47,175 bases of DNA from Asparagopsis taxiformis. Its lineage: Eukaryota > Rhodophyta > Florideophyceae > Bonnemaisoniales > Bonnemaisoniaceae. Position 1 is the stretch's first letter. Each line of letters starts with the position of its first letter. This document shows positions 1-47,175 of the stretch, in pieces. A program made the translations under genes and the position numbers. The stretch covers positions 1 through 47,175 of the forward strand of contig JALQPE010003090.1 in the NCBI GenBank assembly GCA_030407315.1. Reading direction: 5' to 3'. Under the pieces are notes generated by a model. The model was not told the origin of the DNA and made no database searches. It saw only the letters and a program-made list of their open reading frames with translations.

Positions 1-10
1 AGCGTCCTGA

Positions 11-710
11 TTACGTGTCACGGAGCGTCGATGCGAGCGCGTGCGCGCGAACGTTTCCACAAAACCGCGAGCTGGCGCTACGTGTAGCGATTTCCGCGAA
101 TTTCCCTTTATTTTCCCCTCTTTTTTGGGTTTTTTATGACGAAAGTCTTTTTCCCAAATATTTCCCTTTTTGTGTGCGAGCGTGCGGCCGCCGCCGGCCG
201 GCTGCAAAAGGACAGTCTGTCCCAATTAGTTAGCTATTAGTGGTCGCACTGCTTCGCACCCAACCAATAAACGGTCAGCACTTTCGCAGCTACGAGTTAG
301 ACGTTTAGCGCATCGCGAGGACCGATTGCGTTGAAACCTTGCGTGCGGACTGCTTACGATCGCCGACGTACGTGCGCACGCGCCGCGTTTACCGACCGTC
401 GAATTGCGTCACACCGCGAGACCGCGCGTTGCGCCGCATACCACTAGGCCAGGGATTTACGACTCCTGCGTGGATCGTGTTCAGTTCGAGGTTACTCGGT
501 GATCTCACCCTGAGATCACGGCTTGCGCCGGCCCGCGAATCCCGTGTTGCGATCGATCCCTGCGCGTTCCGCCGTTGTACCACCCGATCGCCACCGCGAC
601 CGAGCGATGCGCGAAACGCAAGTTCACGAGCGCGATACGGTTCACCTCGCCCTGACACGGCTAGCAATTCTAGAACTCCCCTAGCGATCGCCATTCCGGC
701 TGGTCCTACA
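11..710 (-). repeat. LTR1, long terminal repeat of the GC-rich retroelement family
   Basis: Read on the minus strand, this begins TGTAGGACCAGCCGG (ending at base 710) and finishes GTGACACGTAAT near base 11. The same start, end and interior recur at 14091-14762 and 16137-16831 on the plus strand, which defines a dispersed LTR of about 0.67-0.70 kb. It is CpG-rich except for an A/T-rich stretch near 105-170. The neighbouring internal region of this copy lies beyond the left edge or is absent, so I cannot say whether it is a 5', 3' or solo LTR. Open frames inside it have no support as genes. Confidence 0.8.
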
Positions 711-738
711 GATGTGGTGGGCGTGGTGGGCGTGGTGT

Positions 739-1336
739 CTGTCAGTTGGGAAGGTTGCGGCTTCTGTAGATACTGTCGGGGTGGAAATAAGGATGGAAGA
801 AGGGGCTGGTGGGTCGGTGCTGGGCCGTGGTAGGTGGCGTTTGGTTCGTTAGCAGTTTTGAGGGATCAGGGGCAGGTTGTGTGGTGGATTGTTCGTGCGG
901 TTTTTGGTTGGGTATTCGGAGCTTCTCTTTTTGTTCCGCATTGTGGTGTGGCGTTGGACGTAGTCATCGATGGTGTCACCGATGTTGAGGGTAATGCTTC
1001 TCGCTTCCTCTTCGAGAATGGTGGGGTCAATAATTGTTAGTTCAGTGACTGTGTTGCGAATTTTCTGAAGGAAGAGGTTCGGAGGGAGTCAGAGCGATTC
1101 GGAGCGATTCGGGGGGGTAGTGTGGATGTGATAGTTTTGGGGAGGCTGGAAAGGATGATGACGGAGAGGCGATCTTGTAGGCGTTTGTAATTGGCGAAGT
1201 CGGAGGGTTCAGTTGGTGCTGTGGTTGAGGCGTTGAGGTGATCGTCAAGGCGGAGGTCGGATGCGAGAACTTCGAGGGTGCGGAGCCAGATGGGGAAATT
1301 GTCAAGTTCGAGGGAAGGGAGGTGTGCGCGTTCCAT
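739..1336 (-). pseudogene. copia-type gag N-terminal fragment, frameshifted
   Basis: A minus-strand frame from ATG at 1336 encodes about 99 residues with the look of a copia Gag (UBN2-like): LDNFPIWLRTLEVLASDL near the start, then YKRLQDRLSVIILSSLP. After a stop at 1037 the similarity resumes in another frame with IGDTIDDYVQRHTTMRNK, the expected next block of this fold (a helix followed by an 'I..GD.I.DYI.RH..IR' pattern). A frameshift therefore splits the gene. Downstream the frames dissolve into Pro/Thr-rich sequence until LTR1. The family call rests on remembered motif patterns, not a search. Confidence 0.5.
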
Positions 1337-1396
1337 GATGAGAGGAGAAAGGGGGATGCGTGATCGCGGGCAGTGGGCGCTTTGAGGCCGATAACC

Positions 1397-1501
1397 TGTT
1401 AGAAGAGTGTCTCTTGTGAGTATCTCTTTTGGGTTTATTCAGTTAGCTGAGTTGGTTAAGTATAATCTTCTATCTCGTGACCGGCGGCGGTCTCTACGAC
1501 A
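1397..1501 (-). repeat. Short LTR of the copia-like remnant
   Basis: On the plus strand this runs from TGTTAGAAGAG to CTCTACGACA, giving the TG...CA ends of an LTR in either orientation. It lies immediately upstream (minus strand) of a primer-binding-like GGTTATCGG and the gag start. Only one copy is in the window, so the outer boundary at 1501 is an inference from the CA dinucleotide. Confidence 0.4.
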
Positions 1502-1634
1502 GGCTGTCTCTTATTAGCATCCTGACACTTATCACATGCAAAAGCCCCTCTGCCAATACTGGATATATAATTTCCTGAATTGCCTAATATTGGCTTTCTT
1601 CCTTTGAGAATTTCACTTCATTTCCCATGTGGTT

Positions 1635-2970
1635 CTATTCTTTCTCAAGTGTCCCTGTTCCTACGACGCAATTCTCAAAGTCTTCCACAGCTTGATCACC
1701 TGGCTGTGATATAAAACCAACATGTCCTTCTATCCCTCGCATTACCCTTCGCACAGAAATTTCTTTCCCGCCAGAAAATGGACCCTTAGACTCTTGTATT
1801 ATATTCGATGTGCAGTCGTGCCCTAGCACCTCCTTGACCATGTGGTACGAATAGTCGACAATATTACCACGTTTTAGTACAACCACACTAACCCCGATGT
1901 TGACGACGAATACAGCTACAAGAATAATGCCCAGAGGCAGAATGTTGACAACCGGAGCGTTCACTGACACGTCAACGACACAACCGGAAGTGGTGTTTTC
2001 AAAGAAAATATCCAGTCGAACTTGAGGCTGATCGACTTTCTGCAAATCCATCGAGGATGCGAGAAATGACACCATTGGTTGAACTACTTGGGATGGAGAA
2101 AAGCTGCAATTCAGAATGCGATTGGATCTAATTACAGTATCTGGGATGCTGGTTTCAATGACTTCCACTTCTCCCTGAATGCAATTAGGGTTGAGCATAC
2201 TAAGGCCATTCCCGACGGTGCGAAGAAGATCGTCCGCACTGAAGTGACTTTTGAGATTCGTAAATAGAGACCTTCTAGCAGCGTCATGCCATGCAAGGAA
2301 GGAATTAATTAAATCCTTCCAATTCTCCATTTCCGGAAATCTGTACATAAATCAAACCAAGTGCAGTCATTACTACAGTCACCGTTGGCGAAATGAAAGC
2401 TGGATTCTTGGTGGGCACCTCACGCGTGCTGCAGAAATCTAGAGAAGTCGTTACAGTGCCAATCTGACTCACAAGAGGCACATCTACACAAAAGGCGCTT
2501 CCATGTACTTCACTAGGCTTCGGCCTTTGCGACGAATTCATAAAGACACCATAGTCTCCATCACCACATCCAGAGAAAACAGTCTCTCGCGGAAATGTTA
2601 TAGCGATGGAACCAATTGTTGCGACTAGAAGAATTAGTCGCGCAAACGTGGGCCACAATAGAAGCTTGAAAATAATTTGCTGTTCATGTCGTTTCCAGTG
2701 CTTTTCATGGTAAGGATATGTTCCTCGAAGCCATGAGACGACTCGGGTGGGCTCGGGAAAGCCAGTGTAGATAATGAAACGGCGGAAGGAGTTGAATGAG
2801 AAACTAGCACGAGGGGTTTGTTGGATGAGTTTGGAGACGACTGAGGTTAGGTTGAGGAGAATGAGTGAAATGAGTGTGGCGGAGATGAAGACATTTAGCA
2901 CTTCACTCTCAAACTGGAAGGACGTGAATGTTAAGCCTGGAGTGACGTCTACAGGGTCGCTGAGACCCAT
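1635..2970 (-). pseudogene. Three-helix membrane protein paralogue, broken copy
   Basis: From ATG at 2970 the minus strand encodes a protein opening MGLSDPVDVTPG, clearly homologous to the gene at 3630-4937. Shared blocks include TSFQF.SE.LN.FIS, FRRFII, KHWK..EQ, LLLWP and GCGDGD; after a frame change near 2340 they include VKEVLG.DC.SN.IQ.SKG and a .GHVGF. C-terminal motif. Hydrophobic segments near residues 25-45, 105-127 and a C-terminal one match the paralogue. About 35-40 residues present in the paralogue are missing at the frame change. The junction could instead be a short intron ending TTTATGTACAG, but the lost segment favours a degraded gene. I do not recognise the family. Confidence 0.6.
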
Positions 2971-3629
2971 TGTGCTGAAGGTTTGTGATACTAGGCTAGG
3001 CCTTCTTCTAGGCGCATTCTTCCAGCTTTATATCACTTTCGCTAGCTACGTAAATATAAACGTGGGAAAGCACGCTATACACGCATAGATGGATGTCATT
3101 GTTGGAATACGTTTAGGAGTGGCTATTGCACATGCCATAGAACCCGTTCCAAGCGGAAAAAGGATTCACCTGCGTCTAATGTATCCCTGTAGCCTACTCG
3201 CCGTGACAGCCTGGGTCTCGAGAGGGCGGATTCGACGAGATGGAGCCCTTTCTAGTCCAATGATGCACATTGTGATTATGAGATCCTACAGTGAGATTCT
3301 TCTACGCCACATGAGCCAACTTCCTACGAGATTCCTTGTCCAATGGAAGTGAAGCTATTGTTTTTTACTTTCAGCGAAAGGATGAGAAGACACCCGGGCA
3401 CGAGGATTCATGAAATTTTACTTGATGAGCTTAACAAAAATATGCATTGTTGCCGATCAAACCATGTTGAAGTTTCTGCACTCTTCCATTGTATTTGTTT
3501 CTATCCACTCTATCTTCAAACTTCTCTATGCCGTATTTAACATCCATTGTTTTCCACCATGTTTGACGTGATATGGTGATTCGATTTGTCCCGTCTCTTC
3601 GCAACATCTTGCTTCCGAAACGCGCTACA
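2971..3629. promoter_or_regulatory. Divergent intergenic region between the membrane-protein paralogues
   Basis: This 659-bp gap separates two homologous genes transcribed away from each other, so it must hold both promoters if both are or were expressed. The only distinctive thing I see is a short inverted repeat near 2993-3011 (CTAGGCTAGGCCTTCTTCTAG). I identify no TATA box or defined factor site. Small open frames here look random. Confidence 0.35.
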
Positions 3630-4937
3630 ATGCCTATCAGTGACCCTGTAGATGTCACTCCAGCCTCCTCGCTGACCTCCTTCCAGTTTCAAAGCGAAAT
3701 CCTCAATATCTTCATCTCTTCTATTCTCATCTCTCTCATTATTCTCAACACTGAATCGATGATCTTAAAACTCATGCAGCAAACACCACGTTCTCATTTC
3801 TCATTTGATACATTCCGCCGCTTCATAATTTTCAGCGGCAGCGATGATCCCGTTCGAATCATTTCGTTCCTTCGAGGGAAATATCCATTCTTTGCGAAAC
3901 ACTGGAAACAGTATGAGCAGCGTTTCAATCTCAAACTTCTGCTCTGGCCCCTGTCTGCACGGATGTTTCTTTTGGTGGTGGCAGTCGGTGCCATTGCAGC
4001 AGGAATTCCGCGGGAGGTTATTCTTTCGGGATGTGAAGACGGTGATTTTCGATTCGCCGTTGACCTTTCTCCGATCCAGAGGACGGTAGGTCAACCCTTC
4101 TGTATTCATGTCCCACTGGTTACTTCACTGGGCAAAACACCATCCACACTCAGATACTGTACATTCTCGACTACTAGATTTCCCGTTAATGAAACAGGAT
4201 TGACGCGGCTGAATGTGCAGTTCCAAGAGGATGGAAGTTTCATCTGGGAACTTCAGGGTCCGGAATTTTTCATAGGGGCTTTTTCATATTTTCAATGGAC
4301 GAACGGTGAGGGAAGATCACTCTACTCATTTCCCAGCAATTCTATTTCGTCCGAGCAATTTCTTGATGCACTAATCCTGGGTGCTGTAGGTGCCGGGTTA
4401 ACTTGTAAACGTGGATTCACAGAAAGTATTCAAACCGGAAATGGAATTGTAGCTGGAGCGACCAGTATGCTAACCGGAGAGTGTGCGACCAATATCTTCG
4501 AAGCGGTTTCGGCCATGGCCAGCAACTTACGTTTAACATTCTTTACAGAGAAAGTCGATGAAAGGCAAATGAGATACGATCCGGCACGCCAGCAACTTAC
4601 GAGAGAGTGTCCCATTCAGATTTCGGTCATCAGACCACTCGTTGATATTTTTACTCTGCTGGTCACTCTTATTGTGACGATAAGTTTCAATGCGGTTGTT
4701 GGAATACTTGTCTCAAGACGTGGCAACATCACAGATAGTTGGTATCACATAGTGAAGGAGGTGCTTGGATACGATTGTATGTCCAATGTAATCCAAGATT
4801 CGAAAGGGGCTTGTTCAGTTACGAATAAGGTGCGGATGCAGCGGGTGATTCGCAATGACCACGGTCACGTGGGTTTTGTGCTAGAGCGCAATGACGACGA
4901 GGTTGACGACTTTGAGAGAGATACATTGGTGTTCTGA
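3630..4937 (+). CDS. Predicted three-helix membrane protein, unknown family
   Basis: An intronless 435-residue frame. I chose ATG 3630 over an upstream in-frame ATG at 3573 because the neighbouring paralogue begins at the equivalent point (M-[PG]-[IL]-SDPVDVTP). Hydrophobic segments lie near residues 24-44, 105-127 and 332-362. Between helices two and three is a roughly 200-residue polar, Cys-containing segment with an N-glycosylation-type NET (187-189), which could be lumenal or extracellular. After helix three a conserved tail (WYHIVKEVLGYDC, then HVGFV) ends in an acidic run. The gene is head-to-head with its broken paralogue, suggesting inverted tandem duplication. I do not recognise a function. 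Confidence 0.7.
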   Translation: MPISDPVDVTPASSLTSFQFQSEILNIFISSILISLIILNTESMILKLMQQTPRSHFSFDTFRRFIIFSGSDDPVRIISFLRGKYPFFAKHWKQYEQRFNLKLLLWPLSARMFLLVVAVGAIAAGIPREVILSGCEDGDFRFAVDLSPIQRTVGQPFCIHVPLVTSLGKTPSTLRYCTFSTTRFPVNETGLTRLNVQFQEDGSFIWELQGPEFFIGAFSYFQWTNGEGRSLYSFPSNSISSEQFLDALILGAVGAGLTCKRGFTESIQTGNGIVAGATSMLTGECATNIFEAVSAMASNLRLTFFTEKVDERQMRYDPARQQLTRECPIQISVIRPLVDIFTLLVTLIVTISFNAVVGILVSRRGNITDSWYHIVKEVLGYDCMSNVIQDSKGACSVTNKVRMQRVIRNDHGHVGFVLERNDDEVDDFERDTLVF

Positions 4938-5129
4938 TTTTAGAGTCCAACGGATTCCAGACTGAAGTCATGAATGGAAGAAAACGCAAGTTTTACAACT
5001 TATCACATGTAGATTTAGAAATTTTAAAAATTATGATGTTTGGTCACCATCACGGACACGTGTGCTTCCTTTCTCATCAACTGAATTCCCCCAGATCATA
5101 CTCGAACCCGCGACGTATCAACCACAACG

Positions 5130-5925
5130 CACCTTCACGCTTCCGACCGCTCTTTTACAACGCGCGCGTCACAATTGAGCGTCGCAAATCCCATTCTAAA
5201 GCTACATCGCATCTCGATATTGGATGCACTCGTTCGCGTCGCACACAGACTTCAATTGTAACCGCACTAATAACGCTTTTTCCAGTACGAGTCCGATCAA
5301 CAGCTCCGCTTGGTCACAGATTTGCTTCAATTCCTCAATTGATATCTTTCGAAATCACGCATGCTCATTTCCACCCGCCTTGAAGTTGTCCACAAATCGT
5401 ACAGCTTCATATACCTTGTCAAATGAAAGTACCATGCGTTCGGCATCGTCGCCCGTCCCGACTGCCAGAACGCTCTCCGCATCCACCATGACGACGAAAA
5501 GTTCCACGTGGTGCTGTCAATCGCCCGACGCGCAGCACCTCACAGGGGCATGATGGAAACACCGGCCAAGTCTCAGCTGTATCCGTTTTTGAAACATGTT
5601 TCATACAGTTTTTTTAATGACGTCAGCACATATCACCAGCGCCATATGCCCGACTCTTTCTTTACACTGAGAATTTTTGTTTTCGGAATTGCCACCTCTT
5701 TGGCTACTTTTCCTGCGGTCTTATCCAGTGAAATCGGCGACGTTGTTCGATCCTCCGTTTCCGTACGGATACGATTTGGCAAGACAGGTCCATGTTGTGT
5801 GTTTGGCCGCGGTGCAGCGGTGCAATTATTACCGCGCGACGCAACGGGAGCGCTGGATGGATGAACGCCATCTCGGTATTTTGCCAGTTTGGCGTTGGCG
5901 GGAGGCAACACTCAAACTGTTCTGA
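5130..5925 (-). pseudogene. Degenerate coding-like sequence, unknown protein
   Basis: On the minus strand a frame near 5500-5220 reads as plausible protein (VDAESVLAVGTGDDAERM, then VYEAVRFVDNFKAGGNEH), crosses one TGA and continues as IEELKQICDQAELLIG. Upstream, 5911-5633 is an open frame of about 90 residues. These could be exons or frame-shifted pieces of one gene. I see no motif that names a family. It may be the downstream part of the same decayed minus-strand gene as 6480-7800. Real protein-coding origin is an inference from codon-like composition. Confidence 0.3.
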
Positions 5926-6479
5926 TATTTATTCTTAGGGACTGCGCGTGGCCAATCACCTCTCTTAATAACCACTTGGATTAACCTTAGCCGTTTCGGA
6001 GTGAACGCGAGTGCATCGACAACTTCTAGACCACTTCACACAAAGATCTATGCTGCATAATGATAAAAGCTTATGGGCATACCAAACACAACTCGATCCT
6101 CCGGAGGAGGATCCAAAAACTGATGCATCTGTTCCGCAAAAGTATTCCACGCCACAGAATGCACCACATGCCATTTTACACGTTCAAACACAATACCACA
6201 CAGCGCATCTCACACTACGTCATGTAGATCCAGTCTCAGCCTTCGCAATTCATCTGTGGTAGAGACAAAAACTCATTGATAATGCTTTCAAACCTCCACA
6301 AGTCTATTTGAAGCTGCATTCACAAGAATCACAATCATCTCCATTCCCACACTTGACGCCGTGTTCGCATTTGGAACTGTCTCCCACATACTGCCTCTCC
6401 GACTCTCAAGTAGTCTCGCAGACGCGTTTAAACTGCAAACGCAAGTTCGTACACGTCCTGCTCCTCCCATCGCACATTC

Positions 6480-7800
6480 ATAGACCCCCGTGCGCCATTC
6501 GCGCGCTCCTCACAATCCCGGAACACTTCTCCCAGAATTCTGTCCGGCGTCACGGCAATTTGCGTACTATCAGATGTGCAAGGTCTTGTAATGCGCTATG
6601 TAGAGACGAAACTATTCTAATTTCATGATTACGACTTGCAGCTACTTTGCCCGCTGCAAGCCCGACTGCCGGGAGTGATACATTCAGATCGGCGACATAT
6701 GTTTGCAGTCGTTCCAGACGAGCTTTAGCATGGTAATGCCAAATCTGCAGAGTTTTCCTTGCGACGTGTATCAGTTGGTGAATCGGGCTCTAGAAACCAT
6801 GCATCACCCTTGTTCAGTTTTCTACCAGCTTGCCGTAGTATCTTCTCGTCCCTCCAACTCACTCTTGGTACCACATTTATGTTGATGTACAGACCAAGGG
6901 TGGTTTCGAAAAGAACGGATTTTACTACACGTTCATGGATGATGGGCTCCTTTCTCCGTTTCTCCCAAACTTTCTCTATCGTTGCGCGAAGAAATGACAG
7001 GACTTCGTCGTTAGTGGAAAGCACGGTATGTGTAGTCACCTTTTGTTGGAAATTTTCTAGTCGCTGAACGTTGTACCCATACCTGCGATGCGAACTGCCG
7101 GCAATTGCCATCGACGGTAATGGCAGGACAACAATACATTCATGGCGAGTCTCGAGACGGTCCTCGAGCGAGACGAAATAAACTATGATGGGTCTCTTCA
7201 CGTTGTATTACTCAAGTTCTGAGGATTTTTTGGACGAAAGACATGTGGAAGGACTAGACCTTTGCGGTGAACTCGTGCTATTCCGTCTAGAACACTCAAT
7301 ATACATCCCGTCAGCACTGCCCTTCTTTAGCTTATCCGGAAGCAGCGTCGCGTCGGCTCGGTTCACAACAGCGGCGGTCACAAACAGGCCGAAAAATCGC
7401 CTTGCAAGTCCTTAATTGCGGTGAAATCATGAATGTTGGTTGCGGATGCATGTCCGGCAGGTAGCGAGGGTGGTCAAATATTTTTTCTTGCCTATCGCGG
7501 ATATAGCGAGTCCGGACTGTCCGCTGTGCTCGACAGTAGCAACTCGAGCGCCTTCTCTTCGAACATGTGCCTCTCAAAAGTAGAAACTGGTAGCATTTGT
7601 GCAGAGGAATCGATGACTGAATTTGCCTCCAAATGCAGAACGGGGGCAATTTTCGACGCAGAAGCGGCCTGAGAGGGATGAGGATTGCATCGAGTAGCGC
7701 TTCCAATGGGTCTGCACGCAAAAGATGGTTGCCTTCTTTTAGACTGCTTCTTCGCACGTCACAGGCTGCTTGACTGGGTTGTGGTGAATTCTCCCCCATC
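6480..7800 (-). pseudogene. Degenerate coding-like sequence, unknown protein
   Basis: The longest clean piece is 7201-6725 on the minus strand, about 158 residues including RPIIVYFVSLEDRLETRHE and an amphipathic Lys/Glu-rich stretch. It can be read further upstream through a single TAA. A later frame (about 6720-6570) continues with AVGLAAGKVAASRNHEIRI. Several stops and frame changes interrupt the region, so it is either decayed or contains introns I cannot place. A weak resemblance to a protein-kinase catalytic loop near 7240 was considered and not accepted. Confidence 0.3.
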
Positions 7801-7810
7801 AACGGTGGGG

Positions 7811-8376
7811 GTTGTTGTTCTGCGTGGTAGAGATGTCACTGCCGATGGACACCAGACTCCATAGGAGGAAGAGAGACTTGATAAAGCTGCGGCTACTACG
7901 CAACTGCGGTATGCTGGGTTGGAGTGGCAAATGAATACTCTATTGGTTGCAATATGGCTTGTATGGGCTCAGGACATGTGGAAAACACCTTTTTTCGTGT
8001 CAGTTGGGGTGCTGTGTAACAAATACGTTTCAATCCTATCCATGACGAAACATAGAAGGGTAGGGGGTGGCAAGTTCCGAGCAAGTAACATACTCGAGAT
8101 AAAGCCAGTCCACACCACTCATGAAAGTGGGCTGGTCATACTCCCCACAGCCTCGCTTCTTATATATTCACTACGTAATATCTTCTCGTAACGAACTATT
8201 ACTGATTTCCATACCGCCAGACCTGCCGTCTTCCTTTCTTCCTCTAATTGCGTGTTATGCGCTTTTAGGCTATCACAATTTCCTGCGTATATCAGCGCTA
8301 TGAAAGACGCCAACCACCTTGCCGACATTATAACCTATCCAATGTTCAATGCTCTTCACAATTTGACGTTGTCACG
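7811..8376. other. Intergenic, upstream of the thioredoxin-like gene
   Basis: No gene that I can support. It contains only short open frames on both strands. The promoter of the thioredoxin-like gene is presumably in its right half, but I can point to no specific element. Confidence 0.3.
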
Positions 8377-8843
8377 ATGGTTCTCAAAATCGGAAAAGCA
8401 GTCGAGTTTGACTCTTTGGTATCTTCTGCGCCGGTCGCATTGGTAGACTTTTACGCCGTATGGTAAGCAGCCATCCATCATTTCCATCCACGCGCCGCGC
8501 ACATGTGACCAAAGACTAACCTGGGATGATTAATGGCTGATACTACAGGTACGGACCGTGCAGAACGATTGCGCCAGTTCTGGATGACATGGAGCAGAGA
8601 TTTGAAGCTGCTGGGCGGCCAGTGAAATTTTTTAAAGTAGATGTGGATGAAAACGCAGAATTGGTTGAGAAAATGGGTATTACTGCCATGCCGACGTTTC
8701 ATATCTATAAGAATGGCCGACTTGAGAAGCAAGTTATCGGCGCGCAAATGAAAGTCATCAACGAGACCATTGACCATCTTCTATCCGACGTTGCCAAAGT
8801 TGACAATGCAGATGAGGAAAAGGTTGCCGTGCAAGTCGAGTGA
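8377..8843 (+). CDS. Thioredoxin-like protein with WYGPC active site (two exons)
   Basis: Exon 1 is 8377-8462 and exon 2 is 8549-8843, split by an 86-nt intron beginning GTAAGC and ending ACAG. The product is 126 residues, slightly longer than a typical 105-110-residue thioredoxin because of an acidic C-terminal tail. The fold is evident: VALVDFYAVW, then YGPCRTIAPVLDDME, KVDVDENAELVEKMGI and the cis-proline loop AMPTFHIYKNG. Classical thioredoxins have WCGPC; here the nucleophilic first cysteine is tyrosine (TAC for TGC) while the second is kept. The protein as written could not carry out normal disulfide reduction; it may be a one-cysteine thioredoxin-like protein, a decaying copy, or a base error. 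No signal peptide, so probably cytosolic. Confidence 0.9.
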
Positions 8844-11800
8844 AGCCTTTGCTAATGTGATGTGGCCATTCCGTTGACTGCTGCTACTCGCCAATACGTT
8901 GCACGGGTAGTACCAACTGCACTCGCTGATTGTGGTAACTCGGTTAGTGTTGGATAAATACCTTCATCCTCGTATAACCACTAAGTCACACCGGACATGT
9001 GGTTCATTGGTTTTACAGTTAGCACTTGTAAAGAATAAAACTCAACTCATTGGACAATCCCGTCGTGAAATAGCATGTGCATCTGCGAAAACGCGTTTCA
9101 GTACCGGTAGAACCTGATGGTACGCAATTCAATATGTATCATGTGCTCGTGTGAAGCGGTTGTTGATTTTCGCTCCATATGTGGCCAAGGCGACACCCAT
9201 GCATATCACATGTAGATGCTCTCATCAACCATGCTAGAGGGCATGAGTTGAAAGCGGTAATTGCATGATCGTGAGCTGTGATATGTTGTTTCACAATCGT
9301 CGTGTGGAACATTGCGTCAAGATACCAGTCCAAACTCGATACAACTGTGCCAATATTTTAATTACATGGCGACATGCTGCCACCCTAGATCCATCTCGCC
9401 GGGTGGAATTCCAACAAAGCAAATGTTGTAATGGTGTCAAGTTTCGGATACCTCAGTGCTGACATCAGAGTGGAGGCAAGAGCCTTGCAGTGATGTTACG
9501 TTTTGTGATTGCGTGCAGAATAAAGTCAGGTTTTAATCGGCCAAGGGTTGCGCAGTGTATGGTCAATGTCACTATCCCTCTCTTGATTGATTTTGATCTG
9601 CCACGACGTAACCGTCCTCGTCCAACCGCATACCTCTATTTCCATTCTTACACGTGCATACGTACACGGCAATATTGGTATATGGTCTCCCTCGACTGCA
9701 AGCCATGACTCTACGATCAGCTTCAGGATCCTCAACTGAGCTGGATCCTTTTCATCAATATTACAATCCTAGAAGCAAACTCTATTTCGCAACAACATTT
9801 TCTCAACAAAAGCCATTTTGTCCGTGTTCTTCTACCGTAACAGAAATTCAATAAACGCCCCCCCCCCTTTGTCCACTTCACTTCCCGAGCTACACATGGT
9901 CTTTCGTGTAGTCTTCGAGATATCCAAATATTCGGCCATCTTTCTTTCGTGAGCTGTTGAGTTATTTTCCCATCCACACTCAAAGATAGATTTCTTCTCT
10001 ATCTATTCATGATGGCAGGCGAAGTGTCGAGGACAGGCATTTCGATTACAAAATTAGAAATCTACACGCATGACGCCAGCTCAGTATTCATCCTCTCATC
10101 TGCTCCACAATTGCCAAACCCCTCGAGAGAAATTAGTATCCAATACCTGCAAATTCTTCGACGCTTTCCTTCCTCGGGCGGTCCTCTATCCGTTATTGCC
10201 TTTCTCTTTCAAAAGTGATAGAATCACCATGTTGTAGTTGTACAACCACAGAAGTTGCTGATTTATCCACTTCTCGGACAAATCTTAGGATAGAGCTTTG
10301 AACAAATCATCTTGAGATCCTATCGCTGCTTTTCTTTCATTGAACATGCCCTTTACATATTTCTCCGAGGAAATCCAAGTTTCGAAGATAATCAATCGCT
10401 ACAGTAGCGGTGAGATGTGTGAACGTTGAAACTATGCATTTTGGTGAGATGAAACCTTTTTGCTGCAGGCATTTATTTATCCAACTTATCATTGTGTTTA
10501 GATATTGCCCAGGCGAAGTTTAGGGTACTTCTGTCGCTCTCAACCCGCAAAGGGGAGAAGATTTATGCAGCAAGGTTACTTTGTTGAATTCACCAACAGC
10601 TTGATCTTTGCACTTCCACGCCTTTAACTTTCATGATCGGCAGTGTGAACAGTGCGACCACAATTTTGATTTTATCATTCCGTCAATCTTGTTTCGTGAT
10701 ATCCGGATGTACTCGCGAGATGCGAGAACTTTTTCAGTTTCCATGAGCATCCGAAGATGTAAAGCGTCAAAGCATGAAATAGAGTTGTTTCATTCATGCA
10801 ACATCGATCTACTCAAATTTGTGAGAAAGATGTGTGGAACAGAGAGTTCCAGTTTCGAGTGTTTTAGAAGAACAAAAACGAGGTGGTGCTCTCCAATGCG
10901 TCGGAGTGCAGCAATTATTTCAACAAACCAGCACTTCAGAGTGAAGCAAATCTTGCAGTGTTCGTTGATCACTAACTTTCCTTTCCAACTCCTGCGAAAT
11001 CCATGCATGAGCCACATCATCTTTTCCATAGACATCAAAAAAGTCCTCAGACTATACCATCCTATCTATCTAAATGGTGTGCCGGCACACACTTCTACAT
11101 TCCCATTGAGCTAGCTAGGCTCGGGAACAACGCAACATCGGACAGGACACTGTGCACAGTGGGATCGGGCTTAATTCCAGAATCAAAGCCCAATCCCAAG
11201 AAACTTGAAGGGATCCCAAACACTTCTCTCCCGGGCCGAGAAGATGGCCAACCAACCGGGAGCAACCAGAGAAAACCGAGAACACAGGGACGGAGGATAG
11301 ATATGCCTCCATCCAGAACGAAGCCATGGCCGCCTCAGACAGCCACAGCGAAGAAAAAGGGACCGCTGACAGTCGCAGCGAAGTCCCCAATGATCCCGAA
11401 ACCCCTGCCGCCACTTTTGGGCAGCTCACGGGAACCACAACCGTCACCCTACTCTCGCAGCCCCGACATCAAGACACACCGGAGATCAACTCTCCTCGTG
11501 CCCAAACGATGCCCGCCGCGAGATCCCCAACCCCCCCGGAAACCCCGAGAGCCCCAGCGACCGCAGAGACTATTGTCCTACGGCGACCGGCGACTCCCCG
11601 CTCCGGAAACCCTAACCACTCCCGCAGCCCGGACTCCGTCCGCTGCGGGTAACCCCAACAAACCAACCCCCGGGAGCCCTGCGACTCCACCCAGCTGCAG
11701 CAGCAAGCTACACCCAGCTGGAGACGTCTCGCCCCCGGAACCGCCAACGAAAGAAGCCAAATGCCACCCACAGGACACGCCGCTGAGCAGAACGGCGTCC

Positions 11801-11959
11801 CGTCCTGTGGGCAGCCATCCAAAAAAGTGCGAATCCAGGCCTGGATTCTTTCCTGGAAACAAACACGCAGAAGAGAAAGAGAAAGCAAATAAATGGGAAT
11901 ATGGTTAGTTATCTGCCGAAGCAGAAGGAGAAAATGAAATGTGAAGTACTGCCCGCTGA
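8844..11959. other. Region with no supported gene
   Basis: Short frames on both strands lack recognisable motifs and show no coherent continuation. The stretch from about 11110 to 11900 has a different composition (C/A-rich on the plus strand, Pro/Ser/Thr-rich in all plus frames). It yields a 301-residue frame at 11003-11908 and a more hydrophilic one at 11326-11652. Such sequence could be the linker of a retroelement Gag, but nothing confirms it, so no CDS is called. There is a homopolymer run of C near 9857-9866. Confidence 0.35.
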
Positions 11960-12015
11960 GGCGCATGCAGAACGGGCAGATTGGGATCGGCGCTCCTGCC
12001 CGTCATGCATGCGCC
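11960..12015. repeat. Imperfect inverted repeat (20-bp arms)
   Basis: The arm GGCGCATGCAGAACGGGCAG at 11960-11979 pairs with CTGCCCGTCATGCATGCGCC at 11996-12015 with two mismatches and a 16-nt loop. A further CTGCCCG-like GCCCG lies just before it. It sits at the boundary between the C/A-rich stretch and more neutral sequence and could mark an element terminus or a hairpin; function is unknown. Confidence 0.5.
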
Positions 12016-12383
12016 AGGTTGATTCGCCCCCCGCCGCTCGCCTCCATGGTTGGTCGTGTTGGTAAAGGTTGTTTAGAAGGGGCTTTAACTTTTATCGGAT
12101 AGCTTTATACTCGGTAGTTGGGCAGGAAATGAAGGACAAATTTTTTGAATGATTTTGCGTGGGGAGAGGCGGTCAGAAGTGTCAGCAAGAATGTGGAACA
12201 GTGACAGCATTGATCTGTGCAACTGGGATTCAAGCCTTAGTCTGTCTCCTGATTAAAAAATCTTGGTTGATTCCAGGGACAAGGGATATCGAACAAATGC
12301 ATGTTGCTGCTGCAGAGTAATGATGCATTCTAATTGCAGAATATTACAATGGTTTCGTGTCAGAGTGCTCTGCAACACTGTGA

Positions 12384-12629
12384 AGGGGGGCTCTTGATCT
12401 GTCGGCGGTAGGGACGGTAGCATTTGAACAAATCAGAACAGCTCATTGGACGATTTGGACCAATGGCCAGGCATTCTCCGTGGCCCTGGAGTACACCAAT
12501 CAGATTGAATCATTAGAGGACTATGACAAATTGGCCCTTGTATTCACCACCCTATTGGTCAAAGCCAACCTGGCAGTGGAAATGAAGAAAAAAGTGGCGC
12601 CAGCGATACAAGCAAAAATTGACGAATAA
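12384..12629 (+). pseudogene. Open coding-like fragment without a start codon
   Basis: A frame opening after a stop at 12381 encodes about 81 residues with convincing protein character (AHWTIWTNGQAFSVALEY, then LALVFTTLLVKANLAVEM), ending at 12629. It has no ATG near its beginning, so it would have to be a later exon or the tail of a decayed gene. It lies about 0.5 kb upstream of the PIF/Harbinger transposase. Such elements usually carry a second, Myb-like DNA-binding protein, but I see no Myb helices here. Family not recognised. Confidence 0.25.
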
Positions 12630-13103
12630 CTATGTACATTACAACACTTTACGGTACCTCACAAGTATTGGAAGAGAGACTCTTGGTTTGTTTATTGGAA
12701 GGATTTGGAAGAACACGCGCAGGTTTCGTGGGTGTTTTTTCACGGCACATTACTGATTTGCAAAATTTGGGCACCGCCACCCAGAAATAGACTGCACAGG
12801 GGACCGTACGTAAGAATGTCCGAATTTGCGAAAAGTAAAGGCTTACACAACTTTTTTTGGGTAGTTCCTGAAACAAATCTTGTGTTTATGGCAGAAAGAC
12901 CCCGAAAATCCTGCAGTCACAAACTTCCGTGACCACGCGAAAACGCGAATGTCACGGAAAAATGAAGGACATCTGTCCAAACAGAGCTACAGTACGTGTA
13001 CATCGTATGGCAAAAACGTCAAGTGTCCAGAAAGGCAAGACCATGAGTTTCGTTGTCGTAAGCGTCTGATACCGTCAGACAGAGACAAAAAACTCCATCA
13101 TAG

Positions 13104-14090
13104 ATGAAGGGGAAGGGCCGACTGCAAGATCACTCAACATCTCGAGTAAAGAAAAGACACATTGCGAACATACTGGCTCTTGCACACTGCCGTTATGTCG
13201 ATTGTTCTCTATCGATGAGTGCATTTTTCCTTACAGAAATGAACAAGGAGCACATTGACCTCTTTCTTCATCAAGAGAGAAGAATGAAAATATTTTCGGT
13301 GAGCTTCAATCTGGAGTCCCTCGACGACTATGAGTGCCTCCATCGTTACAGGTTTATGAAAAAAGACATATGCAGGGTGATAACTAAGCTTGGGTGGAGG
13401 AATGAAATATTTGTAACGAGTCGAAGAGGTTACCAGTTGTCTGCGGCAAAGGCATTTTGCGTTTTGACAAGGCGGTTGAGTACACCATGTAGGTGGAAAG
13501 ACCTGGAGAAGAGTTTGGAAGGTCATCAAGTGCACTTTGCGAAATATTCTACGAGACACATGAGAGGTACTACACAACATGCAAGGAATTGTTGTGCAAG
13601 TACCATTCCGAATTTATATCTTCAAGAGCTATGTTGTATGCAGGAAAGATATATGAGAAAGGTTCACCTCTTGAGAGATGCTTCGGATTTATAGATGCTA
13701 CTAACGTCTTTATTTCTAGACCGAATGGAGCAATGCAGCGCGCAACTTACAATGGGCATAAAAAAAGGAACTCCGTGAAGTTCCAGGCTGTAACAATTCC
13801 TGATGGTATTATTTTCCATGTTAGTGGACCAATCGAAGGACAGAGGCATGATATTACGTTGTTGAGGGAGTCGGGAATCGAGGAAGAACTGGAAAGCTCG
13901 TTACAAATTTACGGAAATCAGTACTATATGTATGCATACTCAGCATATCCCTAAGACCATACCTGATTGTTGGATTTGCGGGGGCACAATTAGACAATGA
14001 CGAAAGAAGGTTTAATACAGCAATGTCAAAGGTGCGAATCTCAGTCGAATGGGCGTTTAAGGATGTACGGAAGTATTTCACACATCTTGA
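13104..14090 (+). pseudogene. PIF/Harbinger-type transposase, frameshifted and truncated
   Basis: Three frames join into one DDE_Tnp_4-like protein. The first (13104 to about 13515) has FMKKDICRVITKLGW and LTRRLSTPCRWKDLE, the helical N-terminal part. The second (to about 13947) has LCEIFYETHERYY and the catalytic block GFIDATNVFISRPNG...YNGHKKRNSVKFQAV, followed by GPIEGQRHDITLLRESG. The third has PYLIVGFAGAQLDNDERRFN and AMSKVRISVEWAFKDV, which holds the expected third acidic residue in VEWAF. Two frameshifts (near 13515 and 13947) inactivate it. It then stops at 14090, where LTR2 of a retroelement is inserted inside the C-terminal coding sequence. The family normally makes a nuclear transposase with 3-bp target duplications; the element ends are not identifiable here. 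Confidence 0.85.
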
Positions 14091-14762
14091 TGTAGGACCA
14101 GCCGGGGTAGCGATCGCTAAGGGAGTTCTAGAATTGCAGCCGTGTCAGGGCGAGGTGAACCGGGTCGCGCTGGTGAACTTGCGTTTCGCACGTCGCGCGG
14201 TCGCGGTGGCGATCGGGTGGTACAACGGCTTAACGCGTAGGGATCGATCGCACCACGGGATTCGCGGGCCGGCGCAAGCCGTGATCTCAGGGGGAGATCA
14301 CCGAGTAAACTCGAGCACAACGCGATCCACACAGGGGTCGTAATCCCTGGCCTAGTGGCGTGCGACGCAACGCGCGCTATCGCGGTGCGACGCAATTCGA
14401 CGATCGGTTTATGCGCAGCGCGCACGCGAACGTCGGCGATCGTGAGCAACCCCGCACGCATTGTCGTAACGCAATCGGTCCTCGCGATGCGCTAGACACT
14501 TAACTCGTAGCTGCGAAGATGCTGGCTGTTTATTGGTAAGGTGTGAAGCAGAACGACCATTGATAGCTAAATACTAAGGACAGGTTGTCCTTGCGCGGCC
14601 GGCGGCCGCTCGCACGCACGCAAAAGGGAAATATTTGGGAAAAAGACTTTCGTCATAAAAAACCCAAAAAGGGGGAAATAAAGGGAAATTCGTAGAAATC
14701 GCTACACGTGGCGCCGGGCTCGTAATCGCACGCGTTCGCGCTGACGTGCCGTGACACGTAAT
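14091..14762 (+). repeat. LTR2 of retroelement A
   Basis: Starts TGTAGGACCAGCCGG and ends GTGACACGTAAT, matching LTR1 (inverted) and LTR3. It shows several substitutions relative to LTR3 in its first 80 bases. The A-rich motif AAATATTTGGGAAAAAGAC near 14629 is shared with the other copies. The end position is uncertain by a few bases. Confidence 0.8.
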
Positions 14763-15067
14763 AGTATCGCCACGCGTATGCTCGCTCACTAACTAACTAA
14801 ACGCGGATGCACGGGGACTCAACTAGACGCCATCGCTCCGACCCGCGCTCGCGCCCGCAACATACATTGCATCACACTCCCCCCGACTAACATCACAGCG
14901 CGTCCTCGCGGGTCATCTCTTTCTCCACGTTCTCCACGTTCTCTTCCGTTCTCTTCCGTCTGCTCTTCTCGCCTGCAACCTCTTCTTTTTTGTTCCGTCT
15001 CTTTCTTTCCTTCTCTCCTGCCACGCGCGTTTGCCGTTCTCCTTACCGATTCGCACGTTCGCACGCT
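14763..15067 (+). other. Leader of retroelement A
   Basis: About 305 bp between LTR2 and the gag start, homologous to 27364-27683. It contains no open frame of note. A pyrimidine-rich TCTCC/TTCC stretch (about 14920-15030) precedes the gag ATG; element B has the same arrangement. Confidence 0.6.
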
Positions 15068-16136
15068 ATGGTGAACGACGGTGATACTCTCCCGAGCTGG
15101 CTGCGTGCCAGCATTCCTTCCGGCGAAGAAGCTGCGACGCCGCTACGCACGCCGTCTGCCACTTCGCGCTTCGCTTCTCCTGCGCCCGCAAGTTCCGAGA
15201 GCCCGTTTTACCTTTCCATGGCTCAAGCGTCATCCGCAAGCGCTCCGACACCGGCGGCAACGAGTGCCCATAATACGGACGGCGTTGGCGCATTGCCCGG
15301 CGTCGACGCGATGGTAGACGTGACTGCTGCTCCTGCATCCCCATCTGGGAGTCGCACGAACGTCAGTGTGGCCTTGTGGTCTATTCCTGTTCCTTCCTCG
15401 GTCTCTCTTCCTTCGGCTGCGCAACACGTACCCGTTGTCGCCCCGTGTGCGCGTTACGAGGACCCTTCTGCGTTCCTTTTCCTTCCGCGCGCGATGCCGA
15501 CTTGGTCTGAGTTAGGCCGTGTCCAATATTTTCCGCGGCGTTTTCAGTGGGTGCGTATTGCCGATGTCAACCGCTACGCGGTATTGCCCGGCCACAAGAA
15601 CGCGCAGGCCGTGTGAGACGCGCGGCGCGAAGCGGCACTATGCGACTTGGCCGTACCCACCAATCTTCATGCGACGCTTATTTCCTTGAGGATGCAGCGG
15701 ACGAGCGGCTTGTGCGTCATCTGGCGCGACTCCGTACGATGCGTCGCGACGAATTCGCGCACCTCGATCCGTGGGCGGCAGCTCCCAGCGCCGGCTTCCT
15801 GTTGGACGGTGGTGTCCCCTGGAACGACATCGAGCAAGAGGGAGAAGTCAGTGAGCCTTGATTCTTCGACGCGGGGATGCGCTCCGAAGCGCGCCGCGAG
15901 TTACGCTTGCGCCGTTCGACCGGTTACTTCGTCACGTATCGCGACGCTGAATTTCGCGAGTTTCCCGAGGATCGTGCTGGCGCCTTCTTCCCGCGCTACG
16001 ATCCGCGCGACTGGCCTGAAGCGCCTGAATCGTTATCTGTTCCCTTGCCTTGCGTTTTCCATTACGCACCGTCCGTTCTTCTTGGCCTTGATGTGCCCGT
16101 GGAGACGCTTTCTTATTTCTGGGCCGTTGCCCTTAG
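15068..16136 (+). pseudogene. gag-like gene of retroelement A, truncated with two nonsense changes
   Basis: Homologous to the element B gene at 27684. Both begin M-x(5-7)-LPSWLRA, share SP.Y.SMAQASS, then MPTW.ELGR and RYAVLPGHK.AQAV. The frame stops at 15614 where B has Trp (TGG against TGA). It stays open at the place where B has a one-base deletion, then stops again at 15859, once more a B Trp codon read as TGA. Similarity continues (RREL.LRR..GYFVTYRD, YDPRDWPEAP.SLSVPLPCVFHYAPSVLLG) up to YFWAVAL and ends where LTR3 begins. The protein would be the structural Gag of the element. No zinc knuckle is present in this part. Confidence 0.75.
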
Positions 16137-16831
16137 TGTAGGACCAGCCGGGATGGCGGTCACTAAGAGAGTTCTAGAATCGCTTGCCTTGTCAGGGCGT
16201 GTTGAACCGTAACGCGCTCGTGAACTTGCGTTTCGCACGTCGCTCGGTCGCGGAGGCGATCGGGTGGTACAACGGCGGAACGCGCAGGGTCGATCGCAAC
16301 ACGGGATTCGCGGGCCGGCGCAAGCCGTGATCTCAGGGTGAGATCACCGAGTAAACTCGAGCTCAACACGATCCACGCAGGGGTCGTCAATCCCTGGCCT
16401 AGCAGTATGCGACGCAGCGCGCGGTCTCGCGGTGCGACGCAATTCGACGGTCGGTAAACGCGGCGCGCGCGCACGTACGTCGGCGATCGTGAGCAATCCG
16501 CACGCAACGTCGTAACGCAATCGGTCCTCGCGACGCGCTCAACGCTTAACTCGTAGCTGCGAAAGTGCTGACTGTTTATTGGTAGGGTGCGAAGCCATGC
16601 GACCACTAATAGCTAACTTACTTGGGACAGGCTGTCCTTCTGTGGCCGGCCGGCGGCGGCCGCACGCTCGCCCGCAAAAAGGGAAATATTTTGGGAAAAA
16701 GACTTTCGTCATAAAAAACCCAAAAAGGGAAATAAAGGGAAATTCGCGGAAATCGCTACACGTGGCGCGGCTCGCGGTTTCGTGGCAACGTACGCGCGCA
16801 CGCGCTCGCATTGACGCTCCGTGACACGTAA
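16137..16831 (+). repeat. LTR3, 5' LTR of retroelement B
   Basis: Begins TGTAGGACCAGCCGGGATG at 16137 inside A's gag and ends GTGACACGTAA at 16831, where the large transposon starts. If the transposon and one copy of GTAA are removed, the LTR end reads directly into TCAAGGCGCCACGCG at 27368, equivalent to the LTR/leader junction of element A. This identifies it as the 5' LTR of the element continuing at 27364. Confidence 0.8.
16828..16831. other. Left target-site duplication (GTAA)
   Basis: GTAA immediately before the left terminus; the same four bases follow the right terminus. Extending to five bases fails (CGTAA against GTAAT), so the duplication is 4 bp. Confidence 0.85.
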
Positions 16832-18812
16832 AACACGACTTCCGAGCTAATGAGAATAATTTCCTAAATTGAGTATCAATAAAATTTATATTTTTAGCTC
16901 AGTCAGGGGCATCAAGCGCTACTTCTGAGCTCCTCTACTACGCTACTTCTAGCAAAACGAGTCCTTAACCCTTTTAACGGAAGAAAACAGATCGCGTTGG
17001 AACGTCCAAAATCTATGCATTCTTCCACTGAGATGTGAAGAGCATGACGATCAAGAATGTTAATAATTTAAATAATTCTCTGTTCTGTAGAATGTACATG
17101 TGCTGCTTGTGTCACAGGGTTAATCAATGCCTCTGACACCAGCATTTGAGGCCCATTGGCCCCGCCGTTGTTGCGAAACGGTGTCTGGGATAATATTGGA
17201 AGATAGGTAAATCTCAACTCATGAGTGATATCATTTACTCTATTACGTTATTATTCTGTCAGCCAATGGGTGCAGAACAGGATGGTGCACTTTAACGTGG
17301 ATCTTTCCACGTTTTTTCAAATAATTTCTGATTCTTCATCCATTGCAACCAGATCATCCGCGAAATTAGATCATCAATCCCTGGACTTCAGGGCACAGTG
17401 AGAACAACTGCCAATACATATCATCTACGCTGTACTGAGTATCGAACACTGAACACCAGCGAAACTAAGTGAAGACGGCGTGCGTTGCTCGTAAGCTTGC
17501 TAGTCGATATTTCAGCACTTTTTTGATGCAGTCAATACTACGCTGAAATCATCCAGCGAGCCAAATGGAATCGAAGCAAATTCAGCCCTGCCGTGTCGCT
17601 TGCTTCAAGATATGTAAGTTGCGAGTTATATCCATTTTCGCCCTTACAAGCCTTCAATCGTATTTACCATGGAATACACCCATTGATGAACACCTAGTTC
17701 TTCCCTCTTACGGATTTGCTCTGCACCGTGCCCATTCTTCAGTCACCAGTACTTTGCATTCATGGTTTCCAATTTCATGCCATGTATCAAGTGGCTTTCG
17801 AAACATATCGGTTATCAGGGATACACGTGCACGAGACGCGTCTGGTGCTATTATACATAAGTGCACCTAGGATTAATAGAACTGAAGTCAGGTCACTGTG
17901 CTACTCCGCGAAAAAATGACAAAGTAACTGTGACTACCAATAGCGTATGACTGAAATTCTTCTAGTCCCTACGGAGGCTTCAGAACATTGCTGGTATCAT
18001 CTGAACGCAATTTTCACCTTAATGCGTGCTAAATCTGAGATTCCCAGCCGTTGTGTATTTCCACCAGATTGTCAGCGATTGAGCTGCACAAATCTGGGTA
18101 CGGGAGGATCCTCAATGCTGCAGATTGCGAAATATAGATGAAGGCTGTCACATATGATGACCATATGCGCTTTGTACAGGGAGATAGAGAAATAATGTCA
18201 TGTATGTCAATTTATTATGTGCGGAATCACAATTCTATGAACCCTCTATCATTCCCTGAGAAGTTCAATCAACAGGCTATTGGAATCATTCACAAACTGA
18301 TGAGTACATAACACCATCACTATTCCATCACAATCTACAGTGTTGCAGAGTTCGTAACTAACTCCTATTCATATATCACGTGCGACCGAATATAATCTGT
18401 CCTCCAAAGTGAAGTAAGAGAGCACTATCCGCTTCTCAGAAGTTCAGGTACACACTACGTGGCTGAAGGAGTGAGGGAGGATAGGATACTGGCCAATGAA
18501 CAGACGGATGAAGGGAGCAAATGGGGTGGCTGTAGTAGACGTTGAACTTTGGATTTTGAAATGCTCGACTCGACTGCACTCTGAGCTTACCATTACTCCA
18601 TTACTGCTCCAAGCCAGATCTAATTTTCTTCTGAACGTCTACTGGAATCCTCTTGTCCTTTGTGAGGCGTGAAAATCTGGCTAGAACTGTGTTAACAGAA
18701 ACATTGTCAGTCCAGATGTTCCTTTCGGCTTGATAACCACTTACAAATGAGGCAGTGTACTTAGCCCTGAATATATCCTGAGCGAAGGCTGACCCAGCCC
18801 CACTCCTCCTAG
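16832..18812 (+). repeat. Left terminal inverted repeat (about 1.98 kb)
   Basis: Matches the reverse complement of 25384-27363. Three open frames inside it translate identically in both arms (for example 17565-17870 against 26631-26326), so over those parts there are no differences. Two small differences were found: one base near the inner end (18804 against 25392) and possibly a one-base length difference. The open frames are not credible genes. The inner end contains the last codons of the DUF7869-like gene. Confidence 0.9.
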
Positions 18813-18830
18813 AGACTGAAGTAGCCGGAT
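18601..18830 (-). pseudogene. Duplicated 3' end of the DUF7869-like gene in the left arm
   Basis: The minus strand here encodes the same C-terminal residues found at 25386-25595 (GAGSAFAQDIFRAKYTASF, then TRLTKD-like SRLTKDKRIPVDV and the stop). The upstream part of the gene is missing: similarity stops at the inner end of the inverted repeat. It is a passive copy produced because the repeat extends into the gene. Confidence 0.8.
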
Positions 18831-19025
18831 AGAAAAGTGAAGGGTTTGCTCGTGAGTTCATTTGCATAACATATGAATAACTACAGATCAGCAGCTCTAA
18901 ATTAGATAACAATATCTACAGTTCCGCAGAACTGCTCGCCGCAGCCTGGCAGTTGGAGGACAGGAGAGAAAGTTGGTAGTTGAAAATTTTGCGTGGAAGT
19001 TGTTTTTGTGCTGAGAGAGAGGTTT

Positions 19026-21761
19026 TCACTGACTCAAGGAGACTGTTGGTTTTTCTAAGGGACCGATGGGAGCTTCATCGCTACCGGTGAAGGCTGCACT
19101 TTTTCCGGTGGATTGGTCCGGTAGAATTGGACCATGGAAATCGTCTTCGCCTTCAGATTCTTGTGAAGATCCACAATCCTCAGAGAGATTCTGTATTCCT
19201 CTCTTTTGCCCTCTCACAGCTGTTTCTATTATTGACAGAACAGTAGATATTCCTCGGGATCGTGTTGTTATTTCGCTTCGAACACTGGATCTTTGTTCTG
19301 ATTGAGCTCTTGAAGCAATTCTATCAAGGCGTTCGAGAGCAAGCTTGTAACACTTTGGGTCCTTCTCTACGACGACACACTTGCGACCAGTTGCAATACA
19401 AGCGATGGCAGTCGTCATAGTTCCTGCGAATCCATCAAATACAAGTCCTCCGGGTGGACAGAAAGTACAAAGTATCTCGGCAAGAGCAGCACTGTTTTTC
19501 TCCTCCACTCGAACTGGACTCCTCCCGACACACAATTTCCTCTGTCTACCTACTTTGTCAAGAACAGCAAATTTTCGGGTGTGTGAACATGGAATTAGAC
19601 TATATGGCGTTTTGAGATCAGCACCAAATTTTTCGTCATGGGGAGGAAGGTATCCCATACATGCAGGCTCGGCACAGTTCTGTGGGACGAGGAAGCTTTT
19701 GTTTCTTACCTGTTGAGAAGAATCCTTCACAAGCAAGTATGGGTAGTTCCATACGGCAAGGCCCGCTGCTTTTAGGGCATCCCACCATTTAGATAGCAAT
19801 GCAAACGAAGTAAAGATCAGAAAATAACCGCCTGGCTTCAGGCTTCTTCTGCAGAACCTGCAAAACCGAGCAATGGCCTCTTCGTCTATGAAATCGTTAT
19901 AGAACCGACCGGTATTTGACAAGTTACTCCCTTGAAGTGCATAAGGAGGGTCTGTTAAGATGAAGTCAAAGAGATCTTGCTGCTCTCTATCCGATGAGCC
20001 GTATATGGATTGATCATATTGTTCCCAAGTCATATTATAATGGGAAACGCCAAATTTCTTGAGTGCGCTCACATTACTTGGATTATCATTTTCTTCTGAT
20101 CCAGTACAATCCTTCACTTGAGACGACATAGCTGCACCCTCCTCAGAGATTGAGACAATCGGGATGAAAGGTGACCCACTAGCTTCCTCAGTTGGGTTGC
20201 TGGAAACTTGATTATAGTCCACTCCTGCATTTGAAGAAGAATGGTTTTCTGGGGTAGAATTCTTCCCTGAACCGTCTCTGTTCTTCTCAATTTTCTCGAG
20301 ATCATCTGCATCATCCTCTCTTCCTTTTGATTCCGTTTGAAAGGACGGAGATTTATCAATACCTGTTTGAGGAGAGGAACTGAGTGCATTACTTTCTGCG
20401 TCAGTTTCCTCTCGAACAAATATGCCCTTAAAACGAGCCAAGTCCATTCCTGAAGTACTCGGGAAGTGTTGCTTGTATAAGTCCCAGAGAGGTTCTAGAA
20501 TGTCCTGTGGATTGTTCATGTTGTTCTCTACATGCTCATCCAACCTGTTTGTCTGAAGAAGATTCAAACGGGCTGTTTCAAGTTCAGGAGGCCATTTTTT
20601 TCCTTTCCCTCCCAGAAATAGCTCGAACTTTTCTGCTTCTAGTCTAGCCGCTACAGCAGCTTTAAACTCCTTCTCGATAACTTTGTACGAGACAGGTTTG
20701 TAATAGTTCAGAGAAGCGTGATATCTTGCTCTTCGCAGCGCATGAATTGCGTCCGTAGTATTCTTACAGCGCATGAAAGATGTCGCTTGTTTGAGACTAG
20801 ATGAAAATATGTTTCGATAAATTCGACAATCTGGAGTGCTTCCATTTCGAGGTGACTTCTGATGGAATCCAGAAGCGATCTCGGGATGTTCAGAGTTGAC
20901 GATCGCTCCAATTTCTTCTAAAACCTCGTTAGGAAGTCGCAGAGCTGTCCTTGCCAGCTGAACTGTAGTCGCGCTCGACCACTTCTTTCCACCTGCAACC
21001 TTTCCTGCAACCTCCACAGCAGACGGCATTTGACCAGTACATGCTTCTATCTCTTTAGCCTCATCCTTAAATGCGCACAGAGTGTCATAGAAAGTGCAGG
21101 CCACAACGTAGTCCTTCTTTTGCTTTTCGTTTGCATTGCGGGCATATGCCCTGAGGATTGACTTAGAAGCCGACTGTATAACCATCACAGTCCACTGAAA
21201 ACCTGCCCATCTATTCGGTGTGTCCTTCATCAATTCACTGATGGCCATATGACGGTGGGCACCGTCAATGATACCATACCAGACATCATGTTTCTTCACC
21301 ATCTCCTCAGCTTTCTTCCTTGCCTCGTTTGCACTTAATCCATCAGCTAAGAAATTGCTTTCTAAGAAAGAATATGGAAACGATTCATAGACACCTTCTA
21401 GCCGGACAACAGATGGGAGACAACCTCCGGATGTGATTCCTTTTGTCATTCCATCATCTTCAATGTGACCTGAGAAAGATTCCTTCAAACGTGAAACACC
21501 AGAAGGAGAAATGCTTCGAACCTTCGAGAATGGAATACATACATCAGGATCAAGCTTCATAATCTCTGCACCTTCTAGAAGATCACGAAACGCCTCTGTA
21601 ACCCCTTCAAATCCGTCGGCAATTGATTCAGAGTTATGTTGGAGTGATTGTGTGGGATAACCTCTCCCAGAAGGGACACTAGCTTCAACAGGTGATACTT
21701 TCCTGGATTCTCGCGTCAATCTTGATTTTGAATATGACTTCTTGGGACGTTTAGTTCCCAT
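19026..21761 (-). CDS. ParB-like domain fused to beta-class DNA N6/N4-methyltransferase
   Basis: A single 911-residue frame; ATG 21761 is the first ATG (an in-frame TTG lies two codons upstream). The N-terminus is basic (KRPKKSYSKSR, nuclear-signal-like). Residues about 70-215 resemble ParB/Srx-type nuclease domains: CIPFSKVRSISPSGVSRLKESF and the loop WYGIIDGAHRHMA (D166-H171). A helical segment follows (about 215-290), then an acidic Ser-rich linker (about 430-560). The C-terminal part is a DNA methylase of PF01555 type: motif IV LTDPPY (D604-Y607), SLKPGGYFLIFTS, and the SAM-binding motif FDGFAGT (775-781) with VVVEKD after it. Motif IV preceding motif I is the beta-class order. DPPY is usual for adenine-N6 enzymes, while N4-cytosine enzymes mostly have SPPY/F. 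ParB-methylase fusions are familiar from phages and bacterial mobile elements, so a prokaryotic origin is likely. Catalytic residues look intact. Confidence 0.88.
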   Translation of the reverse strand: MGTKRPKKSYSKSRLTRESRKVSPVEASVPSGRGYPTQSLQHNSESIADGFEGVTEAFRDLLEGAEIMKLDPDVCIPFSKVRSISPSGVSRLKESFSGHIEDDGMTKGITSGGCLPSVVRLEGVYESFPYSFLESNFLADGLSANEARKKAEEMVKKHDVWYGIIDGAHRHMAISELMKDTPNRWAGFQWTVMVIQSASKSILRAYARNANEKQKKDYVVACTFYDTLCAFKDEAKEIEACTGQMPSAVEVAGKVAGGKKWSSATTVQLARTALRLPNEVLEEIGAIVNSEHPEIASGFHQKSPRNGSTPDCRIYRNIFSSSLKQATSFMRCKNTTDAIHALRRARYHASLNYYKPVSYKVIEKEFKAAVAARLEAEKFELFLGGKGKKWPPELETARLNLLQTNRLDEHVENNMNNPQDILEPLWDLYKQHFPSTSGMDLARFKGIFVREETDAESNALSSSPQTGIDKSPSFQTESKGREDDADDLEKIEKNRDGSGKNSTPENHSSSNAGVDYNQVSSNPTEEASGSPFIPIVSISEEGAAMSSQVKDCTGSEENDNPSNVSALKKFGVSHYNMTWEQYDQSIYGSSDREQQDLFDFILTDPPYALQGSNLSNTGRFYNDFIDEEAIARFCRFCRRSLKPGGYFLIFTSFALLSKWWDALKAAGLAVWNYPYLLVKDSSQQVRNKSFLVPQNCAEPACMGYLPPHDEKFGADLKTPYSLIPCSHTRKFAVLDKVGRQRKLCVGRSPVRVEEKNSAALAEILCTFCPPGGLVFDGFAGTMTTAIACIATGRKCVVVEKDPKCYKLALERLDRIASRAQSEQRSSVRSEITTRSRGISTVLSIIETAVRGQKRGIQNLSEDCGSSQESEGEDDFHGPILPDQSTGKSAAFTGSDEAPIGPLEKPTVSLSQ

Positions 21762-23253
21762 TTTCAAGAGGAACAGAGTTTGACCAGACTAGTCGCTCCT
21801 GGGCTTTGGTAATTCCCGCAAAGTAGTGACTGAAGATATCATTTAAAGGAAAGCAAGCGAGGGTTTCGTTTCGACCTACTTTGCACTGGTTATATTTTAC
21901 GGACACAAAGCTGGTATATGTTTCCGCATCGTCCTGCAACCAAATGAAATAGGTGCTTCACGGACATGATGCTTAGTGATCGAGGTCTACTATGATTTCC
22001 TAGAGACAGGAGCTCACACAACACCTACTCTCATTTCTGGTCAACCGCAACTTTTTTTTAAATCCGTTCATGATGTATTGTCACTGTCATTGAACTTATT
22101 ATGTTGACCAATGAGCTCGAGCATATCTGGCGGATAAAATTTCCCGATATACACATGCTCTACCGTGTAATGAAATTCTATCCCTGTAGAACGCTCTTAT
22201 GACTTGGAAAATGGTTTTGAAGCCAAAATGATAACACGTATTGTAAAATGAAGGCCTGTTTGGTGAACACGTCATCTTGAAATGTACAGTGAGTGGTACA
22301 GGCCAAAATTACGTCTTTTCAGCACATCCTGCCAGATGGCATGTTATACACACATATCTTTTCTCGTTTTCCGCTTCGACAGCCCTTGAAAGAATAGTAT
22401 CCTGACATTTACGTTACGGTGAGTTGATGATACTGCTTCGCTCCGAAAAACTGTTTTAGTTCTGGTTTGATGAGAGAGTTGTAGAGAAGTGTAATTTCCT
22501 CCCAGCTGTTGACTGATATAATTGCCAGTTTCTCTGCTTAGGTAGGAGAGCCTTATTCAGTCCAGAACTCTTGGGGACGAAAGGGGTTTCGAATGCCACT
22601 ACATCCCTGGATATCATAATCATCCTCTCTACGTCTCTGTAGACTTCAAGGAGGACATGTGAGGACGTTGAATGTGATCTATGATCACTGCGATACGATT
22701 CGTACCGTTAAATGGTGGTCCTCCAGCGAGCCTCAACAATATCAATATCATTGAAAAGCTTTCATAATATCTCTTTCGAAACACATATATCCATAGGAAT
22801 CTGATCCTATCTGTTACGAGAGCTGTTTAGAAAAAGTTTTACTCAAAATTTTTGTAAATCAGAAAAGCACCAAGTGACATAGGATCTCTCCAGCTATGGG
22901 TACAATATCAGTATCATCATACAGCTTTTCAAATTACTGAGTGGAACAAGCTATCCAAGCAGTCACTTGACAGTTTGTGGCCTTCTGGCCAATTTCAAAG
23001 AGACACATCATAGATGATATCATATCATTGATATGTGTACGTCTGACGTATGTCCTAACAGCGAAACATGACTCTGATTCATATCTGAGTCATACCTTTT
23101 CCGAGACGTTTCTGTAGAACTCCCAGAGTAAAGTGCAGGAGTGGGCATAGTGAAGCTGTATATGCTTCCAGTGCTGCGGAATGTAAGCAGAGCTCACATG
23201 ACAGGAATGCTGCTCACAGGAGACACTCTGTTGATTCTGAGCCCTTGCTCGAT
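21762..23253. promoter_or_regulatory. Central divergent intergenic region of the transposon
   Basis: A 1.49-kb AT-rich region between the starts of the two divergent genes must contain both promoters. A minus-strand frame at 21939-21751 (62 residues, ending with KAQERLVWSN) overlaps the methyltransferase start in another frame and could be an upstream exon or a chance frame. I see no strong repeats or clear TATA elements. Confidence 0.4.
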
Positions 23254-25044
23254 ATGGAATCTATTCCGATTTTCAGACTGAATACGGATGATGCCGAAGC
23301 CGCCCTATTATGTTCAAAATGTAATGATGAGCATCTCTGTGAGGAGACCAATGGAATTATGGATCGTTGTCACCGAGGTAGAATTGCCATTGGGGAGCTT
23401 TGCCAACATCTCACAGTTCCAAAAAAGAGGAAGTACGTTCATGTATCGCGAAACAAACGGAAAGATGAAGCCAAGTCAGACCTCAAGAAGAGAAGGGAAG
23501 AAATGGCGAAAGTAAGTGACATGAAAACTGTTTCTTGTTGTAAAGATGGGTGCTTCAAGAATGTTGAGCAGAGCTACCTTCACGCCCAGAAGTTGCGCAT
23601 ACTTCAAATGGATCGTATTGGCAGGAAATCTGCACTCACCTCTATGTTCAACGGAACAAGTTTCGAGTTCAGCTCAAGAAAAGTTTGCGTTCAATTCCTC
23701 AACAAAGCGTTTGGATTTTCAAGACAGTTGCGGGCTTCTGTTAAGCGTCTCCCAAGTGCTGGAGCCTCATCCTCTCTACTGGCAATTCCAAGAATGAGGA
23801 GAGGAAAAAGCCAGAAGATGCATGTAATGGAGTTTTTACATCACGCTGCTGAATACAATGCAGATAAGATGCCCGACTCGAACGAAACCCATCTACCTCA
23901 TCACCGAAAGCTGGATGTGTATATGGACTTTAGGAATGGTTTCCACGAGAGATCTTTAGACGGGGAAATAATACCACCAGCATCCTATTCATACTTCATT
24001 CGTGTCTGGAACATGTTTGCCAAGCACATAAAGGTTCGAAAAGTGAGGCGATTTTCGAAATGCGACGAGTGCGAGTTCTTACGTTCTGAGCTGGAAAAAG
24101 CTGGAGCAAACGAGCTTCGATCCGCTCCCGTTCTTCAGCGATACCGAGAGCACCACGATTTCATTGCCAGCGAGAGACTGGTATACTATTCAACAAGAAC
24201 ACGGGCAAGAAACAATCCTTCTAAAATTCTCTCTGTCATTATTGATGGAGCAGATCAAAGCGCATTCGGGCTTTCACACTTTGTGGTCAACACTAAAGCA
24301 GAAAAAGGTCACTCTATCAGAGTAAGAATGATTGGAGTTCTCGAACATGGTTCTGTAAACAAAGCGTCACTTTTCCTCATGACAGAAGAATTCGAAAACG
24401 GCGCGAATCATGTGATCGAAGCCATACACCGATTTTTATCGGATCGAGCCTCAGTAGGATTCTTACCTGATACGTTCCATATCCAGATGGATAACTGCAC
24501 TCGAGAAAATAAGAATCGGTTTACGCTTTCTTATCTAGAGTATTTGGTTATGATGGGAGTCTTTCTAGAGGTTAATGCATCGTTTTTACCAGTCGGTCAC
24601 ACGCACGAAGACATCGATCAGATGTTCTCGAGAACTGCAATACACCTCCGGCACAGGAATGCGATTACGATGGAGGAACTCGCTGCAGAGCTGAGAAACG
24701 CGTACAAACCAAAACCGAAAGTATCTCTGATGAGGCACGTAGCAAATTTTTCTGGCCTGTTGAATGAATCAAGAAGTTTAAGGAAAAACTTGTCCTCATT
24801 CTCTGCCTTCCGTTACTTCAAATTCTCCAGGAGACCGGCAGTTTCTGGGAGTGGTCCATTCCCCTTCTCCACTCAAGTGGCGGTAAAGGTGAATCACAGT
24901 CAGTCTTGGGAGTTATTCTCCCCCTCTCGTGACAGTATTCTCACTGGATTTCTTTGCTCATGTCCGAACCTTGCTAAGACACCACCAACACTTGTTCGAT
25001 CTCCCCAAACTTCCATGAAGTTACGAAACGTATTCATTCAGTAG
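23254..25044 (+). CDS. DUF7869-like RNase-H-fold (DDE-type) protein, probable transposase
   Basis: First ATG is 23254 (an in-frame TTG lies three codons upstream), giving about 596 residues. Order: Cys-containing N-terminus (LLCSKC; CCKDGCF near 94-100), a basic helical region, LPHHRKLDVYMDF, then a zinc-finger-like RRFSKCDECEFL. The core follows with spaced acidic residues expected of an RNase-H nuclease: SVIIDGADQ (D331), IQMDNCTRENKNR (D413) and VGHTHEDIDQMFSR (E452, D453, D455). I recall this layout from the eukaryotic family DUF7869 (algae, oomycetes, cnidarians); the family name is from memory. Since it is the only nuclease-like protein in the element besides the ParB domain, it is the best transposase candidate. 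Its end is damaged: coding similarity seems to continue in a second frame to 25595. Confidence 0.82.
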   Translation: MESIPIFRLNTDDAEAALLCSKCNDEHLCEETNGIMDRCHRGRIAIGELCQHLTVPKKRKYVHVSRNKRKDEAKSDLKKRREEMAKVSDMKTVSCCKDGCFKNVEQSYLHAQKLRILQMDRIGRKSALTSMFNGTSFEFSSRKVCVQFLNKAFGFSRQLRASVKRLPSAGASSSLLAIPRMRRGKSQKMHVMEFLHHAAEYNADKMPDSNETHLPHHRKLDVYMDFRNGFHERSLDGEIIPPASYSYFIRVWNMFAKHIKVRKVRRFSKCDECEFLRSELEKAGANELRSAPVLQRYREHHDFIASERLVYYSTRTRARNNPSKILSVIIDGADQSAFGLSHFVVNTKAEKGHSIRVRMIGVLEHGSVNKASLFLMTEEFENGANHVIEAIHRFLSDRASVGFLPDTFHIQMDNCTRENKNRFTLSYLEYLVMMGVFLEVNASFLPVGHTHEDIDQMFSRTAIHLRHRNAITMEELAAELRNAYKPKPKVSLMRHVANFSGLLNESRSLRKNLSSFSAFRYFKFSRRPAVSGSGPFPFSTQVAVKVNHSQSWELFSPSRDSILTGFLCSCPNLAKTPPTLVRSPQTSMKLRNVFIQ

Positions 25045-25595
25045 AGAGAATGGTTTCCAATCACTCCAAACTTACAAGTCTCATCTCTCTCAGAGATCAG
25101 ATCTATAGGGATAGAGAGGAAGCAATTCACTGGGATCTCGAAAACTGTCCAGAGTTGAACGGCCGCCACAGAGAGGATGGGCTCAATTCGGGATATGAAA
25201 GTGGAAAAAGTGAGGAGGAATCAGAACAGTTCTATGATTAAGAGTACGATGTTGGTGATTTTGTCGCTGTTAGAACAAACGATAGGAAATGTTCTTTCTG
25301 GATAGGTCAAGTCAAGGAAACTACCAGAAATGGAGAGGGACTGGTAACCCTTGTGAAACTGCATTGGTACCAGACGTACAACCCTAGGAGGGGTGGGGCT
25401 GGGTCAGCCTTCGCTCAGGATATATTCAGGGCTAAGTACACTGCCTCATTTGTAAGTGGTTATCAAGCCGAAAGGAACATCTGGACTGACAATGTTTCTG
25501 TTAACACAGTTCTAGCCAGATTTTCACGCCTCACAAAGGACAAGAGGATTCCAGTAGACGTTCAGAAGAAAATTAGATCTGGCTTGGAGCAGTAA
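24985..25595 (+). pseudogene. Out-of-frame C-terminal part of the DUF7869-like gene
   Basis: In the frame that overlaps the end of the main gene, protein-like sequence reads FHEVTKRIHSVERMVSNHSK, meets a TAA at 25239 and continues EYDVGDFVAVRTNDRKC, FWIGQV and VKLHWYQTYNP before the stop at 25593-25595. The VGDFVAV...FWIGQV...HWY pattern resembles a small barrel (BAH/chromo-like) tail. Either introns that I cannot place join it to the upstream gene, or this copy carries a frameshift and a nonsense change. The last 70 codons lie in the right inverted repeat. Confidence 0.6.
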
Positions 25596-27363
25596 TGGAG
25601 TAATGGTAAGCTCAGAGTGCAGTCGAGTCGAGCATTTCAAAATCCAAAGTTCAACGTCTACTACAGCCACCCCATTTGCTCCCTTCATCCGTCTGTTCAT
25701 TGGCCAGTATCCTATCCTCCCTCACTCCTTCAGCCACGTAGTGTGTACCTGAACTTCTGAGAAGCGGATAGTGCTCTCTTACTTCACTTTGGAGGACAGA
25801 TTATATTCGGTCGCACGTGATATATGAATAGGAGTTAGTTACGAACTCTGCAACACTGTAGATTGTGATGGAATAGTGATGGTGTTATGTACTCATCAGT
25901 TTGTGAATGATTCCAATAGCCTGTTGATTGAACTTCTCAGGGAATGATAGAGGGTTCATAGAATTGTGATTCCGCACATAATAAATTGACATACATGACA
26001 TTATTTCTCTATCTCCCTGTACAAAGCGCATATGGTCATCATATGTGACAGCCTTCATCTATATTTCGCAATCTGCAGCATTGAGGATCCTCCCGTACCC
26101 AGATTTGTGCAGCTCAATCGCTGACAATCTGGTGGAAATACACAACGGCTGGGAATCTCAGATTTAGCACGCATTAAGGTGAAAATTGCGTTCAGATGAT
26201 ACCAGCAATGTTCTGAAGCCTCCGTAGGGACTAGAAGAATTTCAGTCATACGCTATTGGTAGTCACAGTTACTTTGTCATTTTTTCGCGGAGTAGCACAG
26301 TGACCTGACTTCAGTTCTATTAATCCTAGGTGCACTTATGTATAATAGCACCAGACGCGTCTCGTGCACGTGTATCCCTGATAACCGATATGTTTCGAAA
26401 GCCACTTGATACATGGCATGAAATTGGAAACCATGAATGCAAAGTACTGGTGACTGAAGAATGGGCACGGTGCAGAGCAAATCCGTAAGAGGGAAGAACT
26501 AGGTGTTCATCAATGGGTGTATTCCATGGTAAATACGATTGAAGGCTTGTAAGGGCGAAAATGGATATAACTCGCAACTTACATATCTTGAAGCAAGCGA
26601 CACGGCAGGGCTGAATTTGCTTCGATTCCATTTGGCTCGCTGGATGATTTCAGCGTAGTATTGACTGCATCAAAAAGTGCTGAAATATCGACTAGCAAGC
26701 TTACGAGCAACGCACGCCGTCTTCACTTAGTTTCGCTGGTGTTCAGTGTTCGATACTCAGTACAGCGTAGATGATATGTATTGGCAGTTGTTCTCACTGT
26801 GCCCTGAAGTCCAGGGATTGATGATCTAATTTCGCGGATGATCTGGTTGCAATGGATGAAGAATCAGAAATTATTTGAAAAAACGTGGAAAGATCCACGT
26901 TAAAGTGCACCATCCTGTTCTGCACCCATTGGCTGACAGAATAATAACGTAATAGAGTAAATGATATCACTCATGAGTTGAGATTTACCTATCTTCCAAT
27001 ATTATCCCAGACACCGTTTCGCAACAACGGCGGGGCCAATGGGCCTCAAATGCTGGTGTCAGAGGCATTGATTAACCCTGTGACACAAGCAGCACATGTA
27101 CATTCTACAGAACAGAGAATTATTTAAATTATTAACATTCTTGATCGTCATGCTCTTCACATCTCAGTGGAAGAATGCATAGATTTTGGACGTTCCAACG
27201 CGATCTGTTTTCTTCCGTTAAAAGGGTTAAGGACTCGTTTTGCTAGAAGTAGCGTAGTAGAGGAGCTCAGAAGTAGCGCTTGATGCCCCTGACTGAGCTA
27301 AAAATATAAATTTTATTGATACTCAATTTAGGAAATTATTCTCATTAGCTCGGAAGTCGTGTT
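25384..27363 (-). repeat. Right terminal inverted repeat (about 1.98 kb)
   Basis: Reverse complement of the left arm. Its inner 210 bp (25384-25595) are the 3' end of the reading frame that continues the DUF7869-like gene, so the repeat overlaps coding sequence. The remaining 1.77 kb is AT-rich and apparently non-coding. Confidence 0.9.
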
Positions 27364-27367
27364 GTAA
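27364..27367. other. Right target-site duplication (GTAA)
   Basis: GTAA directly after the right terminus, followed by TCAAGGCGCC, the leader of retroelement B. Confidence 0.85.
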
Positions 27368-27683
27368 TCAAGGCGCCACGCGTACGCTCGCTTACTAAAC
27401 TAACTCAAACGGATGCTTGCGGACTAACGTAAACGCGCGCGCTCGCATCGGTTCCATCGACCAACTTAAATTGCACCACACTCACCCCGACTAACTTCAC
27501 AGCGCGTCCTCGCGCGAAACGTTCTTGTGCACACCTTCAGCTCTCTTCTGTCTGGTTCTCCTCTTCCAATCTTCTTCTTCTCTTCCATCCTTCTGCTTCT
27601 CTTCCATCCTTCTGTCTCCATTCCATCCTTCTTCTCCATCCCGCGCGCGTTCGCTCCGTTAACGCCACACGCGCTCGCGCTTC
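27364..27683 (+). other. Leader of retroelement B
   Basis: Homologous to the leader of element A (CGCCACGCGTACGCTCG, later CACAGCGCGTCCTCGCG). It is followed by a pyrimidine-rich TTCTTC/CATCCTTC tract and then the gag ATG. It is separated from its LTR only by the 10.5-kb insertion. Confidence 0.65.
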
Positions 27684-30601
27684 GTGATGTCGCGCGATAA
27701 TAACGCTCTGCCGAGTTGGCTTCGCGCCGGCGCTGCGCCTCGCGACGAACCGTCGACGCCCACGAACGCGTCTCCTCGCCCTGCGCGCATCGCGTTTCCT
27801 TCTCTTTCAAGCCCGGAGAGTCCCTATTACATGTCCATGGCGCAAGCATCCTCCTCCACCGTACCCGTAACCGCGAGCGGCCGTGGCGTCGTCGCGTCGT
27901 CTGACGTTGTCGCTACGGTGGATGCGACCGCGAATCCAACTTCTGCGTCCGCTGCGCGTTCTGGGAGCGGCGTCCCACTTCGTTCGGTTCCTGCGCCTGC
28001 GTCCGTTTCGCTTCCGTCGGCCGCGCAAGACGCTCCCGAGTCGATTCCGCGCGCGCGCTACGACGACCCGATCGCGTTCCGTTTCATACCACGCCCTATG
28101 CCGACGTGGGCGGAATTGGGCCGTCGCCACTTCTATCCGCAGCGCTTTCAGTGGACGCGCATCGCTGATGTATCACGCTATGCCGTGTTACCCGGCCACA
28201 AGGATGCGCAAGCGGTGTGGGACGCGCGGCGCGAATCGGCGTTGTGCGATTTGGCGGTCCCCCCGAACTTACCGTGCGACGCGTATTTTCTCGAAGACGA
28301 AGCCGACGAACGACTCGTACGCCACTTGGCCGGTTGCGCGTGATGCGTCGCGACGAATTTGCGCGAGTCGATCTATGGGCCGCGGCGCCCAGTGCGGGCT
28401 TCTTACTTGACGGCGGCGTTCCGTGGAACGACGTCGAGCACGAAGGGGAGGCGAGCGTGCCATGGTTCCTGAACGCGGATATGCGCCCGGAAGCGCGGCG
28501 CGAGTTGCGTTTGCGGCGCACGTCGGGCTACTTCGTTACGTATCGCGATATCGAATTTCGCGAGTTTCCTGATGACCGCGTCGCCGCTTTCTTCCCGCGT
28601 TACGATGCGCGCGATTGGCCGGAAGCGCCCGACTCGTTGTCGGTGCCGCTTCCCTGCGTGTTCCATTACGCGCCGTCGGTACTGCTCGGGCGCGACGTTC
28701 CGGTCGAGGCTCGTTTGTATTTCTGGGCTATCGCTCTAAACGAGTGGGTGGTGATGGTTGCCGCCGCGTGGCTTCACGTCGCTTACGTCGAGCGCCGCTT
28801 CTTGCGCTTAAACGAAAAACTGATCGCGGGAATCGAGCGCGTCGGCGTTTCGGCGATCGTGCGGGGCGGAACGTATACGGCGGCGCACCTCGAGAGTCTC
28901 CTGACGGAGCATCGCGCGTGCGCGTGGGACGAAACTCCGGTTTTCGATCTCGCGCCTGGCATGGACTTCAAGGAGGGCGGGCAATGGTTGCCCTGGAGCG
29001 CGGAGCGCGGCGTCGTCGACTGGGCGCATGGTTCGCTTGGCGTTCACCGGCATACTGAAATTCCACATCTCCTTCTCAAGTCGCCGCGCAATCCGTCGCG
29101 CGACGCGTTTGCGAATTTAGAAGCGCGCGATGTCGTTACCGTTGATGCCGTGTTATCCGCGCTATCAACTAACGAACTGCACGTTATGCGCGCGACCGAT
29201 TCGCGCGAGTATGCGCAGTACCTTGGCATGGCGGCGTTGTTGGCGATCGAGCGTCGGCGCTTCCGAGACGGCCGGTATTCTCTTTTCTCCGAGCCGCCGC
29301 GCGCTCCTATCGACGTCGAGCGACTCGACGCGGCGCTGCGCGCGGAGTACATGAAGGTTTACAACGAGTTGCAGGCCTTGAAAGCGGCGTCTTCCGGCCA
29401 CGGCGGGGCTGCGGTCAGCAGCGCGGCGAAGAGCGGCGCGGGTGACGATGCTGCTGCGGGCAGCCGCACGGGCGCAGGCGATGCAACGGCTGATAACGTG
29501 GCGGCAGGTGACGTGGCGACCGCTGTCAACGAGACGGGTGCTGTTTTGGCCGAATCAGACGCGAACGTGTTGCGGGGCCAGCTTGCCGCCGCCGAAAAGG
29601 GCCGGGAAGAGGCGTTGGCGCGCGTGTCGTTGCTCGAAGGAGCTCGCGACGACGCTTTGGCGCGAATGGCCTCCGCCGTGGAGGACCGCAGCGAAGCGCT
29701 GGCGCGTCTGGCGTCGGTCGAGCAGAGCCGTGACGAGGCGGTGGCGCGGGTGACGACGATTGCGCAAGCGCGCGACGACGCTGCGGCGCGCCTTACCAAA
29801 GCGAACGCAACGCGCGACGAAGCGGTGAGTCTCGTGCACGAGGCTGAAAAGACACTTAAGGACGCGGCTGGACGCGAGGCGACGTTAGAGCGCAAGGCCG
29901 GGGAAGATGCGACGCGGATCGAGCGGATGCACAAGGACATCGGCGACCTGCAAGAACGCGTGGCGAATTACGAACGGGCTGCCAGCGGCAATCGTGCGAT
30001 GATCACGACCCTCCAAGAACGTTGCGAGGCTGCTACTTCGGCGCAGGAACGGGCGGAACGTGCGCTTGGCGATGTCGAAGCGAATCTCGCGGGCGAACGT
30101 CAACGGGGCGCGGAGCGGGTTGCTGCGGTGCGTCGGGTGTATACTGCGCGTGAACGGGAGACCGTTCGTAGGATCCAGGATACGATCGAACGCACGCATC
30201 GCCTCGGCACGACGCTGAACGATATCGTTGGCTTAGTGCAGCGGTCACCCGAAACGTCCGCGGCGGGGGTGGTGTCTAACAGCGAGACACAGTCGGTCAG
30301 CGGTCTTAACGAGGGAGCGGAAGGGGAAGGTGATGCGTCAGTCGCGGTGGGAAGCGACGAGGCCGGTCGCGGAGGTGCGCGTCCAACGACTCGCACTCGC
30401 GCGGCGGCCGCAGCGGCTGCACGTCCCGGCGTTCCTCCCTTGCGCCTCGGCGTGCAAGACGGGCGCGTCGTGCGCGTGCTGAACTCCGAGCGACGACGCA
30501 ATCACCAAGCAGACACGGCTTCAAGTCGTGCTCGCACGCGCGGCGCAACGGGCAGTTCTTCGAGCCGACGCACGCGCCGCGAGGATAACGCACGTGAGTG
30601 A
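27684..30601 (+). CDS. gag-like coiled-coil protein of retroelement B (one frameshift)
   Basis: Starts at ATG 27684 (MSRDNNALPSWLRAG). The frame ends at 28343, but the homologous protein resumes in a second frame open to 30601. Aligned with element A, B lacks one base near 28330, so the shift is a mutation or a base error, not a programmed site. Full length would be about 970 residues. Parts: a Ser/Ala/Pro-rich N-terminus; a conserved globular region (YFVTYRD, FPRYDARDWPEAPDSLS, HYAPSVLLGRDVPVEARLYF); then from about 29560 to 30240 a long Ala/Arg/Glu coiled coil with repeated RDEALAR-type units; and a Gly/Arg-rich basic tail (TRTRAAAAAAARPG) suited to nucleic-acid binding. No CCHC knuckle, protease or reverse transcriptase follows, so B looks gag-only or truncated. 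Gag identity rests on its place after LTR and leader. Confidence 0.65.
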
Positions 30602-31010
30602 GCTTCTTCGTCCACATCCGGGCTAGCCGGTAGTCCATTCTACTCCCTTGATTAAACCTCTTGTGTTTTGTTAACTTCGCCTTGGCCATCCTTCCTTTCC
30701 TACGCGCGGCGCGAATTGCGTTTGCGGCGCATGCGTAGGCGCGACGGTGTACCGCGCGCGACTGCGGCTGCGTCCAGCGGCTCCTCGGAGTGCCGTGCGG
30801 ACGTCCGGTCGGGGAGCTACTAGCCACAGTTCGGTGCGAGTTTCGTCGCGCGAGTCGCCGCTTGAAGCAGTGTTTGCCCAGTGACCGCGTCGACGCTCGG
30901 GATTCGCGAGCGACGCGGTTGGGGTCGCGTAGGGCGAGGCGGGAGAGAGGGGGTTAGAGCTGCTGGCCGGTAGGCATATAGACCGGGCGCGTTCTCTTCG
31001 TGCTTATCGT
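30602..31010. other. GC-rich stretch after gag, no supported gene
   Basis: No pol-like sequence follows gag on the plus strand. A minus-strand open frame (31446-30820) passes through here and the minisatellite. It lacks an ATG at its start, is low in complexity, and I do not call it a gene. Confidence 0.35.
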
Positions 31011-31205
31011 CGCGCGTTCGTCGCGTTTTCGTTCGCTTTTTCGCTTCGCGTTTTGTCGCGTTTCGTCGCGTTTCGTTCGCGCTTCGTCTCGTTTCGTTCG
31101 CGCTTCGTCTAGTTTCGTTCGCGCTTCGTCGCGTCTCGTTCGCGCTTCGTCGCGTCTCGTTCGCGCTTCGTCCGCGCTTCGTTCGCGCTTCGTCGCGTCT
31201 CGGGG
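31011..31205 (+). repeat. Minisatellite, about 21-bp units
   Basis: Tandem units of the type GTTTCGTTCGCGCTTCGTCT repeat about nine times with variation. On the minus strand the 21-nt period encodes a seven-residue repeat (RRSANET), which explains the long open frame there. Confidence 0.85.
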
Positions 31206-31740
31206 GCTGGGTTTCTAATGCTCTGGTTTTTAGCGAGCGTCTAGGTGGGTTCCCGCCCCCGGAGGTTTGGGGTTTGCCATGGCCTTCCTGGACGAAGAGG
31301 ACGGGCGTGTGGGTGGCATCCCCCTTTCCAGCGGAGGCTTTCGCTTGCTGGTATTCTGCGTCGTTCCCTGCCACCCGTATGGTTCGTCGCGTGCGCGCGT
31401 ATGTGAACAGCCAATCCGGGGGTGCCATCAGGAAGCATCTCGCCACGGCGTCGGGGCAGATCGGCGCCGTCCATTTTTGGCCTGCCCCGGCCTCGGCTCG
31501 TTTTTCGGCCTATAATCTTCCAGCCCCGTAAATGGCCATGCTGTATGGGCCAGTCCCTCCCCCGCAACGACCAACCCGGTGTGCGCGCCTCCCTTTTTCG
31601 CGCGTAATTGCGCTGTCGGGCGTGCCCACTCCTGGGGATTCTGGCGTTGTCGGCATGGGGGATGGGAAGCGAACGGCACATGGACTCCCGGCTTCGGTTG
31701 CCGCTTGGGTTCGTGCAGGAGCGGAAGACGGACGGTGGAA
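31206..31740. other. GC-rich spacer
   Basis: Between two tandem arrays. Minus-strand frames such as one containing RTIRVAGNDAEYQQAKASAG look somewhat protein-like but have no motif I recognise. It may be the 3' non-coding region of the minus-strand gypsy fragment at 32427-33193. Confidence 0.3.
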
Positions 31741-32330
31741 TGCGACGGTTGTGCGGTGACGACGATTGCGTGGTAGCGCGGCGATGCGACGCTTGGCGAT
31801 TGCGCGGCGAAAGACGAACGCGATTGCGTGGCGTCGGTCGGGTGCGGTCGCGTTGCGTCGAACGGTTGCGCGGCATACGGTGGCGCGGTTGCGCGGCGAA
31901 AACGACAAGCGACGGTTGCGCGGTGAAAACGATTGCGTGGTAGCGCGGCGATGTGACGCTTGGCGATTGCGCGGCGAAAGATGAACGCGATTGCGTGGCG
32001 TCGGTCAAGCGCGGTCGCGTTGCGTCGAACGGTTGCGCGGCATACGACATACGATGGAAACGATTGCGTAGCGAGGGCGACATGCGGCGAGGGCGTAGCA
32101 ACAACGGCTGCGTAGTAGCGATGGCGCGGTTGCGCGGCGTGCAACGACAGGCGACGGTTGCGCGGTGAAAACGATTGCGTGGTAGCGCGGCGATGTGACG
32201 CTTGGCGATTGCGCGGCGAAAGATGAACGCGATTGTGTGGCGTCGGTCAAGCGCGGTCGCGTTGCGTCGAACGGTTGCGCGGCAAACGATGGGAACGATT
32301 GCGTGGCAAACGGTGGCGCAGCTGCCGGCG
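31741..32330 (+). repeat. GC-rich tandem array (168-246-bp units)
   Basis: A unit running GATTGCGTGGTAGCGCGGCG, GACGCTTGGCGATTGCGC, GCGTCGGTC and GTTGCGTCGAACGGTTGCGC recurs at about 31762, 31930 and 32176. Spacings of about 168 and 246 bp come from extra sub-repeats of CGATTGCGTGG and GGTTGCGCGG. Long open frames on both strands are by-products of the high GC. Confidence 0.85.
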
Positions 32331-32426
32331 TGCGACGACAGGTGGCGATGGGAGGCTTAGCCCGCGTGTTTATCTACGCGTCGGTTCCGCTGGGCGTAAC
32401 TGGCGTGTTCAGCCCCGTTCCGCGCG

Positions 32427-33193
32427 TCAGTTGCGCGGTGCATGCGAAGGCGTTCGTCGACTCGCGATGCGCGCGCTCGCGCGGCTAGGTGGCGTTATAC
32501 GTGGGGCGTCGCCGCGTGTCGGTCGCTTTCTACGATTGCGCGGTGACGTGGCGTCAATCTCGGTGTTGCGCGCAGTGTTTTCAGAGGCGGAGCGTCCGCG
32601 GTCGCGGCGGAAACGGGCAACGATGGGCGCGGGTAACGAACTTTCGGGCTCCCAAGTGTCGTCGCGCGGAGAGAAGCCCTTCCAGCGTACACGGAATACG
32701 GGCGCTCCGGTGTCGTCGACACTTTCAGCCGTCAATCTGTCAATCATGAACTCCCGTGTCCCGTATCCTGCTTCAGGATTGACCTTGCGTGCGTCCTCGA
32801 GTACGCGTTCGTCACGTCGCGCTGCGTCGCTTGTGTCCTCCGCTTCAGTCCCCCCTTCTTCGCCGCTTGGCGTAACCGGCGCGCGCGTCGCGTTGCGCGG
32901 TGCTAGGCGAATACAGTCGGAGCTGACGAGTTCGGGCACGCCGTCGATTATGATTTCGTAAGTGTGCCCGCGGCAGCTTGTGACCGGGAAGGGTCCCGAC
33001 ACGGGATAGTCCAACTTCGAAGGGCGCGTTCCGTCGTCGCGCTGCGTTCGTGTCGTCGCTCCCGCGCGAGTGTCCAGATATACTTGGTCGCCAACCTTGA
33101 TGCTCTTGTTCACCGTGCGTGCGCCGCGGTCGAAGTCGCGTTTGTATCTCGCCTGCGCTTTCTTCAGCGCGTTCGCTGCGCGCGCGTACGCGT
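32427..33193 (-). pseudogene. Ty3/gypsy chromovirus pol C-terminus (integrase tail plus chromodomain)
   Basis: On the minus strand, before the ATG at 33113, the frame is already open with KKAQARYKRDFDRGAR. It goes on to VGDQVYLDTR, YPVSGPFPVTSCRGHTYEI and a chromodomain: FMIDRLTAESVDDTG, FRVRWKGFSPRDDTWEPESS. This is the standard end of a chromoviral integrase, where the chromodomain steers insertion to marked chromatin. The rest of integrase, RNase H and reverse transcriptase should lie to the right, but sequence changes at 33194 to a CACTA-type terminus, so the gene is cut there. It points opposite to the gag at 27684, so it belongs to a different insertion or a rearranged element. Confidence 0.85.
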
Positions 33194-33690
33194 CACTACG
33201 GTGTTGAAAAGGGGGCCTCAGACAGTACGGTGAGACAGTGATTTTTACTGTCTGAGACAGTAAAAATCACTATGCGGCAAATGAAAATTAATGCCACACT
33301 TGGAGACAGTGATTTGCACTGTCTGGCAGACAGTACGGAACACTGTCTGCAGACAGTAAAAAACACTGTCTCACCGTACTGTCTGAGGCAATGAATGGAG
33401 ACAGTAAAAATTAATGATTTATTCAATAGTTGGATATGATGTAATTTACTGTACTGGGCAGTGTTGGCGGATAGTGTTTTGTATTGGCCAAGGCAACATG
33501 GCCGGATAGTGAAATACGCTGCCTGGGACAACAGATGGAACCAACACGGTGCACTGTCCTGGGTAGTACCTGGAGACAGTGATTTTCACTGTCCTGGGCA
33601 GCACCTGTAGACAGTATTTTGTGCTGCCCTGGGCAGCACCTGTAGACAGTATTTTGTGCTGCCCTGGGCAGCACCTGGAGACAGTAAAAG
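33194..33690 (+). mobile_element. CACTA (En/Spm)-like terminus with subterminal repeats
   Basis: Begins CACTACGGTGTTGAAAAGGG, the CACTA start typical of En/Spm ends, directly interrupting the gypsy pol frame. The next 500 bp hold more than a dozen copies of AGACAGT or ACTGTCT in both orientations, including a local inverted repeat (33216-33240 against 33367-33391). There are also near-duplicate units AGACAGTATTTTGTGCTG with CCCTGGGCAGCACCTG (33600-33680). Dense short repeats at the ends are where CACTA accessory proteins bind. I did not find the matching right end (CACCGTAGTG) in the window. Confidence 0.6.
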
Positions 33691-35489
33691 TAGTGTCCTG
33701 ATATAGTAAAATTCGGTGTCTGGGAGTGGTGGATGAGATGGAGCGTCATGCTGTCGTGGGCATCTTTTTGGGGTAGAGGGAGGCAGTTCTAGTGCTACGA
33801 GGATGGGTAATGGATGGTATCTACGTGAGAATGGTGACAATTGTACGGCTAGGAATTTATATTTCGTAGTGACTATGAGCTAGAGAGAAGTACAAGCGGT
33901 AGGATAGGTAGCAATCTAAGAGGGTGCAATATGGGAAGCTTCACTCTGGATTTGTTTATTTGCGCAGGATACATTGAGAGCAAAATATCCCTATGCTAGA
34001 ACTGCTACTACAACCAACACTATTATGAAGAGTAAAACTAAAAGTACCAGAAAGTCTACAAATCTATCAACTGATTGCGCTGCATGAATAAGCTAGGAAA
34101 TGAAGAGAAAGAGAAAAAACAGATGTAGTGAAAGGAAACAAGTTAGTGACGTTGAATTGGAGTGGGAAACTGATGGTTACCAGGAGACTAACGTACCTTA
34201 ACGAATACCATTGCATCCCAAATCGAAATCTGTACTCACAGGCAGAGCAACAAAAATGGAGGAGTGAGAGAGAAAGATGAACGAAAGGAGAATTGGAAAA
34301 CTCACCGACTGGAAACTTGAGAAAACGAATAGAATACTGGGTTAGTGGCGTGAAATGTGGTGACGTACCATGTACACTGCTCCGGAAGCGTATACGCTTC
34401 CGGAGCAGTAATTATAATTACTGATGCTTTTTTTTCCGACGGATATGGAGATGGAAAGAGGGATTTCCAGAATCTGTCGTTTAAGTAGCACTCTGCGGGC
34501 GGAAAAGACGTGTAGGAGAACAATAGAGGGATGAATTTGAAACGGAGCGGTGCGATGGGAGGCCCAGAAAAACGATACCTAGGCTGCGAATTACGCTTGG
34601 AAGCACATGATCTGGCAGAGGAGGCGCACATTATCGTATCTTCTACCGCCTTTTATTGTCTAGAATGACGTCATCACTACAGAAATATAGGAAAAAACAC
34701 TAGCATATGGGGCCTACAGGACAGGCGGAGGTGAAGAGTAGGAAAAATGGCGCACTTTCCTGGACGAGGAGTCCGCGCTTCCAGTGATGATGTGGATGGC
34801 ATATATCGATAACGTCATTGTATGCTCCGAGTACACTTGGCAGGCAGTCAAAGCGGGCCACGTGGATGGTGGCGGTTAGGAAACAGCAGTGTCGAAGAAT
34901 TTTTATAATTTTCATGTTGCAAGCGAGCAGTGAGTCTGCATTGCAATATATAAATGTATGCTAATAAGATATCACACCGAGTACGATTCAACGAGACATC
35001 GTGTTTTCACCTTGTGAATAGGGCCGAGAATATGGTAGAGTATACGAGTAGGAACTACGTGCATGAGAAAATCAGATTCAGTATTAGTGCTTAGAGCATC
35101 ACTGCGTAACAACGGAAGTGGATACGTCTTGGCCAGGCTGGTGTTTAGGGAATGCGATACAAGATAGCAAAACGATATTGAGTAGGTCGAGCCCGGATGA
35201 AATAGCAATCATTGTGCATAAAGTAATGAGCATAGGACAAATCATTGTGGTGAAACAGTTCATTGGATCGAATGAAAGCCAGGAAAGGTTTCGTAATGGT
35301 TGAATTTAGTGGCGGAGAAATATAATTCTGCACTATAGCGGAGAAGTAGCGGAAAAGAGTAAATCTCCTTCAGCAAGCGAGACATGCATCAATATTGCCC
35401 AGTATAGTTCGTCTGAAGTGCAAGTTGAACCTCGCAAAGTGAATATCAGAGGTCGTTGGCTAGTGGTTGAAGAAGTCTGCAACGATGGA
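33691..35489. other. AT-rich region without a supported gene
   Basis: Short random frames only. The one notable structure is the double palindrome at 34376-34423, listed separately. It could be the interior of the DNA transposon whose end is at 33194. Confidence 0.35.
34376..34423. repeat. Two abutting perfect palindromes
   Basis: 34376-34409 is a 34-bp perfect palindrome with 17-bp arms (left arm ACTGCTCCGGAAGCGTA). 34406-34423 (CAGTAATTATAATTACTG) is an 18-bp perfect palindrome that overlaps it by four bases. Possible roles are a cruciform, a binding site or a small foldback remnant. Confidence 0.85.
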
Positions 35490-37655
35490 GCAATTCTTGA
35501 AAACGGATTTGGCTGCAGAAAACTATTCCGAACAGGCCAGAGTTCGTGCAGTTCTCTTCGACGGAGAATCTGGCTGGGTGTACGGTGAAATTGTTGTTCA
35601 ACGGATCGTTTAGGGGTGCTCCGGACGTCCAAAATTGTGTCAACCTCGAGATGACGGCGTACTACACTTGTAGCCGTTGGTGGGCCGGGCTGAAACCGAA
35701 CTCGGTTGGTACCATTGGGCAGGAATGGATTGCTGGTTTGTTGGAAATCTTCGGGTACGTGAAGGAGGTGGCCGAGTATTGGAACGTTTCGGATGTGTTG
35801 AGGATGCTGGATGGCTCCATTCCCAGCGTGGGTGACCCGAGCAAGAGCTTCGACATTCACTACGCGTTGTCGAAGTTTTTGCGCCGATGGTGCCCAAGAA
35901 GGGGTTCTGAGCGGACTTACATCCCAAGGAAGGCCCTCCCAATGGCTCCAAGTTTGAGAACATCTTTCCCAAACGGAAGTCTGTGTTTTGAAAGGACGCC
36001 AGGAAAATGCTCCTGCGCGTAACTGGCTACCGCGACATGTAAATGCGGAAACAATTTTACGTGGTGGACCCACACATCCCACATGCTGCGCTCCCAGTCA
36101 CATGTGGTCATGATTCCGCTATCCCTTCCCCTTCCATTTCCATTTCCCTGACCATCCCTTCATCCTCCATTCCTTTGCCTTTGAAGAATCCAATTGAGGT
36201 AGTACCACCTCAATTAGATTCTTCCAGCTATTCCGAGGCTGCCTCTGTTTCTGCCACTACCCCTGTCGTGTCTGCATCGTCCGGAGTGGAAACTTCTGGG
36301 AAAGTGATGCCCAAAAGGAGTACCTGCCTGAAAGAGAGTCGTTCCGATCGTGGTGGAACAGCGGCGGCGGGTGGTGCGAGCCCTGTTCAGGTCGTCGAGC
36401 TGGAGAGCGCACCCAAGGATGCGGGTAAAAGCTCCATCCTCGGGAAGCGCAACTAGGAAACCGCTTCTGCGACGCCCGAGCCCTCTACCAAAAAGAGGAA
36501 GCTCAGTGAGACTTCATCAAAGTCGTCGTCAAAGAAATCCAAGTCGGCTTCCAGAGGACGTTCTCGGGAGCCGATTCTCCAGTTCGACGACGCCCATGAG
36601 AATCCCATTCCCGACAGTATCGTCGATGAGAATGTGGCCGCCGTTCTCCCCAGCGCAATTGCGTCTGGTAGCCCGATGAAGTACTACATGGAAATTACGA
36701 CGGTAGAGACGGTGCGGGCGGAAATAAAGGCGGCAGCATTCCTGGCAGCTGCATCGCCAGGTGCTGAGGACTCGGTGGTGGAATAGTACTTTGCGGTGAA
36801 GCGGCGTTGCTGGACAACATGGGGGTGGTTGTTGTGGAAGGCCTCTTGCAGTCGTCCACGGCTGGTAGTGCGACGCATGACCTCTTCAGTCACTTTCTCG
36901 GCAGTTCCCGCTGGTTGAGGAGGTTGAAAAGCCACAGAAACCCTCCCAGCAGTCTGATTCTGATTATGAAGACAGGAAACCACAGGACGAGCCGCCAGAT
37001 TTCGCCAAGCCCGGTTTTGATCCTTCGCCGTGGCATTTCATCCACAACGTGGGTGCTGCGAAGGACCGCATAGATGGTGGTCGTGGGCGACTCCCCCTGC
37101 CGCGGTGTGAATTGTGCGACAAGCTGGAGGAGGGGAATTTGGATATGTACAGGAACAAGTTGGTGGCAGAGCTTGCTCTTGGTGTTTGTGCGGATTTCTT
37201 GAAGTTGGGAATGGAGGGTGAGGATCCTGTCTTTTTCCCGAAGACAGGATTACGGCTGCTTCTTAAAACAGATGGGGCTGCGGACCAGGATGGGCACACG
37301 GACTTCTGAGTATCCCAATTTTGAGGAGTCGGACGTACCCAATCCCCATCCTATTTCATGATGTCGAGCGGAGCCGATGGGTTCTTTATAGTAGCTGCAC
37401 CTTATAGTCATGTATGCCTGGTCCATACGGACGCCGACATGTGGAAGGTTCCCGTTAACCACTTTTATGTGCCACCCTATTCCGTCTTAGTTGATCGCGG
37501 TGACCTTTACCATTACGGGGTCGGCTTCAGGTGAGGAGATCTTCCTGTGGGAGCAGAATTTAGTCTATGGTCTGCCCACGCGCGGCCACATCTACTTGAA
37601 GACGGAGAAGGACGTCCTCACGGACCACATCCACACCGTCGAATATTAAAAGTAT
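35490..37655 (+). pseudogene. Decayed multi-frame gene, possible transposon ORF with a beta-helix-like end
   Basis: Protein-like sequence runs through several plus frames. 35546-35940 contains RWWAGLKPNSVGTIGQEWIA, then HYALSKFLRRW, continuing in another frame as MLLRVTGYRD. 36043-36786 is Ser-rich and basic with KKRKLSETSSKSSSKK (nuclear-signal-like), crossed by one TAG at 36454. 37010-37309 has FIHNVGAAKDRIDGG and CELCDKL. 37376-37649 has CLVHTDADMWKVPVNHFYV, VPPYSVLVDRGDLYHYGVGF and, in another frame, GHIYLKTEKDVL. The HTD and later YHYG spacing with PPYS.LV.RGD recalls double-stranded beta-helix (2OG-oxygenase/cupin-like) proteins, but that is weak. At least three frame changes make it inactive unless introns are present. 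Confidence 0.45.
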
Positions 37656-37929
37656 GACAGGAGCAATAGATAGCATACGAGAAGTATTAAAACCTATGCT
37701 ATTGTTCCCTGCTATGAAGTTCTGTCTTTCTCATCTCAACATTATTCGCTTAGCCCACCTTTCTATTTTCATCTATACATCTGACCTTCATGTCATAGTT
37801 TAGTGCTACTAAGCCTATTGATTGCTACTTTTTTGTATTAGTCTACAACTTTACATGATTTCACTAGCTAGACCGTAGGGGGGACTAGTTTTAGACCTTG
37901 ACAATCCGTGAGGTTCGACTATAAGAGAC
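37656..37929. other. Short spacer
   Basis: AT-rich with no frame or repeat that I can name. A small inverted repeat, GACAGGAGCAATAGATAGCA against a near-complement at 37686-37720, is present. Confidence 0.3.
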
Positions 37930-38680
37930 GTTGCTGAGATAACACATGACACAGAATGCTCCTGGAAGCCACTCACAGCCGTACAAACGTTTTGCTGAGC
38001 CATGTTCCTGACTTCCCAATTCCTTGCTCACCCTTCCCTAGGTGGGAGGGGACGGAACTCTCAGCCCCTTACAGCGGAAGCCGTTTACCGGGGATTCTTA
38101 CAGCAAAGTCATCGTTACGATGACTTTGCTGTAAGAAAGCGTTTCCATTACAGTGGCCAAGAATTTTTTTACCGGGTAAAAAAATCATGGCAGCTGTAAT
38201 GATTTGCTTTCTTACAGCAAAGTCATCGTAACGATGACTTTGCTGTAAGGAAACGTTTCCATTGCAGTGGCCAAAAAATTTTACCGGGTAAAAAATCAGC
38301 AAGAATTTTTACCGGGTGAAAAATCGTGGCTGCTGGAATGATTTATTTTCTTACAGCAAAGTCATCGTTACGATGACTTTGCTGTAAGAAAGCGTTTCAA
38401 TTACAGTGGCCAAGAATTTTTTTACCGGGTAAAAAATCATGGCTGCTGTAATGATTTATTTTCTTACAGCAAAGTCATCGTAACGATGACTTTGCTGTAA
38501 GCATCCCTGGTAAATTGCTTCCGCTGTAAGCGGCAGGGACTTCCGTCCTTTTCCGACCTAGGGAAGGGTGAGGAAGGAATTATGAAGTCAGGAAACAGGG
38601 TATAGGAATGGTATGGACGGCTGTAGGCGGCATTAGGTAACACATTGTGTTGTTTACACCCGGTTTGAGCTGGGTGTTGT
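37930..38680. mobile_element. Foldback element 1 with four 39-bp palindromes
   Basis: Two long arms face each other. The left reads CCTGACTTCCCAATTCCTTG, CACCCTTCCCTAGG, CTTACAGCGGAAGC and GTTTACC; the right has the complement in mirror order (GGTAAATTGCTTCCGCTGT, CCTAGGGAAGGGTGAGG, GAAGTCAGG). Weaker mirror similarity extends to roughly 37930 and 38680. Between the arms the 39-bp palindrome occurs at 38097, 38211, 38350 and 38463. It alternates with ACAGTGGCC and a smaller palindrome TTTTTACCGGGTAAAAA. No coding sequence. Confidence 0.7.
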
Positions 38681-39360
38681 GTCTAGTATGGTTGGAAGAG
38701 TGTACGAAATTTCTACCACGTGGTCGGAAATGGTTCAATTTTCTCACGACAGAGATTCTGACTTTCGAAATTCAAACTCGTTAAAGTGGGCTGGAGTTGG
38801 TGTGAACACCTCCAGGACCTCTGGGAAGGATCTGGTAACACATGTCCTGTGACTGCACGCGGTTATCCTCTCTGAAATCAACCATAGATTATCGGAGGGC
38901 AAAATCTACTCTTGGTGCCGTGTGGCACATTGACTATACAAAACCGTCTGTTTCCAGTTTTTATATACTTTACTCTCGAGTAGATAGGATTTCAGCTGTC
39001 CAAGTAAAGAATGGGCCATATAAATGTTTCATTTCAACACAAGCATTGTGCAATTCAACCTCTTCCAGGTCCAAAAACTTGTCCAGAGTACACTTCCAGG
39101 CCATCGCCTGGGAGCGTACTCTAGACAATTTTTTGGACTAAGTGCACTTTCAAGTGCATGCACTTGGAGGCATCCAGTCCAAATCTACGTCGTTCCGACA
39201 AAGTTGAATTTTGGCCATGGCCGAAATTCATCACATCTGCAGTTGTGAGAATCTGATGACCAAAATCGATGCATTCTGCCAGCCCTAATGCGCAAGCCAG
39301 AAGCTTTACGGACAGATAAAACACCTTTCTGTACTCCCCAGAGCCACTCCAGCCCTTATA
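38681..39360 (+). repeat. Segmentally duplicated non-coding sequence
   Basis: This stretch is repeated in diverged form at about 41250-42050: TTCGAAATTCAAACTCGTTAAA, then ATGTTTCATTTCAA, AACTTGTCCAGAGTAC and the GCATCCAG block. A middle part is also at about 40250-40450. Its end (39230-39360) is one unit of the 171-bp repeat at 41960-42620. No gene. Confidence 0.65.
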
Positions 39361-39417
39361 CACTACGGTGTTGAAAAGGGGGCCTCAGACAGTACGGTGA
39401 GACAGTGATTTTTACTG
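39361..39417 (+). mobile_element. Second CACTA-like terminus
   Basis: Fifty-seven bases appear identical to 33194-33250, beginning CACTACGGTGTTGAAAAGGG. It interrupts a 171-bp repeat unit after CAGCCCTTATA. The similarity to the first copy stops at 39417, so only a tip of the element is present or a deletion followed. Confidence 0.6.
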
Positions 39418-39660
39418 CCTCACTGTACAATGATCTTCAGGAAGTAGGATATTCTCTAAGCCTAGCACGGGAGAGAAAGATGGAAGCGTAGGCATGCAGA
39501 AGTATAGAGGCAATAGTATGTGTAGACTATGGCAGTGGTAGAAAAGTATTTCATGCACGAAAAGGACTGGTAGAGTGACACTAGAGAAGTGATGCTTAGC
39601 AGGAAGGGAGGTGGAGATGATGAAGGAGGACAACAGACATGAGATCGAGGGTTGACACCA
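39418..39660 (+). repeat. Repeat unit tail (copy 1)
   Basis: Shares AGCCTAG, GGCATGCAG, TATGGCAGTGG, TGACAC and GATGAAGGAGGA blocks, in this order, with 40520-40720 and 41560-41740. The three copies precede foldback or related sequences, showing a tandemly duplicated unit of about 1 kb. No gene. Confidence 0.6.
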
Positions 39661-40055
39661 ACGGCTTACAGACGGGGCAGTTTACCAGGGATGTTTACAG
39701 CAAAGTCATCGTTACGATGACTTTGCTGTAAGAAAACAATTCATTACAGTAGCCATGATTTTTTACCGGGTAAAAAATTCCTGGCCACTGTAATGAAAAC
39801 GTTTTCTTACAGCAAAGTCATCGTAACGATGGCTTTGCAGTAAGGATACAATTCATTACAGTAGCCATGATTTGTTTACCCGGTAAAAATTCTCCGGCCA
39901 CTGTAAGAAAAAAATTCATTACAGTGGCCAAGAATTTTTTTACCGAGTAAACAAATCATGGCTACTGTAATGAATTGTTTTCTTACAGCAAAGTCATCGT
40001 AACGATGACTTTGCTGTAAGCATCCCTGGTAAACTGCCTCAGCTGTAAGCGGCTG
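39661..40055. mobile_element. Foldback element 2 with 39-bp palindromes
   Basis: Ends GGCAGTTTACCAGGGATG (left) and CATCCCTGGTAAACTGCC (right) are mirror images. Inside are 39-bp palindromes at 39692 (first base changed), 39806 (two changes) and 39982, with TTTACCGGGTAAA-type palindromes and CATTACAGT/ACTGTAATG pairs between them. It is followed by GGGAAGGGTGAGCAAGGAATT, as in elements 1 and 3. Confidence 0.7.
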
Positions 40056-40735
40056 GGAGCTTGGTCCCTCCCTCACCTTGGGAAGGGTGAGCAAGGAATT
40101 GTGAAGCCGTAAAACATGGCAGAGGGATGGTTTGGACGGCTATTAGCGGTGTTGAGGAGCACTCTGCGTCGTGCTAACCCGGTCTGGGCTGGGTGCCCTT
40201 CCTGGTACGGCGGGAGGAGTGCACAAAATTTCAAACACAATTTCCTCAAGAGTGAAATTCTGATTATCGAAACTCAACCTCCCTAAAATGAACTAGAGCT
40301 GGCATGAGCACCTCCACGACTTCTGGAAAGGTACTGACAGTACGTTTTCGGAGCATTGGCGCAGCTGTTCTCTCTGAGATCAAGCATAGAGTATCCGTGG
40401 CCAGATTCTATTCTTGTGCCGTGTGGCACAGTGACCACACCAAATCGCCCTTTTTAGCAGACTATAGATTTGAGTTACTAGGAATCTAGCTGCCTTCAAT
40501 ACCAACATAGTTGGTAAGTAGGCTAGCCTAGGATTGTAGGAAAATCAGGAAGGAAGGGAGGGTAGGTATGCAGCAACATGAAGGGGTAGTATGAGTAGAT
40601 AATGGCGGTGGTAGACAAGGATTGCACTCACCGAAGGGTCGGCTGGAGTGATACCAGAGTCGACACAGGAAGGAAGGTTGGGATAGGCTGGGATGAAGGA
40701 GGACAAGAGACATGAGAGAGAGGGTGAGGCCAGAC
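40056..40735 (+). repeat. About 1-kb duplicated unit (copy 2)
   Basis: Non-coding sequence between foldback elements 2 and 3. Its blocks (AAGGAATTGTGAAG, GACGGCT, ACCCGGTCTG, GAGCACCTCC, TGCCGTGTGGCACA, TATGCAGCAACATGAAG) recur in order in 38560-39660 and 41110-41740, with substitutions and indels. No gene. Confidence 0.65.
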
Positions 40736-41095
40736 CGCTTACAGCTGAGGCAGTTTACCAGGGATGCTTACAGCAAAGTCCTCGTTACGATGACTTTGCT
40801 GTAAGAAAGGAAACATTACAGCCGGCACGATTTTTTACCCGGTAAAAAAATTCTTGGTGATTTTTTACCCGGTAAAAATTCTTCGCCCACTGTAATGTTT
40901 CCTTTTCTTACAGCAAAGTCATCGTAACGATGACTTTGCTGTAAGTAAACGTTTCATTACTGTAGCCACGATTTTTTACCCGGTAAAATCCTTCGCCCAC
41001 TGTAATGTTTCCTTTTCTTACAGCAAAGTCATCGTAACGATGACTTTGCTGTAAGCATCCCTAGTGAATTGCCTCAGCTGTAAGCGGCTGGGAGC
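40736..41095. mobile_element. Foldback element 3 with 39-bp palindromes
   Basis: Mirror-image ends (GCTGAGGCAGTTTACCAGGG; AATTGCCTCAGCTGTAAGCG) and three 39-bp palindromes at 40767 (one change), 40907 and 41017. TTTTTTACCCGGTAAAAAA palindromes lie between. A block of about 110 bp ending at 40945 is nearly repeated ending at 41055, showing internal duplication. Confidence 0.7.
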
Positions 41096-41809
41096 TTTGT
41101 CCCTCCCTCACCTTGGGAAGGGTGAGATAGGAATTGTGAAGTCGGGAACATTGTGGAAGGATGGTTTCGACGGCTTCGGGCGGCTTTCAAGAGCAATCTG
41201 TGTCTTGTTCACCCGGTCTGAGGTAACTAAAATGTTCAGTATTGCGAGAGGAGCACGCAAAATTTCAACCACGATTTTCTCATGACAGAGATTCTGGCGG
41301 TCGAAATTCAAACTCGTTAAAATGGACTAGAGTTGGAGTTAACACCTCTAGGACCTCTGGAAAGGTACTGCCTGCACATTTTCCGAGGCTACAAAAGGCT
41401 GTTCTCTCATATCAAGCATAGATTATCGATGCGCAAAATCTACTCCTGGTACCGTGTAGCACGTTGACTATACAAAACTGTCCATTTACCGTTATAATAC
41501 ACCCTACTTTCACGTAGGTAGGAATCTAGATATTCACTTTACATCGATGATTATGAAGCAGGTTAGGCTAGGATAGGAGGGTAGGCATGGAGTGAAATGA
41601 AGGCAGTGGTATGAGTAGACTATGGCAGTGGAAGACAGGTATTTAATTCACAAGAGGGGCGTGTGAAGTGACACCAGAGGCACGGTGTGTCACAGGAAGG
41701 GAGATTGGGATGATGAAGGAGGAGTAGAGACTTGAGAGATGGGTGTTGAGGAATGATTCTAGCTCCAGTACATAACTACATTGCTCCTCTATAGGCCACG
41801 GCAATCGAC
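41096..41809 (+). repeat. About 1-kb duplicated unit (copy 3)
   Basis: Same block order as copies 1 and 2 (GGGAAGGGTGAG, GGATGGTTTCGACGGCT, TTCGAAATTC-like CGAAATTCAAACTCGTTAAA, ACACCTCTAGGACCTCTGG, GGCATGGAGTGAAATGAAGG). No gene. Confidence 0.65.
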
Positions 41810-42620
41810 TCCAGCAGTCCAAGAAAAAATGGACTATACGAATGTTTCATTTCAATATCAGAATTGTGCAGTTGAGCCTCTTCAAGGTCCGAAAACTTGT
41901 CCAGAGTACGCTTCCAGGCTACTTGAAGGCATCCAGACCACTTGCACATCGTTCCGACAAATTTCAATTTTGGCCATCACATCTCCAGTTGTGAGAATGT
42001 GGTGACCAAAAATCGATGAATTCTACCAGCCCTTCCACGCAAGTAAGAAGCTTTGAGTACAATTAGACCATGTCTCAGTGCTCCCTAGAGCCACTCCATC
42101 CCTTCTAGACCACTTCCACATCGTTCCGAAAAAGTTCAATTTTGGCCATCACATCTCCAGTGTGGGAATCTGGTGACCAAAATCGATACATTCTGTCAGC
42201 CCTAGCGCGTAAGCCGGAAGCTCTACGAACGCATAGAACACTTTTCCGTACTCCTAGAGCCACTCCAACCCTTACAGACCACTTGCACATCATTCGAACA
42301 AAGTTCAATTCTGGCCATCACATCTCCAGTTGTGGGAATCTGGTTGCCAAAAATCGATGCATTCCGTCAGCCCTAACGCATAATCTAGCAGCTTTACGAA
42401 CGCATAGAACACTTTTCCGTACTCCCTAGAGCCACTCCAACCCTTACAGACCACTTCCACATCATTCGGACAAAGTTCAATTTGGCCATCACATCTCCAG
42501 TTGTGAGAATCTGATGGCCAAAAATCGATGAATTCTACCAGCCCTTCCACGCAAGCCAGAAGCTCCTAGTACAATTACAACACGTTTTAGTGCTCCCTAG
42601 AACCACCCCAACCCTTCAGA
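41810..42620 (+). repeat. About 171-bp tandem repeat, four units plus a divergent lead-in
   Basis: Each unit contains GGCCATCACATCTCCAG (about 41972, 42145, 42316, 42485), AATCGATGCATTC-type sequence, CAGCCCT, GAGCCACTCCAACCCTT and CACATCATTCGGACAAAGTT. The 41810-41970 lead-in matches 38996-39220. One further unit is at 39230-39360, cut by the CACTA tip. Open frames here are by-products. Confidence 0.85.
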
Positions 42621-42990
42621 CCACTTTGCAGCCTTTTTCGCGGGGTCCGAAATCGCCTCCTTCTTCTTCCCGAGTGAGAAACATCAGTCCCCCTCAGATG
42701 CTTACAGAGAAGTTGGTTTACCATGGTTTCTTACAGCAAAGTCATCGTTACGATGACTTGGCTGTAAGCAACCGGGGTAAACTGCCTTTGCTGTAAGAAA
42801 ACTGAATAGCAGTTCCGACAGCTTGTCCTGAGAAAGCAAATCCGCCTTAACGATGACTTTGCTGTAAGAAAACAGAGAACTTACAGTTCTGACAGCTTGT
42901 CCTGAAGAAAAAAAATCCGCCTTAACGATGACTTTGCTGTAAGAAAACAGAGTAATTACAGTTCTGACAGCCTGTCCAAAAAACCCTTCC
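42621..42990. repeat. 39-bp palindrome copy and about 77-bp tandem repeat
   Basis: A 39-bp palindrome with one change lies at 42730-42768 between GGTTTACCATGG and GGGGTAAACTGCC, a reduced foldback element. It is followed by about 2.5 tandem units, each containing ACAGTTCTGACAGCTTGTCC then TCCGCC and CTTAACGATGACTTTGCTGT, the latter being half of the palindrome. Confidence 0.75.
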
Positions 42991-44110
42991 TCCCGCTCCA
43001 GTTATAGTCTGTTACCTATCCTAGAAACGTTCCCAGTCCGAGGTATCGTACCGCTTGATCACTTATGTACTATACTTGTGCTGCAAAGATATTAAAATAA
43101 TCGCTGCTGGAAAGCATCGTTTCTGTTCTCGGCGAAGACGCTGGACGACGGAGTGATATTGCGGGCGGAATACACACGATAACATTAATCACTACTCCCC
43201 TAATCGCCCAACTTGAGTATACTTGCTAAAGAAATTAGATGACTCTTCCCCGATATGATCGTCAATCATTCCGAATCTACACTCTTCAATGCTTTAGCTC
43301 TGTCGGCATCTTTCCACGGACGTGAAGGCTCCATGATCAGTAGCGGCGATTCAGTCGGGGAGATACGCAGTGTCGAAAAGGCCGATTGCCACCACCGCCT
43401 GTATGGGCGTCCCAATTCTGCAGCCGTGGCAGCGCCGGTTTTTCGTCAAAGGCGTAGACGTTTCGCACGTCGTGTCAGGCGTCGGGCGACGTGAGGATAT
43501 AATCGCCATCGAGATATTTCCAGTGTACAGAACTTGGTCGTCGCGCGACACGAGCAGCGTGAACGTCTGTGTTCTCGGAAATGGACGCGGACGTCCACAA
43601 CCTCTAGTACACCTAGTATTACTAGGCGGACGTCCATGTTCTCCAGTTTTTGGATGTCCGCCTAGAACCGGACGTCCATGCGGTCTAGTACGTCTAGTAT
43701 TACTAGGGCGACATTCATTGTTTCTAGTACCACGGATGTCCCCCTCGGGATGGACTTCGCCATGTCTATGTCCACCTAGGACGGGCGCCGGTTTCAGAAA
43801 TTCAAAAATTTCGACCCCAGAAATTTCTGCCGCCGTGCTCGACATGGATGTCCGCATCCATCACGGCGACCACTCTATTTTTCCTTGTCGGTCGACTCCA
43901 ATTTCGTCTTTAATTTTTTCATCCTCTCGCTCAACCCCCTTCCTGTTGGTGCTCACCTCCCCGTACTGTACCTCAAACACCCCCAATACCACTCTAGCAC
44001 GCATTTTCAGATACCTATCCCCGCTTCCACGGTGCACACCTCCATTCCATACCTACTTTTCTGCCTACCGTACAGATTTCGTATAACCAGTCCTCATACT
44101 ACCTCAGAAT
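42991..44110. other. No confident gene; GGACGTCC-rich stretch
   Basis: Competing frames occupy 43255-44086 (plus) and 43857-43351 (minus), none with a motif I recognise. From 43585 to 43790 imperfect repeats alternate GGACGTCCATG-like and CTAGTATTACTAGG-like sequence (CTAGTATTACTAGG at 43612 and 43690, itself a near-palindrome). These internal repeats could inflate the frames. The same GGACGTCC core occurs in the satellite at 45.1-46.7 kb. Confidence 0.4.
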
Positions 44111-45130
44111 AGGGCAAAACACCCCCTATCTCCTCGACCATGCTCTCCCATCACCTTTGAAACGTATTGTTCTTCAGTACCCTCTCTCTCTACCCTCAAC
44201 CCCTCTCCTTCGCCCTCTACACAAACTTCCCCTGCAGCTTACTCTTCCAAAACCTCTCACTCCCCATCCCGTACCCGACCTGCTCCACCCCTCCCTCCCT
44301 CAGCTGCTCCATGCCCCCACGCCATCCGCATCTTCGATACCGTATACACCACCACCACCGGCCCACGCTCCCGCACTGCGGGGTGGCTCCCCGCCGTATC
44401 CCCAGAAACCTCCCCGCTCTGAAACACATATCAACCCCCCACTTCGCACCCTTCCTCCCCACTCCCCTCCCTCCAAATACAATTAACCCCTTCTTCTCCA
44501 TCACATCCCCACTCACCACAGCCAGAACAGACGCCACCCCTCCCCTTCTTTCTCCTCACTTTCCTAAAAACCCTCCTCTCGGCGCCTTCAACCGCCACCC
44601 TCCTACGGTCCCACCTAAACACCCTCCGCCCTCACTACCCCAACACCCCGCAGCGTCTCCCCAATCCCCATAATGCTTGTCGGCACTCCTCTCCGAATCA
44701 CAATCCATTCTAAACCACACTCCGTACATTTCCACCTCCCCCTGTACCATCCCAAGATTCCATCCCCCACAGAACACATCCTCATACCACAGAAGAATTT
44801 TCTTCCTCTCATACCTCATCCTTAAAAACCTCCATCAGCTCCATGTAAATTTCGATGATAAATATTTTCTCTACTATGCAATCTCAAACATGTATGAGCC
44901 TATGCCTTTCCGCTTTGTCAACCCTGAATATTGGTACTCATGTATTCATAAAATAGGGCCACCCACATCCCTATCCCGTTCTGCAAGCTTTACAAACCAC
45001 TAGACGCATACTCCACAACTATACAACAAACACTACTCGCTATTTCAGACGACGCGGTACACAAGTAGCGTAGTGTCAACCTTCCGTGACGCCTTCCCTG
45101 ATGCGTACAAGTGGGAAACACGTCTAGACG
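44111..45130. other. C-rich, strand-asymmetric stretch and spacer
   Basis: From about 44110 to 44830 the plus strand is very poor in G and rich in C (many CCTCCC and CACCCC runs), so the minus strand is G-rich and poor in stops. Open frames on both strands follow from this bias. A short minus-strand piece with CTECG near 44740 looks protein-like but is not enough to call. 44830-45130 shows nothing recognisable. Confidence 0.45.
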
Positions 45131-46760
45131 TATATCAAACTGAGTGCGGGAATTTTCGGCACAGGAGATGCTGGGCCACCAAATTGATTTTTCGGAAATT
45201 TTAGAATTTCTGGGCTGGCCAGCAATGCAATCGAGCTGGACATCCACCGGACGTCCATTTCAGGTTGGTCGCGAGAGGGTGGGGCGGGACCATGATGAAA
45301 CAAGGACCAAGACCTTTCCCTGACGTGTTGAGCCTGAAATCGACCCTTCGTGAGACGCGATTTTGGCTTACAGTTGGTGCTAATAGAAGCCAGTGATAGC
45401 CCCGATCGGGGCGGCAGCGGCTCCGGCTTACAGTTGGTGCTTACAGACGCCAGTGATAGCCCCCGATCGGGGCCGGCGGTCGGTTCCTGGGCCGTTGTGG
45501 CCAAATTAGACACCCTGATTTGAAATTAAAATTTGGGCTATTCTCAAAAACATGCACATGTGAACATGTTTTTGAGATGGGGGTGTGCCGTACGGCACAA
45601 TCGACCGCCCAAATCGTTGATTTTTGCAAGATTTTTTTGTGCCCGAAATTTTAGAATTTCTGGGCTGGCCAGCAGTGCATCTGAGCTGGACATCCACCGG
45701 ACGTCCCATTTCAGGTTGGTCGTGTGCTGCCTACATCCACGCATTGCAGAAACTAAGCCAGCGGGTTCACTACTATACAAAGTACACGGAATATGAGTAA
45801 CGTGATAGGTGAGTAGTGTTTGTGTTGAGGGAGTAAGGCGGGACCATTATGAAACACGGAAGAAGATGCGTACCTAGCATAACTTAGGCTTGAAGCCTGA
45901 AATCGACCCATCTTTCGGCGCCATTTAGCCTCACAGTTAGTGCTTACAGAAGCCAGTGATGACCCGCTCGGGGCGGCGGCCGGTTCCTGGGGCCGTTGTG
46001 GCCAAATTAGACACCCTGATTTGAATTAAAAATTTGGGCTATTCTCAAAAACATGCACATGTGAACATGTTTTTTGAGATGGGGGTGTGCCGTACGGCAC
46101 AATCGACGCCCAAATCGATGTTTTTGCAATATTTTTCTGTGCCCGAAATTTTAGAATTTTGGGCTGGCCAGCAATGCAATCGAGCTGGACATCCACCGGA
46201 CGTCCATTTCAGGTTGATCGTGTGCTGCCTACATCCACGCATTGCAGCAACTAAGCAGGCGAGTTCACTACTCATACAAAGTGCACGGAATACGAGTAAC
46301 GTGATGGGTGAGTAGTGTTTGTCGTGGAGGAGTAAGGCAGGACCATGATGGAACAGGGGAAACGATGTCACCCTAGCATAACTTAGGCTTGAAGCCTGGA
46401 ATCGACCCATCGTTAGGCGCCATTTAGCCTTACAGTTAGTGCTTACAGAAGCCAGTGATGACCCCGCTCGGGGCGGCGTTCCGGTGCCTGGGGCCGTTGT
46501 GGCCAAATTAGACACCCTGATTTGAATTAAAAATTTGGGCTATTCTCAAAAAACATGCACATGTGAACATGTTTTGAGATGGGGGTGTGCCGTACGGCAC
46601 AATCGACCGCCCAAATCGATTTTTTTTGCAATATTTTTGTGCCCGAAATTGTAGAATTTCTGGGCCGGCCAGGAATGCATCTGAGTTGGACATCCACCGG
46701 ACGTCCATTTCAGGTGATCGTGTATCGTGCACGTCCAGCCATTACCAGAAGCAAGTTGGC
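45131..46760 (+). repeat. About 500-bp satellite, three units plus a partial unit
   Basis: Unit order: CAGTTAGTGCTTACAGAAGC, GCTCGGGGCGGC, GGGCCGTTGTGGCCAAATTA, AAAAACATGCACATGTGAAC with its mirrored CATGTTTTT, the perfect palindrome GTGCCGTACGGCAC, CCCGAAATTTTAGAATTT, GGGCTGGCCAGCA, CATCCACCGGACGTCC. GGGCCGTTGTGG recurs near 45489, 46001 and 46491, spacing about 510 and 490 bp. A partial unit (the GAAATTTTAGAATTTC-to-GGACGTCC part) is at 45190-45260. Frames within it are repetitive artefacts. Confidence 0.85.
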
Positions 46761-47175
46761 GATGAAGCACGTATAAACCCAATTGTTCTGCTATTCTAGC
46801 ATAGACCATCGAGTCTAGAGATGTGAGGGAATCGTCCTGGAATCATGCTCCAAACCCACTAGGGAATGGACAATCTAGTTTGAAAGCATGGAACGGAAGT
46901 GCATTATAGTAGGTTCATAGATTGAAAGTGTGATAAAGGAGATGATTATATTCTCGATAATTGTTTGCTAAAGTAGTTGTTGTTAAGATATCTAGCCGTC
47001 GGAAAACTGTTCTTCCTCTTCGTCCTCACTATGATAGTGAACTAGATATCCAGGTTGTCCCGGCAGAAGAGGCACTACCGGGGCAACACTCGTGTGTGCA
47101 TTATCTCTTGCGAGGTTCTTGCGTCATTCATCGCATCATTCGGAGCTGCTGTCTTCGGCCTACCATCTTTCTTGA
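46761..47175. other. Right edge, no supported feature
   Basis: AT-rich sequence with no open frame, repeat or motif I can identify. Confidence 0.3.

Follow-up and report, generated by a model that had tools for sequence, protein, structure and literature searches.

A 10.5-kb DNA transposon of Asparagopsis taxiformis carrying a likely DUF7869 transposase and a divergent predicted DNA methyltransferase

The window analysed here, the whole 47,175-nucleotide stretch of contig JALQPE010003090.1 from the red alga Asparagopsis taxiformis, contains a DNA transposon unit of 10,532 bp at positions 16832-27363. Both ends of the unit carry AACACGACTTCCGAG, at 16832-16846 on the forward strand and 27349-27363 on the reverse strand, and no third match occurs in the window with up to 2 mismatches allowed; two such ends were obtained in 0 of 100 shuffled windows. 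Repeat and terminus comparison defines a left terminal inverted repeat of 1,981 bp (16832-18812, forward), starting with this sequence, and a right terminal inverted repeat of 1,980 bp (25384-27363, reverse) that is 99.9% identical to it, the arms being found as two blocks offset by 1 nt. The unit is bounded by a target-site duplication, GTAA, at 16828-16831 and 27364-27367, and a single GTAA is present at uninterrupted sites. Between the arms lie two divergent genes, a predicted methyltransferase on the reverse strand and a DUF7869 gene on the forward strand, separated by a 1.5-kb intergenic region (21768-23244) presumed to hold the promoters.

The unoccupied state of the insertion site is directly visible in the genome. 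A 600-bp probe composed of both flanks and a single GTAA matches at least 40 places with 95-99% identity, where 40 of 1,083 first-look candidates in the 141.5-Mb genome were scored. All 40 scored matches span the junction and 36 of them cover at least 594 of the 600 bases; thus, the element was inserted, precisely, in a high-copy repeat. The exact termini, GTAA duplication and approximately 2-kb arms given in a preliminary description of this DNA are therefore confirmed, and its reading of the unit as a genuine DNA transposon that duplicates 4 bp is supported. That the locus simply represents two separate genes in host DNA is ruled out by the ends, the duplication and the uninterrupted sites. 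The flanking high-copy repeat is GC-rich, with direct repeats of 76-78% identity at 15443-16037 and 28047-28641, on both sides of the insertion, and a short tandem array with a period of 19 bp is found at window positions 27558-27633. The transposase coding end falls within the right inverted repeat (25384-25595) and consequently has an inverted copy in the left repeat (18602-18812); the inverted repeats may have grown inward.

The DUF7869 open frame (23245-25044, forward) encodes 599 aa and matches the Pfam domain DUF7869 (PF25273) at 1.2e-48, scoring 165.7 bits against a gathering score of 26 bits. Three aspartates, D334, D416 and D458 (codons at 24244, 24490 and 24616, forward), located by alignment and modelling, are invariant across 23 DUF7869 sequences and occur in RNase-H order in the predicted structure. 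The protein is thus likely an RNase-H-fold DDD transposase. This agrees with the preliminary description, which had noted three spaced acidic motifs and a resemblance to DUF7869 and had named the protein as the transposase, the last now supported as likely. A transposase profile matched no PDB sequence, and Foldseek with the transposase model returned weak and mixed matches (terminase nucleases, Argonautes, an integrase and Mos1). DUF7869 is not mentioned in the literature searched; the present results give this domain of unknown function a likely transposase role. The gene exceeds the open frame, its C-terminal remainder being detected by tblastn against the 755-aa frame of a related copy, C1826, at 25004-25595 (forward), where it shifts to another frame, contains one in-frame stop and overlaps the right inverted repeat. 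The frame change and stop indicate that the gene is broken near its C-terminus, so that the window copy is probably no longer autonomous. In P0003, a close DUF7869 relative, residues 644-692 match the BAH domain weakly (E 0.012, below cut-off), so that this C-terminal part could serve the transposase in chromatin reading; two copies from the Asparagopsis genome gave no such match.

The second gene is a 913-codon open frame at 19026-21767 on the reverse strand, with its first ATG at codon 3. Its product, METHYLTRANSFERASE (P0001, 913 aa), lies above the Pfam cut-off for N6_N4_Mtase (PF01555; 6.4e-13, 49.6 bits vs 26.7) and contains the motifs DGAHR (residues 168-172), TDPPY (605-609) and FDGFAGT (777-783). 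TDPPY is invariant in all six methyltransferase sequences aligned over it and DGxHR, in the N-terminal part, in 7/7, at 36-62% identity over aligned stretches. A profile search of the PDB with the methyltransferase matched DpnA, CcrM and PvuII, which, together with the invariant TDPPY, makes both 6mA and 4mC possible as products. Beta-class methyltransferases have DPPY before the motif that binds SAM, and the window protein shows this order. An N6-adenine/N4-cytosine DNA methyltransferase is therefore predicted. The preliminary description had called the protein a ParB-like/N6-N4 methyltransferase; the methyltransferase part stands, whereas the ParB/DndB-like character of the N-terminus is weakly supported, by DndB matches below cut-off in three of seven sequences (best 8e-5). 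Pfam found no ParB domain in this region and a profile of it matched no chain in the PDB.

A search of public proteins with the methyltransferase yielded three relatives, with 47% identity over 91% of the query, 47% over 45%, and complete identity over 54%. The last, P0124, is a metagenome protein and perhaps derives from the same species, or a very near relative. The group F methyltransferase (L047, in C929) has an additional cysteine-rich C-terminal tail that resembles a PHD finger by eye, and to which Pfam gave no match. A candidate target motif of the methyltransferase did not emerge: within the inverted repeats of three groups, 4-base palindromes showed no clear excess when judged by eye. 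Those 8-mers that occur three times among the first 700 bases are AT-rich in groups A and F and are ATCGCATC in group G, and are not common to the groups.

Other copies are present in the genome. The exact 15-base end occurs nine times, in four complete pairs and as a lone end (C2885, matching about 2.8 kb). Three of the four pairs, C293, C1656 and C1657, share 20 flanking bases on each side and are counted as one locus with a CAAG duplication. Between C1656 and C293 there are 5 mismatches and 45 gap openings, mostly small gaps, a pattern suggestive of assembly error. In C1826 the methyltransferase match is split in two parts about 6 kb apart. Ends were also read in other groups: a group F copy (C1695) of 10,012 bp begins AACACTACTTTGGC, a group G copy (C1711) of 11,172 bp begins AACACTAGTTTGG and has 2,331-bp repeats at 99.8% identity, and a group I element begins AACAACCATTTCGC. 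This last element is nested in the right inverted repeat of a group F element (C929:4803-24645), with AATC perfectly duplicated, and other group F copies show the site uninterrupted. One group is represented by many recent copies, of which 11 have the same transposase match score and seven have both genes open; the seven compared over the full frame are identical. Overall, nine of the 11 insertions that were read at both ends have perfect 4-bp duplications (GTAA, CAAG, TTCG, ACTA, ATTA, CTCC, AAAA, ATGG and AATC), those of C2187 (CTTA/ATTA) and C2735 being imperfect. Polintons generate 6-bp, hAT elements 8-bp and CACTA elements 2-3-bp duplications, and Helitrons none; these four classes consequently do not fit.

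Association of the two genes extends across the genome. At least 51 methyltransferase matches are present (51 listed; 50 of 2,622 first-look candidates scored), and in 36 of the 51 a DUF7869 match in divergent orientation lies no more than 12 kb away, in 33 of these no more than 2.5 kb. Under random placement the mean is 0.16 divergent pairs and the maximum 3 in 2,000 trials; accidental linkage is thus ruled out and the search for further pairs in this genome, proposed in the preliminary description, indicates genuine linkage. Paired methyltransferase matches reach down to 35% identity, and in 33 of these 36 pairs the two genes are spaced 1.2-2.3 kb apart. The 36 pairs represent 34 loci, C1826 and C1645 each being counted through two fragments, and are not independent cases, since many copies are near-identical. 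Among the matches listed, one of the other 15 methyltransferases has a same-strand partner alone and 14 have none, while the 74 DUF7869 matches (73 of 857 first-look candidates scored) divide into 36 with and 38 without a divergent partner. Upstream DNA was read for 4 of these 38, which represent different groups, and also for the nested element in C929, where the only partner listed up to 12 kb away is part of the surrounding element. C158, C974 and the nested element each have methyltransferase sequence upstream in divergent orientation, and in all three it is split or disrupted. In C92 (L089, 132300-134300, group L) the methyltransferase sequence shares its strand with the DUF7869 gene and could be part of a neighbouring element. 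No methyltransferase was found in the 1,601 bases read upstream of the C673 DUF7869 gene. Combined, 12 of the 13 groups examined carry the methyltransferase gene, 11 divergently and one on the same strand, where the groups are working labels rather than a formal clustering and leave out at least five kinds of match (C491, C603, C1000, C1696 and C2654). The methyltransferase therefore appears to be a core gene throughout this element group. Viral or prokaryotic relatives were not confirmed among viral contigs searched with both proteins or genome contigs searched with the transposase alone. The genome that holds these elements has one RuBisCO large-subunit match, whose nearest PDB entry is 8bdb, from the red alga Griffithsia, in keeping with a red algal host.

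We consider it probable that the element moves by cut-and-paste through its DUF7869 protein and that the methyltransferase marks the element's own DNA and thereby controls transposition. The transposase would pair the AACAC ends and excise the element, after which the ends would be joined to a target at 4-bp staggered cuts, steps which are well supported by the anatomy of the element. Guided by its N-terminal domain, the methyltransferase would bind to the element and methylate either the inverted repeats or the intergenic region; this would license or restrain the transposase and so set the time of its action. This control step is proposed from conservation of the gene pair. The same 36/51 pairing would also arise if the enzyme instead countered host defence, by blocking silencing or nucleases on the element, or methylated host DNA, a less probable alternative with which a bacterial-type enzyme bearing a separate, weakly supported ParB/DndB-like region is compatible, although the divergent layout and the 1.2-2.3-kb spacing fit regulation equally well. 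It appears unlikely that the methyltransferase, after a single capture, has been carried along as a selfish or neutral passenger. Other DNA transposons do capture genes, Fanzor1 being one example (PMC3627910, in the part available), no methyltransferase is seen in the 1.6 kb read in C673, and, of the 20 coding differences that separate two young copies, 17 are amino-acid replacements, which argues against strong constraint on single copies. Against this, DGxHR and TDPPY are unchanged among proteins as divergent as those aligned, and the gene is open in many copies and is kept even where its orientation differs (group L). Control of transposition by self-marking can be addressed in this alga, as the many recent copies and the uninterrupted sites mean that long-read methylation calls could test self-marking directly. 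The Asparagopsis genome is thus suited to reading whether, where and with which mark, 6mA or 4mC, the elements mark themselves.

The superfamily to which the element belongs must also be considered, and here the list of known classes in the preliminary description had omitted Sola, a superfamily with 4-bp duplications. Such duplications and a DDD transposase are the hallmarks of Sola, the latter reportedly described by Bao et al. in 2009, and both are found here, in the 9/11 insertions and in the predicted D334/D416/D458. Sola3 elements target TTAA and Sola2-type elements AWWT; neither sequence fits any of the nine perfect duplications (0/9 for each), so that Sola1 alone would remain. It is accordingly rather likely that the element is a Sola-1 transposon, DUF7869 being the Pfam name of the Sola-1 transposase and the methyltransferase a reported Sola-1 accessory. 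A Sola1 element of Salpingoeca, with a 4-bp duplication and an ORF without an identified functional domain (PMC6875170, in the part available), is consistent with this, as is a giant Ectocarpus element, Sola1-1_Ec32, in which the same two genes lie on opposite strands (PMC12477816, available portion). We do not formally file the window element as Sola, since the Sola2 and Sola3 targets do not fit and the likeness is one of description rather than sequence comparison. A separate superfamily, distinguished by its DUF7869 transposase, its AACA ends, a 4-bp duplication and the methyltransferase as an obligate second core gene, is rather improbable; if true, it would be the first eukaryotic transposon group to write its own methylation mark in its transposition cycle.

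Dam methylation licenses or restrains transposition of Tn10 and Tn5, and we offer this precedent as an analogy for methylation acting on the DUF7869 transposase. As in our proposal, adenine methylation could control transposase expression and end activity; Dam belongs to the host, whereas the window element carries its own enzyme. DpnA/CcrM-type methyltransferases share the motif order of the window enzyme and are stand-alone bacterial enzymes without its long N-terminal region. Sola2 elements carrying Fanzor1 similarly combine 4-bp duplications, AWWT or AT-rich, with a transposase and a captured accessory gene, but the accessory is not a methyltransferase and the TIRs are 12-21 bp rather than about 2 kb (PMC3627910, same portion). 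The closest parallel is Sola1-1_Ec32, described in the available text of PMC12477816 as a giant DNA transposon with a gene for a ParB-like protein with an N4C/N6A methyltransferase opposite the transposase, which differs from the window element in size (21.5 vs 10.5 kb), protein length (1104 vs 913 aa) and host (brown vs red alga). That text cites similar ParB-methyltransferase proteins in green and red algal transposons (Iyer 2011; Petroll 2025, Bostrychia), a likeness taken from the citing text and not extended to the accompanying transposases, mentions giant EnSpm elements in red algae, and relates a proposal that the ParB-methyltransferases of transposons serve them as self-marking accessory proteins. 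In our literature search, which covered few subscription journals, the gene pair was found in this source alone, and a test of self-marking was not found. The pairing is thus already in print and the earlier view of an apparently undescribed class is not supported. As far as the available text of PMC12477816 goes, the pair is reported there for one family; what is new is its occurrence in 12 of the 13 groups examined in Asparagopsis, where the methyltransferase has the appearance of a core gene.
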